Assembly (NCBI GenBank): GCA_003279655.1
Contig: QCHI01000004.1
Span: forward strand, 1 to 64,000
Length of the DNA: 64,000 nucleotides
From: Prochlorococcus sp. AG-402-A21
GTDB taxonomy: Bacteria; Cyanobacteriota; Cyanobacteriia; PCC-6307; Cyanobiaceae
Direction: 5' to 3'
Below are positions 1 to 64,000 of this stretch, piece by piece; positions within the stretch are counted from its first letter, which is position 1, and the number at the start of each line of letters is the position of its first letter. Position numbers and translations under genes: made by a program. The notes below the pieces were generated by a model. That model worked only from the letters and a program-made list of their open reading frames with translations, ran no database searches and was not told where the DNA came from.

Positions 1-84
1 AGCTGTAATTAATTCAATTTGCTTCTTGGCTAATGAAATGTTTTTCTCTAATTCAGGACTAAGTTTACGTCTTCTTTTTGCCAT
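1..84 (-). CDS. Hypothetical protein, N-terminal fragment
   Basis: Only the first 28 codons are in the window; the gene runs off the left edge. It starts at an ATG at 84 and begins MAKRRRKLSPELEKN, a basic N-terminus that becomes helical and charged. There are too few residues to assign a family. The reading is coding-like (no stop to the edge), but the call rests on one start codon and composition. Confidence 0.5.
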   Translation of the reverse strand, partial: MAKRRRKLSPELEKNISLAKKQIELITA

Positions 85-307
85 TGAATACAATTCATCC
101 TCAAAAATAATACACTATCTTTAATAGAAAAATCAATCAAAGGGCTATTAGAACTTGGAAACCAGAAGAATAAGAGTAAATACTCATAGAAGAAATAGAT
201 GAGTGTTCCATTTTTATAAAAATAGGATATATTTTAATTGGTACAATATTGATGTGATAATAGCCCAAAACATTTTGATTAAAGGGCTAACAAATCTAAC
301 TATCACT

Positions 308-652
308 ATGAAAAGTAATTCAGATAAAAATCAATCAAAACTTCCTTGGTGGGTTGAACTATTTTTTGTTCAAATTGGATTACCTGATTCATGGCTTTCG
401 AAAATCCTCAAAAAGAGAAAACAAACGGCAATTTTTTATAGCGAAAATAAAAAGTATATTGCTTATTCAGCATTACTAATTGCAGGAATATTATACATAT
501 ATCCAATAGTAAGATATACATCATCGAGTGCCTCATGCATAGATAAAACCACAAAATACCTAAAATCAAACAATATTAAAAAAGGCCAAAATGAAATGGA
601 TATAAACTCATTGGCAGTTGGTTATTGTCATGGAGGGTCCTTACCGGAATAA
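308..652 (+). CDS. Hypothetical single-pass membrane protein
   Basis: A 114-residue protein starting at the ATG at 308 (MKSNSDKNQSKLPWW). The frame is open upstream to a GTG at 203, but that stretch reads as AT-rich non-coding sequence, so the internal ATG is preferred. It has an amphipathic N-terminal part (WWVELFFVQIGLPDSWLSKILKKRK), one hydrophobic segment (about residues 53-70, AYSALLIAGILYIYPIV) and a polar C-terminal half with two cysteines. It looks like a membrane-anchored small protein of picocyanobacteria. No functional motif is recognised. Confidence 0.6.
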   Translation: MKSNSDKNQSKLPWWVELFFVQIGLPDSWLSKILKKRKQTAIFYSENKKYIAYSALLIAGILYIYPIVRYTSSSASCIDKTTKYLKSNNIKKGQNEMDINSLAVGYCHGGSLPE

Positions 653-808
653 TCATCTATTCTTTTCTAGCTTTTTGTCACCATCAATATCAAAGGTTGG
701 TTGTTTATCAGGAGTCCTTCCTTCAATTAGAGGTATAAGTAAAGACACAAACCTTCCCATTACTGGTACCCAAATTCTTTTGTAGTTATCTTTAAGAAAT
801 TCAATCAT
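653..808 (-). CDS. Small hypothetical protein (51 aa)
   Basis: A 51-residue frame from the ATG at 808 to a TGA at 653, starting MIEFLKDNYKRIWVPVMGRF. It has a basic aromatic N-terminus, a short hydrophobic stretch (VSLLIPLIEG) and a charged tail. It is convergent with the hypothetical gene ending at 652 and lies downstream of the glycosyltransferase on the same strand. Amino-acid composition is protein-like and the start and stop fill the gap neatly. Family not recognised. Confidence 0.5.
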   Translation of the reverse strand: MIEFLKDNYKRIWVPVMGRFVSLLIPLIEGRTPDKQPTFDIDGDKKLEKNR

Positions 809-831
809 TTTTCTTTTTACCCTTCAAAAGT

Positions 832-878
832 CAATAATATCTTATTAATTACTAGTGTTCATTAATAAGATATTATTG
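832..878. repeat. Perfect 18-bp inverted repeat, possible AT-rich terminator hairpin
   Basis: Left arm caataatatcttattaat (832-849), 11-nt loop (850-860), right arm attaataagatattattg (861-878); the arms are exact reverse complements. The stop codon and last ten codons of the glycosyltransferase gene lie within it. On the minus strand the hairpin is followed by a short CTTTT tract, so it could end transcription of that gene, though it is AT-rich for an intrinsic terminator and could also be a protein-binding dyad. Confidence 0.75.
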
Positions 879-2494
879 TCAAATTTTTTAATAGATTTGA
901 AGAGCTTGGACTTATTAAAATAATTAATACTACTAATATCAGAGGTTATTACATATTTATGGTTAACAAAGTCATCAAAGTCATCCACCACCTCTGAAGA
1001 AGGCAAATAATATGACAATAAAGTCTGAGTCTTACTATCAAGACTGTATAAATAAATTGTATTGGAATTAATAATTAAGGATACATCATCATCTTTTAAG
1101 AATAGTTTTGTTTTATAGTTGGGATTACCTAGCACACCGAAATTAAACAATAATGATAAAGAGACATATTGAGGTATAATTATATTATAAAAGATATTTA
1201 TCAAATTAAACCTTAGATCTTTAATGTTAAATAGGAATCTAATTGATGTAAAATAAGATAATACTAGAAATAAGATAGGGATATAAACTATTGAAGGGTT
1301 TCCATGTGAATATTGAATTACTAAATCTTTATAATTAACTATAGAAAGCAAAAGGATAAATGATACGAGTATAAATATTGTAAATAGTAAATATCTAATA
1401 GTGGAAATTGAAAAGAAGTATCTAAATGAATTAGATGATAAGTAGTTAGCAAAAATTATAGAAAGGGAAGGCAAGAGAAAAAGATAATAATGTGGATATG
1501 ACTTAGACATGCATAATAATAATATTAAAGATAAAAGAGGATACAAATAAGCTAATAATGGATATTTGATCTGATTGTTTGATTTAGTAAAAACAAAAAG
1601 AATAATGATTAGTATTCCTATCGGAAAGGTTAAATAAAAAAAATTCAACGGGATAAGTAATAAATTATTATAACCAACCTCTCCGACTGCTTGTTTTTTT
1701 GCAAAATCAAAAAGGGCTGTAATTCCTATAATTCCAAACTGCTTATATGAAAAATAAAAATTAAGACAAGTAGGTATGGAGCCAATAAATATTCCAGCAC
1801 AAAAGAAAATTTTACTAAAATATTCTTTTCTAAATAAATGGAAAAAAATAAAAGGAGAGAGACCTATAAGAGGAACAAAAGCCATATAACTTCTAATAAA
1901 AAAAGATGCTGAAGCAAAAAGGCCAGAAATAAATATATAAAAATACTGTCTCATGTATTCTGAAGCTTCTAAAGATTTGAGGAAAAATAAAACAAATAAA
2001 AGAATACAGAAAACAAATGGAAGATCTGGACTAGCATATCTTGAATATTGTATCCATAATGGCATTGATGAAAGTGAGAATAAAGAAATCAATGCAGACT
2101 TTTTATTTGTAATTTTTAATGCAATTAAATACGAGCTAATTAAGCAAAAGAAAGAAGAAAGAATACTTGGAAGTCTTAGAGCTAATTCACTATTTCCAAA
2201 TAACCTTATAAATAATGCTATAAACCAATAACTTCCTAATGTCTTATGGTGAGGAGATTTGAATGGGGGGTATAACCAATTATCAGATGACTCAATCAAT
2301 CTTGCTCTTCTAGCGTAAAGCCCCTCATCATGAGCGACGAGACTTTGAGTAGAAAAATCGATAAGAAAATAAAGTGATATAAATAATAGAATAAGAAGGA
2401 TAGAGACAATACTTGTTTTATTCCTTAAGAAAAAAGATATTACTCCAACTTTAATCTTCTTATGGTTAATATTATTAAATGGAATAATTTGCAT
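845..2494 (-). CDS. ArnT/PMT-like membrane glycosyltransferase (GT39/GT83 superfamily)
   Basis: A 549-residue multi-pass membrane protein. After the first membrane helix comes the loop signature of ArnT/PMT enzymes: an acidic pair in HDEGLYARRARLIE (about residues 55-68), followed by PHHKTLGSYWFIALFIRLFG and a conserved LRLPSILSSF segment. About ten or more hydrophobic segments follow, then a hydrophilic C-terminal domain. Such enzymes move a sugar from a polyprenyl-phosphate carrier to lipid, protein or glycan on the outer face of the plasma membrane. Acceptor and sugar cannot be told from sequence. UppP at 31-32 kb recycles the same class of carrier. The gene ends inside a perfect inverted repeat. 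Confidence 0.8.
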   Translation of the reverse strand: MQIIPFNNINHKKIKVGVISFFLRNKTSIVSILLILLFISLYFLIDFSTQSLVAHDEGLYARRARLIESSDNWLYPPFKSPHHKTLGSYWFIALFIRLFGNSELALRLPSILSSFFCLISSYLIALKITNKKSALISLFSLSSMPLWIQYSRYASPDLPFVFCILLFVLFFLKSLEASEYMRQYFYIFISGLFASASFFIRSYMAFVPLIGLSPFIFFHLFRKEYFSKIFFCAGIFIGSIPTCLNFYFSYKQFGIIGITALFDFAKKQAVGEVGYNNLLLIPLNFFYLTFPIGILIIILFVFTKSNNQIKYPLLAYLYPLLSLILLLCMSKSYPHYYLFLLPSLSIIFANYLSSNSFRYFFSISTIRYLLFTIFILVSFILLLSIVNYKDLVIQYSHGNPSIVYIPILFLVLSYFTSIRFLFNIKDLRFNLINIFYNIIIPQYVSLSLLFNFGVLGNPNYKTKLFLKDDDVSLIINSNTIYLYSLDSKTQTLLSYYLPSSEVVDDFDDFVNHKYVITSDISSINYFNKSKLFKSIKKFDNNILLMNTSN

Positions 2495-2603
2495 AGTCTA
2501 ATATGATTAGAAATTCATAAGTTCAAATTTCATGAATTAGAATTAAATCAAATTATATCCTTAGTAATTTGATTTGGGAATCTAAGAGAGTATGATTTAA
2601 TAA

Positions 2604-2616
2604 TATAATGTATAAT
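2604..2616 (+). promoter_or_regulatory. Possible -10 elements for the 65-aa gene
   Basis: Two overlapping TATAAT hexamers (2604-2609 and 2611-2616) stand 26-38 bases before the ATG at 2642, in a sensible place for a sigma-70 type promoter. No convincing -35 box was seen, as is common in cyanobacterial promoters. Confidence 0.35.
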
Positions 2617-2641
2617 AAAGGATGTTTTAAGACTTATAAGC

Positions 2642-2839
2642 ATGGCAACCGCTAAGGAAAAGAAGGAAGAAGTAAAAGCATCACTTAAGATTTTACGAGC
2701 TGAACTAAGAAAAATGCATTTAGGAGTAACAGAAGAGCTAACACTTCCAGAACCAGCCCAAGTCAAAAAATTAATGACTCAAATGGAGGAGCTATTGGTA
2801 GTAATAGAACCAAAATCATCCAGAAAAGCAAAAAAGTAA
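2642..2839 (+). CDS. Small charged hypothetical protein (65 aa)
   Basis: A 65-residue, lysine- and glutamate-rich protein, probably largely helical (MATAKEKKEEVKASLKILRA at the N-terminus, SSRKAKK at the end). It has no membrane segment and no cysteine. Charge pattern and length suggest a soluble coiled-coil-like protein, possibly binding nucleic acid through its basic ends, but that is inference. The gene is isolated between the glycosyltransferase (divergent) and the secDF cluster (convergent). Family not recognised. Confidence 0.65.
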   Translation: MATAKEKKEEVKASLKILRAELRKMHLGVTEELTLPEPAQVKKLMTQMEELLVVIEPKSSRKAKK

Positions 2840-2916
2840 AAACTTATACTTTGTTTAGTTAATTAATTACAAAAAATATTTAAATACAAACATAAGTTAT
2901 CTTCTATTATCCAGGA

Positions 2917-3132
2917 CTAATTTATTTTCTTTAAAAGATAGGGGCTAGAAAATAATATCGTAATAGCCAAAGGATGTTCTGAAATAGTATAAAAAAGAGT
3001 AGAAAAAGTAAAAAAATCTAATAGAATTCTAAGATCAATTCTTAAATCATATACTGAAAGTATAATCAGAAAAAGTTGTAACCAATTGTATTTTAGATAA
3101 ATAAAAAATCTATCTATAGAAATTAAAATCAT
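2917..3132 (-). CDS. Small membrane protein downstream of secF
   Basis: A 71-residue protein starting 6 bases after the secF stop codon, hence probably in the secD-secF transcript. It has two hydrophobic stretches (LQLFLIILSVYDLRIDL and a C-terminal HPLAITILFSSPYLLKK). Its position right behind secF suggests a conserved cyanobacterial appendage of this operon. No known Sec accessory subunit is recognised, so a role in secretion is only positional inference. Confidence 0.55.
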   Translation of the reverse strand: MILISIDRFFIYLKYNWLQLFLIILSVYDLRIDLRILLDFFTFSTLFYTISEHPLAITILFSSPYLLKKIN

Positions 3133-3138
3133 GTTTAA

Positions 3139-4104
3139 TCAATCAAAGTCTTTATTGCTTGTTATTGATAATAATGAAGGAGCCAGAGCTATGCTTGACC
3201 AAGAACCAGCTATGACACCAATAACTAAAGCAAATGCAAACCAATACAAAGTTGATCCTCCCCAAATCAATATACATATTAAGGGGAGAAGTGTAGTAAG
3301 ACTTGTATAAAGCGTCCTTGTTAATGTTGCGCTAACAGCTTTATCAATCTGATATTTAAAACTTAATTTATCCTCTATTAAACTCTTTTCTCTGATCCTG
3401 TCAAAAACAACAACAGTATTATTTACTGAATATCCCGCAATAGTCAATAGAGAAACAGCGAATAAAGAGTCAACCTCTACATTAAAAAGATATCCCAGCC
3501 ATGCAAATACTCCACAAACAATAAGTATGTCATGAAAAAGAGCAAATAAAGCTAAGAATGAGTATCTTCGATCATATCTAAAGTTAATATATAATGCTAT
3601 ACCAAGGAAGGCAAAGAACAAAGAAACTAAACTACTTTTAAGTAACTGCTTCCCAAGACTTGGGCCAATAATTTCAACTGACGTATTTTCTTTGTAAAAT
3701 GGCCCAAAAGATTTATCAACCTCAAAAACGACAGAATCAGATTGAGCAGCAGATAAAAATGGTAGCCTAATTGATATTAATTTTGAATTATCTAGTAATT
3801 GTATCTGTGATCTAGTTAAATTAGGAGAAGTATTAGAACTAAAGTTTTTATCTTGATTTTTAAGAGAGATAATATTATTAGATATTTCACTTGTATTTAA
3901 GCTAACACAATCATCATTACATCTCCTTTCCAAAGTTATTTGAGTTCCTCCAGTATAATCTAAACCAAGATTTAAAGGGGCCTTAATTGAAGTACTTTTA
4001 AGGGAAATGAGCATTCCAATTATAGATATTAAACATAAAGAAAATGAAACGAACCAAACCAATTTTCGATTTTTATAGAGTTGCACATTAAAATTAGAAT
4101 TCAT
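3139..4104 (-). CDS. secF: Protein translocase subunit SecF
   Basis: A 321-residue SecF. It has the N-terminal membrane helix, the signature LGLDYTGGTQI (about residues 43-53), a periplasmic domain with a CNDDC cysteine pair, then five membrane segments carrying the RND-like SecF motifs (VNNTVVVFDRIRE about 228-240; ATLTRTLYTSLTTLLPL about 255-271). With SecD it forms the proton-driven complex that pulls preproteins across the plasma or thylakoid membrane after SecYEG-SecA. It follows secD by 24 bases on the same strand, so the two are very likely co-transcribed. Confidence 0.97.
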   Translation of the reverse strand: MNSNFNVQLYKNRKLVWFVSFSLCLISIIGMLISLKSTSIKAPLNLGLDYTGGTQITLERRCNDDCVSLNTSEISNNIISLKNQDKNFSSNTSPNLTRSQIQLLDNSKLISIRLPFLSAAQSDSVVFEVDKSFGPFYKENTSVEIIGPSLGKQLLKSSLVSLFFAFLGIALYINFRYDRRYSFLALFALFHDILIVCGVFAWLGYLFNVEVDSLFAVSLLTIAGYSVNNTVVVFDRIREKSLIEDKLSFKYQIDKAVSATLTRTLYTSLTTLLPLICILIWGGSTLYWFAFALVIGVIAGSWSSIALAPSLLSITSNKDFD

Positions 4105-4128
4105 AATTTAATTAATTTGAATTAGTTA

Positions 4129-5619
4129 CTAATTAAGTTTGATAGAAGGTGATTGAATCTGGCTAGGGTTAATAAAGTTAGAAATTTTTCTTAAACCTTG
4201 ATAACTCATTAGGAATTTTAAAATAGATTTTGTACATGTTAAGGCAGTAAATAAGCTCAATACAACCCCAATACCCAATGTAGCGGCGAAACCTTTTACA
4301 AATCCAGTACCCAAATAAAATAAAGTAATGCAGCTTATTAAAGTAGTTAAATGACCGTCAATTATTGATGAAAAAGCGTTTTTAAAACTTGCATCTATTG
4401 AGCGAATCAAGGTATTTCCATTACGTAATTCTTCCTTTAATCTTTCAAAAATAAGAACATTGGCATCAACAGCCATTCCTATGCTTAAAATAAATCCCGC
4501 AATACCCGGAAGAGTAAGAGTTACTGGGAGTAGTGCATAAATTGAGAGAGTAAATAGTGAATAAAAAGATAATGCCAAGACAGCAACTAATCCAGCTAGT
4601 TTATAGATAAATATCATAAAAATACCTACAAAAAGCAAGCCTGTTAAAGCAGCAAAAAGACTTAGACGAATATTTTGAGTTCCTAGAGAAGGACCTATTG
4701 TTCTTATTTGGATAATATCAATAGGTAGAGGCAAAGCACCTCCCCTTAATTGAACTTCTAAATTTCTAGCATCATCAGCAGTGAAATTCCCACTTATAGT
4801 AGCGGCCCCACCAGTTATACCCGCAGTTTCAAATTGCTTACCAACACTTGCCTCGCTATATGAAATTCCATCGATAACAATTCCAAGCAATCTAGAGGTA
4901 CCAGCGATGGATTTTGTGAGATCTGCAAATAATTCTCCTCCCTCATTATTGAAGCTTAAAGTGACTTCCCAATTATTGGAATTTTGATCTTGTCGCCTGC
5001 CTGCATTTGTCAAATATTGTCCAGTTAATGATGTTGGTTCAAATAAACCCGCTATATCAGTATTTATTTTATTCATTAAAAGATTGAATTGATCAATATC
5101 TAATATCTGGTCTGATTGTATATTATATTTTTCAAATAAATTATTAATTTGCTTGTTAATATTTATCTCCTTTATCAATTGAGCTGAATTATTATTTTCT
5201 TCTAATAACTTAATAAAAGATTCAACGTTATTTCGTTGAGTTTGTAAATCTCTTAATTGAACCTCTGTACCATTTTTCTGAATTCTGAATTCTAATAAAG
5301 CGGTTTCTCCTAATACTTTTGCGGCTCCAGAGGGATCCTGTTCTCCAGGAAGTTCTAGAAACAATTGATTGGTTCCTACAGTTTGAAGTTGAGAATCAGA
5401 AACTCCTAATCCGTTTACCCTCCTATCAAGAACAGCCTTAACACCTTCAATTTCATTAGATGTTATTTTTTGTATTTCCTCGGTGGTTTGAACCTCTAGG
5501 GTTAATTGGCTACCTCCACGCAAATCTAAACCTAACTGGAAAGGTATATTAGTACAGATAAAAATACTTAATACTGCTAAGAGTATGACGAAAAGAAACC
5601 AATAATTCTTTCGGCCCAT
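4129..5619 (-). CDS. secD: Protein translocase subunit SecD
   Basis: A 496-residue SecD with the N-terminal signature QLGLDLRGGSQL (about residues 28-39), the large periplasmic P1 region (including LDRRVNGLGVSDSQLQ and LFLELPGE), a central insert rich in Asn and Gln, and a C-terminal block of six membrane segments with GMAVDANVLIFERLKEELR (about 387-405). Length is usual for cyanobacterial SecD. It sits 2 bases from the stop side of pdhB and upstream of secF, giving an apparent pdhB-secD-secF run, an order common in picocyanobacteria. Confidence 0.97.
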   Translation of the reverse strand: MGRKNYWFLFVILLAVLSIFICTNIPFQLGLDLRGGSQLTLEVQTTEEIQKITSNEIEGVKAVLDRRVNGLGVSDSQLQTVGTNQLFLELPGEQDPSGAAKVLGETALLEFRIQKNGTEVQLRDLQTQRNNVESFIKLLEENNNSAQLIKEININKQINNLFEKYNIQSDQILDIDQFNLLMNKINTDIAGLFEPTSLTGQYLTNAGRRQDQNSNNWEVTLSFNNEGGELFADLTKSIAGTSRLLGIVIDGISYSEASVGKQFETAGITGGAATISGNFTADDARNLEVQLRGGALPLPIDIIQIRTIGPSLGTQNIRLSLFAALTGLLFVGIFMIFIYKLAGLVAVLALSFYSLFTLSIYALLPVTLTLPGIAGFILSIGMAVDANVLIFERLKEELRNGNTLIRSIDASFKNAFSSIIDGHLTTLISCITLFYLGTGFVKGFAATLGIGVVLSLFTALTCTKSILKFLMSYQGLRKISNFINPSQIQSPSIKLN

Positions 5620-5621
5620 TA

Positions 5622-6611
5622 TTAATCTACTCCACCATAATTAATAATTTTTTCAGCTGCATCTACAATCTGATGAGGTTGAATAATAGTTAAATTTTCT
5701 AAGTTTCCATTATATGGAGTCGGAATGTCCTGGCTGCTTAAACGTACAGGTGGAGAATCTAGATCATCAAAACAATTTTCCGTTATCAAAGACATCAATT
5801 CAGCTGCAATTCCACCTGTTTTCATACATTCTTCAACAATAATTACTCTATGTGTTTTTTTTATAGATTTAGAAATTGTTTCCATATCAAAAGGCTTAAG
5901 ACTTATTAAATCAATTAATTCAACATCAATTCCTTTCCCTTCAAGAAGTTCGACAGCTTTGACGCAGTGGTGACGCATTCTTGAATAAGTCAAAATTGTT
6001 ATGTCTCTTCCTTCCTTTACAAGATCGGCTTGATCTAAGGCGCAAATATAATCTCCCTCAGGTAGCTCTTCTGTCAGGTTATATAAAAGAACATGTTCAA
6101 AGAAAAGAACAGGATTATTGTCTCTTATTGCTGCTTTCATTAGACCTTTAGCATTCGTAGGAGTACTGCAGGCCACGATTTTTATACCTGGAACTGCATG
6201 AAAATAGGCTTCAAGTCTTTGACTATGCTCAGCTCCTAATTGACGTCCAACGCCACCAGGACCTCTTACAACTGTTGGAATAGTAAAATTTCCTCCGCTG
6301 GTATATCTCAACATTCCCATATTGTTGGAAATTTGATTAAAAGCCAGTAATAAAAACCCCATATTCATCCCTTCAACAATTGGCCTTAGACCTGTCATGG
6401 CTGCACCAACAGCCATTCCTGTAAAACTATTTTCGGCAATTGGTGTATCTAAGACTCTGAACTCACCATATTTTTCATATAAATCTTTCGTGACTTTATA
6501 AGACCCGCCATATTGACCAACATCTTCGCCCATTACACAGACCAAAGGATCTCTACCCATTTCTTCATCAATTGCTTCACGAAGAGCATTAAATAAAAGA
6601 GTCCCTTTCAC
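5622..6611 (-). CDS. pdhB: Pyruvate dehydrogenase E1 component, beta subunit
   Basis: A 329-residue transketolase-type E1 beta subunit. Recognisable features are [20 protein letters not shown] near residue 25-44 (thiamine-diphosphate glutamate region), the [17 protein letters not shown] block and the C-terminal transketolase domain ending in the IVDAAEKII motif. With E1 alpha, E2 and E3 it turns pyruvate into acetyl-CoA. The start is a GTG at 6611 giving [14 protein letters not shown], which matches the family N-terminus; no ATG fits better. The next gene, secD, follows within 3 bases. Confidence 0.96.
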
Positions 6612-6673
6612 AGTTTTAACAGATCGTCCGGATTACCGGTTTGTTATCCCAAACTATCTCAAACAGTGCCTAA

Positions 6674-6769
6674 TTACCCACCTGCCGCAAAAGTCGATAA
6701 CAGCAATATGGAAAGCAACATTCCAGGAGAGAGTAATAAAACGAGAAGTCCTAAATCATGAAGAGTCAT
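6674..6769 (-). CDS. Tiny membrane peptide (31 aa)
   Basis: A 31-codon frame from the ATG at 6769 to the TAA at 6674. It begins MTLHDLGLLVLLLSPGMLLS and ends TFAAGG, a single hydrophobic helix with short polar ends. It fills the gap between the DUF3082 gene and pdhB. Size and build resemble the one-helix photosystem or cytochrome b6f subunits, but the sequence does not match PsaI, PsaM, PsbM, PsbN, PetL, PetM or PetN as I know them. Identity unknown. Confidence 0.6.
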   Translation of the reverse strand: MTLHDLGLLVLLLSPGMLLSILLLSTFAAGG

Positions 6770-6804
6770 AGAAAGATGAAATATGACAATTTAATAGTTA
6801 AATA

Positions 6805-7167
6805 CTAGCTCTTTTGTTCTTTATTGCCTTCTATTAAACTTCGAATAAATACTAAAAACAAACCAAGTCCGATAAATCCAAACGTAAAAGTTGCAAGAAA
6901 GCTAATTCCAATAATTAATGTTTTAAAACCCGAAGCAATACTCTGTGCAATTGGTGAAGAATAATTAGGTGTATGAATAGCAAAATATAGAACTATTTTT
7001 TTACTTATAAATAGGCTTAACAAGCTAAAAGATAAACTAGTAATCGAACCGGAGAGAAAGCTTAAAGGGCCTTTTTTAGGTTCAGAACTAGAGCTAGCTT
7101 CAGGACTTGATGATGTAGTCTCTATTTCATCTGATTCTTTTTTAAATCCATTACTAGGTGAATTCAT
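6805..7167 (-). CDS. DUF3082 family membrane protein
   Basis: A 120-residue cyanobacterial protein with a Ser/Glu/Lys-rich cytosolic N-terminus (about residues 1-36) and two or three hydrophobic segments (about 40-58, 74-112) including ITSLSFSLLSLFISKKIVL and FIGLGLFLVFIRSLIEG. This layout matches DUF3082, a family of unknown function found across cyanobacteria. Its start overlaps the ispE stop by 14 bases, so it is translated from the ksgA-ispE transcript. Confidence 0.8.
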   Translation of the reverse strand: MNSPSNGFKKESDEIETTSSSPEASSSSEPKKGPLSFLSGSITSLSFSLLSLFISKKIVLYFAIHTPNYSSPIAQSIASGFKTLIIGISFLATFTFGFIGLGLFLVFIRSLIEGNKEQKS

Positions 7168-8113
7168 TTCCTAATTGAACTCCATTTGATTTCATTGAAC
7201 ATGCCCAAGCTGATAAACCAGCTCTTTTAAAATCATTTACATGTTGTTTTAGCACTTTTTTTGCATCATCATAATTTTTAAACAAAGCAAAACAGCTTGG
7301 TCCAGAGCCACTCATCGAAACGAGACGAGACCCAGGTAAGCCAGATAAGATTTTCAAAGACTTTTCAACCTCTGGTGCCATTGGGCAAACAGTTTTTTGT
7401 AAATCATTTTGTATTTCTATTCGATTATCTAAGAAAGACTGGTCAGACCAGTTATTAGATCTAATAATGTTTCTCTTGTTTTCAAAATCCGTATCTTCTT
7501 CAAGATAGGTATGACCATATTGTTCTTTATAGTTTCTATATGCAACTGGAGTAGAAACTTGTATTGAAGGATCTTTAACCAAAATAAGCCCCAACTCAAA
7601 CCTATCAATTTTAATTTTTTCTAAAATTTCACCTCGACCAAAACATATCTGCCTACCGCCTGAAACGCAAAAAGGTATATCTGATCCAATTTCTTTTGAT
7701 AACTTCTCTAATTCCTCGGTCTCAAGATTTAAATTCCAGAGTTTATTTAACCCAACCAATGTTGCAGCGGCATCTGTAGATCCACCGGCTAATCCCGCTC
7801 CAACTGGAATGTTTTTTTCAAGCTCTATATAAACTCCTAACTCTGTTTGTTCAACTTTATTTCTCAACAGCTTTGCGGCTTTTATTATTAAATTATCATC
7901 ACCATTACTAATCTCATTATTATTTGATTTAAGAGTAATATTATTATCTTGACTTTTTATCATCTTCAATCGATCGCTTAAATTAATACTTTGCATGACC
8001 ATTGCTAATTCGTGAAATCCATCAGTCCTAATACCTAAAACCTCTAGATGTAGATTAATTTTTGCATGTGCTTCTGCAATAAGAAAATCTTCATTTGCTT
8101 TGGAAGGAACCAT
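7154..8113 (-). CDS. ispE: 4-diphosphocytidyl-2-C-methyl-D-erythritol kinase
   Basis: A GHMP-family kinase of about 319 residues. It phosphorylates the 2-hydroxyl of CDP-methylerythritol in the MEP pathway, which supplies isoprenoids for carotenoids, phytol and quinones. Motifs are AHAKINLHLEVLG near the N-terminus, the glycine-rich ATP loop PVGAGLAGGSTDAAATL (about residues 108-124) and the C-terminal SGSGPSCFALF. I take the ATG at 8113; a GTG at 8125 would add four residues. The start lies inside the end of ksgA (23-base overlap), showing translational coupling. Confidence 0.95.
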   Translation of the reverse strand: MVPSKANEDFLIAEAHAKINLHLEVLGIRTDGFHELAMVMQSINLSDRLKMIKSQDNNITLKSNNNEISNGDDNLIIKAAKLLRNKVEQTELGVYIELEKNIPVGAGLAGGSTDAAATLVGLNKLWNLNLETEELEKLSKEIGSDIPFCVSGGRQICFGRGEILEKIKIDRFELGLILVKDPSIQVSTPVAYRNYKEQYGHTYLEEDTDFENKRNIIRSNNWSDQSFLDNRIEIQNDLQKTVCPMAPEVEKSLKILSGLPGSRLVSMSGSGPSCFALFKNYDDAKKVLKQHVNDFKRAGLSAWACSMKSNGVQLGNEFT

Positions 8114-8948
8114 TTTCAATAACACAAGTTTCTTTTAAAGCTTTTGCGAAGGCGAACCAATTGGAAGGTGAAATTTCCTGTGGTCTTTGATCAAGACTAA
8201 TACCTCTATAGGCGAGAAATTCCTTTATTTGATCTTTGGAAGTAACAAAACTTCCAATCGTGTTTCGTAATTTCTTTCTTCTACCAGCAAAAGCATGTTT
8301 CAAAAGTTTCTCTAATAAATTCCCTATCTCATAAAAATCTGGCTCAATAGATACAAAGGGCTTAATTAAGACTACTTTCGAATCCACCTTGGGTGAAGGA
8401 TGAAAACATTTAGAAGACACATCGCATACCTCCATACATTTTGCAAGAAGTTGAATACGTACACTTAAAGCACTAAAATTAGCAGTTCCAGGTCTAGCAA
8501 CAAGTCTTTGTGCAACTTCTTTTTGCATAAGTAAAACTAAAGTTTCATAACTATTTTCAGGTGCTTTCCTTAATTCACCAATCAATCTTTTTAATAGTGG
8601 ACCCGTAATGTTGTAAGGAATATTAGCTACAACTTTGTTGATAGTGAATCCATTTTCAGCTTCCAAAGGTGCAGATAGAATATCTCCCTCTCTCAAACTA
8701 AAATTATTTTTATGACTAAAACGTTTTTTCAAACTAACAATTAAATCTCTATCTAGCTCAATTGCTTGGATGAATCTTGCTTCAGATTCAATTAATCTTT
8801 CAGTTAAAGCACCTTTGCCTGGACCAACTTCTAATACGCAATCTTTAGAATTCAATTCGGCTGCCGTAACTATTTGATCCAAAACGCCCTGATCTTTCAA
8901 CCAATGTTGCCCAAAACGTTTTCTAGGAATATGCCTAAAATCATTCAA
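8091..8948 (-). CDS. ksgA: 16S rRNA (adenine1518-N6/adenine1519-N6)-dimethyltransferase
   Basis: A 285-residue RsmA/KsgA. It dimethylates two adjacent adenines in the 3' hairpin of 16S rRNA late in small-subunit assembly. The N-terminal RKRFGQHWLKDQGVLDQI and SAM motif I VLEVGPGKGALTERL (about residues 39-53) are clear, followed by VANIPYNITGPLLKRL (about 108-123, catalytic NIPY) and the C-terminal helical domain with AFAGRRKKLRN. Length is normal. First gene of the ksgA-ispE-DUF3082 run. Confidence 0.97.
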   Translation of the reverse strand: MNDFRHIPRKRFGQHWLKDQGVLDQIVTAAELNSKDCVLEVGPGKGALTERLIESEARFIQAIELDRDLIVSLKKRFSHKNNFSLREGDILSAPLEAENGFTINKVVANIPYNITGPLLKRLIGELRKAPENSYETLVLLMQKEVAQRLVARPGTANFSALSVRIQLLAKCMEVCDVSSKCFHPSPKVDSKVVLIKPFVSIEPDFYEIGNLLEKLLKHAFAGRRKKLRNTIGSFVTSKDQIKEFLAYRGISLDQRPQEISPSNWFAFAKALKETCVIENGSFQSK

Positions 8949-9043
8949 AATGTCTCACCCATACGCTCAATCTCCAAACCACATTAGAAACGATCACATA
9001 TTTCACTCAAATAAAAATAAATTATTTAAAATATACTCCTAAG

Positions 9044-9439
9044 ATGATCTTCAATCAAGATACATTTTCTAAAATGACTTTTGATAGCCATAGTCTTGAA
9101 CGCTTAAAAGAGCTAGGACGAAAACTTCCTAAAGAGATATCAAAACCTCAATCAAATGAATTAAAGAATCAAAAAGAAACAAAAAAACAAACATTACATC
9201 CAGTAGAAGTCGAAACTAACCCCGAACAACTTTTTCGAGAGTTGATGGAAATCAGTCCAGATGGAAACGTACCCCCTCATTTATTAGAAAGACTTAAAAA
9301 ACTTGAATCAAACAATTTAAAAATTTCTTCCAATTCAGATCCATATATTAACGAAAACTCTAAACATCTTTCAATTGAAGAATCACTAAACCTTTATACA
9401 CAATTTCAACAATTTCTCCTTGAAGATGATATCGATTAA
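9044..9439 (+). CDS. Hypothetical soluble protein (131 aa)
   Basis: A 131-residue hydrophilic protein rich in Lys, Glu, Asn and Ser. It has two leucine-containing repeats of similar shape (SLERLKELGRKLPKE near 17-31 and LLERLKKLESNNLK near 81-94), suggesting short amphipathic helices joined by a disordered linker. No cysteine or membrane segment. It is divergent from ksgA and 12 bases upstream of rlmH, so it may share that transcript. Function unknown. Confidence 0.7.
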   Translation: MIFNQDTFSKMTFDSHSLERLKELGRKLPKEISKPQSNELKNQKETKKQTLHPVEVETNPEQLFRELMEISPDGNVPPHLLERLKKLESNNLKISSNSDPYINENSKHLSIEESLNLYTQFQQFLLEDDID

Positions 9440-9451
9440 AGTAATATTTTT

Positions 9452-9889
9452 ATGCTTAATATTTCGCACTATAAAATCATAGCCGTTGGGAAAATAAAGA
9501 AAAAATGGATTCAAGAAGGTATAGAAGTTTACTCAAAACGATTACCTGGCTTAGAAATCAAAGAAATAAAAGACAGCACACAAATAAAAGAAGAACATAC
9601 GATCAAAGAAATTATCAGCAAAAATGAAATTCTCGTAACTCTTAATGAAAATGGTCAATCTTTCACATCAAAACAACTAGCAACAAAACTTCTAAATTCT
9701 CACAATCAAAATATTACTTTTATTGTGGGAGGCGCTTCGGGTCTTTCCCATTCCCTCAACAATTCCGCCTCTTGGCAATTAAGTCTTTCACCTTTCACCT
9801 TTCCTCATGAAATTGCTCGCCTTCTATTAGTAGAACAACTCTACCGTGCTAAAACTATTACCCAAGGAGGTCCATATCACAAGGAATAA
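9452..9889 (+). CDS. rlmH: 23S rRNA (pseudouridine1915-N3)-methyltransferase
   Basis: A 145-residue SPOUT-class methyltransferase (COG1576). It methylates pseudouridine 1915 in helix 69 of 23S rRNA on assembled ribosomes. It starts with IIAVGKIKKKWIQEGIEVYSKRL and has the SAM-binding trefoil-knot motif ITFIVGGASGLSHSL (about residues 88-102) and the C-terminal PFTFPHEIARLLLVEQLYRA, ending in GGPYHKE as is standard. Normally about 140-155 residues. Confidence 0.95.
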   Translation: MLNISHYKIIAVGKIKKKWIQEGIEVYSKRLPGLEIKEIKDSTQIKEEHTIKEIISKNEILVTLNENGQSFTSKQLATKLLNSHNQNITFIVGGASGLSHSLNNSASWQLSLSPFTFPHEIARLLLVEQLYRAKTITQGGPYHKE

Positions 9890-9911
9890 ACCAGACACGT
9901 ACGCAGATTAT

Positions 9912-9925
9912 AGTTCATGTGTACT
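9912..9925 (+). promoter_or_regulatory. LexA-like operator upstream of umuDC
   Basis: AGTTCATGTGTACT matches the cyanobacterial LexA box consensus RGTACnnnDGTWCB at all fixed positions but one (T for A at position 4). It lies 26 bases before the umuD ATG and directly abuts or overlaps candidate -10 hexamers TATACT (9925-9930) and TATATT (9934-9939), where a repressor would block the promoter. The call rests on sequence match, position and the known SOS control of umuDC. Confidence 0.65.
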
Positions 9926-9950
9926 ATACTGATTATATTCATACGGGTCT

Positions 9951-10397
9951 ATGGATTCAAATAGCTCTTGCTCGTCCTCGAAGGAAGGCTCATCAACATT
10001 ATTAATTCCATTAGTCAAAGAAACTATTTCAGCAGGTTTTCCTTCTCCTGCGGAAGATTACATAGAGCTCGGTATCGATCTAAATAAATACTTAATCAAA
10101 AATCCAATAAGTACTTTCTTTCTACGTGTAAGTGGTAATTCAATGAATAATGCAGGAATTTATAATAATGATTTATTAATAATAGATCGCAGTATAAACC
10201 CAAAACCTGGACATATTGTAGTTGCTCTCTTGGATGGAGAATTTACGTTGAAAAGACTTATAAAAAAGCAAGATTCTTATTACCTAAAAGCAGATAAAGA
10301 AAATTATCCAGCAATAAACTTATATGAATATATAGATATACAAATATGGGGAGTCGCTATTTATTCGATACATGAACTAAAAAAACAAAAAGTCTAA
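9951..10397 (+). CDS. umuD: UmuD-type S24 peptidase, polymerase V accessory subunit
   Basis: A 148-residue LexA/UmuD-fold protein. Self-cleavage, aided by RecA filaments, yields UmuD', which binds UmuC to form DNA polymerase V. The likely cleavage site is the Ala28-Gly29 pair in ISAGFPSPAEDY. The catalytic serine is Ser64 in LRVSGNSMNNAGI and the general-base lysine is Lys101 in GEFTLKRL, giving the Ser-Lys dyad at usual spacing. The stop is 4 bases from the umuC start. A LexA-like box precedes the gene. Confidence 0.92.
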   Translation: MDSNSSCSSSKEGSSTLLIPLVKETISAGFPSPAEDYIELGIDLNKYLIKNPISTFFLRVSGNSMNNAGIYNNDLLIIDRSINPKPGHIVVALLDGEFTLKRLIKKQDSYYLKADKENYPAINLYEYIDIQIWGVAIYSIHELKKQKV

Positions 10398-10400
10398 ATT

Positions 10401-11678
10401 ATGTCCAAAGTAATACTTCAAATTGATGGGAACAATTTTTATGCCTCGTGTGAACAAATGATCGATCCTTCAATAAAAGGAAAGGGTTTAGTTGTCCTTT
10501 CGAATAATGATGGATGCATAATAGCTCGCAATTCAGAGGCTAGAAAAATGGGAATTCCTATGGGAAAACCGTATTTCAAGTTAAAAAATAAGCTGACTCA
10601 ATTAAATATAAATGTGAGAAGTTCAAATTACGAGCTTTACGGTGATATAAGTAATCGATTAATGCAGCTACTGAGAAAAAATTGCGAAGAACTGGAAATC
10701 TACTCTATAGATGAAGCATTTGGAACTATAAAACGTCCAAAAGGAAAGTGCTTATATCAATGGGGAAAAGATCTAAGAGCTTTAGTTTATCAAAACATAG
10801 GAATACCAATATCTATCGGTATTGGTGAGACAAAAGTTCTATCAAAGATTTCTAATCATTTAGCAAAAAAAATACAAAGTAATTCCGGTATATTTGATAT
10901 AGGTATTATTCAAAATAAAGACCCTTATCTTAATCAAATCAAAGTAGATAAAGTTTGGGGTATAGGCAAAAGAATGTCGATATGGCTAAAAAGTAAAGAG
11001 ATAACTAATGCACGAGAACTTAGAGATATGTCAAGCGAAAAAATCAAAGGAAAGTATGGTTTAGTTGGTCTACGCATTCAAAGTGAATTAAAAGGAAACC
11101 TCTGTATCCCTATAAAAGAAACAACAACAGATCGAAAAGAAATCTGCGTAAGCAGGAGTTTTTCATATCCCGTAGATAACTTAGAAGATTTGAGCCAAGC
11201 AATCATTAAATATGTTTTAATAGCAAGCACTAAATTGCGAAAATACAATCAATTATCATCAGCTATTACAGTTTTTATGAATACAAATACTCATTCAAAA
11301 GATTTATTCAGAAGTGAAGCAACTGGAAAAATAAGCGTTCCAACCTCTAACTCAAAAATAATAATTGAAAAAAGTCTATCGCTAGCAAAAGAAATTTATA
11401 AACCTTATAAAAATTTTATAAAGGCTGGTGTGATACTGCATAAACTTCAAAGTGATCAATATAAACAAAACCTACTATTTGATGCACAAAATATTCATGA
11501 AGAATTAGACACACAGAGACTAGATAATGTAATAGATAATATTAATTCAAAAAATGGTATAGATACAATAAATTGGGGATCATCAATAATGAAAAATGAA
11601 TGGAGACCACGAAGGGAAAAACTATCTAGTATAAAGACAACAAATATGGAAAATATTCCAATTATATATGCTAATTAG
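10401..11678 (+). CDS. umuC: Y-family DNA polymerase V catalytic subunit UmuC
   Basis: A 425-residue Y-family translesion polymerase. The palm motif ILQIDGNNFYASCEQ (about residues 5-19) and catalytic SIDEAFG (about 102-108) carry the metal-binding acidic residues. The fingers segment NDGCIIARNSEARKMGIPMG is typical of UmuC, and the helix-hairpin-helix is at KVWGIGKRMSIWL (about 184-196). The C-terminal part includes a DUF4113-like ending (NWGSSIMKNEWRPRREKLSS). It allows error-prone synthesis past UV lesions. Operon with umuD. Confidence 0.94.
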   Translation: MSKVILQIDGNNFYASCEQMIDPSIKGKGLVVLSNNDGCIIARNSEARKMGIPMGKPYFKLKNKLTQLNINVRSSNYELYGDISNRLMQLLRKNCEELEIYSIDEAFGTIKRPKGKCLYQWGKDLRALVYQNIGIPISIGIGETKVLSKISNHLAKKIQSNSGIFDIGIIQNKDPYLNQIKVDKVWGIGKRMSIWLKSKEITNARELRDMSSEKIKGKYGLVGLRIQSELKGNLCIPIKETTTDRKEICVSRSFSYPVDNLEDLSQAIIKYVLIASTKLRKYNQLSSAITVFMNTNTHSKDLFRSEATGKISVPTSNSKIIIEKSLSLAKEIYKPYKNFIKAGVILHKLQSDQYKQNLLFDAQNIHEELDTQRLDNVIDNINSKNGIDTINWGSSIMKNEWRPRREKLSSIKTTNMENIPIIYAN

Positions 11679-11773
11679 AATTTAGTATAATATTTAACAA
11701 TGATGCTACATATCAAGCTTGCAACAGATTTCAATGCTAAATTAACAAAAAATAATCGTAAAATAAAAAAGAA

Positions 11774-12232
11774 ATGGAGTTCATACAATTTTTAGATAGA
11801 ACGGAAGTAGAAATAATAAAGATGGTTGAGAAGGCAGGCTATAAAACAGTAGAAAATACAAAACTATGTATGTTAGATGAAAACTATGTAGGTTTTTTTA
11901 ATAGACGTAAAAAGGAAATAATCATTTGCACAAGTAACGTAAAGAAGAGAGAGGGCTATACGCATCTAAGAAAGAATAATAGGAATATTTTTGAAAAGAC
12001 AGCCTTACATATAAAAAAAGCTTTAAGGCATGAAGCTGTTCATGTCGCGCAAGAATGCAATGATGGAAACTCATTGAAAATAGATAGGAAACTATCAATG
12101 AACCCTGCAAAGATTAATGCTTTAAATGGATCTATAAGAATATCTGGAGAAGAAGAAAAAGAAAGACAAGCATATATATTAGAAGATAATCCAAGATTAA
12201 TAAAAAAGGAATTGAGAAAATATTGTCTATAA
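11774..12232 (+). CDS. Hypothetical protein with HExxH zinc-site motif
   Basis: A 152-residue basic protein. Residues 86-90 in ALRHEAVHVAQEC are a HExxH motif inside a predicted helix, the usual zinc-binding and catalytic element of metallopeptidases. About 40 residues downstream is a glutamate-rich helix (EEEKERQAYILED, 127-139) that could give the third ligand. No signal peptide or membrane segment is seen. It follows umuC by 95 bases on the same strand but has no LexA-like box of its own. Peptidase activity is inference; the rest is not a family I recognise. Confidence 0.65.
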   Translation: MEFIQFLDRTEVEIIKMVEKAGYKTVENTKLCMLDENYVGFFNRRKKEIIICTSNVKKREGYTHLRKNNRNIFEKTALHIKKALRHEAVHVAQECNDGNSLKIDRKLSMNPAKINALNGSIRISGEEEKERQAYILEDNPRLIKKELRKYCL

Positions 12233-12245
12233 TAATCAAGTAATA

Positions 12246-12545
12246 TTAATTGTCTCTAAGTAATTGAATAGCTTTTGATTTACTACTAAAAATCAAAACC
12301 ATTCCTTGATCTAGGTATGATAGACCAATGTAAGTCTTAACAGCCTGGGAATCAACAAGAGCACTTCCACATGTTTCAAGAATAAGGAGCGGTAGAGTTG
12401 AAGTTGATCCCTGCATTCTCTGAAGATCAAGAGATTGTCGCACAGCTAAGTTTGCTTTAATAAATCCAATTTTATTGATAAATTCTGGCCAAAGATCATT
12501 AGATAATGAGCATTGATCTAAATTAAAAGGTGAGGAATTTTTCAT
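12246..12545 (-). CDS. Hypothetical protein downstream of dnaG
   Basis: A 99-residue soluble protein starting MKNSSPFNLDQCSLSNDLWP with a central hydrophobic core (TLPLLILETCGSALVDSQAV) and a C-terminal GMVLIFSSKSKAIQLLRDN. It lies 21 bases behind dnaG on the same strand and may be read from that transcript. It looks like a small alpha/beta protein conserved in picocyanobacteria; I cannot assign a role. Confidence 0.65.
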   Translation of the reverse strand: MKNSSPFNLDQCSLSNDLWPEFINKIGFIKANLAVRQSLDLQRMQGSTSTLPLLILETCGSALVDSQAVKTYIGLSYLDQGMVLIFSSKSKAIQLLRDN

Positions 12546-12566
12546 TAATAAATAGACTATAGAAAA

Positions 12567-14594
12567 TTATTTATAACATCTCTGTTGATCTAAATTTAAT
12601 ATGTGTTTTCTTTCGGCGTAGTAAAGTTGCTGAAAATTTATAGCATCATTGTTTAAATCCTCAAACATGTTAATAACCCTCTGTTCCATATCAGATGAAT
12701 TACAAGGTTCTGAATTTTCTTGAACAATAAGAGAGGCAATACAATTTTCAAGAGTTTGTAATCGTTGGGTACTCCATGCATCAATGAGATGTCTACAACG
12801 TTTTAAAGATTTCTGCTTTTCCAGAGCCGCGAGAGCTCCACGGATGAGAGACTCGGGATCACTTAGTGTTGCCAAACGGAGTTCATTTGTCTCTAATAAG
12901 GGAGTTAGTTTAGGAAGATGTTCATTATCATTTGCTAGGAAGTTATCTAACAAGTTTTTAATTAAATCAACATCAGCTAAAATATTATTTGAATCATTAC
13001 AACGGTTAATCTTCTCTACAATTTCAGCTCCAAATTTACTTTCCTCAATGTTACTTATAGTAGACCATATTGCACGATGATGCCTAATTGCAAAATCATC
13101 TAATTCCCTCAGGCGAAGTTCATAACGAATCTCAGATCTATAATTAGGACAGTGTATATAAGTAAAAAGTATATCTGCCTCACTTCTTTCTCTAAGGCTA
13201 ATTTCTTGAGGTTTGTCAATTTTCTTAGAGCGTCCGTGCCATCTTTGACCACTAATTTGATTACGTAAATCTTCTTCTAGTTGCAAAGCGAATCTACCTT
13301 GACCTCCACTAAGACGCTGAGCAACCTTCTGTAAATAATGGGTTCTTATCGCCGTTTGAGGTAACTTTCCAAGAAGACTAACTAAGGTGCTAACGGCAAC
13401 CTGAAATTGATCAGATTTACTTAAATCTAAGTCCTTCAAAGATTGATCAATTTGCCAATCCATCCAAAGAGGAGATTTTGCTGCCAATGCCTCATATTCA
13501 GATGAAGAATTATCCTTGAGGAACTCATCTGGATCTTTACCTGAAGGTAATTGTAGGACTCTTAAATCTAGCTGACCTTGAATGGCAAGGTTTTCTACCT
13601 CACTAATAGCTCTATTAGCCGCACGAATTCCAGCATTGTCAGAGTCAAAATTTAAAAGGATCTTTTTACTATCAGTAGCACGAGAGAGAAGCGTAATCTG
13701 ATTGCGACTTAATGCTGTTCCCAAAGAGGCAACAACATTTGTAATACCAGAATCATGAAGTGCCATCACATCAAAATATCCTTCTACTACAACTGCATAA
13801 TCTTTTTTCCTAATGGAAGGCGTTGATTTATCTAAACCAAAAAGATGTTTGCCTTTTTCAAAGATTTCAGTCTCAGGGGAATTTAAATACTTAGGTTCTG
13901 AACCATCAAGACTTCTTCCTCCAAAACCAATAACTCTTTTTTGCCTATCGTGAATAGGAACAATAATACGATTGCGAAATCTGTCATAAAAACCATTACC
14001 ACCCTTTCGAGCAACAATTAATCCAGCAGATTCAAGGATTTCTACACTGACTTTTTCTATATCTACAAAATATTTGAGTAATGAGTCCCAATTATCTGGT
14101 GCAAACCCAAGCTCAAAATTGATTAAAGTACCTTCACTTAAATGACGTTTATTCTTAAGGTAATTAAGTGCATATTCTCCACCTGGAGAATTTAATTGAT
14201 TTCTAAACCAACCAGTAGCGATTTTCAAGACACGGTAAAGGCAATCTCTACGTGATAGCTGTTGCTTGAGTCTTTCTTGATTAGGCCCTTCAACGGTATC
14301 AATTGGTACTTGATATTTTTTTGCCAACTCAAGAACAACATCACTAAAGCTTTGTCTCTGAAACTCCATTAAAAATTTAATGGCATTTCCACCTGCCCCA
14401 CATGAAAAACAGTAATAAAATTGCTTGCCAGGAATTACTGACATTGAAGGTTTACTATCATCATGAAAAGGACATATTCCAACGTATTCTTTACCTTTTT
14501 TCTTTAAGACGACGTGTTCACCAACTACATCAACAATATCTACACGTTCTTTGACAGACTCAATTGTCCTAGGATGTAGTCGAGCAGAAGCCAT
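12567..14594 (-). CDS. dnaG: DNA primase
   Basis: A 675-residue DnaG that makes RNA primers at the replication fork. The CHC2 zinc ribbon is intact: Cys41, His44, Cys62 and Cys65 in GICPFHDDSKPS and YYCFSCGAG. The polymerase core has RFRNRIIVPIHDRQKRVIGFGGR and EPKYLNSPETEIFEKG, and the Toprim domain carries VVVEGYFDVMAL and LNFDSDNAGIRAANRA. The C-terminal about 230 residues are the helicase-binding region, divergent as usual. Divergent from the EamA gene. Confidence 0.97.
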   Translation of the reverse strand: MASARLHPRTIESVKERVDIVDVVGEHVVLKKKGKEYVGICPFHDDSKPSMSVIPGKQFYYCFSCGAGGNAIKFLMEFQRQSFSDVVLELAKKYQVPIDTVEGPNQERLKQQLSRRDCLYRVLKIATGWFRNQLNSPGGEYALNYLKNKRHLSEGTLINFELGFAPDNWDSLLKYFVDIEKVSVEILESAGLIVARKGGNGFYDRFRNRIIVPIHDRQKRVIGFGGRSLDGSEPKYLNSPETEIFEKGKHLFGLDKSTPSIRKKDYAVVVEGYFDVMALHDSGITNVVASLGTALSRNQITLLSRATDSKKILLNFDSDNAGIRAANRAISEVENLAIQGQLDLRVLQLPSGKDPDEFLKDNSSSEYEALAAKSPLWMDWQIDQSLKDLDLSKSDQFQVAVSTLVSLLGKLPQTAIRTHYLQKVAQRLSGGQGRFALQLEEDLRNQISGQRWHGRSKKIDKPQEISLRERSEADILFTYIHCPNYRSEIRYELRLRELDDFAIRHHRAIWSTISNIEESKFGAEIVEKINRCNDSNNILADVDLIKNLLDNFLANDNEHLPKLTPLLETNELRLATLSDPESLIRGALAALEKQKSLKRCRHLIDAWSTQRLQTLENCIASLIVQENSEPCNSSDMEQRVINMFEDLNNDAINFQQLYYAERKHILNLDQQRCYK

Positions 14595-14642
14595 ATGATA
14601 ATTTTAATTGATCTTTAAATATTTAGTTAAGAGATTTAGAAA

Positions 14643-15551
14643 TTGAGAAAAAAACTACTTACAGATGAATTTAATATAGATAAAAATTCAAAAGGGATCA
14701 AATTTTTAATAGGAAGCGGTTTAGCATTTAGCCTTATGAGTGTATGTGTTAAGGCGATTGGGGAGAGGATACCTATTTCAGAACTTGTTTTTGCCAGGGC
14801 TACAATCAGCATAATAATAACAAGATTTTTCTTATATAAAAACAACATTAACCCTTGGGGATATCAAAAAAAATTATTAATAATAAGGGGATTACTAGGA
14901 ACACTTGCACTATTTTGTATCTTCAAAGCCCTAACAATATTACCAATAGCAACAGCTACAGTAATACAATACATTTACCCAACTTTCACAGTGATATCTG
15001 CATACATAATTTTAAAGGAGTTTATATTAAGTAGAATAGTATATTCAATAATTATTGGTTGGATAGGAATTCTGTTAGTTAGTCAACCAGAATTCACCAG
15101 TAACGGTAATACTCAAGAAACAATTCTAGGAATTATCATTGCAATATTAGGCGCACTTATGACATCATTAGCTTATATATGTGTAAGAAAACTTTCTTCA
15201 AAAGAACATCCCCTTGTTATTATTTACTACTTTCCTTTGGTATCTATTCCCTTATCTATTCCTTTTATTATTAATGATTTTGTATTACCAACCGGAACAG
15301 ATTGGTTCTGGATAATAGGTATTGGTGCTTTCACACAAATTGGTCAACTCTGCATAACAGAGAGTTTAAGACTATTGCCAGCTGGCCTTGCAACTTCCCT
15401 AAATTATTCACAGGTTATCTTTGCAAGTATATGGGGAGTGTTGATATTCCAAGAGACAATAACAAGTTCAATTTACGTAGGCGGTTTTTGCGTACTTATT
15501 TCCACTATTATTAGCATAAGTGCATCCAAAACGTCACAATCAAAAATATGA
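14643..15551 (+). CDS. EamA/DMT-family permease
   Basis: A 302-residue integral membrane protein with about ten hydrophobic helices in two EamA repeats, the layout of the drug/metabolite transporter superfamily. The first repeat includes AFSLMSVCVKAIGERIPISELVFARA and the second GALMTSLAYICVRKLSSKEHPLVIIYYFPL. Such carriers export or import small metabolites; the substrate cannot be predicted. The start is a TTG at 14643; the next in-frame ATG would cut into the first helix. Its stop overlaps the following gene's ATG by 4 bases. Confidence 0.85.
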   Translation: MRKKLLTDEFNIDKNSKGIKFLIGSGLAFSLMSVCVKAIGERIPISELVFARATISIIITRFFLYKNNINPWGYQKKLLIIRGLLGTLALFCIFKALTILPIATATVIQYIYPTFTVISAYIILKEFILSRIVYSIIIGWIGILLVSQPEFTSNGNTQETILGIIIAILGALMTSLAYICVRKLSSKEHPLVIIYYFPLVSIPLSIPFIINDFVLPTGTDWFWIIGIGAFTQIGQLCITESLRLLPAGLATSLNYSQVIFASIWGVLIFQETITSSIYVGGFCVLISTIISISASKTSQSKI

Positions 15552-15934
15552 ATTGTAAATCTTTGATTTTTTCAATAGTTCTTATATTCACTGGATCAAC
15601 ATCCATTCTTGCAGATGAGTATCAGCGAGGTTACTCATCAAGTAGAACTTGTACGAGAAACGAATATAGAGAAGAATATATTCCAGGAACTAGGAATGAT
15701 CCTGGATATGTCAAAAAATGGGAGGAAACTGTAGAAGTTCCTTGCCCAGGCGATGGGTCAACTAATAAAAACAATGAATTTGATAACAATGATTGCTCTG
15801 AAGGAAAAATCGCAGGGGGTATTTTAGGTGCTGGTTTCGCTACAGCAATTTCAAGAGGAAAAGATCGTTGGTGGGCCATTCCTGCTGGTCTAGTAGGTGG
15901 GTCAATGGTTGGATGTCAGATTGATGGTGGTTGA
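15548..15934 (+). CDS. Secreted glycine-zipper-like protein
   Basis: A 128-residue protein with a signal peptide (MNCKSLIFSIVLIFTGSTSILA, cleavage near residue 22 before DEYQRG). The mature part is polar with cysteines (RTCTRNEYREEY, EVPCPGDG, NDCSEG) and ends in a glycine-rich hydrophobic stretch (GKIAGGILGAGFATAISRGKD...AIPAGLVGGSMVGCQ) resembling glycine-zipper outer-envelope proteins. It is probably periplasmic or in the envelope. It overlaps the EamA stop by 4 bases, which suggests co-translation. Confidence 0.7.
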   Translation: MNCKSLIFSIVLIFTGSTSILADEYQRGYSSSRTCTRNEYREEYIPGTRNDPGYVKKWEETVEVPCPGDGSTNKNNEFDNNDCSEGKIAGGILGAGFATAISRGKDRWWAIPAGLVGGSMVGCQIDGG

Positions 15935-15973
15935 GTATATTTTATATTCTTAGAAATTTAATCAAAATATATA

Positions 15974-16648
15974 ATGATTAGCTGGTTAAAAGGTGAAATA
16001 ATTCATACCTGGAAAATATCCTCAAAAAAAGGAGTTGTTCTAAATGTTGGTGGTGTTGGTTATGAAATACAACTATTGCCAACACAAATAGCCAAAGCAA
16101 AAGATCCCGATAAGATTGAATTATGGATTCACCAAATAGATCGAGAAGATGGTACAACTTTATATGGTTTTGTAGATGTTAATCAAAGAGATCTATTTCG
16201 TGAAATTATAAGTGTTAATGGCATAGGACCACAAATTGGTATGGCATTATTAGAGGACTTTGAAGTGACCCAACTAGTTAATGCAATTGAAAATAAAGAA
16301 TTTAATTTAATAACTAAAACCCAAGGAATAGGTAAACGAATTGCAGAGAGATTAATAGTTGAGCTAAGAAATAAACTTCATAGATTTATAGAGAATAATG
16401 AAATAATTCCTAATGATAAAAAAGATTTAGAGCCTAATCAATTTTCTAAATATATAGATGAAATATATTTAATTCTAAATTCACTTGGCTATATAGAAAA
16501 TGAAATAAAAGAAGCAATTAAAATAATAACAACCGACGAAAAAGAAAATTCTTTATTATTGAATACCCTATCTTCAGGAGAAAAAGCAGAGCTAATGGAT
16601 AAACATCTCAAAGAGATTCTTATGAAATTGAGTGAAAAGAGTACTTGA
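15974..16648 (+). CDS. ruvA: Holliday junction branch-migration protein RuvA
   Basis: A 224-residue RuvA, which binds four-way junctions as a tetramer and loads the RuvB motor. The OB-fold domain I starts [16 protein letters not shown]. Two helix-hairpin-helix motifs follow ([18 protein letters not shown] about residues 76-93; [16 protein letters not shown] about 111-126). Domain III at the C-terminus is longer and more Lys/Glu-rich than in E. coli. rpsO follows 49 bases downstream. Confidence 0.95.
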
Positions 16649-16697
16649 TAGAAGGCTAGGGATTAAATTAGAATTTAGAAATAAGGAAGGCAAACAA

Positions 16698-16967
16698 ATG
16701 TCACTTGGCACAGAAGAGAAACAAAAGCTGATCAACACACATCAAGTACATCCAACTGATACTGGTTCAGTAGAAGTTCAAGTTGCAATGCTTACTTCAA
16801 GGATCTCAAAATTAAGCAAACATCTTCAGGGCAACATCCATGATTTCTCCTCAAGACAAGGATTGCTCAAAATGATTGGACAACGCAAAAGACTTTTAGG
16901 ATATGTACGAACTAAAAGTGAAAAAAGATATACAGAGCTCATAGAAAAATTAGCCATTAGAGGATAA
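16698..16967 (+). CDS. rpsO: 30S ribosomal protein S15
   Basis: An 89-residue S15, a primary binder of the 16S rRNA central domain. It shows the standard [22 protein letters not shown] (residues 16-37), the [28 protein letters not shown] core and [12 protein letters not shown] end. I place the start at the ATG at 16698 (MSLGTEEKQ). The frame is open upstream to 16632, but that extension is not part of the family and overlaps ruvA. Confidence 0.97.
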
Positions 16968-16994
16968 TGACTGGTAATAGATTGCTAGAAGCTA

Positions 16995-17435
16995 ATGAAA
17001 GGTGAGAAAACAAACAAAAAGGAGCAACCTAAAGAAGTAAAAATAGGATTCTCCACCAACAACTCTGCTCCAAAAATAGTTTCAAAGAAATCTTCAAAAA
17101 GTAATAGAGAGAAATCAGGGATACCAAGCTATGTTGCAAATAGGATGGCAAGAAGAATAGCTTTTACGACTGGTATTCCAACACTAAGTGGCATGGGAGT
17201 ATTTGTTGGAAGTTATTTTTTAATAAGCAAAGGTATTGCTGAGATATCTCCAACAATCACTCTTGTTAGTTCGGCGCTGTGTTTTCTTGTCGGCTTATTA
17301 GGATTAAGTTATGGAATACTTTCCGCGAGTTGGGATATTAATCCAGGCAGTTTTCTTGGTTTTGAAAACATAAAGCCAAACATTAATAGGATGAAAGATG
17401 CATTCAAAACGACTCAAAATAATATTTCTAGTTAA
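16995..17435 (+). CDS. PAM68-like protein (DUF3464)
   Basis: A 146-residue protein with a Lys/Ser-rich N-terminal half and two membrane helices. The conserved block is IPSYVANRMARRIAFTTGIPTLSGM (about residues 43-67), then a second helix and SWDINPGSFLGFENIK. This is the PAM68/DUF3464 family; Arabidopsis PAM68 helps photosystem II assembly and its cyanobacterial relatives act in chlorophyll-protein insertion. A role in PSII biogenesis is inferred by homology. It is convergent with dnaE, separated by only 9 bases. Confidence 0.88.
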   Translation: MKGEKTNKKEQPKEVKIGFSTNNSAPKIVSKKSSKSNREKSGIPSYVANRMARRIAFTTGIPTLSGMGVFVGSYFLISKGIAEISPTITLVSSALCFLVGLLGLSYGILSASWDINPGSFLGFENIKPNINRMKDAFKTTQNNISS

Positions 17436-17444
17436 AAATAAAAT

Positions 17445-20400
17445 TTAAATTACAAGACTTTTACTTGATCTTGCAATGAATGAATTCTTAGACAGAGAAT
17501 CCAAAGCTAAGTCAGTGTCCTTTACGCAAAACTGATCGCCCAACCGAATATATCTAGTATTATCATTATCCTTTAGACATGCCACTACAGGGATTCGCAC
17601 ACCTAATTCATTTCTGGCAGGTCTATTTTTAGAAAGGCATTCTCTTAATTTGTGCTGAATATTGATATCTGTAGCTTGATCAGGGCGAAGATCAATCAAC
17701 AGAAATCTTAAATCATCAATTTCACGGCAATCATCAATAAGCAATTGAACAGTTTCATCTCTCCTATCTACGCTGCCCCATATCAATAACCTCGTTTCAA
17801 CCATTAAATGATCAGATAATCTTTCATAACTTTTAGGGAAGACAACCGCTTCACAAGAACCAGTTAAATCCTCAAGTTGAATAATCGCCATCCTGTCACC
17901 TTTTCTAGTTGTGACTTCTCTCATCTCTGGAATCATTGCAATAACACTGACCTTTGACTTATCCTTCTGCTCTTCTAAAGAACCAAGGCTGATAGGTGCA
18001 ATCAATTTTGCAGGTTTTGAAAGTTGCTTCAAAGGATGATCCGATAGATAAAAGCCAACATGCTCTTTTTCTAATCTAAGTTTGTCCGAAGGAAGGTACT
18101 CTTTGACTTGCTTTGCCTTTGGTACTGATAAATAATCATCAGTTGATGATGATTCATTATTTGTGGAAAGAGAAAGATCAAAAAGATTACATTGGCCGCT
18201 AATTCTATCTTTAGCTCTAGATGAAGCCCATTCAATAGTTAAATCCAAATCAGCAATAAGCTGAGCGCGATTTGCATTTTCTTCAAGACCATCAAGCGCT
18301 CCACTATGTATCAAAGCCTCAAGCCCTCTCCGGTTGACGGCACTAAGTGAAATGCGATCACAAAATTGTGCTAAAGAAGTAAATTCGCCATCCTTATCTC
18401 TAGAGCTAATAATTTTTCTAATTGCACCATCACCTAAATTTTTAACGGCAGAAAAACCAAAAAGAATTGAATTTTCATTTGGAGTGAAATCAACACCAGA
18501 GGTATTGATATTTGGAGGCAATACGTTTATGCCCATTGAATTACAGTTAGAAATGTATCTTTGAACCTTGTCAGCCGAGCCAGCATTAACTGTAAGCAAT
18601 GCCGCCATATAAGCGACAGGATAATGAGCTTTTAAATAAGCGGTCTGATAAGTAACCGCGCCATAAGCAGTTGAATGACTTTTATTAAAGCAATATTCAG
18701 CAAATAAAACCATTTGATCAAATAACTGTTCAGCAACAATTGCTGAAACGCCATTCTTAACTGCACCGTCAATAAAGAGCGTTCTATGACGCTGCATTTC
18801 GGATACTTTTTTCTTACCCATTGCCCTTCTCAATAAATCTGCTTGACCAAGCGTATATCCGGCTAAATCCTGTGCGATCTTCATGATCTGCTCTTGATAA
18901 ACCATTATTCCATAAGTCTCACTTAGAATAGGTTCAAGAGATTGATGTTGAAAATCAATACTCTCCTTACCATGTTTTCTATTTATAAATTTAGGAATTA
19001 ATCCAGCATCAAGAGGACCTGGACGATAAAGTGCAAGAATTGATGAAATATCCTCAAGAGATGAGGGTTTTAAATCTTTTACTATTTGTCTCATTCCACT
19101 AGATTCAAGTTGAAAAATTCCTTCTAAATCACCCCTAGAAAGTAATTCAAATGTTTTTTTATCTGTGAAAGGCAAAGAATCAGGATCTAATCTCTTACCA
19201 ATTGATTTCTCAACTAAATTTATTGTCTTTTCTATCATTGTAAGATTCCTAAGTCCTAAAAAGTCCATCTTCAATAAACCAAGTGATTCAATATCTTCCA
19301 TAAAATATTGAGTGATTATTTGTCCATCATTATTTCTTTGAAGAGGAACTAAATTATCAAGAGAGTTAGCCGCTATAACTACACCTGCTGCATGCACACC
19401 AAATGTCTTATTTGTCCCTTCTATCCTCATTGCCATGTCAACCCATTTCTTTACTTTTGAATCATTATTGTATTTTTCATAGAAATCTTTACTTGGCGAT
19501 TCTTTTGAAATCATAGATGACAATTTTGCAGGCTTACCCCTTACAACTGGAATTAATTTTGCTAAGCGATCTGCATCTCCATAGGGAATATCAAGTACAC
19601 GCGCAACATCTTTCAAAACAGCCTTAGATGTCATTCTGTTAAATGTAATTATCTGTGCAACTTTGTCTTCACCATATTTTTTAGTAACATAATCTATAAC
19701 TTCGCCACGTCTTTCAATACAAAAATCAGTATCAATATCCGGCATTGACTTTCTCTCAGGATTGAGAAATCTTTCAAATAATAATCCATTTTCTACTGGA
19801 TCAATATTAGTTATGTGAAGAGAAAAAGCAACTAATGAGCCTGCTGCTGATCCCCTACCTGGACCTACAGGAATGTTTTGCTCTCTTGCAAATCTTATGT
19901 AATCCCATACAACAAGAAAATATGTGGGAAACCCCATTTGTTCTATTACTGTCAACTCATAATCAAGCCTTTCTTTATAAGTGCTTGGAAAATCATCAAA
20001 TTTAGTAATATCTAATATTTCTTTTAAACCATTAATAGTTATCTCTTTAAGATATTCGATTGCTTTATATCCCTTAGGTATAGGGAAATTTGGCATCTTA
20101 TAAGTACCTAATATCGAATATTCTTCAACTTTGTTTGATAGTTCAACAGTATTTTCTATGGCACTATTTATAATATGCTGGTCTAAATGATCAGTAAATA
20201 AACTTCTCATTTCCTCCTCAGATTTAATATATTCAGTCCCTGTATATCTTAATCTTTTGTGATCACTAATTAATTTTCCTGTCAGCACACAAATCAATGC
20301 ATCATGTGCTTCAATATCATTCTTTGATACATAATGTGCATCATTGGTAGCTATAATTTGGATATCAAGTTCTTTAGATATTTTGACTATTTCACTATTA

Positions 20401-20963
20401 ACAATTCTATCCTCAATTGATCCATGATCTTGAATTTCAAGATAAAAATCATCACCCAGAATTTCTTTATACCAAGCGGCTACTTCTCTAGCAACATCAT
20501 TTCTTCCTTTTAATATAGCTTGTGGGATTTCGCCACCTAAGCAAGCGGTTGAACAGATTAAACCCTCACTATATTTTTTAAATATAGTCTTATCGATACA
20601 CGGTCTTGAAAAAATTCCTCTTCCCCTAACACCGTTCAAATGACTTAATGAAGTCAATTTTACGAGATTTTCATAGCCAATTTGATTTTTCGCAACAACA
20701 ACAAGATGATATCTTTTCTCTTTTTTCGGCTGAGGGTCATCAATTGAACCATTGATAACATACATTTCATTCCCAATAATTGGCTTTATATTTGCGGCCT
20801 TACATAACTTCAATAATTCAATAGCACCATACATTACTCCATGATCAGTCAGAGCTAGAGCTGGCATGCCCAATTCCTTTGCCCTTTGAACCATTAATGG
20901 GAGTTGACTAGCCCCATCAAGAAGGCTGTAATCGCTATGGTTATGAATAGGAACAAAAGCCAT
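17445..20963 (-). CDS. dnaE: DNA polymerase III alpha subunit
   Basis: A 1172-residue replicative polymerase of the DnaE1 class. It has an N-terminal PHP domain ([12 protein letters not shown], residues 7-18), the polymerase catalytic core with MPDIDTDF (residues 407-414, metal-binding Asp409 and Asp411) preceded by [16 protein letters not shown], the GVHAAGVVI block, tandem helix-hairpin-helix and an OB fold ([20 protein letters not shown]). The gene is one uninterrupted frame: no split and no intein, unlike Synechocystis or Nostoc DnaE. A 22-bp palindrome lies just upstream. Confidence 0.98.
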
Positions 20964-20977
20964 TAATATCGCATGAA

Positions 20978-20999
20978 GCTACACTGCATGTAGTGTAGC
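20978..20999. promoter_or_regulatory. 22-bp palindrome in the gatA-dnaE intergenic region
   Basis: gctacact-gcatgt-agtgtagc: 8-bp arms that are exact reverse complements, with a central CATG that makes the whole site dyad-symmetric except for one base pair. Its nearer edge is 15 bases before the dnaE ATG. It could be an operator for a dimeric regulator or a leader hairpin that touches the dnaE ribosome-binding region. No U-tract follows, so it is not a typical terminator. Confidence 0.6.
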
Positions 21000-21034
21000 G
21001 ATAATCGTATTCTCCACATAAAGTGGCTTAACCT

Positions 21035-22495
21035 TTATAAGGTGAAATCTGTTTTAGGCTTATTTTTATAAACCTCGGCAGCTTTCTCAAATTGACTAGC
21101 TACTTGAAGAAGCTTCCCTTCTTCGAAAATATTACCTATTAGCTGTAACCCTATTGGCAATCCAGATTTATCAAAACCACATGGCAGGCTGATTGCAGGC
21201 AATCCAGCTAAATTTGCTGGAATCGTTAATAAATCTGATAAGTACATTGCCATAGGGTTATCAATATTATCTCCAGAGCCAAAAGCAGTTGTTGGAGATG
21301 TGGGGGCCAATAAAACATCTACTTTTTTGAAAGCATCATCAAAGTCTGTACGTATCAAAGTTCGAACTTGTTGAGCTTTCTTATAGTAAGCATCTACATA
21401 GCCAGCGGATAGGGCATAAGTCCCTATAAGAATTCTTCGTTTAACTTCACTTCCAAAACCAAGTGCACGACTTTTGGAAGTCATATCGATGAGAGTTTCT
21501 TCATCTTCAGAGCGAAATCCATATTTAACACCGTCATATCTAGCTAAATTCGCTGAAGCTTCAGATGGGGCAATAACGTAATAAGTAGCAATTCCATCAT
21601 TAAAGCGAGGACAAGAAACATTGATAATCTCTGCACCTAAATTTTCGAGAAGCGAGGCAGCTCCAAGAACAGATTCTTTAACATCAACATCTAAACCTTC
21701 ATGCTCAAAACAGTTATCAATTAATCCAATTTTCATGCCCTTAATTGACAAAGAAAGGGTTTCTAAATAATTAGGGACAGGAATATCAACGGTAGTTGAA
21801 TCAAACTCATCTTTACCTGAAATAACTTGCAAGATTTCTGCTGCATCAGAAACATTATTCGCAAATGGACCAACCTGATCTAAAGAACTAGCAAAAGCTA
21901 TCAACCCCCATCGACTTACGCGACCATAAGTTGGTTTCATACCAACAACTCCACAAAAAGAAGCTGGTTGTCGGATTGAACCGCCAGTATCAGACCCAAG
22001 TGAGCCGTAACATAATCCTGCAGCAACAGAAGCTGCACTCCCACCAGAACTTCCTCCAGGAACTTTTGTTATGTTCCATGGATTTAAAGTAGGACCAAAT
22101 GCAGAGGTTTCAGTAGAACTCCCCATCGCAAATTCATCCATATTTGTCTTACCAATCATTATTGCTCCTGAATTCAAAAGCTTTTTCGTAACTGTTGACT
22201 CATATGGGGGGACAAAGTTAGCCAAAATCTTGCTTGCGCAAGTTGTCTTAATTCCTTTTGTGCAAAGATTGTCTTTGATAGCCAATGGTATTCCAGACAA
22301 AGTCGAAAGATCGTCGCCAGAGGCTATTTGTTGATCTATTAGCTCAGCATTACTCAATGCTTGATCAGTATTAACAGTTAAAAAGGAATTCAAAGTTGGA
22401 TCAAGTTCCTTTATTCGATTTATTTTGTCTTGAACAAGTTCTTTGGAAGAGACTTCACCACTTTTCAATTTCTGGCGTAAGTCTGCAAAAGTCAT
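21035..22495 (-). CDS. gatA: Glutamyl-tRNA(Gln) amidotransferase subunit A
   Basis: A 486-residue amidase-signature enzyme. In the GatCAB complex it releases ammonia from glutamine to turn Glu-tRNA(Gln) into Gln-tRNA(Gln), needed because cyanobacteria lack GlnRS. The Ser-cisSer-Lys triad sits in [13 protein letters not shown] (Lys about 75), and [17 protein letters not shown] and [17 protein letters not shown] carry the two serines. Length is standard. It lies upstream of dnaE on the same strand. Confidence 0.97.
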
Positions 22496-22525
22496 TATTA
22501 AATTATTAAAAAAATATCTTTAAGC

Positions 22526-22756
22526 TTATGACGTGAGAGGCTCGTTACGACGACAACGAATTAAACTATGATTTATTTCCTGAGGTGATTCTGCAGAAAG
22601 ATCTTCTACAAATCCATTTAATCTAACTTTCAAGCTACGACGAGTGAGAAATGGACCAAACCAATAAGTTACCTCAGGTTGAATTGTCTCAACCTTTGCC
22701 CACCAGGCCAGGCCAAAACTATTACCTAAGCTTCGAAGAGCCCTAATGGGACCCAT
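22526..22756 (-). CDS. DUF1816 protein
   Basis: A 76-residue protein with the cyanobacterial DUF1816 pattern: an aromatic core (FGLAWWAKVETIQPEVTYWFGPFLTRRS, about residues 14-41) and a C-terminal ESPQEINHSLIRCRRNEPLT. DUF1816 domains occur in phycobilisome-containing and phycobilisome-free cyanobacteria and are of unknown function, sometimes compared with the small CpcD-like linker fold. The gene precedes gatA by 30 bases on the same strand. Confidence 0.8.
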   Translation of the reverse strand: MGPIRALRSLGNSFGLAWWAKVETIQPEVTYWFGPFLTRRSLKVRLNGFVEDLSAESPQEINHSLIRCRRNEPLTS

Positions 22757-22974
22757 ATTTAAACTGCATTTGATTTATTATACTTTCCTAAGCATATGTT
22801 TATCAAATAAAAAAGGAATATTATGTTCACTTGATGATGAAACATATATTTGAAGCCAAAAGATGTTGAGTATAAAAACCTTTGGGCCAAGTAATTTATA
22901 ATATAATTTAATTATGAAGATTTTCAATTCCAAGTAAAACTATAAAAAATATACGTATCTTATTAAGGTTAAAT

Positions 22975-24156
22975 TTATAAAATTTGGTTGGTATTTTCCG
23001 TTGAAATCTGTGGTTTCAATAATCTTGGAGAAGGGTCTTGCCCAGAAATTGAGCGCATCCATCTCGATCTAGCTACTTCATATAAGAAAATTGATGTGGC
23101 GACTGATGCATTAAGGCTTGTAGTAACTCCCTTAAGAGGAATCCTTACTAACTGGTCACATAGCCTTCTAGTTATTAAAGAAATTCCTTTATCTTCAGAC
23201 CCAACTACTACTACTAAAGGACCATTAAATTTGATTTCAGACAAAGTTGAAGGTCCTTCCTCCGCAAGGCCAACAACGGTATAACCTTGGTCTTTCAATT
23301 TCTCCAAAGACCTATTTAAATTTACAACTCTTGCCACGGGCAAATGCTCCAGAGCTCCAGCAGCTACTTTTGCTACGGATCCTGTTAAGCCTGCACTGCG
23401 TCTTTGTGGAAGGATTAAGCCTTGAGCTCCAAGGGCTTCGGCAGAACGAATTATTGCGCCAAGATTCTGAGGATCAGTTAAACCATCTAAAGCCAAGAGC
23501 AATGATGAATCACCAAAAGCTTTGCAAGCATCTATTAAATTATTCAAGTCATGTGTTTTTGATGCGGCAATTTGTAAAACTATTCCTTGATGAACTGCGC
23601 CATTTGTAAGCTGGCCTAGCCTGGACCAAGAAACCTCCTCAACCAAGACTCCAGAAGCTTTTGAGTCTTTAAGAAGTTGAAAAAACTTTGGTGTACTTCG
23701 TAATTCAGAGGTACACCAAATCCTATGAATTGCTCTGCCAGCCAAAAGTGCCGCCTCAGTCGAATGACGACCCCAAATCAAATCATCACTTAAAGTTTTA
23801 GTAAAACTTTCCGAATATGAAAGAGGCTCTATATTTTCTGCTCTTCTGTAATTATTAGTTTTCTGAGATTTTTGATTTCTATATGAAGGATTAACAGATT
23901 TTCGATCAAATCGATTAGATCCTCTATAGGTAGAATTTGACTGGTTATTATTTCTTGTTCGATCTGAGTATTCTTTATCTAATGAATATTGATTTACTTG
24001 ATCAGATGAAAGCCGATTGATTTGATTATCTGCTCTCCTTCGATCATTAAATTTTGATTTTTTGGAATCATTATCTTGACGAGAATAATTACTACTTCGT
24101 TTATTAAATGAAGAGTTCTTTGAATTCCTTGTGTCTTTATTGAAACGATAACTCAT
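22975..24156 (-). CDS. rlmB: RlmB/TrmH-type 23S rRNA 2'-O-methyltransferase
   Basis: A 393-residue SpoU (SPOUT) methyltransferase. The C-terminal about 260 residues carry the substrate-binding domain (LIWGRHSTEAALLAGRAIHRIW, from about 127) and the knot motifs ALDGLTDPQNLGAIIRSAEALG, VVVVGSEDKGIS and VRIPLKGVTTSLNASVATSIFLYE. The likely target is a 2'-hydroxyl of 23S rRNA (G2251 in E. coli). The first about 110 residues are an unusual Arg/Asn/Ser-rich low-complexity extension, probably disordered and RNA-binding. The next gene upstream on this strand is mini-RNase III. Confidence 0.92.
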   Translation of the reverse strand: MSYRFNKDTRNSKNSSFNKRSSNYSRQDNDSKKSKFNDRRRADNQINRLSSDQVNQYSLDKEYSDRTRNNNQSNSTYRGSNRFDRKSVNPSYRNQKSQKTNNYRRAENIEPLSYSESFTKTLSDDLIWGRHSTEAALLAGRAIHRIWCTSELRSTPKFFQLLKDSKASGVLVEEVSWSRLGQLTNGAVHQGIVLQIAASKTHDLNNLIDACKAFGDSSLLLALDGLTDPQNLGAIIRSAEALGAQGLILPQRRSAGLTGSVAKVAAGALEHLPVARVVNLNRSLEKLKDQGYTVVGLAEEGPSTLSEIKFNGPLVVVVGSEDKGISLITRRLCDQLVRIPLKGVTTSLNASVATSIFLYEVARSRWMRSISGQDPSPRLLKPQISTENTNQIL

Positions 24157-24173
24157 TTTATAAGAACAATTTT

Positions 24174-24572
24174 CTAGTTAATGGGTCGATCAAGAAGATC
24201 GAACAAATCAGCAAGTCGATTTGGATTTTTTAAAAACAACCATCCAACAATAGTCTCAAATCCGGTAGCAATTGCATATGTGGCTGCATCTACATTTTTA
24301 GGACCTCTACCTGCCTTGTTTCTACCTTTTCTAAGGAAATCCTTTTCAGTATCAGTTAGAAAAGGTTCAATTTTTCTGATTGCCTCAGCTTGACTGGATG
24401 CATTTACCTCATTGACGACAGCATTGTGCAGATCCCTTGAGCGCATTGGAAAACTGCAATATCTCAATCTTTGATGCATTTCCCATACTGCATCCCCCAA
24501 CCAAGCTAATTGCAAAGGACCCAAGCCATCTGGAGAAATGGATGATTTATAAGAGCGAATCCAATCAGTCAA
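24174..24572 (-). CDS. mrnC: Mini-ribonuclease III
   Basis: A 132-residue RNase III domain without a dsRNA-binding domain, as in Bacillus MrnC, which trims 23S rRNA ends. LQLAWLGDAVWEMHQRLR (about residues 21-38) has the signature acidic residues, followed by the AGRGPKNVDAATYAIATGFETIVGWLFL helix with the second metal-ligand region. It overlaps the STAS gene by 4 bases and precedes rlmB by 17 bases, so two rRNA maturation enzymes are neighbours in one run. Confidence 0.92.
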   Translation of the reverse strand: MTDWIRSYKSSISPDGLGPLQLAWLGDAVWEMHQRLRYCSFPMRSRDLHNAVVNEVNASSQAEAIRKIEPFLTDTEKDFLRKGRNKAGRGPKNVDAATYAIATGFETIVGWLFLKNPNRLADLFDLLDRPIN

Positions 24573-24871
24573 GCTGACAATTTTCCGATTGCAGTATTTA
24601 GATCTGGTGCCAGATGAAGGAATTCCTCTAAGCGAACAAGTTTGATGGTTTGAACAACTCTAGGATTTCCAACGACATTAAATGCTCTTTTCGACTGAGT
24701 ACATTTTTTAGCAGCTTGAACCATTGCTCCTAGTCCACAAGAATCAATGAAATCGATATTAGATAAATCAATCACAACTGAAAGTTGATTTGAAGCTAAA
24801 ACTTCATTGATATATGTAGTGAATTGCTTCTCCGAATAGGCATCTAGTTGACCAGTGAAATTTATCACCAA
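24569..24871 (-). CDS. STAS-domain protein (anti-anti-sigma factor-like)
   Basis: A 100-residue STAS domain: FTGQLDAYSEKQF, then VVIDLSNIDFIDSCGLGAMVQAAKKC with the conserved Asp-Ser (DSCG) phosphorylatable serine region, and a C-terminal helix. Such proteins bind anti-sigma kinases or act in partner-switching. The start given is a TTG at 24871. The frame stays open and coding-like up to 24946 with the family-like stretch LQRLTVSLRGGFNQQ, but contains no ATG, GTG or TTG there; the real start may be non-standard near 24925. The 3' end overlaps the mini-RNase III start by 4 bases. Confidence 0.85.
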   Translation of the reverse strand: MVINFTGQLDAYSEKQFTTYINEVLASNQLSVVIDLSNIDFIDSCGLGAMVQAAKKCTQSKRAFNVVGNPRVVQTIKLVRLEEFLHLAPDLNTAIGKLSA

Positions 24872-24985
24872 ACAACCATTTTGCTGGTTAAAACCACCTC
24901 TAAGAGAAACAGTAAGTCGTTGTAATTCAGCTATGGAATTAGTCCCCTATGACTTCATGTTGAAAGTGTAGTGATAGAAACCAAA

Positions 24986-26140
24986 TTAATCCACGATTCT
25001 TCTACGTTCTTCGATTAAGGTTACGAAATGATTAAAATAATGATCTGCATCGTGAGGTCCTGGGCTTGCCTCGGGGTGATATTGGACGCCAAAGATAGGC
25101 TTATCAATTACTGAAATAGCTGCCACTGTTTGGTCATTTAAATTAAGTCGTGTAACTTTTATTTTCTCCGAATTTAAAGATTCTGAATTCAAAGCAAAAC
25201 CATGGTTTTGACTTGTTATTTCAACTTTTCCATTCAATCCACATGGATGATTTAATCCTCTATGCCCATAAGAAAGTTTAAAAGTTGTCCCACCTAAAGC
25301 CAATCCAAGGATCTGATGGCCCAAACAGATTCCAAAAACCGGTAATTTTTTGTACTCAATTAGATTTTTAGCGAGATTAATACCACTCTCAACAGTGGAT
25401 GGATCTCCAGGGCCATTGGAGAGGAAAACAGCTTCAGGGGACAACGCTAAAACATCAGATATTCCAGCATTTGCAGGCAAGACAGTTACTTCACAACCAT
25501 GAGCAACTAATCGATCTAATATGGATTTTTTTATCCCGAAATCTATAGCTACAACTTTGTATGGAATTGTTTGAATATTTTTAATTCTCTTATCAAATGA
25601 AACCTGACAACTTGTGTTGACTATATAAGATTTTGTCGTTGTTACTTTATCGACAAGATTCAGACCACTCATTGAAGGAGATTTTTTTAAGAGTGAAAAT
25701 AATTCAACTATTGAATAGTTTGACTCTGATGAAATAATTCCATTTAAAGAACCAGTCTCTCGTAAATGTCTAACAAGTGCTCTTGTATCTATTCCATGAA
25801 TTCCAACAACATTTTCATTGTGTAACCATTTTTCAAACGGAATTTCATGTCTCCAGTTACTTGGAGTTTTTGATATTTGACGAGCTATCACACCCTTAAC
25901 TGAAGGATGTGATGATTCATTATCCTCAGAATTGACTCCAATATTTCCAATCTCTGGGTAGGTAAAAGTAATAAGCTGACCAAAATAACTTGGATCAGTT
26001 ATGACCTCTTGATATCCAGTCATCCCAGTATTAAATACTACTTCTCCTGTAGTAGTACCAACGGCACCAAAAGATAATCCTTCAAAGTAGGTACCATCCT
26101 CTAATAACAATATTGCAGAGCTATCAGAATCAAAAAACAT
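24986..26140 (-). CDS. carA: Carbamoyl-phosphate synthase small subunit
   Basis: A 384-residue glutamine amidotransferase subunit feeding ammonia to CarB for arginine and pyrimidine synthesis. The N-terminal CarA-specific domain includes [25 protein letters not shown]. The class I GATase domain has [16 protein letters not shown] (nucleophilic Cys), SQNHGFAL and the His/Glu pair in [13 protein letters not shown]. Length is normal. carB is about 24 kb away on the same strand, so the two are not one operon here. trpD lies just upstream with a 29-base gap. Confidence 0.97.
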
Positions 26141-26169
26141 AAGAAATAAGGCTTATCAAATTAAAAGAA

Positions 26170-27207
26170 TTAGGTGGTTAAAAAATCTCTTAACTGCTTG
26201 AAAAGGAGCCATGATTTATCTGTATTCAAGCAATCTAATGATCGTTTGACTCCTAAAGATAAATCATCCTCAGATCCTGATACCCATAAAACAAGGGCGG
26301 TATTTAAAGCTACAACTTCTTTATGATATTTATTTCCTTCGCCTTTAAGTAAAGACATTAAAATTTGAGAATTAGTTTTCAAATCATCACCTTTCAAACT
26401 TTCATTAGAGATTTCAGTAAGTCCAAGATCACTCGGATTAATAATTTCAGACCTAATAACATCTTTGTCTAAGAACCGAAATTGATTAGCCCCAGCTAGT
26501 GAAGCCTCGTCTAGGCCACCCGCACCATGAACCACAACAGCTCTTTTAAGCCCCATTCCTTTTAAAGCTCTTGATATGGGATCAAGCAAATCAGATTTAG
26601 CTACTCCCAAGACTTGAGACTTTGGTCTTAGTGGGTTCACTAATGGACCCAGTAAATTAAAAATGGTTCTAACTCCTAAGCTTTTTCTCAAAGGAGCAAG
26701 GTTTACCAATGAAGGATGCCAAGAAGGAGCAAAAAGAAATGTAATGCCCAAATTCTTTAAAGCTTCAACAATTTTTCCGGAAGAAACATTTAAAGGTAAT
26801 CCTAAATTTTCTAATACATCAGCTGATCCAACCTTGCCACTTGCACTTCTGTTTCCATGTTTAGCGATTTTCACTCCTAAAGCAGCTGAAACAAATGCAA
26901 CTGCTGTTGAAATATTGAATGTGCTAGCTCCATCTCCACCAGTTCCACATGTATCAACCAAATCAAAGGTTGGTAGATCGGATGGCGTTAATGAGGCATC
27001 TTGAAGGATTTTTGCCATTGCCGAAAGTTCATCACCAGAAACACCCTTTGCTCTAAATGCCGCTAAGAATGCACCCGTTTGAACTGGTTCAATTTTATTA
27101 TTAAGCCATGAATTCATTAAATAACTAGATTGCTCTTCAGTTAAATCATTGGATGAAAGTAGTGATTCAAGAATTACTGAATAAGATATAGGATTTAATG
27201 GGGTCAT
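26170..27207 (-). CDS. trpD: Anthranilate phosphoribosyltransferase
   Basis: A 345-residue TrpD, second step of tryptophan synthesis. PRPP-binding glycine-rich motif [17 protein letters not shown] (about residues 85-101), [21 protein letters not shown] (about 114-134), the anthranilate site [11 protein letters not shown] and [15 protein letters not shown] are all present. It transfers phosphoribose from PRPP to anthranilate. Upstream of carA on the same strand. Confidence 0.97.
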
Positions 27208-27324
27208 TTATCAGAAAGTGCCTGAATGCATAGCATTCACAGCTGAATATTTTTAATAACTTAATCATTAATATATCAACTATATAAGTTGTTTAAATAA
27301 AAAAATAATTTTCTAACATTAAGC

Positions 27325-27630
27325 TTACGAAGAATCTGAGGTATCAAATCCAGAACCAACGTTATCAGGACTTGAATGACTTGTAGGACGAAATCCCTCT
27401 GACCAGAGTTTTCTTGTTATTGCCTCTAAATTTTCACGATTAATATTCCATTTTTTTAATAGTTTTTCCATGTCAGAATTAAGATCGTCAGCACCTTTAA
27501 AATCTTGATAACGAATTAATAATCTAGCTAGTTCAACAAAATTGTTTGAAGTTGGTGAATCTATAGCACATAAACGATCAAGATTTTCTCTATCTGTTGG
27601 ATAAAGCGGATGATTTTGAGCCTCGTTCAT
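27325..27630 (-). CDS. DUF3288 protein
   Basis: A 101-residue soluble protein matching the cyanobacterial DUF3288 pattern: HPLYPTDRENLDRLCAID at the start, NFVELARLLIRYQDFKGADDLNSDMEKLLKKWNINRENL in the centre and RKLWSEGFRP near the end. Function unknown. The tail is Ser/Asp-rich and probably flexible. It is divergent from the ABC exporter at 27.7 kb. Confidence 0.85.
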   Translation of the reverse strand: MNEAQNHPLYPTDRENLDRLCAIDSPTSNNFVELARLLIRYQDFKGADDLNSDMEKLLKKWNINRENLEAITRKLWSEGFRPTSHSSPDNVGSGFDTSDSS

Positions 27631-27705
27631 AAATTTAGTTAAATTGGATTTTACTCACGTCCATGGGCTTATATTGCCTAGGTTGGTGTGCATATTAATA
27701 AAAGA

Positions 27706-29457
27706 ATGGCTGCATTAAGAATAGATCTAATAAAAAACTATTTGAGACCACACAGAAAGGATTTGATAATAGGCGCTTTCTGTCTGATTTTTGTAAATAT
27801 CTTAAGTGTTGCCATTCCAATGGAAGTTAGAAGTATCGTTGATGACTTAAAAGAAGGGTTTACATTTTCATACGTCTTAAATAAATCGACATGGTTAATA
27901 CTCTTAGCAACAGTGATGGGGGGAACTAGATTGATATCTCGGCAACTCGTATTCGGAGTTGGTAGACAAGTAGAAGTTTCTTTAAGACAAAAATTATTTA
28001 ATCGCATGCTTGAACAGGATCCAGGATGGGTTCAAACCATTGGGACTGGAGAAGTAATAACAAGAGCTACTAGCGATTTAGAAAATATTCGAAGATTACT
28101 TGGTTTTACGGTTCTAAGTCTAACGAACACATTACTGGCATACACTTTCACATTGCCAGCAATGCTTACAATTGATCCACTTTTAACCTTTTTTGCTATT
28201 TCTGTTTATCCAATTTTACTTGGCACCGTTGGATTATTCGGAGGAAGAATGGTAAAACAAAGAAAAAGGCAACAACAAGCATTATCAGAATTAAGTGAAT
28301 TAATTCAAGAAGATCTATCTGGTATAAGCGCGATTAAAATTTATGGCCAAGAACAAGCTGAGCAAGAAGCTTTCAAGAAATTAAATATTAGATATAGAGA
28401 TGCTGCTATTAACCTAGCAAGAACAGCAAGTACATTATTCCCACTACTTCAAGGTTTATCCTCCATCTCATTGCTTCTTCTTATAGCTATAGGGAGTGGT
28501 CAACTAAGCAATGGTAGTCTTACCGTCGGGGGATTGGTTGCATTAATTCTTTATGTAGAGAGACTTGTTTTCCCAACAGCTTTATTAGGATTTACATTAA
28601 ATACTTTTCAATTAGGTCAGGTAAGTTTAGAGAGAGTAGAAGAGATATTAAATCATGAACCAACAATCAAAGATAAGAAAAATACTATCAAAATATCTAA
28701 GCCAATTTCAGGTAAATTAGAAGCAAAAAATCTGATAATAAAGTATGAAGATTCTCCAAGGAACATACTTGATGGAATTTCTTTTAAAATCAATCCCGGA
28801 GAAATAGTTGCTTTAGTGGGGCCTGTAGGTTGCGGCAAAACAACATTGGCAAGAGCTTTAGGAAGAATGATAAAAATTGAGGAAGGAACATTGTTTCTAG
28901 ACGACAATGATGTGATGGACTTACAGTTAAAACATTTAAGAAGCAATATAGCTTTAGTACCTCAAGAGGGATATCTTTTTACAGAAACACTTTCAGACAA
29001 TATTAAATACGGGAATCCAGAAGCATCTATAGATAAAGTCGAAGAATCAGCCTATGAAGCGCGAATGACAGATGATATAAAAGGGTTTCCAGATGGTCTG
29101 CAAACACTTGTCGGTGAAAGAGGTATAACTCTCAGCGGTGGACAAAGACAACGTACAGCTCTGAGTAGAGCATTGTTAGTAGATTCAAAAATAATTGTTC
29201 TTGATGATGCCCTAGCAAGTGTGGACAACAAAACCGCCTCAGCAATACTTCAAACAATAAAAAATCAATATAGCAAGACGGTATTAATGATTAGTCATCA
29301 ACTATCAGCTGCTGCTGCTTGTGATCGAATATTAGTAATGAATGATGGAAAAATTGTACAAGAGGGAACTCATCAATTCTTAATTAAGAAAGACGGTTTG
29401 TATAAAAGCATGTGGGAAAGAGAAAAAGCAAAAGAGCAACTTCAATCAGATGATTAA
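27706..29457 (+). CDS. ABC exporter, fused permease and ATPase
   Basis: A half-transporter of about 583 residues (type IV ABC, MsbA/MdlB-like). The N-terminal six-helix membrane domain (about residues 1-310) carries the coupling-helix region KLFNRMLEQDPGWVQTIGTGEVITRATSDLENIRR. The nucleotide-binding domain has Walker A LVGPVGCGKTTLARAL, signature ITLSGGQRQRTALSRAL and Walker B KIIVLDDALASVD, then the H-loop MISHQL. It works as a homodimer, or a heterodimer with another half. The Asp-Ala in place of Asp-Glu after Walker B hints at a weakened catalytic site, as in asymmetric exporters. Start at ATG 27706; a GTG at 27688 is the alternative. Confidence 0.92.
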   Translation: MAALRIDLIKNYLRPHRKDLIIGAFCLIFVNILSVAIPMEVRSIVDDLKEGFTFSYVLNKSTWLILLATVMGGTRLISRQLVFGVGRQVEVSLRQKLFNRMLEQDPGWVQTIGTGEVITRATSDLENIRRLLGFTVLSLTNTLLAYTFTLPAMLTIDPLLTFFAISVYPILLGTVGLFGGRMVKQRKRQQQALSELSELIQEDLSGISAIKIYGQEQAEQEAFKKLNIRYRDAAINLARTASTLFPLLQGLSSISLLLLIAIGSGQLSNGSLTVGGLVALILYVERLVFPTALLGFTLNTFQLGQVSLERVEEILNHEPTIKDKKNTIKISKPISGKLEAKNLIIKYEDSPRNILDGISFKINPGEIVALVGPVGCGKTTLARALGRMIKIEEGTLFLDDNDVMDLQLKHLRSNIALVPQEGYLFTETLSDNIKYGNPEASIDKVEESAYEARMTDDIKGFPDGLQTLVGERGITLSGGQRQRTALSRALLVDSKIIVLDDALASVDNKTASAILQTIKNQYSKTVLMISHQLSAAAACDRILVMNDGKIVQEGTHQFLIKKDGLYKSMWEREKAKEQLQSDD

Positions 29458-29547
29458 TCATTACTTAATAAATTTTTTTAATCTATTTAATCTAAATTAG
29501 ATATAAGATAGAAAAACAATTATGTTCTTTAAGATAATCATGAAATC

Positions 29548-29793
29548 ATGAGCGCTTTAACAAAATATAAACTTAATTGCGACCTTGCATTTGGTGATAT
29601 TTACATTCAGATCCTTGCCTGGATGGGAGTAATTTTTGTAAGTCTTGCTGCAGGTCTTGCACTAATGGGCTCATCAAGACCAATTTTTGCTCTTTTAGGA
29701 GTAGGTTTAATCCTTGTGTTAAGCCTCCCTTTCTTATTGTTTGCATTTGTTACTACACTAATAAATCATATAAGAATAGAAACTATAAATTAA
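29548..29793 (+). CDS. Small two-helix membrane protein
   Basis: An 81-residue protein with two strongly hydrophobic segments (about residues 19-39 and 45-70: ILAWMGVIFVSLAAGLALMG and ALLGVGLILVLSLPFLLFAFVTTL). It is only 4 bases upstream of msrA, probably co-transcribed with it. Function not recognised; a typical picocyanobacterial small membrane protein. Confidence 0.7.
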   Translation: MSALTKYKLNCDLAFGDIYIQILAWMGVIFVSLAAGLALMGSSRPIFALLGVGLILVLSLPFLLFAFVTTLINHIRIETIN

Positions 29794-29797
29794 AGTT

Positions 29798-30547
29798 ATG
29801 ATTAAAAAGATAAGTGAATATTTAACAATGATAATTGATAAGCTTTATTCTGATAAAAGTACAGAAAAACTTAAGAATAAAGTGCTACATACAATATTAA
29901 AAAACGAACTAACCGCTAAGCCAAAAGAGAATGAGCAAGAAATACTTTTTGGGTGCGGATGCTTTTGGGGCGCAGAGAAAGGTTTCTGGAGGCTTCCAGG
30001 TGTTATCACAACTGCCGTTGGTTATGCTGGCGGTGAAAAGGAAAACCCAAATTATAGAGAAGTATGTTCTGGCCTAACAGGTCATACCGAAGTCGTAAGA
30101 GTTGTTTGGAATAACAATGAAATTGATCTAAGCGACTTACTAAAATTATTTTGGGAATGCCACGATCCAACACAAGGTAATCGTCAGGGCAACGATAGTG
30201 GAAGCCAATATAGATCTGCGATTTATACTACAAGCAAAGATCAACTTATTAAAGCTATAGAAAGCAAAAAAAGCTATCAAAAAGATCTACAAAATAATGG
30301 ATTTGGGAAAATTACTACCGAAATTCAGAATGATATTAAGTTCTATTTTGCTGAGAACTATCATCAACAGTATTTAGCAAAGCCTGGCAGTAGACCATAT
30401 TGCTCTGCGATGCCTACAAAAGTAATATTTAATGATTTTAATGGAGCTAATTTTAAACTCAATAAAAAAATTTGGTCGAACTATAATTGGGATATAAGTC
30501 ATTGTATTCTGAGAGGCGAGAATACACCCATTGAATCTAATTTATAA
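29798..30547 (+). CDS. msrA: Peptide methionine-S-sulfoxide reductase
   Basis: A 249-residue MsrA, longer than the usual 170-215 because of an N-terminal extension of about 47 residues and a short C-terminal tail. The catalytic motif GCGCFWGAEKGF places the active cysteine at residue 55. GYAGGEKENPNYREVCSGLTGHTEVVRV and FWECHDPTQGNRQGNDSGSQYRSAIY follow as in all MsrA. It reduces the S-epimer of methionine sulfoxide in oxidised proteins, useful under photo-oxidative stress. Its stop codon overlaps the next ATG. Confidence 0.95.
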   Translation: MIKKISEYLTMIIDKLYSDKSTEKLKNKVLHTILKNELTAKPKENEQEILFGCGCFWGAEKGFWRLPGVITTAVGYAGGEKENPNYREVCSGLTGHTEVVRVVWNNNEIDLSDLLKLFWECHDPTQGNRQGNDSGSQYRSAIYTTSKDQLIKAIESKKSYQKDLQNNGFGKITTEIQNDIKFYFAENYHQQYLAKPGSRPYCSAMPTKVIFNDFNGANFKLNKKIWSNYNWDISHCILRGENTPIESNL

Positions 30548-30711
30548 TGAATGATCAATTACCAGATAGAACTGTTTTGCTGATTATATTGGCTACATTG
30601 TTATTAGTATTTTTTTTAGTATTTAGCTTCAAATCTGAGAAAATTGAACAAGAAAAAACAATTCAATGGATGGATAGTTCGTTAAATACTGAATTGGCTT
30701 ATCCAAGCTAA
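30547..30711 (+). CDS. Tiny membrane peptide after msrA (54 aa)
   Basis: A 54-codon frame whose ATG shares a base with the msrA stop (TAATG), indicating translational coupling. It begins MNDQLPDRTVLLIILATLLL, one hydrophobic helix (about residues 10-29), followed by a charged tail ending ELAYPS. Likely a single-pass membrane peptide with a cytosolic or lumenal tail. Family not recognised. Confidence 0.6.
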   Translation: MNDQLPDRTVLLIILATLLLVFFLVFSFKSEKIEQEKTIQWMDSSLNTELAYPS

Positions 30712-30751
30712 TGAGAAATAAATTTTAAAATGATTATTTTTTTTAAAACAT

Positions 30752-31084
30752 ATGAAAAATAATAAATTAGAAAAAAACTTAGAAAGAGCTCGGATAAACT
30801 TATACAATATACTCGCAATCATAATTGTAATTATTCCTGAATACTTTGCTGAGTTAATCTATTCAATTGAAGTATCGCAACATAAAGGTATATTGCCAAA
30901 TGAGGGAGATGCTTGGGAAAACGAAACGGAATTAAAACTCTCAAAGATGAATATCTATGAGTTAAGATTAATGGCAAAAAGACTTGCTATTCATGGATAT
31001 TCCAATGAAAACAGAAGTTCACTTATTAGAAGAATAAACAGCAAGTCTAAGAAAAGAATTAAATGGAAATCATCAAAAATTTAA
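30752..31084 (+). CDS. Membrane protein with C-terminal SAP/Rho-N-like helical motif
   Basis: A 110-residue protein. An N-terminal amphipathic segment precedes one membrane helix (about residues 19-40, NILAIIIVIIPEYFAELIY). The C-terminal part LSKMNIYELRLMAKRLAIHG followed by YSNENRSSLIRRI resembles the short helix-extended-helix of SAP or Rho N-terminal domains, which bind nucleic acid. The tail is very basic. This architecture would tether a nucleic-acid-binding motif at a membrane; that is inference from pattern only. Confidence 0.6.
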   Translation: MKNNKLEKNLERARINLYNILAIIIVIIPEYFAELIYSIEVSQHKGILPNEGDAWENETELKLSKMNIYELRLMAKRLAIHGYSNENRSSLIRRINSKSKKRIKWKSSKI

Positions 31085-31118
31085 AATATCCTCAATACCT
31101 TGTGATAATTTAAATTTA

Positions 31119-31192
31119 CGGGACGTAGCGCAGCTTGGTAGCGCACCACTTTGGGGTAGTGGGGGTCGTGGGTTCAAATCCCGCCGTTCCGA
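31119..31192 (+). tRNA. tRNA-Pro (anticodon GGG)
   Basis: A complete 74-nt cloverleaf. The acceptor stem CGGGACG pairs with CGTTCCG including one G-T, with discriminator A. The D arm is GCGCAGCTTGGTAGCGC, the anticodon stem ccact/agtgg with loop TTGGGGT giving anticodon GGG and G37, the variable loop is 5 nt and the T arm GTGGG-TTCAAAT-CCCGC. The 3' CCA is not encoded, so it must be added after transcription. Confidence 0.97.
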
Positions 31193-31209
31193 TAAAATCA
31201 AATCTATTA

Positions 31210-31380
31210 CTAATCAGAGTCGCTGACTAAAGATTGGATTAATTTCAATGTACTAACCAGAACTGCTAAAAAAACGAAGAGTGTCAAAAAAATAATTAAT
31301 GCAAAGAGTAATGGTGGTACATCAATCTCCCCAAAAGAAACGATAAATAAATTAGGTAAAAAATACATCAAAAACAAATC
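31210..31380 (-). CDS. Small hydrophobic membrane protein
   Basis: A 56-residue protein starting at the ATG at 31380 (MDLFLMYFLPNLF); an upstream start would add five residues. It has two hydrophobic stretches (PNLFIVSFGEI and PPLLFALIIFLTLFVFLAVLVSTL) and an acidic end SLVSDSD. It lies 46 bases behind uppP on the same strand. It may be a real small thylakoid or plasma-membrane subunit; no family recognised. Confidence 0.5.
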   Translation of the reverse strand, partial: DLFLMYFLPNLFIVSFGEIDVPPLLFALIIFLTLFVFLAVLVSTLKLIQSLVSDSD

Positions 31381-31426
31381 CATTTCACAAAGCAATACTA
31401 AACCAACAAATATAGAAAACTAATTT

Positions 31427-32296
31427 TTATAAAGCTGACAATATAAAAGCACCAAAAGCCAAACGATAATATACAAAAACAAAAGTATTATTTTTAGCTA
31501 AGAACTTAAGAAACAAGTCAATAGCAAATAAAGAAGAAACGAAGGATGATATAATACCTATAATTATAGGTATTATATCTATTGAAGATGATGTTCTAAA
31601 TAAAGTAAACAATTCAACGACTCCTGAAATCGAAATTGCTGGTATACCAATTAGAAAACAAAGTCTAGCTGCTGTTTTTCTTTCAATACCCGAAAATAAA
31701 GCTGAGGTCAAAGTAATACCTGATCTAGAAACTCCAGGAAATACAGCTAGAGATTGAGCAAGCCCTAGAAAAATAACATCTTTTAAATTAATGTCATTAA
31801 ATATCTTTTTTCTATTCCCATAAATTTCAGCAAGTGCTAGCAAAAGTGCCATAAGAATAGAAATAATGGCTATGGAAAACAAACCTCTGAAATTCGAATC
31901 GGAGTAATTGGGCCAATAAAATTTAACAAGCAAACCAAAAATGCAAATTGGGATGCTGGCTACAAAGATATAAGTAGCAAGTGTGGTGTTTTCATCTTTA
32001 AAAGCATTACGATGAGTAAATATCGATAAAAATGAATCAATAATTAAACTAATCTGATTTCGAAAATAATAAATAATAGCAACTGCGCTTCCTAATTGTA
32101 TAGAAGCTGAAAAGGAGGCACCAGGATCATCCCATCCCAAAAAATAAGGCAACACCTTTAAATGAGCTGTACTACTAATTGGAAGAAACTCAGTAAAACC
32201 TTGAATAATGCCTAAACAAAATGATTTAAGGTAAATAAATACATAAGGACTAATTTCTTCATTTATATTTTGAAAATAATCAAAACACAAGCTCAC
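31427..32296 (-). CDS. uppP: Undecaprenyl-diphosphatase
   Basis: A 289-residue BacA/UppP membrane phosphatase that recycles undecaprenyl diphosphate to the monophosphate lipid carrier used in peptidoglycan and surface-glycan synthesis. The two signatures are present: IIQGFTEFLPISSTAHLKVLP (about residues 31-51; more often ..STGHL) and FPGVSRSGITLTSALFSGIERKTAARLCFLIGIPAI (about 186-221, with catalytic Arg). About eight membrane helices. The 22-residue N-terminal lead is a little longer than usual. Confidence 0.94.
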   Translation of the reverse strand: MSLCFDYFQNINEEISPYVFIYLKSFCLGIIQGFTEFLPISSTAHLKVLPYFLGWDDPGASFSASIQLGSAVAIIYYFRNQISLIIDSFLSIFTHRNAFKDENTTLATYIFVASIPICIFGLLVKFYWPNYSDSNFRGLFSIAIISILMALLLALAEIYGNRKKIFNDINLKDVIFLGLAQSLAVFPGVSRSGITLTSALFSGIERKTAARLCFLIGIPAISISGVVELFTLFRTSSSIDIIPIIIGIISSFVSSLFAIDLFLKFLAKNNTFVFVYYRLAFGAFILSAL

Positions 32297-32345
32297 TAAT
32301 TTCTTGGGATTTTCAATTAGTATAGAGATGAACTAAAGATAAATT

Positions 32346-32627
32346 ATGGGTAAAAAATTTATATTCTCATTAATTATTGTTCTAACCTCCTTAGCGGGGT
32401 TCCAAGGCAAGGCTAAAGCAGATTACTGGTTAGTAATAGGTAGCTATAGACAAGGTCCCGGAGGGAAACCACAAGTAAGTGGTATAACAAGTCCATCATT
32501 ATTTGCTATTCCAATTGGGACCGAAAGGATGTGCAAAGAAGCTGGAAAAAAAATTGAGAATGATATCTACAAACCTGTGTGGCAATTTGATAGCAAATGG
32601 ACATGCATCAAAAATTCAAATAATTAA
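32346..32627 (+). CDS. Secreted hypothetical protein
   Basis: A 93-residue protein with a clear signal peptide (MGKKFIFSLIIVLTSLAGFQGKAKA, cleavage near residue 25 before DYWLVIGS). The mature part has two cysteines (ERMCKEAGKK and KWTCIKN) that could form a disulfide, and a conserved-looking core DYWLVIGSYRQGPGGKPQVSG. Probably periplasmic; this resembles small picocyanobacterial periplasmic proteins of unknown function. Divergent from uppP. Confidence 0.7.
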   Translation: MGKKFIFSLIIVLTSLAGFQGKAKADYWLVIGSYRQGPGGKPQVSGITSPSLFAIPIGTERMCKEAGKKIENDIYKPVWQFDSKWTCIKNSNN

Positions 32628-32660
32628 AATAAGCTTTATTAACGTTATATAGAGAGACCA

Positions 32661-32810
32661 TCATCTTTGTACATCATGAGCACAACCATCTCCTTCATAG
32701 TCATCGCTATTGTAATAACCATTTTTAGTTCCAAAAAAAACGGCAGAGATAACAAAAGGTACTGCTACAAAAACTAAGAAATTAGATAAATTCAAATTAC
32801 TCTGATCCAC
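32661..32810 (-). CDS. Tiny membrane peptide (49 aa)
   Basis: A 49-codon frame from a GTG at 32810 to a TGA at 32661. It starts with a polar (V/M)DQSNLNLSN, then one hydrophobic helix (FLVFVAVPFVISAVFFG) and a tail GTKNGYYNSDDYEGDGCAHD. The tail, Gly-Thr-Lys-Asn-x-Tyr-Tyr followed by acidic residues, looks like a conserved terminal motif of small cyanobacterial membrane proteins. Specific identity not certain. Confidence 0.6.
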   Translation of the reverse strand: MDQSNLNLSNFLVFVAVPFVISAVFFGTKNGYYNSDDYEGDGCAHDVQR

Positions 32811-32898
32811 TTTATAGGCATAATCTAACAAGAAAATCCATTTTTTTAAACCAACAATCTTTATAAATTATTAATCTATTAAACACATAAAGTACGTA

Positions 32899-33276
32899 TT
32901 AGCCAAACCGGCTAAGTATAGGATCTACAGCAAACTCTATAATGATATAAGTTAGTGCAAACCAAGAAAGAACAAAGAAGATAAATAAACTTGGGCCCTT
33001 TAGAAAAGGTTGAAAATAATTATTTGATCCATCTCCCTCTAAAAGAGCAATACATTCTTTTACCTGTGAATTCGCAAGTCGATAATAATCTGAACCAGGT
33101 AATCTGTTATCAACATATGTTTTCCTAAGATTTCTAATAAGTGGATCAGGTTTATCAGTAATTAAAAAAGCAACCAATTCACCAGGTCTTAAATCAATTC
33201 TAGTTCGTTCAAGGTTGTTAGTAATACCTATATTGGATAAATCACCATTTTTAATCAAATAGACATAGGAAGCCAT
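32899..33276 (-). CDS. Membrane-anchored GIY-YIG (T5orf172-like) domain protein
   Basis: A 125-residue protein. Residues 3-60 form a GIY-YIG-like fold of the T5orf172 type: SYVYLIKNGDLSNIGITNNL and a downstream Arg, then PGELVAFLITDKPD and a helix LIRNLRKTYVDNRLPGSDYYRL. The second signature is NIG rather than YIG, as in several T5orf172 members. A hydrophobic helix (about residues 94-113, LFIFFVLSWFALTYIIIEFA) at the C-terminus indicates membrane anchoring. Nuclease or DNA-binding activity is inferred from the fold only. Confidence 0.75.
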   Translation of the reverse strand: MASYVYLIKNGDLSNIGITNNLERTRIDLRPGELVAFLITDKPDPLIRNLRKTYVDNRLPGSDYYRLANSQVKECIALLEGDGSNNYFQPFLKGPSLFIFFVLSWFALTYIIIEFAVDPILSRFG

Positions 33277-33412
33277 TATATAGGCAGGTGTAAGTTTTTT
33301 GTTTTTTAATGATAGAGAAAAAATATACTAAAAAATAAAAATTTAACAAATGATATAATAAAAACAAAACAATAAACTTATAATCAATCCTATTTAATAC
33401 AGATAACAAGTA

Positions 33413-34423
33413 TCAAAAATGGTATTCTTTAGTCTTTAGTTTATAAATCCTACGATTTTGGCTGATTTCTACTGTGGTATCTGAATTAATAAAGGATAAA
33501 GATTGCTGTGGTATGGAGGTCTGAATCATGCGTATAAAATCAGTTAAATAGTTGCCTTTCAAGCCTGAGCCTTTTAATCTAATCATTTCATCTTCTTGCT
33601 GTGATTTCCATAGAATTGTATTATTAAATTGAGATGATTTAAGATGCCAAAGTTTGTCAATTTTTTTCCAAATTTTACTATATTGACCTAGTGATTCCTG
33701 AATCAAAATACGATAATCTTTTTCACTCTGACGCAAAGAAAAATCAAGTTCATCCTCAGCCAAATTATCTATTTTGGATAAATCAGAAACAGGTTCACAG
33801 CCAACAAACCATCCCTCTAAAACTAAAACTTTAGATCTAATTTCACTCCATCCTGATCTATCTCCTTTTCCATTTCTTAAAGATTTATCAAAAGCAGGAC
33901 TGATTAAAACACCTGTTTTCAAAAAAGTGTCTAATGATTGATGCAATAAATCTAATGAATGACTACCTGGAAAACCTCTAGGAACATTCCATGGGTTACC
34001 CTTCATTGCAATATCCATTTCTTGGCCTGGCAAATAAAAATCATCCAAAGATACAACTTTGATATCTAAAGAGAGTTCTCTAGCGACACTATCTATCCAA
34101 AATCCTAAAGTAGATTTACCAGAGCCTGGAAGACCAGAAAAGCCTATTATTGTTGGATGATTTATATAATTAACATAATTTTCTAAAAGGGAGAAGAATG
34201 GAAATGTTAATGACCATTTCCAATCTGATTTTGTATTTTTTTTCCAATATTTATCAAAAATAGTTTGGGTATCAATATCAGACCATTTATCAAAAAATAG
34301 TGAAGGGTTAATCGATAAACCTTCAAGGAATAAACGATAAGTATCAAGAGGGAAAAGGAAATCATCCCTTATATCCTTAGGAAAAATATCACTAAAATCA
34401 TGGTTAATATCGTTATCTAGCAT
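33413..34423 (-). CDS. Glycerate kinase, P-loop (plant GLYK-like) type
   Basis: A 336-residue kinase of the phosphoribulokinase/uridine-kinase-like P-loop class. Walker A is GLPGSGKSTLGFW (about residues 97-109), with VVSLDDFYLPGQEM downstream (catalytic Asp) and KVLVLEGWFVGCEP as Walker B-like strand. This matches the GLYK-type D-glycerate 3-kinase that makes 3-phosphoglycerate. It overlaps the GpgP gene by 7 bases, tying it to glucosylglycerate turnover as well as photorespiration. A short extension precedes the P-loop. Confidence 0.85.
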   Translation of the reverse strand: MLDNDINHDFSDIFPKDIRDDFLFPLDTYRLFLEGLSINPSLFFDKWSDIDTQTIFDKYWKKNTKSDWKWSLTFPFFSLLENYVNYINHPTIIGFSGLPGSGKSTLGFWIDSVARELSLDIKVVSLDDFYLPGQEMDIAMKGNPWNVPRGFPGSHSLDLLHQSLDTFLKTGVLISPAFDKSLRNGKGDRSGWSEIRSKVLVLEGWFVGCEPVSDLSKIDNLAEDELDFSLRQSEKDYRILIQESLGQYSKIWKKIDKLWHLKSSQFNNTILWKSQQEDEMIRLKGSGLKGNYLTDFIRMIQTSIPQQSLSFINSDTTVEISQNRRIYKLKTKEYHF

Positions 34424-35220
34424 AAGTCCTTAAAACTATTAATAACTTCTTCAATACTATTTGACCATCCTTCTGCATGAGGCGCATTTGCTAATCTAAA
34501 AATTCCTTTATCAATGCCATTCTGTAAATACTTATTTGGCCCATTCTTACCAGGAATAACAATAGAAATATCTGCATATTGAAGTAAAGGAAGGTCATTT
34601 TGTGAATCTCCAAGTGCAATTATCCTTACATTATGGTTCTGTAAATGAACCTTTAAATGATTAACTGCTTGACCTTTATGACTTTCACTAGAGAGTAAAT
34701 GACTCATACGGTTTCCCTTGAAAACATGAACATTATAAGATTCACAAATAAGCTTTACCTTCTCAAAGATATCATCAGGAGGATTCAAAAATGGAACACT
34801 CCAATGCCTATCTAATGCTCTATTAATAGCCTTACCAGATAAACCAGTAAGTTCAAATATTTGATTTTGACTTAAATCATTCAAAGGAATTAACTGGTAA
34901 TTAACTTCTTTAGATATATTCATTAAAATAATTCTCAATTCTTTATAACTTTTACCTAATATCAATTCCCACTCAGAAGAATTATTTTCATAAGTCCCAT
35001 AAATAGCTGCTCCATTCTCAACAATAAAAGGATCTGACAATCCATTCTCATTTCTAAAATATCTAACCTCAGATGCTGTTTTACTTGTACAGGGTATTAC
35101 AGGAATAGCCATTTTTGACAAAATATCCAGTGTTTTTTTTGCAGGGGAAATATCGTAGTTTTCATCCATTAATGTTCCATCAAGGTCTGTAACTATCCAA
35201 TATTTAGAATTATTTTTCAT
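34417..35220 (-). CDS. Glucosyl-3-phosphoglycerate phosphatase (HAD, MPGP-like)
   Basis: A 267-residue HAD-superfamily phosphatase of the mannosyl-3-phosphoglycerate phosphatase type. Motif I is WIVTDLDGTLMDENY (Asp12 and Asp14), motif II threonine lies in VIPCTSKTASEV and motif IV in IIALGDSQNDLPLLQYAD (about residues 205-222). In context it dephosphorylates glucosyl-3-phosphoglycerate, the product of GpgS, to the compatible solute glucosylglycerate. It lies between glycerate kinase (overlapping) and the GH13 gene (4-base gap). Confidence 0.88.
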   Translation of the reverse strand: MKNNSKYWIVTDLDGTLMDENYDISPAKKTLDILSKMAIPVIPCTSKTASEVRYFRNENGLSDPFIVENGAAIYGTYENNSSEWELILGKSYKELRIILMNISKEVNYQLIPLNDLSQNQIFELTGLSGKAINRALDRHWSVPFLNPPDDIFEKVKLICESYNVHVFKGNRMSHLLSSESHKGQAVNHLKVHLQNHNVRIIALGDSQNDLPLLQYADISIVIPGKNGPNKYLQNGIDKGIFRLANAPHAEGWSNSIEEVINSFKDLC

Positions 35221-35224
35221 AAGA

Positions 35225-36976
35225 CTATTCAGTTAAAGAGAACCACACTACTTGATATGGATTAAGTCTACATTTATCAGTATTAAAATGAGCACCTGTA
35301 ATATTATCAAGTAAAAGTTTATTTGAACATGAATCAGATAAATCAAGTTCTTTTAATGGAGAAAAATTTAAATATGTATTAGACAAATTACAAAAAACAT
35401 AAACACTTTCTGAACCCACACCTCTTTGAATAATTACACAATTATCAATATTAGTAGATATACATTTCATTCTCGCCTCTGGATGAAAAGCCTGAAGTCT
35501 TGATCTAACTTTAACTATATGAGTAAGATATGAAATATTTTTACTAGCAGGAGAATCAAAGTTCTTAAGTACCTCAAGTAATGATGAAGCTTCGAATTTT
35601 TCTCGATTCAAATCTCGTCTTTGCCCTGTTTTTCTAAATGAATCAAGATCATTTGGAGAAGCTAATATAGATGGGAGATAAAAAGCTGGAACTCCTTTTA
35701 AAGATAAAGTGAAGACTTGACTGAGTAAAAAACGTTCAAATTGATAAAATGTAATATCAGGTCCATTGTGAGACATAGCACTCCACCAACTAATGTTTAA
35801 TTCATATGGTTGATCTTCCCCATTTGAGAGGCGACGATGACTAACTAATCCTCCTCGTTTTTCTGATTCGACCAAGAGATTATGGACCCGTTGTTCGTCC
35901 ATAATTCCTTCTAATGCTCTCAAACCAATACCATCATGAGAAGATGTAAAATTGAGCAGAGATGTATACTTTGGCAACTCATTCCAATTAGATAACCAAT
36001 TATTCAACAAATCTGTTTTACCTGTATAAATAGCTTCTAACAATAAAGGTGGTAAAGTAAAATTATAAGCAAGATTTGCTTCATTCCCTTCAATCAAATA
36101 AGAAAGATTTTCTTTCTCTGGTACATTAGTCTCGGTAATTAATACAGCCGAAGGTTTGATAATCTTCAAGCATTTATTTAAAAGCTTAACAATTAAGTGT
36201 ACTGGACCTAAATGTAAACAAGTCGTATGTGGTTCCTTCCAAATAAATGCAATTGCATCAAGTCGAATCCATTCGGCTCCATTTTTTACATATCTAACTA
36301 ATAACCTCAAAAACTCCAAAAATATTTGTGGATTCCTCCATTCAACGTCAATTTGATCTGGCCCAAATGTTGTCCAAACGTTCTTAATGCCTTGGTTAGT
36401 ATTGATATTAGTGAAAAGAGATGAACTTCTGGGTCTTATAACTTTATCCCAAACATGATTCTCAGAGGGAGCAACAATGTAAGACATACCAGGATCCTCT
36501 GATTTAATAAATTGATGAACCCATGGATGAGAAGAAGAGACATGGTTTAAAACAAGATCAGCCATTATTTTGTGCTTAATTGATAAATCCTTTAAATCAT
36601 TCCAATTTCCAAAGGCATCATCAATTTTTTCATGATTAGATACAGCGAATCCTCCATCACTTGTAGAAGGAAGAAATGGTAAAACATGTATGACTGAAGA
36701 AAGACCACTTAACCTATTTTTTACGAATTCAGTTAATGTTTTTAAAGTTGATTCATCTTTCCTATAAATTGAATCTGGGTAAGTAATCAAAACAACACTT
36801 GAAGAATCCCAAATTGACTCGATCTCTAATTCATCTGTGTCCTGCTTAACACGAAATGGATCTAGAATCTGCAACAATTGTGACCACACTGAATTGATTT
36901 CTTGTTCAGAGTGATCAGGATAAATTTCTCTGAGAGACAATCTCAGCTCATCTAATTCACTATCCAACTCAGACAC
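35225..36976 (-). CDS. GH13_18 sucrose-phosphorylase-like enzyme, probable glucosylglycerate phosphorylase
   Basis: A 583-residue alpha-amylase-family enzyme of subfamily GH13_18. The core residues are intact: MADLVLNHVSSSHPW, nucleophile Asp240 in WIRLDAIAF, acid/base Glu282 in ITETNVP and the transition-state Asp348 in FTSSHDGIG. Members of this subfamily phosphorolyse sucrose, glucosylglycerate or glucosylglycerol. Because gpgS, gpgP and glycerate kinase adjoin it, the likely reaction is glucosylglycerate + phosphate to glucose-1-phosphate + glycerate. Sucrose phosphorylase remains an alternative. Confidence 0.85.
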   Translation of the reverse strand: MSELDSELDELRLSLREIYPDHSEQEINSVWSQLLQILDPFRVKQDTDELEIESIWDSSSVVLITYPDSIYRKDESTLKTLTEFVKNRLSGLSSVIHVLPFLPSTSDGGFAVSNHEKIDDAFGNWNDLKDLSIKHKIMADLVLNHVSSSHPWVHQFIKSEDPGMSYIVAPSENHVWDKVIRPRSSSLFTNINTNQGIKNVWTTFGPDQIDVEWRNPQIFLEFLRLLVRYVKNGAEWIRLDAIAFIWKEPHTTCLHLGPVHLIVKLLNKCLKIIKPSAVLITETNVPEKENLSYLIEGNEANLAYNFTLPPLLLEAIYTGKTDLLNNWLSNWNELPKYTSLLNFTSSHDGIGLRALEGIMDEQRVHNLLVESEKRGGLVSHRRLSNGEDQPYELNISWWSAMSHNGPDITFYQFERFLLSQVFTLSLKGVPAFYLPSILASPNDLDSFRKTGQRRDLNREKFEASSLLEVLKNFDSPASKNISYLTHIVKVRSRLQAFHPEARMKCISTNIDNCVIIQRGVGSESVYVFCNLSNTYLNFSPLKELDLSDSCSNKLLLDNITGAHFNTDKCRLNPYQVVWFSLTE

Positions 36977-37047
36977 TCTTTAAAGAAAAACAATCGTCTC
37001 TACCTCATCGTAGCTCCCACCTTGAATCTGTAAAACTTTTTTCTTGA

Positions 37048-38235
37048 ATGGACTTTCAGCAAGGTTTAATCACAACTATTCATGAGTACGGACTAGCAAA
37101 AGATCCAGTATCTCAATTAAATAAAGACCTATTAAAACGGCCAACATCAATACTTATTCCATGCCTATTCGATGAGTTCAGTAGGCCAGCATTAAAACTT
37201 ATAAGAAGCACTTTAAAAGAATTAAAAAATTTAAATCAACTAGTCATAGCCTTATCTGCAAGGAATAGAGACGAAGTAGCCAAAGCAAAGGATTTCTTTA
37301 AAGAAATGCCATATCCAGTTCACGTCCAATGGACCAATAGTCCAACAGTTATTGAATTGCTTAAAGACCAAGAAAAGAATGGATTAGATCTATTGGGTGT
37401 TCCAGGGAAAGGATGGGCTGTATGGCAAGGAGTTGGTGTGGCAACAAAAAGCTCTGAAGTTGTAGCACTTTTTGATGCTGATATCAGAACATTCAACTCT
37501 AATTATCCAGCAAGAATGTTGGGCCCATTACTTGAGAAATCAAATGGAATTTCTTATGTAAAAGCGTTTTACAGTCGATTATCTCTTGAGACAAATGCAC
37601 TTCAAGGTAGAGCTACAAGATTATTTGTAGGTCCACTTCTATCAAGTTTGGAACAATTAATGGGGAATGCGCCATTCCTTCAATATTTACAATCTTTTAG
37701 ATATCCACTAGCTGGAGAATTTGCTTTTACTACAGACTTAGCAATGAATTTAAGAATCCCATGTGACTGGGGCTTAGAGATAGGGCTTCTATCAGAGGTT
37801 TATAAAAATGTAAGGATATCAAGAATCGCACAAGTCGATCTGGGTATTTTCGACCACAAGCACAAAGAAATAGGTTCAAAGCCTAATGAAGGCCTCCAAA
37901 AAATGTCTACAGAAATTCTCTCAAGTGTTTTAAGAGGATTAATGGAACACGAAGCAAGAACACTTACAAGTTCACAACTAGCAAACTTAGAGGTTTTATA
38001 CAGAAGAGCTGGAGAGGACAGAGTTAAACAATTTAGTTTAGATTCCTCAGTTAATGAATTACCTTACAGTAGACATAAAGAGGAACTAGCAGTTCATACT
38101 TTTGGAAAACTATTAAGACCGGCAATAAACAAATTCCTTGAATCACCCGTAAAGCAGCAATTACCATGCTGGGCAAGGGTTTTAGACTGTGAAAGTAAAT
38201 TACAAGATGATTTAGAAAAAGCTGGATGCATTTAA
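37048..38235 (+). CDS. gpgS: Glucosyl-3-phosphoglycerate synthase
   Basis: A 395-residue GT81-family glycosyltransferase. The metal-binding DXD-type motif is FDADIRTF with Asp143 and Asp145. GKGWAVWQGVGVATK (about residues 120-134) and NLRIPCDWGLEIGLLSEVY match GpgS. It transfers glucose from an NDP-glucose donor to 3-phosphoglycerate. The gene is divergent from the GH13 phosphorylase with 71 bases between the two starts, so synthesis and breakdown could share one regulatory region. Confidence 0.92.
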   Translation: MDFQQGLITTIHEYGLAKDPVSQLNKDLLKRPTSILIPCLFDEFSRPALKLIRSTLKELKNLNQLVIALSARNRDEVAKAKDFFKEMPYPVHVQWTNSPTVIELLKDQEKNGLDLLGVPGKGWAVWQGVGVATKSSEVVALFDADIRTFNSNYPARMLGPLLEKSNGISYVKAFYSRLSLETNALQGRATRLFVGPLLSSLEQLMGNAPFLQYLQSFRYPLAGEFAFTTDLAMNLRIPCDWGLEIGLLSEVYKNVRISRIAQVDLGIFDHKHKEIGSKPNEGLQKMSTEILSSVLRGLMEHEARTLTSSQLANLEVLYRRAGEDRVKQFSLDSSVNELPYSRHKEELAVHTFGKLLRPAINKFLESPVKQQLPCWARVLDCESKLQDDLEKAGCI

Positions 38236-38256
38236 AAACTTATAAGAAATAAATAC

Positions 38257-39030
38257 TCATAAAAAGGGTTTAATTAGTAATGAAATTCCAACAAGAAAAG
38301 AAACTAATTCAAAAATAACTTTAATAAATTTAGATCCTTTTATTATTGAAAAACAAGCTCCGAAATAACCACCTATAAGTGAACCTAAAATCAAAACAGG
38401 TAAATAGCTCCAAATAATATTCCCCTTCAATCCTAAAGAAAGTGCTCCAATACCATTCCAAAAAATTCCTACAAAAATCAAGGTATAAGCGACTGCGGAA
38501 GAAAAAGATAAATCAAATATTGTTATCATCCAAATCGTGACAAATAATCCAGTACCAGATGAAAGATAGCCATTAAGAAAACCAATAACAAAAAGACCGA
38601 TTGAACCAATTAAAATTCTAAACTTAGTAATTTTAATTTTTTGATTTGAACTGCCAAGTTTTTTTTGTTTTATTGAGTAAAAGCTAAGAAATAAAGTCAA
38701 ATAACCTAATAAAGAAGTAGAAAAATTATTAGGTAAAATTGATGATGTATAGGCACCTAATAAAACACCAGGTATGCCTGAGAACAATATTAAAAAAGCA
38801 TAATTTAATTGGAAGCTATTTTTTCTGAAATGTGGAACTGATGCGCCAAATCCTAGTGCAACACTAGCAACCTTATGAGTTGCCAATGCTTTTGAGAAAG
38901 GTAAGCCAAAAAACAAAAGGGCAGGAAGTTGTATTAAGCCTGCGCCACCTCCAGATAAAGCAGAAAGAAAATTAGATATTAGTGATACAAATCCCAAAAA
39001 TGTTTGAGAAATAATATAATTATCAGTCAT
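38257..39030 (-). CDS. TauE/SafE-family membrane transporter
   Basis: A 257-residue protein of the TauE/SafE (DUF81) family with about seven to eight membrane helices. Typical elements are GGGAGLIQLPALLFFGLPFSKALATHKVASVALGFGAS (about residues 26-63) and the repeated GYLSSGTGLFVTIWMI block (about 153-168). Members move sulfite, sulfoacetate or other organosulfur anions; the substrate is not predictable here. It is convergent with gpgS. Confidence 0.88.
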   Translation of the reverse strand: MTDNYIISQTFLGFVSLISNFLSALSGGGAGLIQLPALLFFGLPFSKALATHKVASVALGFGASVPHFRKNSFQLNYAFLILFSGIPGVLLGAYTSSILPNNFSTSLLGYLTLFLSFYSIKQKKLGSSNQKIKITKFRILIGSIGLFVIGFLNGYLSSGTGLFVTIWMITIFDLSFSSAVAYTLIFVGIFWNGIGALSLGLKGNIIWSYLPVLILGSLIGGYFGACFSIIKGSKFIKVIFELVSFLVGISLLIKPFL

Positions 39031-39092
39031 ATAAATCTCAATCAGATACTAAATGAAAAATTTTATAAAAAATTCATCTATTATCTATTCAT

Positions 39093-39308
39093 CTAAATAT
39101 TATTAATTATTTCTCTTCTAATTAGATCAATACAATTTGGATGTTCATGAATATATCTATTAAATTCCATTGCAAGTAATCTGGCTTCATATGCATCGCA
39201 CGCATAAAAGCAATTCTCAAGACGTTGATTATCACAGTTCCTATAGTGAACTGTATAAGGCCTTAAGCTTGTAAGTGGGATTTTAAATTGAGTTTGATTC
39301 ATTTTCAA
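39093..39308 (-). CDS. Small hypothetical protein (71 aa)
   Basis: A 71-residue soluble protein starting MKMNQTQFKIPLTSLRPYTV. It contains three cysteines (NCDNQ, NCFYACDAYEARLL, NCIDL) and a short helix YEARLLAMEFNRYIHEH. It resembles small Prochlorococcus proteins of unknown function; the cysteines are not spaced as a known metal site. Start could also be the second Met. Confidence 0.6.
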   Translation of the reverse strand: MKMNQTQFKIPLTSLRPYTVHYRNCDNQRLENCFYACDAYEARLLAMEFNRYIHEHPNCIDLIRREIINNI

Positions 39309-39453
39309 TTTATATTCCTATTTAAGTTATGCATCGATATGGATTTTTTTTCTACAGATGTCTTGTAACCAATATAAAAAAAATTATTTTGAACTGATTT
39401 TGAATTAGAATTCGATTTATATAAGATTAAATAAATTTGTAGAGATTATTCAC

Positions 39454-39648
39454 ATGACCAAATTATCTGAAATAGATCTAGGATCTGCCCTTTTATCAAC
39501 TTTTATCTTAATCGGATTCATAGCTACGGCTTTTGTCTTTGTAAGACTCATGATAATAGGAATTAACTATGTAAAGATTAACTATTTAAAAAAAGAAGGA
39601 GAAGACAAGGAAAAAAAGATAGATAATAGCGAAAACAAAGGTTTTTGA
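39454..39648 (+). CDS. Small single-pass membrane protein (64 aa)
   Basis: A 64-residue protein: short polar N-terminus, one strong hydrophobic helix (about residues 11-37, ALLSTFILIGFIATAFVFV onward) and a highly charged Lys/Glu tail ending SENKGF. Topology suggests N-out, C-in anchoring with a cytosolic charged tail. No family recognised. Confidence 0.6.
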   Translation: MTKLSEIDLGSALLSTFILIGFIATAFVFVRLMIIGINYVKINYLKKEGEDKEKKIDNSENKGF

Positions 39649-39773
39649 AGTAATTAAGAAAATGATATACCTGAGATATTCCATCCAATACATAAAGAAA
39701 TTATTAGTAGATGAATAGTTAATTCATTGATTCATAAAATATGTTAATTTAGTTAAATCTAAGTTTATTCATA

Positions 39774-40172
39774 ATGGAAGTAAATCCACTAATACCAATT
39801 GGGGCAAAGATAAAAGTAGACAAGTCAAGAATTGAAAATCTTCTGCCAAACAAATTATTAGATGAGTTGCCTCAAACAATAAATGGTGAGATTTTAGATT
39901 ATAAAATGACTGATGGGATGGGTATTGGATATGTATTAATGACTGAAAATAATCTAAAAATATGGATTTTCAACAACGAGTTAAATGAACAAACAAGACA
40001 AGAATATATGATAGAAGATACAAAAAAATACCAAAATCAAAGAAAGAATGACCTTATGATAGAAAAAAATAAAATTGATTATGAGATAAATGGTAACAGA
40101 AATATTAAAACATTAGTAAATCCTATAAATCTAATTAAATGGTTAATATTCACTCTAAAAGATATTTTCTAA
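39774..40172 (+). CDS. DUF2862 domain protein
   Basis: A 132-residue protein. The first about 75 residues match cyanobacterial DUF2862: IGAKIKVDKSRIENLLP, then GEILDYKMTDGMGIGYVLMTENNLKIWIFNNEL. The C-terminal part is charged and ends in a short hydrophobic segment (NLIKWLIFTLKDIF), perhaps a peripheral membrane helix. Function unknown. The convergent neighbour ends 5 bases away. Confidence 0.8.
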   Translation: MEVNPLIPIGAKIKVDKSRIENLLPNKLLDELPQTINGEILDYKMTDGMGIGYVLMTENNLKIWIFNNELNEQTRQEYMIEDTKKYQNQRKNDLMIEKNKIDYEINGNRNIKTLVNPINLIKWLIFTLKDIF

Positions 40173-40176
40173 ACTA

Positions 40177-40464
40177 CTAATCAACTTGCCGTTTCATTAT
40201 AAGAAATAACAATTTTCCTATTTTAATTGTTTCAGAAAGTTCCCATCTATCAAGTCCCTTTTTATTTAGAAATTTACTTAATTGAAGAGCAGGGTGCTCG
40301 GAATCATCATTTTCCTGATATTGTTCAGGAAACTGATCTTTAAGGAAATCTGGACTAAGTGAACCTTTAAGTTTTTCGCTTGCAGCTTCTGGATTGCTAG
40401 ATTCTTCATTAGTACTTGATGAGTCTTCTACATTGAGATGGACCACATGATATTCCCACTTCAT
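40177..40464 (-). CDS. Small hypothetical protein (95 aa)
   Basis: A 95-residue protein. It opens with MKWEYHVVHLNVEDSSS and closes with LNKKGLDRWELSETIKIGKLLFLIMKRQ, a pattern like DUF4177-type small proteins (WEY...GW.L..... IFKR), with an acidic Ser/Glu linker of about 50 residues inserted between the two halves. It would fold as a small alpha/beta unit. Function unknown. Confidence 0.65.
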   Translation of the reverse strand: MKWEYHVVHLNVEDSSSTNEESSNPEAASEKLKGSLSPDFLKDQFPEQYQENDDSEHPALQLSKFLNKKGLDRWELSETIKIGKLLFLIMKRQVD

Positions 40465-40599
40465 ATATATAGTTTAAGATAATATTTATTATACATAATT
40501 CGACTATCTTGATTATGATATATTCAGATTTCAAAAAAGTTAGAATTTAATAATTCAATCAAAAAAATATTAATATGGTAGAAGCGAATAAAAATCATC

Positions 40600-40761
40600 A
40601 TGGAAAGATTTGACCCAGCAATAAATTATGGCCCAAATGATGCAGGGATATCAGCAATAACAATAATTTTAGGAATTATTGGTCTTATTGCTATTTCATG
40701 GCTATTTGGAAAAATATATGATTTGGTAGTTAATTTTTTCGAGAATATCAAAAAAAAATGA
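40600..40761 (+). CDS. Tiny membrane peptide (53 aa)
   Basis: A 53-codon frame starting at the ATG at 40600 (MERFDPAINYGPNDAG) with a polar lead, one hydrophobic helix (ISAITIILGIIGLIAISWLFG, residues 17-37) and a short amphipathic tail ending NIKKK. The orderly polar-helix-basic layout argues for a real gene. Unknown function. Confidence 0.55.
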   Translation: MERFDPAINYGPNDAGISAITIILGIIGLIAISWLFGKIYDLVVNFFENIKKK

Positions 40762-40927
40762 TTAATTAATATATATATTAAAGACATTTAAACCTATAAA
40801 ATAATAATATTTGATCCAATTTTTTATCTATTTAACCAATAATTTAAATAGATGTGAATTATTGCGAACTTAAATAAAAAAACTATATTAGATGTAGTAT
40901 TTTATAATTATCTTTTAATCGTTACTT

Positions 40928-41047
40928 ATGTTAGCTTCATTGATGGTTCATGACTGGGCTACGCCATTAAATTTATCAGCTCCAATAGCTGGAATAATTA
41001 CTATAGGTGGCTTTATGGGATACTACAGTTTATCTAGGAAGTTTTAA
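40928..41047 (+). CDS. Tiny membrane peptide (39 aa)
   Basis: A 39-codon frame from the ATG at 40928 to the TAA at 41047. It begins MLASLMVHDWATPLNLSAPI, then a glycine-containing hydrophobic segment AGIITIGGFMGYYSL and ends SRKF. A single-pass peptide on length and composition; not a recognised photosystem subunit. Precedes the phosphoribosyltransferase-like gene by 44 bases. Confidence 0.5.
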   Translation: MLASLMVHDWATPLNLSAPIAGIITIGGFMGYYSLSRKF

Positions 41048-41091
41048 AAGTTATAACTTAAGAGGAATGAATACATATCAACCATTTATAA

Positions 41092-41478
41092 GTGAATAAG
41101 TTAAGCTGGATACAATTTGATAAATGCGTATATTCAATATATAAGCAATGCAAAAATAAAAAGTTTGAAGGAGTTTATGGATTCCCTAGGGGAGGTTTAT
41201 GTCTTGCAGTTGCATTAAGTCATTCACTTGAACTGCCTTTATTAGATGAGGCTAAAAATAATTCACTCATAGTTGATGATATCTATGATACTGGGTATAC
41301 GCTTGAGAAAATAAAATACTTAAAAGGTTCAGAAACTCATGTATGGGTTAGCAAAAAAAAACCGACTTGGTGGAACTCCTATAAATGTATAAAAGATAAT
41401 GAATGGATTGTTTTCCCTTGGGAGAGTATTAATGCAGCAAATAAAGATAGAGATTTATATTATAAATCTAGAAGATAA
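41092..41478 (+). CDS. Phosphoribosyltransferase-like protein
   Basis: A 128-residue type I phosphoribosyltransferase-like fold. The PRPP-binding signature is NSLIVDDIYDTGYTLEKIK (about residues 61-79; two acidic residues followed by DTG-T) and the upstream GVYGFPRGGLCLAVALSHSL is the usual pyrophosphate loop region. It is shorter than true purine or pyrimidine PRTases (about 170-200), so it may be a minimal or regulatory member; the substrate base is unknown. Start is a GTG at 41092. Confidence 0.75.
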   Translation: MNKLSWIQFDKCVYSIYKQCKNKKFEGVYGFPRGGLCLAVALSHSLELPLLDEAKNNSLIVDDIYDTGYTLEKIKYLKGSETHVWVSKKKPTWWNSYKCIKDNEWIVFPWESINAANKDRDLYYKSRR

Positions 41479-41485
41479 GAAAGTT

Positions 41486-41992
41486 TTACCACATTAAATC
41501 ATTCAATTTATCTACTCTAAGTGTCGAATTAATTGGTCTAAAACTCAATAATCCATCTAATTTAGTAGCAAATTCATAAGTCTCACCTTTTAATCCTATA
41601 TTAATATAATTATTACTTGTTTTTATTTTTTTTCGTAAGTTTAATAAACCAATATATTTTTTCCATAGAATTTCATTATTATAATTATATGCCCATAGAT
41701 CATATATATCCTCAATTATATCAATTGGAATCTCGGAAGAATAACCAATATTGTAATTATCTAATTTATATTTATCATATATCGAATTTAAACAAAGAAT
41801 ATCTAATGTTGTGTTAATTGCGTCTTTAACTTCAATTGCTCCTTCAAGACCAAACAACTCCTTTCTATAACACTCAAGTAGTTTTGTACCAAGAGAATTG
41901 TAAATATCATCATCCTCAGTAAAGTTTACGAGCCAAAAGCCTTTACCTTCACTCACACCTGATGCTAAATATAGATTAACGGATTTAGTCAT
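41486..41992 (-). CDS. Hypothetical protein (168 aa)
   Basis: A soluble protein starting at the ATG at 41992 (MTKSVNLYLASGVSEGKGFW). An upstream start would add nine residues. It is rich in Asn, Tyr and Ile, with acidic patches (NFTEDDDIYNSLG, IDIIEDIYDLWAYNYNNE). No cysteine motif or membrane helix. I do not recognise the family. Strong AT bias of codons (many ata, tta, aat) marks it as part of the AT-rich accessory stretch. Confidence 0.6.
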   Translation of the reverse strand: MTKSVNLYLASGVSEGKGFWLVNFTEDDDIYNSLGTKLLECYRKELFGLEGAIEVKDAINTTLDILCLNSIYDKYKLDNYNIGYSSEIPIDIIEDIYDLWAYNYNNEILWKKYIGLLNLRKKIKTSNNYINIGLKGETYEFATKLDGLLSFRPINSTLRVDKLNDLMW

Positions 41993-42140
41993 TATAAAAA
42001 GTCTATAGAAGCTTTGCAATAAATAGAACTTAAAAAAACTAATTTAATAAAAAAATATCTATCTATAAAATAATAAACTTTATGTACATAAATTGAAAAA
42101 AATAAATTTATTGTAAAAATAAAAACAACTTCACAGATAC

Positions 42141-43454
42141 ATGGAAAAAGTAGTCTCACTTAAATCCCTTGGTTATAGAAAAAGTCTTGGCCCTGGAATC
42201 CTTTTAGCAGCAGCATGTATAGGAGGATCTCACCTGATGTCATCTACTACAGCAGGAGCAAAATTTGGATTTTCGCTTATTGGCCTTATCTTATTAACAA
42301 ACCTAGTTAAATATCCATTTTTACTTGTCGGAACAAGATTTACAGCTGTTACAGGACTATCACTTTTAGAGGGATTTCAAAAACGTAATAAATTTTATTT
42401 ACCTATATATTTAATTGTTGGATTAATTACTGGAACCTTAACTATTTCTGCCGTTAGTTTTGTTACAGGTCTCCTTTTAAAAAATATAGTAATATTTTCA
42501 TCCTTCCCTCCTCTAGATTTAGCTATAGGGATATTAATAGTCTGTTCATTAATATTATTTATAGGCCAATATAAAGCCCTTGATAGGATATCTAAAATTC
42601 TTGTGTTTTTGCTTACAGTATTAACATTTTTTGCTGTTATATCTTTACTTATTAAAGGCCCTGCTGGAGATATCAATATTTCATTTTTGAATAGCAGTCC
42701 ATCTCCCTGGACTCTCTCAAACCTTGGTTTTCTAATTCCTCTTATGGGTTGGATGCCTGGTCCAGTAGAGCTGTGTATATGGCCATCGCTATGGATGTTT
42801 TCAAGAGCCAAAGAGACGGATCACACCGCTACGTTAAAAGAAGCCGAATTCGATTTCAATCTTGGATATTTCATCACTGTTTTAACTGCAGTTTTCTTTC
42901 TAATTCTTGGTGCATACACAATGTATGGCACTGGCGATGAAATGCTTACAGGTTCAGGAGTTAGTTTTGCTCAGAATTTAATTCGCTTGTATACAGAATC
43001 CATTGGTGGGTGGGCAAAGTGGATCATTGTACCTGCAGCTTTTGCTGCAATGTTTAGCACCACGCTTACATGTCTAGATGCATATCCGAGGAGCATCTCG
43101 TCAGCTCATGGTTTGATAACTCGCTCAGACAAGGGAAATAGTTCTACTTTGAGTGAAAAAAAACGTCTCAAAAAATGGATCATTTTCCATGTTTTTGCAT
43201 CACTTTGTGCACTTCTTATTGCCAAATCTGGAGGAATTGGAGTTAAAGACTATGTCTTCGGCGCTATGACCGGTAGTTTCCTGACAGCTCCTTTATTTGC
43301 CTGGATGGCTATGGATACTATGAATAGCTCATTAGTAAAAAGTCAATTTCGTTATGGAATTCTTCTAAAAACAGTTTGCTGGTTTGGGATTTCATTCCTC
43401 TCAATCTTTAGTTTATTATTCATATTCAATTCATTCTTTGGTATTGGACAATAA
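42141..43454 (+). CDS. Divergent Nramp-like transporter
   Basis: A 437-residue, about 11-helix membrane protein of the Nramp/LeuT-fold superfamily. Helix 1 reads LGPGILLAAACIGGSHLMSSTTAGAKFGF (about residues 16-44) and helix 6 FLIPLMGWMPGPVELCIW (about 195-212). The metal-binding motifs of classic Nramp (DPGN in helix 1, MPH in helix 6) are replaced by CIGGSH and MPGPVE, so transport of Mn or Fe cannot be assumed. It stands alone, convergent with the ABC-2 genes. Confidence 0.8.
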   Translation: MEKVVSLKSLGYRKSLGPGILLAAACIGGSHLMSSTTAGAKFGFSLIGLILLTNLVKYPFLLVGTRFTAVTGLSLLEGFQKRNKFYLPIYLIVGLITGTLTISAVSFVTGLLLKNIVIFSSFPPLDLAIGILIVCSLILFIGQYKALDRISKILVFLLTVLTFFAVISLLIKGPAGDINISFLNSSPSPWTLSNLGFLIPLMGWMPGPVELCIWPSLWMFSRAKETDHTATLKEAEFDFNLGYFITVLTAVFFLILGAYTMYGTGDEMLTGSGVSFAQNLIRLYTESIGGWAKWIIVPAAFAAMFSTTLTCLDAYPRSISSAHGLITRSDKGNSSTLSEKKRLKKWIIFHVFASLCALLIAKSGGIGVKDYVFGAMTGSFLTAPLFAWMAMDTMNSSLVKSQFRYGILLKTVCWFGISFLSIFSLLFIFNSFFGIGQ

Positions 43455-43512
43455 GCTCATAATTTATAAATATCGAAAAAATAAAAAATAGTTAATGAGA
43501 TTAATTAAATGA

Positions 43513-44301
43513 TTAACTTGAGGCAGAAGTATAATGTTTAAGAGCAAATTTCCAGAAGAGTCTGCTAAAAATAAAAAATAAACTACTTAATATTAGGCCA
43601 AAGAATAAAATATTAAATTTAAGTTCCCCAAGAATTGCCTCAGCAGGAAAAGTGGTTAAAAAAGCTACTGGTAAAACCAAAGTAAATATGAATCTCAAAA
43701 TAACAGGATAAGCTGAAATAGGGTATCTACCTGCAGCTAACAACGCCCTAAGAACTTCTGTAGCATTCCATGTCTTAACAAACCATATACTTGAAGCTGC
43801 AATTAGGAACCAAACAGAATAAAGAATAATAAAACCAATCAATAAGGAAATAATGAATACAAATAATGAGTAACTTGAAAAAGTTGAACCTGATTGGATA
43901 GCCGCCCAAAAAACAATTGAAAGTCCTAAAATAATTTCAGGTAAACCTGCAAAAGAAAACTTTTTAACTGATAGCCAAAATTGACTATCAATTGGTTTTA
44001 ATAAAACATAATCGAGAGTACCCTCTCTAACGTAATTAACGATTTCGGTTAAATTTGGTCGTAAAAGAGCATTCGTTAAACCATCAAGAAATGTATAAAC
44101 ACCCTGAATAACTAAGGCTGATTCCCAAGTCCAATCTCCCAATTGCCTTCCTCCAGTAAAAAAAAGGGATAATATAAATACACTTCCCAAAAGAGTTCCC
44201 AACATAGCTAGCAACTCAATCAAAAAATTTAATTGATATTCAAGTTGAGAAGCAAATGCTGTAGACCAAAATAATCTAATAGTTTTAAAGTAACGCTGCA
44301 T
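43513..44301 (-). CDS. ABC-2 type exporter, permease 2
   Basis: A 262-residue six-helix permease of the ABC-2 class (COG3694-like). It has an amphipathic start (MQRYFKTIRLFWSTAFASQLEYQLNF), the loop YVREGTLDYVLLKPIDSQFWLS (about residues 90-111) typical of this type and hydrophobic helices to the end. It pairs with the permease at 44303-45100 and the ATPase at 45097-46095. Substrate unknown; related three-gene sets are annotated as multidrug or lipid-linked exporters. Confidence 0.88.
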   Translation of the reverse strand: MQRYFKTIRLFWSTAFASQLEYQLNFLIELLAMLGTLLGSVFILSLFFTGGRQLGDWTWESALVIQGVYTFLDGLTNALLRPNLTEIVNYVREGTLDYVLLKPIDSQFWLSVKKFSFAGLPEIILGLSIVFWAAIQSGSTFSSYSLFVFIISLLIGFIILYSVWFLIAASSIWFVKTWNATEVLRALLAAGRYPISAYPVILRFIFTLVLPVAFLTTFPAEAILGELKFNILFFGLILSSLFFIFSRLFWKFALKHYTSASS

Positions 44302-44302
44302 A

Positions 44303-45100
44303 TTAGGCTCCCATTGCTGTATATCTTTTTACACCAAGTTTCCAAAGAATTTTTACAGAAGGTACCAGTATTGAAATCCAAAGAATCTGAGCTAAAAAGC
44401 CATTAAAAATATCAACTGGCATCCCTGATAAAATCTTTGCTGGAAAATTAATTAGATAGGGAAATGGTGTTAACATTGCTAGTTTTAGAACGTTAGAAGG
44501 AAAGGCTGATAAAGGTACTAACAAACCAGAAAGAAAAAGATAAGGAACAAATATTAATCGCTCTAGAGCACTAGATTTTTCAGTCCAAAAGCAAAGTGCA
44601 GCTACTAAACTTTGAAGAAGGAAAGCGATAGTAAAAGCAAAGTGAGTTGATAAGTACGCCAAAAACAATTGAGGTAGTGAGGGAAGCCAAAAAGATGATG
44701 GATTTAATATAAAAAAAGTAATAGCTATGGCTATTGCGAAAGGAAGTCTTGTTGCCTGCTCTGCCAAGTGAGCTGCTACATATCTCAAAAGAGGATGCAA
44801 AGGCTGAAGTAGATATGGTGATAATCGACCAGAAAGAGAATCTTCCTCAAACGAAAAGACAACCCAAACAACTGAAAATTGCCTAACCAGAAAAGCACTT
44901 AAAAAATATCTTGCCAACCCTATATCATTTAGACCAAATGAATTACCAACATCATTTTGACTCCAAAGAGAAAACATAATAAATGGCAGTACTCCAGATA
45001 AAGCCCACAAAGCTATTTCGATTCGATATTCCAACATGTATGCATATTGTGTTGTAAGTAAGGTCTTAATAACCTTGAAAGACAATCCAAATATTCTCAA
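44303..45100 (-). CDS. ABC-2 type exporter, permease 1
   Basis: A 265-residue six-helix permease (COG4587-like) with an N-terminal amphipathic helix (KTLLTTQYAYMLEYRIEIAL) and the cytosolic loop FEEDSLSGRLSPYLLQPLHPLLRYVAAHLAEQATRLPF. One base separates its stop from the next permease and it overlaps the ATPase stop by 4 bases, so all three are one translationally coupled operon. Permease 1 and 2 likely form a heterodimer. Confidence 0.88.
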   Translation of the reverse strand: MRIFGLSFKVIKTLLTTQYAYMLEYRIEIALWALSGVLPFIMFSLWSQNDVGNSFGLNDIGLARYFLSAFLVRQFSVVWVVFSFEEDSLSGRLSPYLLQPLHPLLRYVAAHLAEQATRLPFAIAIAITFFILNPSSFWLPSLPQLFLAYLSTHFAFTIAFLLQSLVAALCFWTEKSSALERLIFVPYLFLSGLLVPLSAFPSNVLKLAMLTPFPYLINFPAKILSGMPVDIFNGFLAQILWISILVPSVKILWKLGVKRYTAMGA

Positions 45101-46095
45101 TTGACTTCACCTTTAATAAATAATTCACCTATTAATTGATCAATAGGAGGATCACTAATCTCTAAATCGATAATATCGAAATCAGTTAATAGATTGCTTA
45201 CTACATCTGTCAATTTATCCCTTGAAACTAATAAACATACAAAACGATCATTTAAATCTTGAATCGCACCATATTTTTTAAATTGTTCACTTGCACATGG
45301 ATTTTTCAATTCAACTTTTACCTCTCTTGAGGGTGATAATGAATTAGCCAGTGAATCAAGGTCACCATCATAAAAAAGCTTTCCTTTGTGAATACAAATA
45401 ACTCTTGGACATAATGCTGTTATGTCAGCCATGTAATGACTAGTTAGTAGAATTGTCGCACCAGTTCTTTTGTTGTATTCAGATAAAAAACTACGAACTC
45501 TAGCTTGAGCATTTACATCTAGACCAAGAGTAGGTTCATCTAGAAAAAGGACAGATGGTTTATGCAATAAGGCAGCAAGAATTTCAGATTTCATTCTTTG
45601 TCCTAAAGACAACTTTCTTACAGGTCTTGTAAGTTCTTCTCCTAGTTCAAGCATCTCTGCCAATTCATTAATTCTTACTTTTGCTTCGTGGTCAGACAAA
45701 CCATATACAGCTGCGTTTACATACAAAGAGTCCATGGGAGGAAGGTCCCAAATCAACTGCTGCTTTTGCCCCATAACCAAAGTTATCTGCTTAAGAAAAG
45801 CTGTTTGCCTTCTTTGAGGAGAGAAACCACCAACATCAACTAACCCTGACGATGGATGAATAAGACCACACATCATTTTCAATAATGTGGTCTTACCAGC
45901 TCCATTAGCACCAAGAAATCCGACTACCTCTCCCGGTGAGATTTTAAAACTAATATCAGTAACGGCAGGGACGTCATAAGTCTTTCGATCGAAAAAATGC
46001 TTAAGAGTACCCTTAAACCCAGGTTGTTTGTTTGCAACTCGATAATATTTGCTCAGCTGATCTACAACGATCAAGTCACTAGGATTATTGTGCAA
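45097..46095 (-). CDS. ABC-2 type exporter, ATPase
   Basis: A 332-residue ATP-binding protein (COG4586-like). Walker A GFLGANGAGKTTLLKMM (about residues 55-71), Q-loop VMGQKQQLIWDLP, signature KLSLGQRMKSEILAALL and Walker B PSVLFLDEPTLGLDVNAQ are all canonical, with H-loop ILLTSHYM. A C-terminal extension of about 100 residues is typical of this subgroup. It powers the two permeases downstream. Confidence 0.93.
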   Translation of the reverse strand: MHNNPSDLIVVDQLSKYYRVANKQPGFKGTLKHFFDRKTYDVPAVTDISFKISPGEVVGFLGANGAGKTTLLKMMCGLIHPSSGLVDVGGFSPQRRQTAFLKQITLVMGQKQQLIWDLPPMDSLYVNAAVYGLSDHEAKVRINELAEMLELGEELTRPVRKLSLGQRMKSEILAALLHKPSVLFLDEPTLGLDVNAQARVRSFLSEYNKRTGATILLTSHYMADITALCPRVICIHKGKLFYDGDLDSLANSLSPSREVKVELKNPCASEQFKKYGAIQDLNDRFVCLLVSRDKLTDVVSNLLTDFDIIDLEISDPPIDQLIGELFIKGEVN

Positions 46096-46191
46096 TTAAT
46101 TTTCAAATGCTTCAACATTAAGATAAAACATTTTTGCCTCCGTAGCAGATAAAATCAAATTAGTGAAAAATGTATAGGTTGTTAAAACTAA

Positions 46192-46596
46192 ATGGAAGAA
46201 CAAAAATATGTAATAGCTATAGCTCTTGCAGAGCAAAATAATAAAAGATTAATGCCTCTTGGAGGGAAAACTTTTTCTGGAGTTGATACTTTAAGTCAAT
46301 CGTCTAAAAAAGAAGTCGAAAAGATAATACTTGATTTATTACTAAGGATATTTCAAAGAACTACTGAAGGTAGTATTAAAATATCAAACGATGAAACTGG
46401 ATTATTACTAGCAGAAATTAGTTTTGAAAGTATGCATAATAATATTCCAGTAATTAAATCAAATTGGATTAATAGTGGAGATACATATACTTTAATAGAA
46501 AAACTAAAATCTATATGTTCAAATCTTTGGAGTATTAAATTCCAAAAACATGAAGGAATAATGTTTAATGACTTAAAAAATAAGAAACTATCCTGA
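46192..46596 (+). CDS. Hypothetical protein (134 aa)
   Basis: A 134-residue soluble protein: EEQKYVIAIALAEQNNKRLMPLGGKTFSGVDTLS at the start, then a helix-rich centre and SISNDETG-like strand region, ending KNKKLS. No known motif. It is divergent from the ABC-2 ATPase and its 3' end overlaps the convergent 42-aa frame by 9 bases. Confidence 0.6.
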   Translation: MEEQKYVIAIALAEQNNKRLMPLGGKTFSGVDTLSQSSKKEVEKIILDLLLRIFQRTTEGSIKISNDETGLLLAEISFESMHNNIPVIKSNWINSGDTYTLIEKLKSICSNLWSIKFQKHEGIMFNDLKNKKLS

Positions 46597-46716
46597 AATC
46601 TTTGATTGAGCCTTTTCAGCCTTTCGAATAATCTTCTGGGCCTCTTCACGAGACACGCAAGACTCAGCTTTAGTTTGCAACCTTATAAGTTTCGCGTGCT
46701 GCTTCTCCAACTTCAT
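46588..46716 (-). CDS. Small charged peptide (42 aa)
   Basis: A 42-codon frame from the ATG at 46716 to the TAG at 46588, starting MKLEKQHAKLIRLQTKAESC and ending AQSKISG. It is helical, Lys/Glu/Gln-rich, and uses more GC-rich codons than its surroundings (cag cac gcg, gag gcc cag aag), which supports real coding. Unknown function. Confidence 0.5.
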   Translation of the reverse strand: MKLEKQHAKLIRLQTKAESCVSREEAQKIIRKAEKAQSKISG

Positions 46717-46814
46717 AAAACAAATTTAAGAATTAAATAATTAATATAAACATAACATACTTATTTGAATTTGTAAATAAATTAAGTTGTTAAAAACCAA
46801 TATTTACAATAATT

Positions 46815-47678
46815 CTAGTGATCTATTCTTTTATTTGAGATGTACCTATGAAGAACAGAAACATCTAATTCACCTAAACCAGCCTGCATTAATCGTTGCT
46901 CAATCTCTTTTACTTTAGAAGCTATTGGTAAATCAATATTTATAGATCTTGCAAGATCAATGGCAATAGATAAATCCTTATGATGCAATTCTAATTTGAA
47001 TCCCAAGGGGTGTTCATCAATCAACATTGCTTTTGATCTGTTTTCTAATGGCCATGAATTCGCTGCTCCAACTTTTAAAGCAGTAACCACATCATCCATG
47101 GGCAATTCAAGCAATTTTCCTAATTCCATTGCCTCGGCTACTGCTGTATATGTTCCTGCAACTAATATTTGATTAAGAGCTTTGACTTGTTGACCTTTAC
47201 CTACGCCATTAAAATAATTAATTGATTTTCCGAGGACTTCAAATATATGTTCAAAAGATAAACACTCTTTTTTGCTTGCACCAATAAACAAAGACAGTGA
47301 ACCTTTTTTTGCTCCCTCTGTCCCCCCTGAAACTGGACAGTCAACATAAAAGATATTTTTTTTGGCTAATCTCTTATGAATAGAAATAGATTTATTAGGA
47401 CTAATTGTAGAGAAATCAATTACAAATGAATTAGATTTTAGCGAGTCTTCTACTCCATTGTCGCCAAATAAAACAGATTCAACTGCATTATCATCAGTAA
47501 CACAAATCAAAAGGCCGTCGCAATCGGAAACAGCTTCTTTAGGATCAAGAAAATATCCTTGATTGCCGTCATTATTAAGTTTATTTCTCTTGTATAAATT
47601 TAAATCATAGCCATTATCAATGAGCCGCTCAGAAATAGGTTTACCAATCGCGCCAAGGCCAATAAAAGCTAGTTTCAT
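46815..47678 (-). CDS. NAD(P)-dependent beta-hydroxyacid dehydrogenase
   Basis: A protein of about 287 residues in the 3-hydroxyisobutyrate / tartronate semialdehyde reductase family. N-terminal Rossmann motif AFIGLGAIGKPISERL (residues 3-18), substrate motif DCPVSGGTEGAKKGSLSLFIGA (about 112-133) and catalytic Lys in GKGQQVKALNQILVAG (about 162-177) are present. In cyanobacteria a likely reaction is tartronate semialdehyde to glycerate, or succinic semialdehyde / glyoxylate reduction. Start at the ATG at 47678; an ATG at 47699 would add seven residues. Confidence 0.88.
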   Translation of the reverse strand: MKLAFIGLGAIGKPISERLIDNGYDLNLYKRNKLNNDGNQGYFLDPKEAVSDCDGLLICVTDDNAVESVLFGDNGVEDSLKSNSFVIDFSTISPNKSISIHKRLAKKNIFYVDCPVSGGTEGAKKGSLSLFIGASKKECLSFEHIFEVLGKSINYFNGVGKGQQVKALNQILVAGTYTAVAEAMELGKLLELPMDDVVTALKVGAANSWPLENRSKAMLIDEHPLGFKLELHHKDLSIAIDLARSINIDLPIASKVKEIEQRLMQAGLGELDVSVLHRYISNKRIDH

Positions 47679-47814
47679 CAAATTCGAATTTTCATTCAAA
47701 GCGTACTAAGAGTAATAAGTACATCAAAGATTTGAACTATTACTATAAAAAATTAATATGCTGCCAAAAGAAGAAAATATGATGCGATAATTAATTCATT
47801 GAATACTTAAGAAG

Positions 47815-48033
47815 ATGACTAATTTAACAGATTCGAAGAATGCAACACATCATTGGTATCCATTCTTGAAATATCAGGAGGAATGTGAAGCCGCTGGCAA
47901 AGAGGCTACTGTAAATGATTGGATGAGAGCCTCAGGTCAGTTGCAAAACAGAATTGATTTTGAAGAAGCAAAAAAAGCAGCTGAAGCTGAGGCTCTTAAA
48001 GCGAAGGCTGAGGCTCCCAAAAAAGAGGCTTAA
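47815..48033 (+). CDS. Small hypothetical protein with Ala/Lys/Glu tail
   Basis: A 72-residue protein. The N-terminal part (HHWYPFLKYQEECEAAGKEA) is aromatic and compact. The C-terminal third is a repetitive Ala-Glu-Lys helix (AKKAAEAEALKAKAEAPKKE), probably coiled or extended. No family known to me. The 198 bases after it up to 48231 hold no further gene that I can support. Confidence 0.65.
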   Translation: MTNLTDSKNATHHWYPFLKYQEECEAAGKEATVNDWMRASGQLQNRIDFEEAKKAAEAEALKAKAEAPKKEA

Positions 48034-48231
48034 ATAATTAATTTTCAAATAAGAAAAGAATATATATTTACCTCTTAAAATAATTAGAAGGATTACTTAC
48101 AAATAATAAGGAAATCTTGTGAAGATCTATCAAACTAGTTGCGTTAATGTGAGTCATTTTACTAAAGTTATTCCATTGAGGTCCTAGGAAATATCACGCC
48201 TAAGATCAAGACCATTTTTGATTCTTAAATA

Positions 48232-48567
48232 ATGTCGGAGACCAAAACCCTAAATGTTCTTCTAGCCCCAGAAGGTCAATTACAGGGTAATGGACAATTA
48301 AGAGAATCCTTTCATGAGAGAAGGAGTCGAAAAGGAGAGGATTATCCTATGTGGTTCTTAAATTCTTCATTAGTTAACAAATTCAAAATCACTGAAGAAG
48401 AAGGTTATGAAGCAGTTATAGCGGAAGATTCAACAACGATTGCTTGGTTAAAACTTCGATTTGGTGGAGAAAGATTAACCAAAACATTAGATATTGAAGA
48501 GCTTTGGCAACATGCAAGTCAGCCCCCTGAACCTCCAGAAAGAAGAGACATAACACCGCCTAAATAG
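48232..48567 (+). CDS. Conserved hypothetical protein upstream of FdC2
   Basis: A 111-residue soluble protein starting MSETKTLNVLLAPEGQLQGN. It has a mixed alpha/beta core (VIAEDSTTIAWLKLRFGGERLTKTLDIEELWQHA) and a proline-rich tail (QPPEPPERRDITPPK). Its stop is 7 bases before the ferredoxin start, so the two are very probably co-translated. No motif gives a function; a partner of the ferredoxin is possible. Confidence 0.75.
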   Translation: MSETKTLNVLLAPEGQLQGNGQLRESFHERRSRKGEDYPMWFLNSSLVNKFKITEEEGYEAVIAEDSTTIAWLKLRFGGERLTKTLDIEELWQHASQPPEPPERRDITPPK

Positions 48568-48574
48568 ATATTCA

Positions 48575-48961
48575 ATGAAACCAATTCACCAGATAACTAT
48601 TCATCATAAACAAGAGGGAAAAACATATACCTTTGATGTCCCTGAAGGTGAGTACATATTGAGAAATTTTGAATCAAAAGACGAACATGGACAAATTATC
48701 GGAGACACATTGCCATTCTCTTGCAGAAATGGATGTTGTTCAGAATGCGCAGTTAAAATAATTTCAGGAGAGATGGATCAACAAGCTTGTATTGGTCTAT
48801 CAAAAGAGAAGAGGGATGAGGGTTACGGTTTGTTATGCGTTTCAAAAGCTATTGGACCATTAGAATGCGTTACACAAGATGAGGACGAAGTATATAACGC
48901 TCAATTTGGAAAATATTTCAAAGGATTAGAGACACAAGCCGGCAATCCATTTGATATTTGA
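48575..48961 (+). CDS. [2Fe-2S] ferredoxin, FdC2-like
   Basis: A 128-residue plant-type ferredoxin. The cluster ligands are Cys50, Cys55, Cys58 and Cys88 (C-x4-C-x2-C-x29-C), in FSCRNGCCSECAVKI and YGLLCVS. It differs from photosynthetic PetF by a C-terminal extension of about 38 residues with TQDEDEVYNAQFGKYF, the pattern I associate with plant FdC2 ferredoxins. FdC2 mutants in plants are impaired in chlorophyll synthesis. The gene is convergent with acsF, 15 bases apart. Confidence 0.88.
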   Translation: MKPIHQITIHHKQEGKTYTFDVPEGEYILRNFESKDEHGQIIGDTLPFSCRNGCCSECAVKIISGEMDQQACIGLSKEKRDEGYGLLCVSKAIGPLECVTQDEDEVYNAQFGKYFKGLETQAGNPFDI

Positions 48962-48976
48962 TTTATCTAAATAGTT

Positions 48977-50080
48977 TTACTTATCTGTCCAAAAATTTAA
49001 AATATCTTGGCCAGTAAAATTAACATTTTTATCATATCTCAATGCATTTGTCTTCTCCATCGGAAGCGCAAATTGCTTAAATATTAAAGTAGCAAATTTC
49101 ACAAATTTAACTGGTTTTGTTAAACCTTTAGCACCTACAAATGCTCTGAAAGATTCAATAATTTTATTTCTCAAATCCCAAAATTTATTATCATCAAGAT
49201 TAAAAACCCAAGGAAAGGCATTCTTCGATGTGTGGTTTGTTCTTTTTATAACTTCCTCATCAAATTCCTTTGGATCAATACCAAGCAATTCATAAAACTC
49301 ACCCCTTTCACAAACTGTCAAAGTGTGAGTAAGGAAAACACTCCACAAGAAGAAACGACTTAATAACTTGCCTCTAAATCCTTTAGTAATTCCTGGCCAA
49401 CATCTCATCATCACAGTAAAACAGTCACCATGTCTGTTCTCGTCTTGACACCATGGTTCAAAGAAATCAAAAAGCGGAGCAAAAGCCTGATCTGGATTAG
49501 CCTTAAGGTGCCTATCCATCAAGATGTATCTCCAATACCCAATTTTTTCTGAAAGATAAACAGAATATATAACCCAACTAATTGGGAACCAAGTCGCTGC
49601 TCTTTTACCGCCTAAATGAGGGAGATCCACTTCAATACCCTCTGCGACTAATGCTCTGCTAAGAAAGCCTGCGTGTCTAGCTTCGTCTCTAGCTAAAAAC
49701 TGAAATAGTTTGCCAAGATCCCTATTTCCCTCTTTCTTTAAACGATTTGAAATCTCCTTGAAGAGTAAGAATCCAGAAAACTCTGAGATAACTGATCTAA
49801 CTAAATAACTCTCATAAGTCTCTTTAGCCTTCTGAGGCAATTCTTGCAATCTATCTAGACTTGCCTTCCTATCAAAATGGGTACAGTTATAATCTGCTTT
49901 CATTTCTGAGAGCATTGCTTCAAACTCTTCACGCGCATCAGTTAATTCTGTCTTAGCTGCTTTTTTAAACTCAGTAACGTAAAAACGAGGAGTTAAAAGA
50001 TTTTCATCTAAATGTGGCGGCAACTCATTAGTTCCGCGTGTATCAACTCTTAGTTTTGGTGAAGAAGCTGTTGCGGTCAT
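48977..50080 (-). CDS. acsF: Mg-protoporphyrin IX monomethyl ester oxidative cyclase
   Basis: A 367-residue di-iron cyclase (AcsF/CrdI/CHL27) that forms ring E of chlorophyll using O2 and electrons from reduced ferredoxin. Di-iron ligands lie in SEFSGFLLFKEISNRL (about residues 105-120), LARDEARHAGFLSRAL (about 129-144) and the later CQDENRHGDCF (about 212-222). Length is usual for cyanobacteria. A FdC2-type ferredoxin gene ends 15 bases away on the other strand. The 222 bases upstream to carB hold nothing I can identify. Confidence 0.97.
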   Translation of the reverse strand: MTATASSPKLRVDTRGTNELPPHLDENLLTPRFYVTEFKKAAKTELTDAREEFEAMLSEMKADYNCTHFDRKASLDRLQELPQKAKETYESYLVRSVISEFSGFLLFKEISNRLKKEGNRDLGKLFQFLARDEARHAGFLSRALVAEGIEVDLPHLGGKRAATWFPISWVIYSVYLSEKIGYWRYILMDRHLKANPDQAFAPLFDFFEPWCQDENRHGDCFTVMMRCWPGITKGFRGKLLSRFFLWSVFLTHTLTVCERGEFYELLGIDPKEFDEEVIKRTNHTSKNAFPWVFNLDDNKFWDLRNKIIESFRAFVGAKGLTKPVKFVKFATLIFKQFALPMEKTNALRYDKNVNFTGQDILNFWTDK

Positions 50081-50302
50081 CCCTATTTATCAAGCAAGAA
50101 AACAATTGTATGTCTTTATTTGAAAAAAAGGTGAATTTTTAATCAGGTAGTAATAGAGCTTTGCTTAAAACGACTAAAAAAGAGCAAAAAAATAATTTTT
50201 CAAATCTATATTTAACAATCTAGATAAATCAAATTTACAAAATCAATATAACTAAATTAGAAATTTGAAAGACATTGAATTAAATAAATAACAAAATAAT
50301 GC

Positions 50303-53300
50303 TTAAGAATGAATATCTTGTAAAGCTGAAACTGATAGATTTTGATTCTGCAATGCCTCTATACCTTTTACAGCAGCACTAGCCCCCTTTAAGGTTGTCA
50401 AAGTTGGTACAGAGTAGTCAAGAGCTGCCTTTCTAAGATATTTATCATCATAAATTGCTTGACGTCCGATTGGTGTATTTATTACCAACTGAACCTTTCC
50501 AGATCGAATCATATCCTCAATATTTGGTCTTCCTTCGTGAACCTTGAGAACCATTTCTACATTTAAATCAAATTTCTCGAGATACTTAGAAGTACCAGAT
50601 GTTGCAAGAATTGAAAAACCTAGTTCAATTAATTTCTTTGCTACAGGAATCAATGCAGGTTTATCTCGATCATTAGTAGATAAGAAAACAAAACCGGAAG
50701 TAGGCAATCCCTCACCGGCTGCGAGTTCAGATTTTGCATAGGCCATTCCAAAAGTTTTTGCAGATCCCATGACCTCACCAGTTGAACGCATTTCTGGACC
50801 CAAAACACTGTCTGATCCAGGGAAACGTCTAAAAGGCATAACAGCCTCTTTTATTGCTTGAAGTGGTGGAATTGGTTCTTGATTTAATCCAATATCTTTT
50901 AATGTTTTGTTTAAAAGTAGCTGTGTTGCAATTTTCGCAAGAGGTACTCCAGTGGCTTTAGAAACGAAAGGAACTGTTCTTGAAGCCCTTGGATTTGCCT
51001 CAATAATATAAACAATCTCATTACCCTCCTCATCTCTCTTGACAGCGAATTGAAGATTAATTAGACCAACCACATCTAGTTCAGTCGCTAAAGATTTTGT
51101 CCAATGCTTAATTGTTTTAATTGATTCTGAAGATAAAGTTACAGAAGGAAGGCAACAGGCAGAATCGCCAGAGTGAATACCAGCTGGCTCTATATGCTCC
51201 ATCAATCCTCCAATCACAACATTCTTGCTTACATCACACAAAGCATCAACATCAACTTCAATTGCATTCTCTAAATATTGATCTATAAGGATTGGATGAT
51301 CTGGCTCAACGTTTACAGCTTCCTTTATGTATCTTTCCAATTCATCTTGCTCATAAACAATTTCCATAGCCCTACCACCAAGAACATATGAAGGCCTAAC
51401 AACCAATGGATAACCAACTTTATTTGCTACAGCTAATGATTCTTCAAAAGTTCTAGCAAGACCATTTTTGGGTTGCCTAATATCTAATCTCCTCAAAACT
51501 TTGTCAAATTGCTCTCTATCTTCAGCTAAGTCAATTGAGATAGGGGATGTACCTAAAACTTTTGTTCGTAATTTTGAGTTTTCTGATTTCTCTAACCAAT
51601 TAAGTAAGGGCAAAGAGAGTTTTAAAGGAGTTTGCCCTCCAAATTGAACTACAATTCCATAAGGTTCCTCGAATTCAATAACATTTAGAACATCTTCTAG
51701 AGTTAGAGGTTCAAAGTAAAGGATGTCGCTAGTGTCATAATCAGTGGAAACCGTTTCCGGGTTACTATTTATCATTATTGTCGTAAAGTCTTCCTCTTGA
51801 GCTTGATAAGAAGCATGACAACAACAATAATCAAATTCAATACCTTGTCCAATACGATTTGGACCACCGCCCAAAATTAAAATTTTATTTTTATTATCAT
51901 TTTTAATTTCATTAAGATTAATATTCTTGATTATATTTCCTTCATTATTAATCCTATAGGCTGGCCTTTCATATGTAGAATAATGATATGGTGTATTGGA
52001 GGAAAATTCAGAAGCACATGTATCAACTGTTTTAAAAATAGGTAATATTTTCAGGAAGGTTCTTCTAGATCTAATTGTTAATTCATCAGTATTTAGTGCA
52101 AAGGCAATCTGATGATCGGAGAATCCAAGTTGTTTTAACTTAAAGAAAAAATTAGGCTCTAATTGAGTAATATTTTCATACTTAAGCAATTGATCCTCTG
52201 CATTTACTATGTTCCTTAATTTTGATAAGAACCAATGGTCTATTTTACAAAAAGAGAAAATTTCATTATCACTACGCCCATTCTTCATTGCTAATCTTAC
52301 ATGCATTATCCTCTCTGGAGAAGGCGTCCTTAATAGTCTTTCTAATTCAATAGAAGATACATTCTCATCAATTCGATCACACCCCCAACCACCTAGTCCT
52401 GTTTCTAAAGATCTTATTGCCTTTTGAAAAGACTCTTCAAAACATCTTCCTATTGCCATAGCCTCTCCCACTGACTTCATTGAAGTCGTAAGAATTGAAG
52501 AACTTCCTGAGAATTTTTCAAATGCAAAACGAGGTATTTTAGTAACTACGTAATCAATTGAAGGTTCAAAACATGCTGGGGTCTTACCAGTAATATCGTT
52601 AATAATCTCATCTAGTCTATAACCAACAGCCAAAAGAGCGGCAATTTTGGCAATAGGAAAACCTGTGGCTTTACTTGCTAAAGCTGATGATCTACTAACA
52701 CGAGGATTCATCTCAATTACTATAATTTCACCATTATTGGGATTAATTGCAAATTGAATATTGCTTCCACCAGTTGCTACTCCAATTTCTCTAATTATTG
52801 AAATTGAATAGTCTCTTAAACGTTGATATTCTCTATCAGATAGAGTTTGAGCAGGAGCTACTGTAATAGAATCTCCAGTGTGAACTCCCATAGGATCAAC
52901 ATTTTCAATACTGCATATAATTACAACATTGTCTGATAAATCTCTCATAACTTCTAACTCAAATTCTTTCCAACCTAAAAGAGATTTTTCTATAAGTATT
53001 TGAGAAACAGGACTAGCATCTAAGCCTGTTTTACACAACTCTAAAAATTCATCTTGGTTATAAGCTATACCGCCTCCACTTCCTCCTAATGTAAAAGCAG
53101 GACGAATAATTTTCGGGAATGAAGAAATTTCATTTCCAACTATTTCAGCTTCTTGAAGATTAGAAGCTATACCAGATGGACATACATCAACACCAATATT
53201 TTTCATCGCTATTTTAAATAAATTTCTATCCTCAGCCTTTTTAATTGCATTAAGATCGGCACCAATTAATTCAATATTATATTTTTCTAAAATCCCAGAT

Positions 53301-53611
53301 TCTGCCAACTCTACTGAAATATTCAAAGCAGTTTGCCCACCCATTGTGGGCAAAAGAGCATCGGGTCTTTCTATTTCTATAATTTGTTCAACAACTGGAG
53401 CAGTTAATGGTTCAATATAGGTCCTGTTTGCCGTTTCAGGATCGGTCATTATTGAAGCTGGATTAGAGTTAACTAAAATGACTTCAAAACCTTCGCTTCT
53501 GAGCGCTTTGCATGCCTGGGTACCGGAATAATCGAATTCACAGGCCTGTCCAATAACAATTGGTCCAGACCCTAGTATCAAAATCCGACGTATATCTTTA
53601 CGCCGTGGCAT
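50303..53611 (-). CDS. carB: Carbamoyl-phosphate synthase large subunit
   Basis: A 1102-residue CarB with two homologous ATP-grasp halves. The first half opens [23 protein letters not shown], and has the [13 protein letters not shown] and [20 protein letters not shown] motifs. The second opens [22 protein letters not shown] and has [20 protein letters not shown]. The C-terminal allosteric MGS-like domain (about residues 950-1080) ends the protein. It makes carbamoyl phosphate for arginine and pyrimidines with CarA. Confidence 0.98.
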
Positions 53612-53731
53612 TTGAATTTCTTGTAAACTTCATTTATGTCACGCATTCTAGGTATCTGTTTATCATCTACTGTCTAGATCGGCAAACTACCATTAAAGTT
53701 TAACTAACTTTCCGAATAAGAAACAAAGAGT

Positions 53732-54367
53732 ATGAGCGAACTACAGCGCCTTAAAGGGCTGCTGCCACCAGAAAACCAAAGCTGGGTATTCATTGAAGCC
53801 GCAGCTGCAATAGATCCTCCCTTAATCACGCTTGAAGAAATTGGGCGAGATGAAGTGGAGATTCAAGTTGACCTTGAGCAATGGGACTATTTAGCTCAAG
53901 ATCATAGAAATCTATTGTTTTGGCATGAGGTGGGACGCATTCAAAATGACACCATCCCAAGAGATGGCTGGGAAATGGCTGCTCTTGCAATAGGTTTAGG
54001 TGGTGCTATTGGAGAATTATGGGTTCAAGACGGATTACTACTTTTAATGGCACTTGGATTATCAGGTTTTGCAGGTTATCGGCTTTATTTAAAAAATAAT
54101 TCAGAAAAACGATTACAAGATGCGATATCCGCTGATGAGAGGGCTATAGACTTGGCATGCAGATTTGGATATAGCGTTCCAAATGCTTATAAGAGTCTTG
54201 GCGGTGCATTAAAAGATTTAGTTGAAAAATCTAGAAAGAAAAAAAAGCGTACATTTTATGAAGATAGATTAGAAGCACTAAGAAAGAGTGCTGAAAGAGC
54301 TCGAGCAGAAATGGCATCTCAAGAGGGATCTCAAAAATCAGTTACAAGTGAAAATGTTTATGGATAG
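53732..54367 (+). CDS. DUF3318 membrane protein
   Basis: A 211-residue protein of the cyanobacterial DUF3318 family. The N-terminal soluble part contains VEIQVDLEQWDYLAQDHRNLLFWHEVGRIQNDTIPRDGWE (about residues 43-82), a metallopeptidase-like F-W-H-E-V element without a second His. Two hydrophobic helices follow (about 85-118). The C-terminus is a long Lys/Arg/Glu helix. Function unknown. First gene of a plus-strand run to asparaginase; it overlaps the rsfS start. Confidence 0.85.
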   Translation: MSELQRLKGLLPPENQSWVFIEAAAAIDPPLITLEEIGRDEVEIQVDLEQWDYLAQDHRNLLFWHEVGRIQNDTIPRDGWEMAALAIGLGGAIGELWVQDGLLLLMALGLSGFAGYRLYLKNNSEKRLQDAISADERAIDLACRFGYSVPNAYKSLGGALKDLVEKSRKKKKRTFYEDRLEALRKSAERARAEMASQEGSQKSVTSENVYG

Positions 54368-54734
54368 TAGTAGGTTAGTTGAACTAGCTGCAGTTGCTTG
54401 CGATGATAGAAAAGCTGGTGATATAAAACTTTTAAAAGTTGATGAAGTATCAAGTATAGCTGATTGGATATTAATTACTGAAGGACTTTCCGATGTTCAA
54501 GTAAGGGCAATAGTTAATAATGTAGAGAAGACAATCAGAGAGGAAGCAGATCTACTTCCTCTTCGAAAGGAAGGAATAAACGAGGCAAAATGGGCATTAT
54601 TAGATTACGGAGATCTAATAATTAATGTTTTCCAACCTAATGAAAGAAGATTCTACGATCTAGAATCATTTTGGAGTAATGGTATTATTCATAATTTTAT
54701 AAATAATAAACTAATAGTATTAATAGATGAATAA
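54354..54734 (+). CDS. rsfS: Ribosomal silencing factor RsfS
   Basis: A protein of about 126 residues of the RsfS/YbeB/Iojap family, which binds uL14 (RplN) and blocks joining of the ribosomal subunits under starvation. Conserved elements are SIADWILITEGLSDVQVRAIVNNVE (about residues 36-60) and WALLDYGDLIINVFQPNERRFYDLESFW (about 82-109). Start at the ATG at 54354 or the next ATG at 54360; either overlaps the DUF3318 stop. Confidence 0.94.
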   Translation: MFMDSSRLVELAAVACDDRKAGDIKLLKVDEVSSIADWILITEGLSDVQVRAIVNNVEKTIREEADLLPLRKEGINEAKWALLDYGDLIINVFQPNERRFYDLESFWSNGIIHNFINNKLIVLIDE

Positions 54735-55224
54735 TACAGTATGCCCTGTGCCTCTAAACCAAAGGCCAATAAATGAATTTAATAGCATTAGAAATTCATG
54801 GATAATCTCCTGGCCTTTTTTAGAAAGGAAATTCTTCTACAGGAAATTAATGTTTAGTTGGTTATTAGTTACACCAGTTAGTTTAACAATATCTTATGGA
54901 AGCGATTACCTTAAAAACAACATTTTTGAACTCATATCTATAAGCCTTACTGCATCTCTTGCTTTTCCTATATTATTACTAATAAGGCAATGGTTGAGTT
55001 GGGTATACATATATAAACGCCTTAATTCTGAAAATATTGAGTACGAAGAATCTGGTTGGTATGATGGACAGACTTGGGAAAAACCAATTGATTGGAGAGC
55101 AAAAGACTTACTAATAGCTCAACACCAAATCAAACCTGTCTTAAATCATTTAGAAGTGATAATAATAATATTAAATTCAATTATTATATCTTCATTTTTA
55201 TTTATACTTTTAGGAATGAATTAA
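54727..55224 (+). CDS. CGLD27-family membrane protein
   Basis: A 165-residue protein with the CGLD27 pattern: CPVPLNQRPINEFNSIRNSWIISWP at the N-terminus, a helix pair in the middle, NIEYEESGWYDGQTWEKPIDWRAKDLLIAQHQIKPVL (about residues 99-135) and a final hydrophobic helix. CGLD27 (conserved in green lineage) proteins are plastid/cyanobacterial membrane proteins; a role in iron or photosynthetic homeostasis has been proposed but is not settled. Overlaps rsfS by 8 bases. Confidence 0.88.
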   Translation: MNNTVCPVPLNQRPINEFNSIRNSWIISWPFLERKFFYRKLMFSWLLVTPVSLTISYGSDYLKNNIFELISISLTASLAFPILLLIRQWLSWVYIYKRLNSENIEYEESGWYDGQTWEKPIDWRAKDLLIAQHQIKPVLNHLEVIIIILNSIIISSFLFILLGMN

Positions 55225-55227
55225 TAC

Positions 55228-56190
55228 ATGAATCTACAAAACAATTATTCAAATCACGGCAACAATTATTTAAAGGTTCTAGTAAAAAGAGGTTCAAGTG
55301 TTGAATCCATTCATAGAGCCCACGCTTCAATATGTGATACGAAAGGAAGGATATTAATGCAAGCAGGGTCATGTGAATATGAAACTTTCATACGATCCGC
55401 CTTAAAACCTTTCCAAGCATTACCATTCCTTACAAGTGGTGCTTCAGAAAAATACAATTTAGACAATAAGACATTAGCTCTGGCATGTGGTTCTCATAAG
55501 GGATCATCAGTACAGGCGAGAACCGCCTTCAAGCTACTTTGGAATGCTGAAATAGATATTAAAGAGCTGAAATGTCCAATCCCTCAAAATAGAGAAAGCA
55601 AACTTCAGCATAATTGCTCAGGAAAGCATTCAGCATTTCTCGCAACCTGCAAAAAAATGAACTGGGACCTCGATAGCTATTTAATGGGACATCATCCACT
55701 GCAGAAAGAAATATTCAGGAGAGTTTCCGAGTTGCTAAAAATACCAGCCGAAGAATTAATTGCCGAAAGAGATGACTGTGGTGCTCCAACATTACTTTTG
55801 CGTTTATCTCAAATGGCGGTTTTATATGCTCATTTATCTAGATCTGACCAACCTGAATTTGAAAAAATAACTCGTGCCATGACAACCCATCCAGACCTTG
55901 TTGCTGGAGAAGGATATTTTGATTCAGAATTAATAAAAAGAGGTCACAATAAAATAATCAGCAAAGGTGGAAGTGAAGGCATCCAATGTATTGGTCTTCT
56001 GGGGGAAGGTATGGGACTCTCAATAAAGGTTGAAGATGGTTCAAAAAGAGCAAAGCATGCAGTTGCTATACATCTGCTTCGACAACTCGAATGGATCACT
56101 CCATCAGCAATTGAAGAACTAGATGAAATCATCCTTCAGAAAAAGCAAGGTATTTTTATAGAAGTTGAAGGAGAATTAAAGATCCCCTAA
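55228..56190 (+). CDS. L-asparaginase II family protein
   Basis: A 320-residue protein of the asparaginase_II family (COG4448), the thermolabile type unlike E. coli AnsB. Recognisable are RGSSVESIHRAHASICD near the start, the AGSCEYETFIRSALKPFQALPF region (about 47-68), the central LQHNCSGKHSAFLATCKKMNW (about 131-151) and SEGIQCIGLLGEGMGLSIKVEDGSKRAKHAVA (about 249-280). Likely hydrolyses asparagine to aspartate and ammonia. It is 3 bases behind the CGLD27 gene and 52 bases before tRNA-fMet. Confidence 0.9.
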   Translation: MNLQNNYSNHGNNYLKVLVKRGSSVESIHRAHASICDTKGRILMQAGSCEYETFIRSALKPFQALPFLTSGASEKYNLDNKTLALACGSHKGSSVQARTAFKLLWNAEIDIKELKCPIPQNRESKLQHNCSGKHSAFLATCKKMNWDLDSYLMGHHPLQKEIFRRVSELLKIPAEELIAERDDCGAPTLLLRLSQMAVLYAHLSRSDQPEFEKITRAMTTHPDLVAGEGYFDSELIKRGHNKIISKGGSEGIQCIGLLGEGMGLSIKVEDGSKRAKHAVAIHLLRQLEWITPSAIEELDEIILQKKQGIFIEVEGELKIP

Positions 56191-56242
56191 CCCAAACAAA
56201 CTAGTATTTTACGTCACATAAAGATGTATGCTTTTAATGCTT

Positions 56243-56319
<77 letters not shown>

Positions 56320-56326
56320 ATTAACC

Positions 56327-56353
56327 AAAAGCCTGCTAAAGCGGGCTTTTTTA
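56327..56353 (+). terminator. Rho-independent terminator after tRNA-fMet
   Basis: Hairpin AAAGCCTGC-taaa-GCGGGCTTT (one G-T pair) followed by a run of T residues. It lies 7 bases past the tRNA CCA end and would end the DUF3318-rsfS-CGLD27-asparaginase-tRNA read-through. Confidence 0.9.
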
Positions 56354-56431
56354 TTGAATTCAATACATCTTTAAATAAAAATTTTTAAAAGTTTTAGAAA
56401 TATTATCGGAGAAATATAGTCATATTTAATA

Positions 56432-56596
56432 TTGGCAAAAAAGCAATTTGCAATACTTCTACTTGTCTCGAAACACAAAAGTATTAATTTTAAATACCCC
56501 ACACAACCAAACAAGAAGAAATACTTCAGAGTTTTTTTAAGGATATCAGAAGATGAATATGATCAATCTTTAAGACAAGGGCTAAGCTATACATAA
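56432..56596 (+). CDS. Possible small protein (54 aa, TTG start)
   Basis: An open frame with TTG start at 56432 and TAA at 56596. It starts MAKKQFAILLLVSKHKSINF and ends with an acidic stretch VFLRISEDEYDQSL. Composition is protein-like, but no ATG is available (in-frame stop at 56417-56419) and no partner is known. It lies within a 370-base stretch (56320-56689) that otherwise holds only the tRNA terminator. Confidence 0.3.
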   Translation: MAKKQFAILLLVSKHKSINFKYPTQPNKKKYFRVFLRISEDEYDQSLRQGLSYT

Positions 56597-56689
56597 AAAG
56601 TAGTTTTCACATATTTATAAAGTTTTAGTAAGACAATAATAAGAAAAATAATTAATTGAATTGAACTATTTAGAAAGAGGAAAGATCAA

Positions 56690-57736
56690 TTAGGAATAAC
56701 CATTTGGATTTTTCATCTGCCAATTCCAGCCATCCAAGCAAATTTGTTCTAGAGATCTCAATGGGGTCCAACCTAATAATTTTTTGGCTTTTGAAATATC
56801 TGCATAACATTGAGCGACATCGCCATCTCTTCTACTTTGAATTGAAAACGGAATTTGACGACCTGTAGACAACTCGAATTGCTTAATAATATCAAATACA
56901 GAATATCCTTTACCAGAGCCTAAATTAATAAATTCCATACATGATTGTTTTGAATTCAAATAATCAAGTGAGGCTAAATGACCTTCAGATAAATCAATGA
57001 TATGAATGTAATCACGAATGCCTGAACCATCTTTCGTATCCCAATCATCGCCAAAAACTTTTAGACGTTTTTGTCTTCCTATTGCTACTTGCGTTATAAA
57101 TGGAAATAGATTGCTTGGAAGGCCTATGGGATCTTCACCAATCAAGCCAGATGCATGCGCACCAACTGGATTGAAATAACGTAAGGAACAGATTTTCCAT
57201 AAATTATTATTAGATTTATATAAATCATAAAACATATTTTCGATTGCGACTTTGGTATTTCCATATGGGTTTATTGGTGAGATATTGTGATCTTCTTTAA
57301 TAGGGACAGAATCCCCCAAACCATAGATAGTGGCACTACTACTAAAAACTAAGGAGTAACATTCATATTTTTTCATCGTAAGCAAGAGATTATTAGTACC
57401 ACATACATTTATATCCCAATATTGAAGAGGATTAATCAATGAGTCAGATACAGATTTTAATCCTGCTAAATGTATAACTGTATCTATAGGTTTAAATTTG
57501 CTAATCGAATCATAAAAAACACTATCAATGAGTTTTTTGTCTCTAATATCACCTTTAATAGTTGTTAAATTATAGTTTAAATTATTATTATCAAAATAAT
57601 TTTTTATTCGATCAATAACATTAGGTGAACTATTAACAAAGGAATCTAAAATTATTACATCATATCCTCTTTCTAGCAGCAACAAAGCTATATGTGAACC
57701 AATAAATCCAGAACCACCAGTTAAAAGTACCCTCAT
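56690..57736 (-). CDS. galE: UDP-glucose 4-epimerase
   Basis: A 348-residue extended short-chain dehydrogenase. NAD-binding motif LLTGGSGFIGSHIALLLLERGYDVIILD (residues 4-31), catalytic Ser region VFSSSATIYG (about 124-133), Tyr-x3-Lys in NPYGNTKVAIE (about 150-160) and the GalE-type VFGDDWDTKDGSGIRDYIHIIDL (about 230-252) are all present. It interconverts UDP-glucose and UDP-galactose for surface glycans and galactolipid-type sugars. Start at the ATG at 57736; upstream frame to 57763 is not family sequence. Confidence 0.95.
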   Translation of the reverse strand: MRVLLTGGSGFIGSHIALLLLERGYDVIILDSFVNSSPNVIDRIKNYFDNNNLNYNLTTIKGDIRDKKLIDSVFYDSISKFKPIDTVIHLAGLKSVSDSLINPLQYWDINVCGTNNLLLTMKKYECYSLVFSSSATIYGLGDSVPIKEDHNISPINPYGNTKVAIENMFYDLYKSNNNLWKICSLRYFNPVGAHASGLIGEDPIGLPSNLFPFITQVAIGRQKRLKVFGDDWDTKDGSGIRDYIHIIDLSEGHLASLDYLNSKQSCMEFINLGSGKGYSVFDIIKQFELSTGRQIPFSIQSRRDGDVAQCYADISKAKKLLGWTPLRSLEQICLDGWNWQMKNPNGYS

Positions 57737-57763
57737 AATAGATAGATATAAATAAAATACCAA

Positions 57764-58096
57764 ACGTAAATCAACATCACTTTAAAAAAGGAAGAGCTTT
57801 TTCTCAAGAATTCTAAATCACAGATTAGCATCTAATTCAAACCCTATTTGAGACAAATTTGATCTGTTAGGAAATCCCTTATAAAATTCTATGATGTTAT
57901 TGTAAGAATCTCTTTGATTTCATCTAATGTATATAACATTACTATGTAAGCCAAAAAAATATTCAAAAAATTTTATTATTGCGTCGCAGAATAAATTATG
58001 CTCTCACCTGATAGGAGAACAAATAGATTAGTATTTAAATAAAAGCAGACACTTATTATAATAAGATATAAAACCTATTAATCACAAACTATATAA
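57764..58096. other. Gene-free stretch between galE and the 56-aa ORF
   Basis: About 330 bases of AT-rich sequence. I see no ORF with protein-like composition, tRNA, or clear hairpin terminator. It must hold the galE promoter on the minus strand and any promoter for the small plus-strand ORF at 58097. TATAAT-like motifs abound because of base composition, so none is singled out. Confidence 0.4.
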
Positions 58097-58267
58097 ATGA
58101 AAAAAGACAATCTCAAGAGAATCATTAAACAATTTGAAACTTTGATAGAGGAGTTAAAAAGTGAGGTCTACTCTGATAAAGATTCATATGTTCATCCGTG
58201 GGATGAACATATGAAAAACACCCCCAGAATAATAAATTCTGAAGACGATGATGGCTATACTGATTAG
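58097..58267 (+). CDS. Small acidic hypothetical protein with internal hairpin
   Basis: A 56-codon frame from the ATG at 58097 (MKKDNLKRIIKQFETLIEEL) to TAG. The first half is an amphipathic charged helix; the second half is acidic and ends EDDDGYTD. Codons 29-40 (SYVHPWDEHMK region) are encoded by a perfect 15-bp inverted repeat with a 3-nt loop. Protein function unknown. The hairpin may be the selected feature rather than the peptide. Confidence 0.5.
   Translation: MKKDNLKRIIKQFETLIEELKSEVYSDKDSYVHPWDEHMKNTPRIINSEDDDGYTD
58183..58215. repeat. Perfect 15-bp inverted repeat with 3-nt loop
   Basis: ttcatatgttcatcc (58183-58197), gtg, ggatgaacatatgaa (58201-58215). The arms are exact reverse complements and would form a very stable RNA hairpin within the small ORF at 58097-58267. 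No T-run follows directly (aaaac), so it is not a usual terminator on the plus strand. Confidence 0.8.
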
Positions 58268-58390
58268 TGTTATTTTCTGACGTACAAAAAATTAAACAAA
58301 CCTAAAGAATAATTCAACTTGGTTTTTTAGTAGATTTACCTATTGCTATAAAACAAAATTAAATGCAAATTGTGAAAAAAGAATTTGCTA

Positions 58391-58582
58391 ATGGCTCCTT
58401 TACCTAAACTTGTAAAAGCCACCCCACAAGGAGGGACTATTCATAAATATCAACTTTCAGGCGGAAAAACCTCTTTCATGAGATATCTAGGCTGCTACCT
58501 TGGAACTTGTAAATTCTGTAATGATATGGAGGAAGCATCTGAATTTGTATCAAGCATAGAGGTTTCCCCAAAAACCCTTTGA
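58391..58582 (+). CDS. Small cysteine-containing hypothetical protein (63 aa)
   Basis: Start at the ATG at 58391 (MAPLPKLVKATPQGGTIHKY); a TTG six bases upstream is the alternative. It has the core SGGKTSFMRYLGCYLGTCKFCNDMEEA with Cys-x4-Cys-x2-Cys, which could bind a metal or cluster or form a disulfide. C-terminus is acidic/serine-rich. No family known. The 190 bases after it hold only a possible promoter for the Rieske gene. Confidence 0.6.
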   Translation: MAPLPKLVKATPQGGTIHKYQLSGGKTSFMRYLGCYLGTCKFCNDMEEASEFVSSIEVSPKTL

Positions 58583-58775
58583 AGAACTGTTTTCTAGGAG
58601 ACAATAACCACTTAAAAGAATTGGCTTTAACAGCAAACAAACGTAGAGGTTTTTTTATGTAAATTTAATCGATACTAGAAGGCATTAGGTGCTATTTTTT
58701 TTGGGTCTTTAAACATATAAGGAGAATACTCTTTTGATGAGAAAATTTTTATCTCACTAAAAGATCCACTCGGTT

Positions 58776-60110
58776 ATGAAAGAAGAAAAAGGAAAAGAAA
58801 ATAATTCACTTGAATATGAGACTAATAATCTCATTAGATCTTCTTTTAATGAGAAAGAAAGTGTAAAAGACATAGAGAATATTGCTTCAAAACCCTCCAA
58901 CCAATTAACTAATGGACTATTAGGTTGGTATTCGGTCTCAAGCAGCGAGTCGGTTAAGGATGGCAAATTAAATCATTTCACGATTTATAATGAACCACTT
59001 GTTTTGTATCGAGATAGAGAGGGTATTGTTCGATGTGTAAAAGATGTATGCCCTCATAGAGGGGCTTCGTTTTTAGGCGGTGAAGTTATTAATGGCCAAC
59101 TTGTTTGTCCTTATCATGGTGCAAGATTCTCCTCGCAAGGTAGTTGTACAAATCTAGACAGAATAACTTGTCAACATATTATTGATTCTAATTATGATAA
59201 TTATGCAAAAAGCATAAAGCTTTTCCAGTATCCTTGTGTAGAAAAAGAAGGCTATATATACATTTACTATACTGGAACACCTCTTGCAAATATTGAAGAC
59301 TTTGAAATAAAATCATCCATTAATAGCCTCCTTCCTGATTCATACGGATTTCCTTCGTTAGAATATGAATATGAAGAGGTATATGTAGATTTCAAAGCAG
59401 ATTGGGCAAGAATTATTGAAAATCATCTGGATATATTACATGTATTCTGGATGCACGGAGACACTATCCCAGACAAGAATGTAAACCGAGAAACTATAAC
59501 TAGTTTCAATCAAAAAATAAAACGAGATCATAGGCAGATTGAAAGTATTTATTCATATAAAACAAATGGTCAAAATGAGTTTATAAGAATAAAATTCGTA
59601 CCTCCAGGAAGAATTTTTATATATAAAGGCTCACCAGAAAGTACTAGATATATTCAAGTTCTTGATCATATTCCCCTTGGAAATAATAAAGCAAGGGTCA
59701 TCGTAAGACATTATAGGAAATTTCTAAAAAATAAATTATTTACGAACTTAGTACTATTTAGCCATCTACAAAGAAAAACTTTTTATAAGATTTTTAGTGA
59801 GGATTATTTGGTTTTAAAAACCCAAACATTTAATGATCAGATGGGATACATACAAAAGGACAATGTTAAATTATTGGGAGAAGACAAAATGGTTCAATAT
59901 TACTGGGATTGGCTCCAGAATGCCTTAAATAAAGAAAAGCCATGGGACTTACATCCGACTAATTCATTAACTAACTCAGTCCATGAAGATAGAGGGATGC
60001 AATATCCACCAGAGAATCCAAATATGGCAATAAAAAATAATAGAAAGATCCTTATTAAACTTTTAACTAGATTATTATTCCCAATAAGTTTCATTCTATT
60101 GTTAATTTAA
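58776..60110 (+). CDS. Rieske-type oxygenase, pheophorbide a oxygenase-like
   Basis: A 444-residue Rieske non-heme iron oxygenase. Rieske ligands are Cys92, His94, Cys111 and His114 (VCPHRGASFLGG and VCPYHGARFSS). The mononuclear iron site is ENHLDILHVFWMH with Asp219, His222 and His227. The last about 25 residues are hydrophobic and would anchor it in a membrane. Overall build is that of the PAO/TIC55/CAO group acting on tetrapyrroles or other hydrophobic substrates. The exact substrate is not known. It needs electrons from ferredoxin or another donor. Confidence 0.88.
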   Translation: MKEEKGKENNSLEYETNNLIRSSFNEKESVKDIENIASKPSNQLTNGLLGWYSVSSSESVKDGKLNHFTIYNEPLVLYRDREGIVRCVKDVCPHRGASFLGGEVINGQLVCPYHGARFSSQGSCTNLDRITCQHIIDSNYDNYAKSIKLFQYPCVEKEGYIYIYYTGTPLANIEDFEIKSSINSLLPDSYGFPSLEYEYEEVYVDFKADWARIIENHLDILHVFWMHGDTIPDKNVNRETITSFNQKIKRDHRQIESIYSYKTNGQNEFIRIKFVPPGRIFIYKGSPESTRYIQVLDHIPLGNNKARVIVRHYRKFLKNKLFTNLVLFSHLQRKTFYKIFSEDYLVLKTQTFNDQMGYIQKDNVKLLGEDKMVQYYWDWLQNALNKEKPWDLHPTNSLTNSVHEDRGMQYPPENPNMAIKNNRKILIKLLTRLLFPISFILLLI

Positions 60111-60144
60111 TTAAAATTGATTATTAATTTAATGTTACATATAG

Positions 60145-60957
60145 ATGAGACTTGAAACCGAAAAACCATTGATTGACTGGGCTAGTTTAAAAAATATAAA
60201 TGTATCTATTGATCAAAAGGTAATTCTTTCAAATATCAATATAAATCTAAATTTTGGGGAGAATACACTTATATTAGGACCAAATGGATCAGGTAAATCA
60301 ACCTTTTTAAAGTTATTAAATAGATCAATTTATCCAATCAGCTCAATTAATAGTTCTTTTAAGCTATTCAATAAAGAAGACATAAATATTTGGGATATAA
60401 GAAAAAAGATTGGATTTCTATTTAAAGAAATGGAGCAAAGAGTAAAGGCTGGAGTCAGTCTATACGATGTAATTATCTCAGGGTTTTCTGGTACATTTAA
60501 TTCTAGATATTCAAGTCTAATTTCAGAAAAAGACAAAATTAAAATTGATAAACTAATAAATGAATGGGAACTTAATAATATTGTTTACAATGAGTTTAAA
60601 TCTTTGTCTGATGGTCAAAAAAGAAGAGCTTTGCTTGCAAGAGCTCTTGTTTATGAGCCTGAAATACTAGTCCTTGATGAGCCTTTTTGTAATTTAGATA
60701 TAAAATCTAATTTCATATTGAATCGAAACCTAAATAAATTGATCAACCAATCAATAAATATAGTTTATGTTACTCACAATTTAGAATCTGTTTTAGCTAA
60801 GACTAATAGAGTTATTTTAATAAAAGAAGGTAAAATATTAAATCATGGTAGTCCTAATGAATTATTTACTTCAAAAATACTTAGCGATCTTTTCAATATA
60901 TCTATCGATATAAAAAAGCAAAATGGATACTGGAGAATGCTCCCATTAAACAACTAA
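60145..60957 (+). CDS. ABC transporter ATP-binding protein without adjacent permease
   Basis: A 270-residue ATPase. Walker A LILGPNGSGKSTFLKLL (about residues 49-65), Q-loop region FLFKEMEQRV, signature SLSDGQKRRALLARALV (normally LSGGQ, here LSDGQ) and Walker B PEILVLDEPFCNLD, with VTHNLE as H-loop, are present. It resembles the ModF/ABC-F-neighbour or cobalt/heme-type soluble ATPases, but no membrane component is next to it. It follows the Rieske gene by 34 bases. Substrate unknown. Confidence 0.85.
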   Translation: MRLETEKPLIDWASLKNINVSIDQKVILSNININLNFGENTLILGPNGSGKSTFLKLLNRSIYPISSINSSFKLFNKEDINIWDIRKKIGFLFKEMEQRVKAGVSLYDVIISGFSGTFNSRYSSLISEKDKIKIDKLINEWELNNIVYNEFKSLSDGQKRRALLARALVYEPEILVLDEPFCNLDIKSNFILNRNLNKLINQSINIVYVTHNLESVLAKTNRVILIKEGKILNHGSPNELFTSKILSDLFNISIDIKKQNGYWRMLPLNN

Positions 60958-61169
60958 ATAATCACAAGAATAATGGCAAGAATTAATATGCAAAGAAAGA
61001 ATAGATATTTATTATTTAATGAATATTTACTAAAATAATTTATATTCTTTTTTCTACGTCCTCCAACGCCAAGAGGGGTTCCGCACGCATTGCATACCAA
61101 TCTTCCAGACAATGCACGATCAGCTCTCATATTAGAGCTTCCACAAACTAAGCATTTATTTGCAATCAT
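60954..61169 (-). CDS. Zinc-ribbon membrane protein
   Basis: A 71-residue protein with an N-terminal four-cysteine zinc ribbon (Cys6-x2-Cys9 in KCLVCGSS and Cys26-x2-Cys29 in LVCNACGTPLG), followed by a basic linker GVGGRRKKN and a C-terminal hydrophobic helix (LFFLCILILAIILVII). This suggests a small membrane-tethered zinc protein. The GTPLG after the second pair is like the zinc-ribbon heads of some cyanobacterial membrane proteins. Its 3' end overlaps the ABC gene by 4 bases. Confidence 0.7.
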   Translation of the reverse strand: MIANKCLVCGSSNMRADRALSGRLVCNACGTPLGVGGRRKKNINYFSKYSLNNKYLFFLCILILAIILVII

Positions 61170-61179
61170 TACAGTTAAA

Positions 61180-61908
61180 TTAATTCAATACATCATCAAG
61201 GAATGATAAAGGTGCACTCATTTTTCTAGCGTAACCTAAAAGACTTTCGGAAATATATTCATACATCACCTCATCTTTTTCATTTAATAGTATTGTTGCC
61301 CCCCTTTGAGTTAGGAATTTGGCATCAGGAACATAAGTTTTCCAATTAGAAAGAATTTCAATCATATTCATAAGTCTCCTAGTAGCCAATTCAAAAGGGC
61401 GTAAATTTTGATTTTTAGAAAAAATATTAAACATTTTGCCTTTCAATAAAGAGAAAGGTCCAATATTTATAGCCTCATCAGAAGCAAATATACTCTTTGC
61501 ATTTTTATCCCCAAAATAACCTCTTAAAACCTCCTTAATCGTACCTTTAGAACTTATACCCGCACACATCACCAATAAATTGAATATTGCAGGCATTGGA
61601 GAGACAAAACCTTCTTTCAGATTCAGTTTTTTATGAAGGTCCGCATTTTTTACTGCAATAACATTTTTGGTATCAATATTGTTGAATTTACAAAAAACTT
61701 CTTTAGACCTTTCGCTCCCAATACCTATCAGTATCAAATCAAGCGAATGATTAGCGAGTTTCTTTGAATTGGCTGATAATTGTTGACAGTATTCAAAACT
61801 GTCAAAATCACCAAAAGAACCAAGCAAAACTAAGAGGCTTTTTCTTTGATCGAGAAAAATTCTCTCTTTCCCAAAAAACTCATTAATGACATTTTTATAA
61901 TTCATCAA
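61180..61908 (-). CDS. Peroxiredoxin-like (AhpC/TSA_2-type) protein without active-site cysteine
   Basis: A 242-residue thioredoxin-fold protein of the peroxiredoxin-like type. The first strand LLVLLGSFGDFDSFEYCQQL (about residues 25-44) is where relatives carry a CxxC or Cys active site; here it is SFGDFDS, with a single later Cys. ANSKKLANHSLDLILIGIGS, SMPAIFNLLVM and LLNEKDEVMYEY strands follow. A lost catalytic cysteine suggests a non-enzymatic or altered role. It is 10 bases upstream of the zinc-ribbon gene. Confidence 0.65.
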   Translation of the reverse strand: MMNYKNVINEFFGKERIFLDQRKSLLVLLGSFGDFDSFEYCQQLSANSKKLANHSLDLILIGIGSERSKEVFCKFNNIDTKNVIAVKNADLHKKLNLKEGFVSPMPAIFNLLVMCAGISSKGTIKEVLRGYFGDKNAKSIFASDEAINIGPFSLLKGKMFNIFSKNQNLRPFELATRRLMNMIEILSNWKTYVPDAKFLTQRGATILLNEKDEVMYEYISESLLGYARKMSAPLSFLDDVLN

Positions 61909-62157
61909 TAATTTAGGTTTGTTTTCAAAATAACAAACTCATTCATTGGATTCCTGGCTTTGAGTATATGCATAGGTAAATATCTTAGTGACTATAAGGA
62001 CTTTAAGGATCAAATCTTCTCCTAACACGAAGATCAAATTTAGTAGCAGATGTTCGTGAAATATGTACAAAACCTACAATTTCAATAAGCAATGTGAAGG
62101 GATATGGAACTTACAGACCTATAAATATATCCTCTTACTGTTCTTTGTTTATTTCTC

Positions 62158-63216
62158 GTGCAGACCTACGGGAATCCTAGCGTTACCTATGACTGGTACG
62201 CGGGTAATTCAGGGACGGCCAATCGCTCCGGAAAATTCATCGCTGCGCATGCTGCCCATGCTGGTTTGATGATGTTCTGGGCAGGTGCGTTCACTCTATT
62301 TGAGCTAGCTCGTTATGACTCATCCGTTGCGATGGGTAATCAAAACTTGATCTGCTTGCCTCACCTTGCACAACTTGGAATAGGTGGAATCGAAAACGGT
62401 GTAATAACTGAGCCTTACGGTTGCACAGTTATTGCTGTACTTCACCTAATTTTCTCTGGTGTTCTTGGTGCTGGTGGAATTCTTCACTCCACAAGATATG
62501 ACGGTGATTTAGGAAACTATCCTGAAGGAAGTCGTCCTAAAAAGTTTGACTTCGAGTGGGACGATCCAGACAAACTTACATTTATTCTTGGTCATCACCT
62601 TATTTTCCTAGGTTTGGCTAACATTCAATTCGTTGAATGGGCTCAATATCATGGTATTTGGGATACTGCTTTAGGAGCTACTCGTACAGTTTCTTACAAC
62701 CTTGATCTAGGAATGATCTGGAATCACCAGGCTGATTTCTTACAAATCAACAGCTTGGAAGATGTTATGGGCGGTCATGCTTTCTTGGCATTCTTCCAAA
62801 TAATTGGTGGTGCATTCCATATCATCACTAAGCAATTCGGTGAGTACACAGAATTCAAAGGTAAAGGACTTCTATCAGCAGAAGCTGTCCTTTCATACTC
62901 TCTAGCTGGTGTTGGCTACTGTGCACTTGTTGCAGCTTTCTGGAGTTCAACAAACACAACTGTCTACTCAACAGAATTCTTTGGAGATGTACTTCAACTC
63001 AAGTTTGATTTCGCTCCTTATTTTGTTGATACCGACTCGTCACTAGCAACTGGAGCTCATACAGCAAGAGCTTGGTTAGCTAATGTTCACTTCTATCTTG
63101 GCTTCTTCTTCATTCAGGGACATCTCTGGCATGCATTAAGGGCTATGGGATTTGACTTCAGACGCGTAGGTAAAGCGTTCGACAATATGGAAAACGCAAA
63201 AATCACTAACGGTTAA
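62158..63216 (+). CDS. pcb: Chlorophyll a/b-binding light-harvesting protein Pcb
   Basis: A 352-residue six-helix antenna protein of the Pcb/IsiA/CP43 family, the main light-harvesting protein of Prochlorococcus, binding divinyl chlorophyll a and b around photosystem I or II. It starts MQTYGNPSVTYDWYAGNSG at a GTG, the family N-terminus. Conserved His residues (FIAAHAAHAGLM, VLHLIFSGVLGAGG, LGHHLIFLGLANIQFV, GGHAFLAFFQIIGGAFHI) and C-terminal FFIQGHLWHALRAMGFDFRR are present. The large CP43-type lumenal loop is absent, as expected. Codon use is richer in C-ending codons (ttc, aac, gac) than neighbours, fitting high expression. The exact Pcb paralogue is not determined. Confidence 0.95.
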   Translation: MQTYGNPSVTYDWYAGNSGTANRSGKFIAAHAAHAGLMMFWAGAFTLFELARYDSSVAMGNQNLICLPHLAQLGIGGIENGVITEPYGCTVIAVLHLIFSGVLGAGGILHSTRYDGDLGNYPEGSRPKKFDFEWDDPDKLTFILGHHLIFLGLANIQFVEWAQYHGIWDTALGATRTVSYNLDLGMIWNHQADFLQINSLEDVMGGHAFLAFFQIIGGAFHIITKQFGEYTEFKGKGLLSAEAVLSYSLAGVGYCALVAAFWSSTNTTVYSTEFFGDVLQLKFDFAPYFVDTDSSLATGAHTARAWLANVHFYLGFFFIQGHLWHALRAMGFDFRRVGKAFDNMENAKITNG

Positions 63217-63253
63217 TTAATTAATCTAATTTATTAATCACATCAGTGAACTT

Positions 63254-63279
63254 AAAAGGCCCGCTTGCGGGCCTTTTTT
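63254..63279 (+). terminator. Rho-independent terminator of pcb
   Basis: Stem aaaaggcccgc and gcgggcctttt with a tt tip, followed by a short T run. It starts 38 bases after the pcb stop. GC-rich stem and T tail are textbook, so pcb is probably a single-gene unit and the downstream Crp-type gene needs its own promoter. Confidence 0.92.
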
Positions 63280-63497
63280 AATGCGATCCTTTAGTAGAAA
63301 TAAATACAAACCTGATAACACTAATGTCACAATCAACTAACTAAACTCTGAAAATTGAACAAAAGAATGCCAGTTGATGTGACTTTTTATACGTAGATCA
63401 GCAAAAACTCTCAAGAGCTTGTTGCTATTGAGAATCGGTTGCAAAAAGGATTGAATTTTGTGTAAATTAGAGATCCATCAAGCTCCTTTTGTTTTTA

Positions 63498-64000
63498 ATG
63501 AGCTTTAGAAGCCATACAGAAATTCCCTCATCAGCCGTTCGAATGGCTACTGGGCAATCCGTGCTGATAGATCCTTCTTCAAGGAGAGGAGATACTTGCT
63601 TGGAAGTTTTAGATGGAATTGCTCGTGTTTATTGTCCTTGTGAAGAGACAGAAGGAATGACATTGGCTTTCTTACAGTCAGGTGATCAATTAAGAACTGA
63701 CCGGCTTTGCAGTGAAGGTGTATGCGTAGAAGCTTTAACCCCTCTTTGCTTTGTAAGTGATGCTGAAGCATTCGCAGATGCTGCAGGATATGATGCTGTC
63801 AACGAGTGGACTCTTCAGCTTCTTAGAATTAGGCATCTAGGTAATGCTGAACAAAGACTGCAAGCTTTATTTGCTTTATTAGTTAACAGACTTGGAAGAA
63901 GATGTGGTGATTGGTGCCAATTACCATTCAGGCTTACCCATGAAAGAATTGGAGAATTAATTGGATCGACAAGGGTTACTTCAACTCGTTTAATTTCAAG
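63498..64000 (+). CDS. Crp/Fnr-family transcriptional regulator, N-terminal part
   Basis: About 167 codons from the ATG at 63498 to the window edge; the end is missing. The cyclic-nucleotide-type beta-barrel contains VLDGIARVYCPCEETEGMTLAFLQSGDQL and is followed by the dimer helix (LGNAEQRLQALFALLVNRLGRRCG) and the helix-turn-helix start RLTHERIGELIGSTRVTSTRLIS. The HTH strongly resembles that of NtcA (AEAIGSTRVTVTRLL) but the N-terminal domain differs from NtcA, with an extra cysteine-rich patch (CPCEE, RLCSEGVC). It sits right after pcb; what it controls is unknown. Confidence 0.88.
   Translation, partial: MSFRSHTEIPSSAVRMATGQSVLIDPSSRRGDTCLEVLDGIARVYCPCEETEGMTLAFLQSGDQLRTDRLCSEGVCVEALTPLCFVSDAEAFADAAGYDAVNEWTLQLLRIRHLGNAEQRLQALFALLVNRLGRRCGDWCQLPFRLTHERIGELIGSTRVTSTRLIS

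Follow-up and report, generated by a model that had tools for sequence, protein, structure and literature searches.

AcsF closes the fifth ring of chlorophyll, and in other oxygenic phototrophs it needs the helper protein Ycf54, whose role in the cyclase is debated as that of a stabilizer, a chaperone or a catalytic partner. In PNAS in 2021, Chen et al. reportedly presented the CycI substitution D219G as a mimic of the natural evolution of the AcsF proteins of low-light Prochlorococcus, "which lack Ycf54"; they are said to have argued that these AcsFs are Ycf54-independent, a view that counts against the cyclase module proposed below.

Seven residues of Ycf54 (Slr1780) have been studied in Synechocystis, where R82A abolished the interaction with AcsF and removed nearly all chlorophyll, and D39A and F40A also lost the interaction, with a milder phenotype than R82A (PMC5317394). 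The Asp predicted by AF3 to pair with R82 is AcsF D216 (PMC13297055). The auxiliary subunit of the alphaproteobacterial AcsF, BciE, is likewise a small protein (PMC13297055). Under low oxygen, the chlAII-ho2-hemN-desF cluster is controlled by ChlR, and strains NATL2A, NATL1A, SS120 and MIT9313 are listed with ChlAII only (PMC4500134, Table 1). In barley, the ferredoxin FdC2 (VirK) donates electrons to the cyclase (PMC8408499).

The acsF locus and its AcsF lineage

The locus analyzed here lies in a 64,000-nucleotide stretch of DNA (the window) from a Prochlorococcus genome of 1.67 Mb in 41 contigs. It comprises a gene for a 111-residue protein, an FdC2-type ferredoxin gene and acsF (Table 1). 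Re-reading the ORFs confirmed the coordinates, spacing and orientation given by the first-pass annotation, including the convergence of the ferredoxin gene with acsF, with 15 nt between their stop codons. The gap between the 111-residue ORF and FdC2 is consistent with co-transcription. Promoter and terminator scans gave no signal above chance level.

Table 1. Features of the acsF locus in window coordinates
Feature	Position	Strand	Basis
111-aa divergent Ycf54 homolog (proposed Ycf54-II), putative AcsF-II auxiliary subunit/assembly factor	48232..48567	+	profiles, AF2 model
R76 codon, aligns with Synechocystis Ycf54 R82, in motif WLKLRFGG	48457..48459	+	profile alignment
7-nt gap, 111-aa ORF to FdC2	48568..48574	+	sequence
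FdC2-type [2Fe-2S] ferredoxin, 128 aa, C-terminal extension, 7-aa insertion before first cluster Cys	48575..48961	+	sequence, alignment
acsF (AcsF-II)	48977..50080	-	TIGR02029/PRK13654, single genome match, tree

The window AcsF matched TIGR02029 with 342 bits (cut-off 192.5) and PRK13654 with 454 (cut-off 391), carries the diiron motifs DEARH and DENRH, and is the single AcsF match of its genome. We placed it in a tree of 57 AcsF sequences. Here and below, low-light-type denotes genera that have the 111-residue gene but no canonical Ycf54 and whose genomes measure 1.6–2.6 Mb; the ecotype implied by this label is one that we infer from named members, such as MIT 0701 of LLIV, and from the ChlAII-only listing of NATL2A, NATL1A, SS120 and MIT9313. 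The low-light-type AcsFs formed one clade (100/100), and together with the second AcsF of Synechococcus/Cyanobium they occupied one side of a 100/100 branch; we refer to this lineage as AcsF-II. The canonical ChlAI rows lay on one side of another 100/100 branch, with ChlAII between ChlAI and AcsF-II. The window AcsF thus falls on the side of ChlAII (CycII/AcsFII), the cyclase of the chlAII-ho2-hemN(-desF) low-O2 cluster, apart from ChlAI. Three ChlAII rows of the tree adjoin heme oxygenase and hemN genes. In contrast to ChlAII of that cluster, the AcsF-II of the low-light type is the sole AcsF of its genome and is encoded away from ho2/hemN, and its locus includes a Ycf54-like gene. The AcsF split itself was already known, since ChlAII alone had been assigned to NATL2A, SS120 and MIT9313 (PMC4500134). 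The Asp equivalent to D216 was present in 57/57 AcsF sequences; its invariance may not reflect Ycf54 binding because the residue sits in an ENRHGD motif beside the diiron site.

Relationship of the 111-residue protein to Ycf54

The 111-residue protein had been annotated as being of unknown function. Single-sequence searches of Pfam, NCBIfam and PDB sequences with it returned nothing significant, and no published description of it was found in the literature searched. Against PF10674 (Ycf54) it scored 13.3 bits, below the Pfam curated cut-off of 25, and it was the only PF10674 match in the whole window genome even at E ≤ 10. That match, with E 0.33, is not counted as evidence by itself because chance matches at E 0.1–1 occurred in whole genomes, including those of E. 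coli and Lactococcus. Profile comparisons, on the other hand, identify the protein as a highly diverged Ycf54 homolog. An hhalign comparison of a profile of 41 relatives of the 111-residue protein with a profile of 25 canonical Ycf54s gave a probability of 95.4, an E value of 1.8e-8 and a score of 49.3 over 72 columns, whereas none of 100 column shuffles scored above 21.9 and the profile in reverse gave 10.1. Sub-profiles built from low-light-type sequences only or from Synechococcus/Cyanobium sequences only gave 94.4 and 94.7 per cent, respectively. In six-frame translations of the collected loci, an HMM of six canonical Ycf54 sequences ranked the 111-residue proteins immediately below all true Ycf54s; in the reverse search, the HMM of the 111-residue family recovered canonical Ycf54s at E values of 2.5e-7 to 3e-3. 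The ORF is under purifying selection (dN/dS ∼0.1–0.2), and no relative of its product was found in viral contigs and phage genomes.

Predicted structures agreed with the profiles. The AlphaFold2 (AF2) model of the window protein, built with 51 relatives, had a pLDDT of 91.4 and a pTM of 0.81. In a Foldseek search with this model against 350,542 PDB chains, the best five matches were Ycf54 (3jsr, 3hze, 5m2u), each with probability 1.00; VIA Z scores were 8.0–9.4 for Ycf54 structures and 5.7 for the next unrelated chain. For a second AF2 model, of the homolog from Synechococcus sp. ATX 2A4 (pLDDT 91.8), the first eight Foldseek matches were Ycf54, with Z scores of 8.5–9.3 compared to 4.9 for the next unrelated chain. 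Both models contain the four-stranded sheet flanked by helices of Ycf54 (rmsd 2.8–3.4 over ∼90 residues), and between them they matched the crystal structures 5m2u, 5m2r, 5m2p, 3hze and 3jsr. UreE, PII-like and acylphosphatase folds also matched the models, at Z scores of 4–5.7, as would be expected if the resemblance were merely that of a common alpha-beta ferredoxin-like arrangement with no homology to Ycf54. We regard this explanation as very improbable: the Ycf54 entries stand far above other folds in both models, and the independent sequence profiles agree, with conserved residues in register.

The profile alignment equates Ycf54 A9, E22, E26 and R82 with A12, E25, E29 and R76 of the 111-residue protein. 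Among 51 sequences of the family, E25, E29 and R76 are invariant and A12 is nearly so; F13 and D39 of Ycf54 are not kept, and F40 is partly kept. At the D39/F40 sites the window protein has P39 and M40, and most low-light-type sequences read V-[PA]-F-W. By alignment, then, the protein retains the most important AcsF-docking residue of Ycf54. The two proteins are alike in length and in strand-helix order, and both co-occur with AcsF, but they share only ∼20% identity; the 111-residue motifs are GQLxGxGQLRE and WLxLRFGG, whereas canonical Ycf54 has FLxxEEPLxEVLxER and FMKLRLE. The 111-residue gene belongs to the acsF locus, whereas the high-light-type loci examined have canonical ycf54 at another site. 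Taken together, the sequence profiles and the two AF2 models make homology to Ycf54 well supported. As judged from its sequence, the protein is a divergent homolog rather than canonical Ycf54, and we do not file it as the latter because it falls below the Pfam cut-off and has lost D39. In sequence and fold it matches Ycf54; with BciE it shares the description of a small, here putative, auxiliary protein for AcsF.

Distribution and gene order of the cyclase genes

We analyzed 271 genomes of the family, each at least 90% complete. The 111-residue gene was present in 77, an AcsF closely related to that of the window in 96, and canonical Ycf54 over its cut-off in 226. All low-light-type genomes with the 111-residue gene (32/32) lacked Ycf54 over the cut-off, and all 32 carried AcsF-II; a single AcsF was found in all 17 of these that were searched for AcsF copies. 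Seven high-light-type genomes (genus g29) carried only the other AcsF, and canonical Ycf54 occurs in most genomes of that genus. Both sets, AcsF-I with Ycf54 and AcsF-II with the 111-residue protein, coexist in some Synechococcus/Cyanobium genera. Overall, AcsF-II was found in 76/77 genomes with the 111-residue gene versus 20/194 without it, a difference whose Fisher value of 4e-47 overstates independence because the genomes are related. That the low-light lineages carry a Ycf54 homolog, diverged beyond the reach of the usual family search, is well supported.

The 20 genomes with AcsF-II and no recognizable 111-residue gene all have canonical Ycf54, which could serve AcsF-II there. At six AcsF-II loci without the gene, a hidden divergent copy was considered, but the family HMM found none within ∼5 kb. 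The loci L084–L090 (genomes G116, G121, G241, G248, G073 and G064) combine acsF-II, no nearby 111-residue gene by HMM and a retained canonical Ycf54; the latter may work with both AcsFs in these genomes.

The order 111-residue gene, FdC2 and convergent acsF-II was found in 63/63 low-light-type loci, with identical orientation and 11–171 bp between the aligned ends of the 111-residue gene and FdC2, even though identity of the 111-residue protein falls to ∼47% among these loci; such conservation is far beyond chance. Hence, the gene order on which the first-pass annotation had built holds throughout the whole low-light radiation, but it does not extend to other cyanobacteria. The pairing of the 111-residue gene with acsF-II is deeper and reaches Synechococcus/Cyanobium, without FdC2. 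There, in 13/17 loci, acsF-II is convergent with the 111-residue gene at a distance of 0.7–6 kb, and neighbors of acsF-II include genes for an ArsR-type regulator, a desaturase, a GT8 transferase, an ADO homolog, heme oxygenase and HemN. With its heme oxygenase, hemN and desaturase genes, this cluster resembles chlAII-ho2-hemN-desF, and the ArsR-type gene is a candidate for a low-O2 regulator replacing ChlR. Four Synechococcus/Cyanobium loci (L082, L083, L134 and L207) have a second ADO-like protein (PF11266) and a HetL-like pentapeptide protein near acsF-II.

The ferredoxin and a proposed cyclase module

The FdC2 assignment of the ferredoxin was borne out by the cluster spacing C-x4-C-x2-C-x29-C, read from the translation as C-RNGC-C-SE-C-x29-C, and by the alignment, in which the C-terminal extension is common to FdC2s, whereas two other ferredoxins of the window genome lack it. 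The window FdC2 shares the spacing and the extension with FdC2/VirK/Fed2 (Sll1382) but differs from it in its tail (GNPFDI, not GLPLDED), in a seven-residue insertion and in its linkage to acsF-II. The tail (window 48935–48958) reads GNPFD[IML] in the low-light type and is GLPLDED-like in Synechococcus and other cyanobacteria. The insertion, ESKDEHGQIIGDTLPF, in the region 48668–48730 of the window, precedes the first cluster Cys and occurs in the window lineage and one sister genus; it is absent from all other aligned FdC2s. Near the [2Fe-2S] loop, it may alter partner choice or potential.

Nearly all of the cyanobacterial genomes sampled carry a single FdC2 gene, and its presence at the acsF locus is confined to the low-light-type Prochlorococcus lineages; the high-light-type and Synechococcus loci examined have it in a different neighborhood, near genes that by eye resemble htpG and dnaK. 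Since FdC2 is elsewhere in the others, the simplest reading is that it arrived late at the acsF-II locus of the low-light-type lineage.

We consider it likely that the locus is a complete alternative cyclase module, in which AcsF-II, the 111-residue Ycf54-II and FdC2 as the likely donor act together, derived from low-O2-type clusters; a module of this composition is a probable trait of the low-light-type Prochlorococcus. AcsF-II would be the catalytic diiron subunit. The 111-residue paralog would dock on it by way of the conserved Arg in the WLKLRFGG motif and would promote its folding, accumulation or continued activity, in the way that Ycf54 supports CycI. The suggestion of the first-pass annotation that a helper protein for AcsF might be encoded here is thereby strongly supported by the profiles and by the matches of the AF2 models to PDB entries. 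FdC2 would probably supply the electrons, which fits barley VirK, and might do so as the dedicated donor that the first-pass annotation suggested; against this counts that the two genes are adjacent in one lineage only. As a whole, the interpretation of that annotation is partly supported and extended. The module would descend from the AcsF-II/Ycf54-II pair in the low-O2-type clusters of Synechococcus/Cyanobium, and we infer that its regime is one of low O2; low-light-type Prochlorococcus would have retained the pair while canonical AcsF-I and Ycf54 disappeared, with FdC2 moving into the locus. On balance, we lean toward the reading that low-light Prochlorococcus did not lose Ycf54 but swapped AcsF-I and Ycf54 for a microoxic-type AcsF-II and Ycf54-II and recruited FdC2 as donor.

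A different account would make the 111-residue protein a Ycf54 relative with a new job, serving FdC2, heme oxygenase, ADO or a desaturase, with the low-light AcsF independent of Ycf54 by virtue of position 219, which we take to be the Synechocystis suppressor site D219G. The low-light AcsFs indeed have N or T, not D, at this position, the 111-residue gene adjoins ADO and heme oxygenase genes in Synechococcus/Cyanobium, and D39 of Ycf54 is lost. Position 219, however, is also K in ChlAII and N in the AcsF-II of Synechococcus/Cyanobium. A residue other than Asp does not by itself mean independence, because Synechocystis ChlAII, with its K, still interacts with Ycf54 (PMC4500134), and we rejected the position as a marker on this account. 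Moreover, all 51 sequences of the 111-residue family keep the Arg on which AcsF binding depends, and the only partners beside the gene at its Prochlorococcus loci are acsF-II and FdC2; a new job therefore seems improbable. Somewhat less doubtful, though still unlikely, is that the proximity of FdC2 is incidental, a product of genome streamlining, with FdC2 a general multi-task ferredoxin and AcsF also using PetF. In favor of this, the high-light-type and Synechococcus loci examined have FdC2 at another site, and recombinant barley cyclase is active with ferredoxin as well (PMC7570240; Stuart 2020 via PMC8408499). Against it, adjacency is kept in all 63 loci over deep divergence, and in barley vir-k mutants the cyclase step is affected though canonical ferredoxin is present (PMC8408499).

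If the module reading is true, the published case of a naturally evolved Ycf54-independent cyclase would reflect a missed homolog, and a Ycf54 paralog beside acsF would remove or weaken low-light Prochlorococcus as a natural Ycf54-free case. A second, very different Ycf54–AcsF pair would also be of use for mapping the interface. The Prochlorococcus cyclase would be tied to a low-oxygen gene set, a connection relevant to the idea that poorly oxygenated water was where the lineage evolved. The gene order also associates FdC2 with AcsF in cyanobacteria, as the genetics of plants does.

Elsewhere in the window are genes for a Pcb-type chlorophyll a/b antenna protein (62158–63216; TIGR03041), a Rieske-type oxygenase with only weak NCBIfam matches, possibly of the PAO/CAO group (58776–60110), and a UmuD/UmuC-like translesion polymerase pair (9951–11678).
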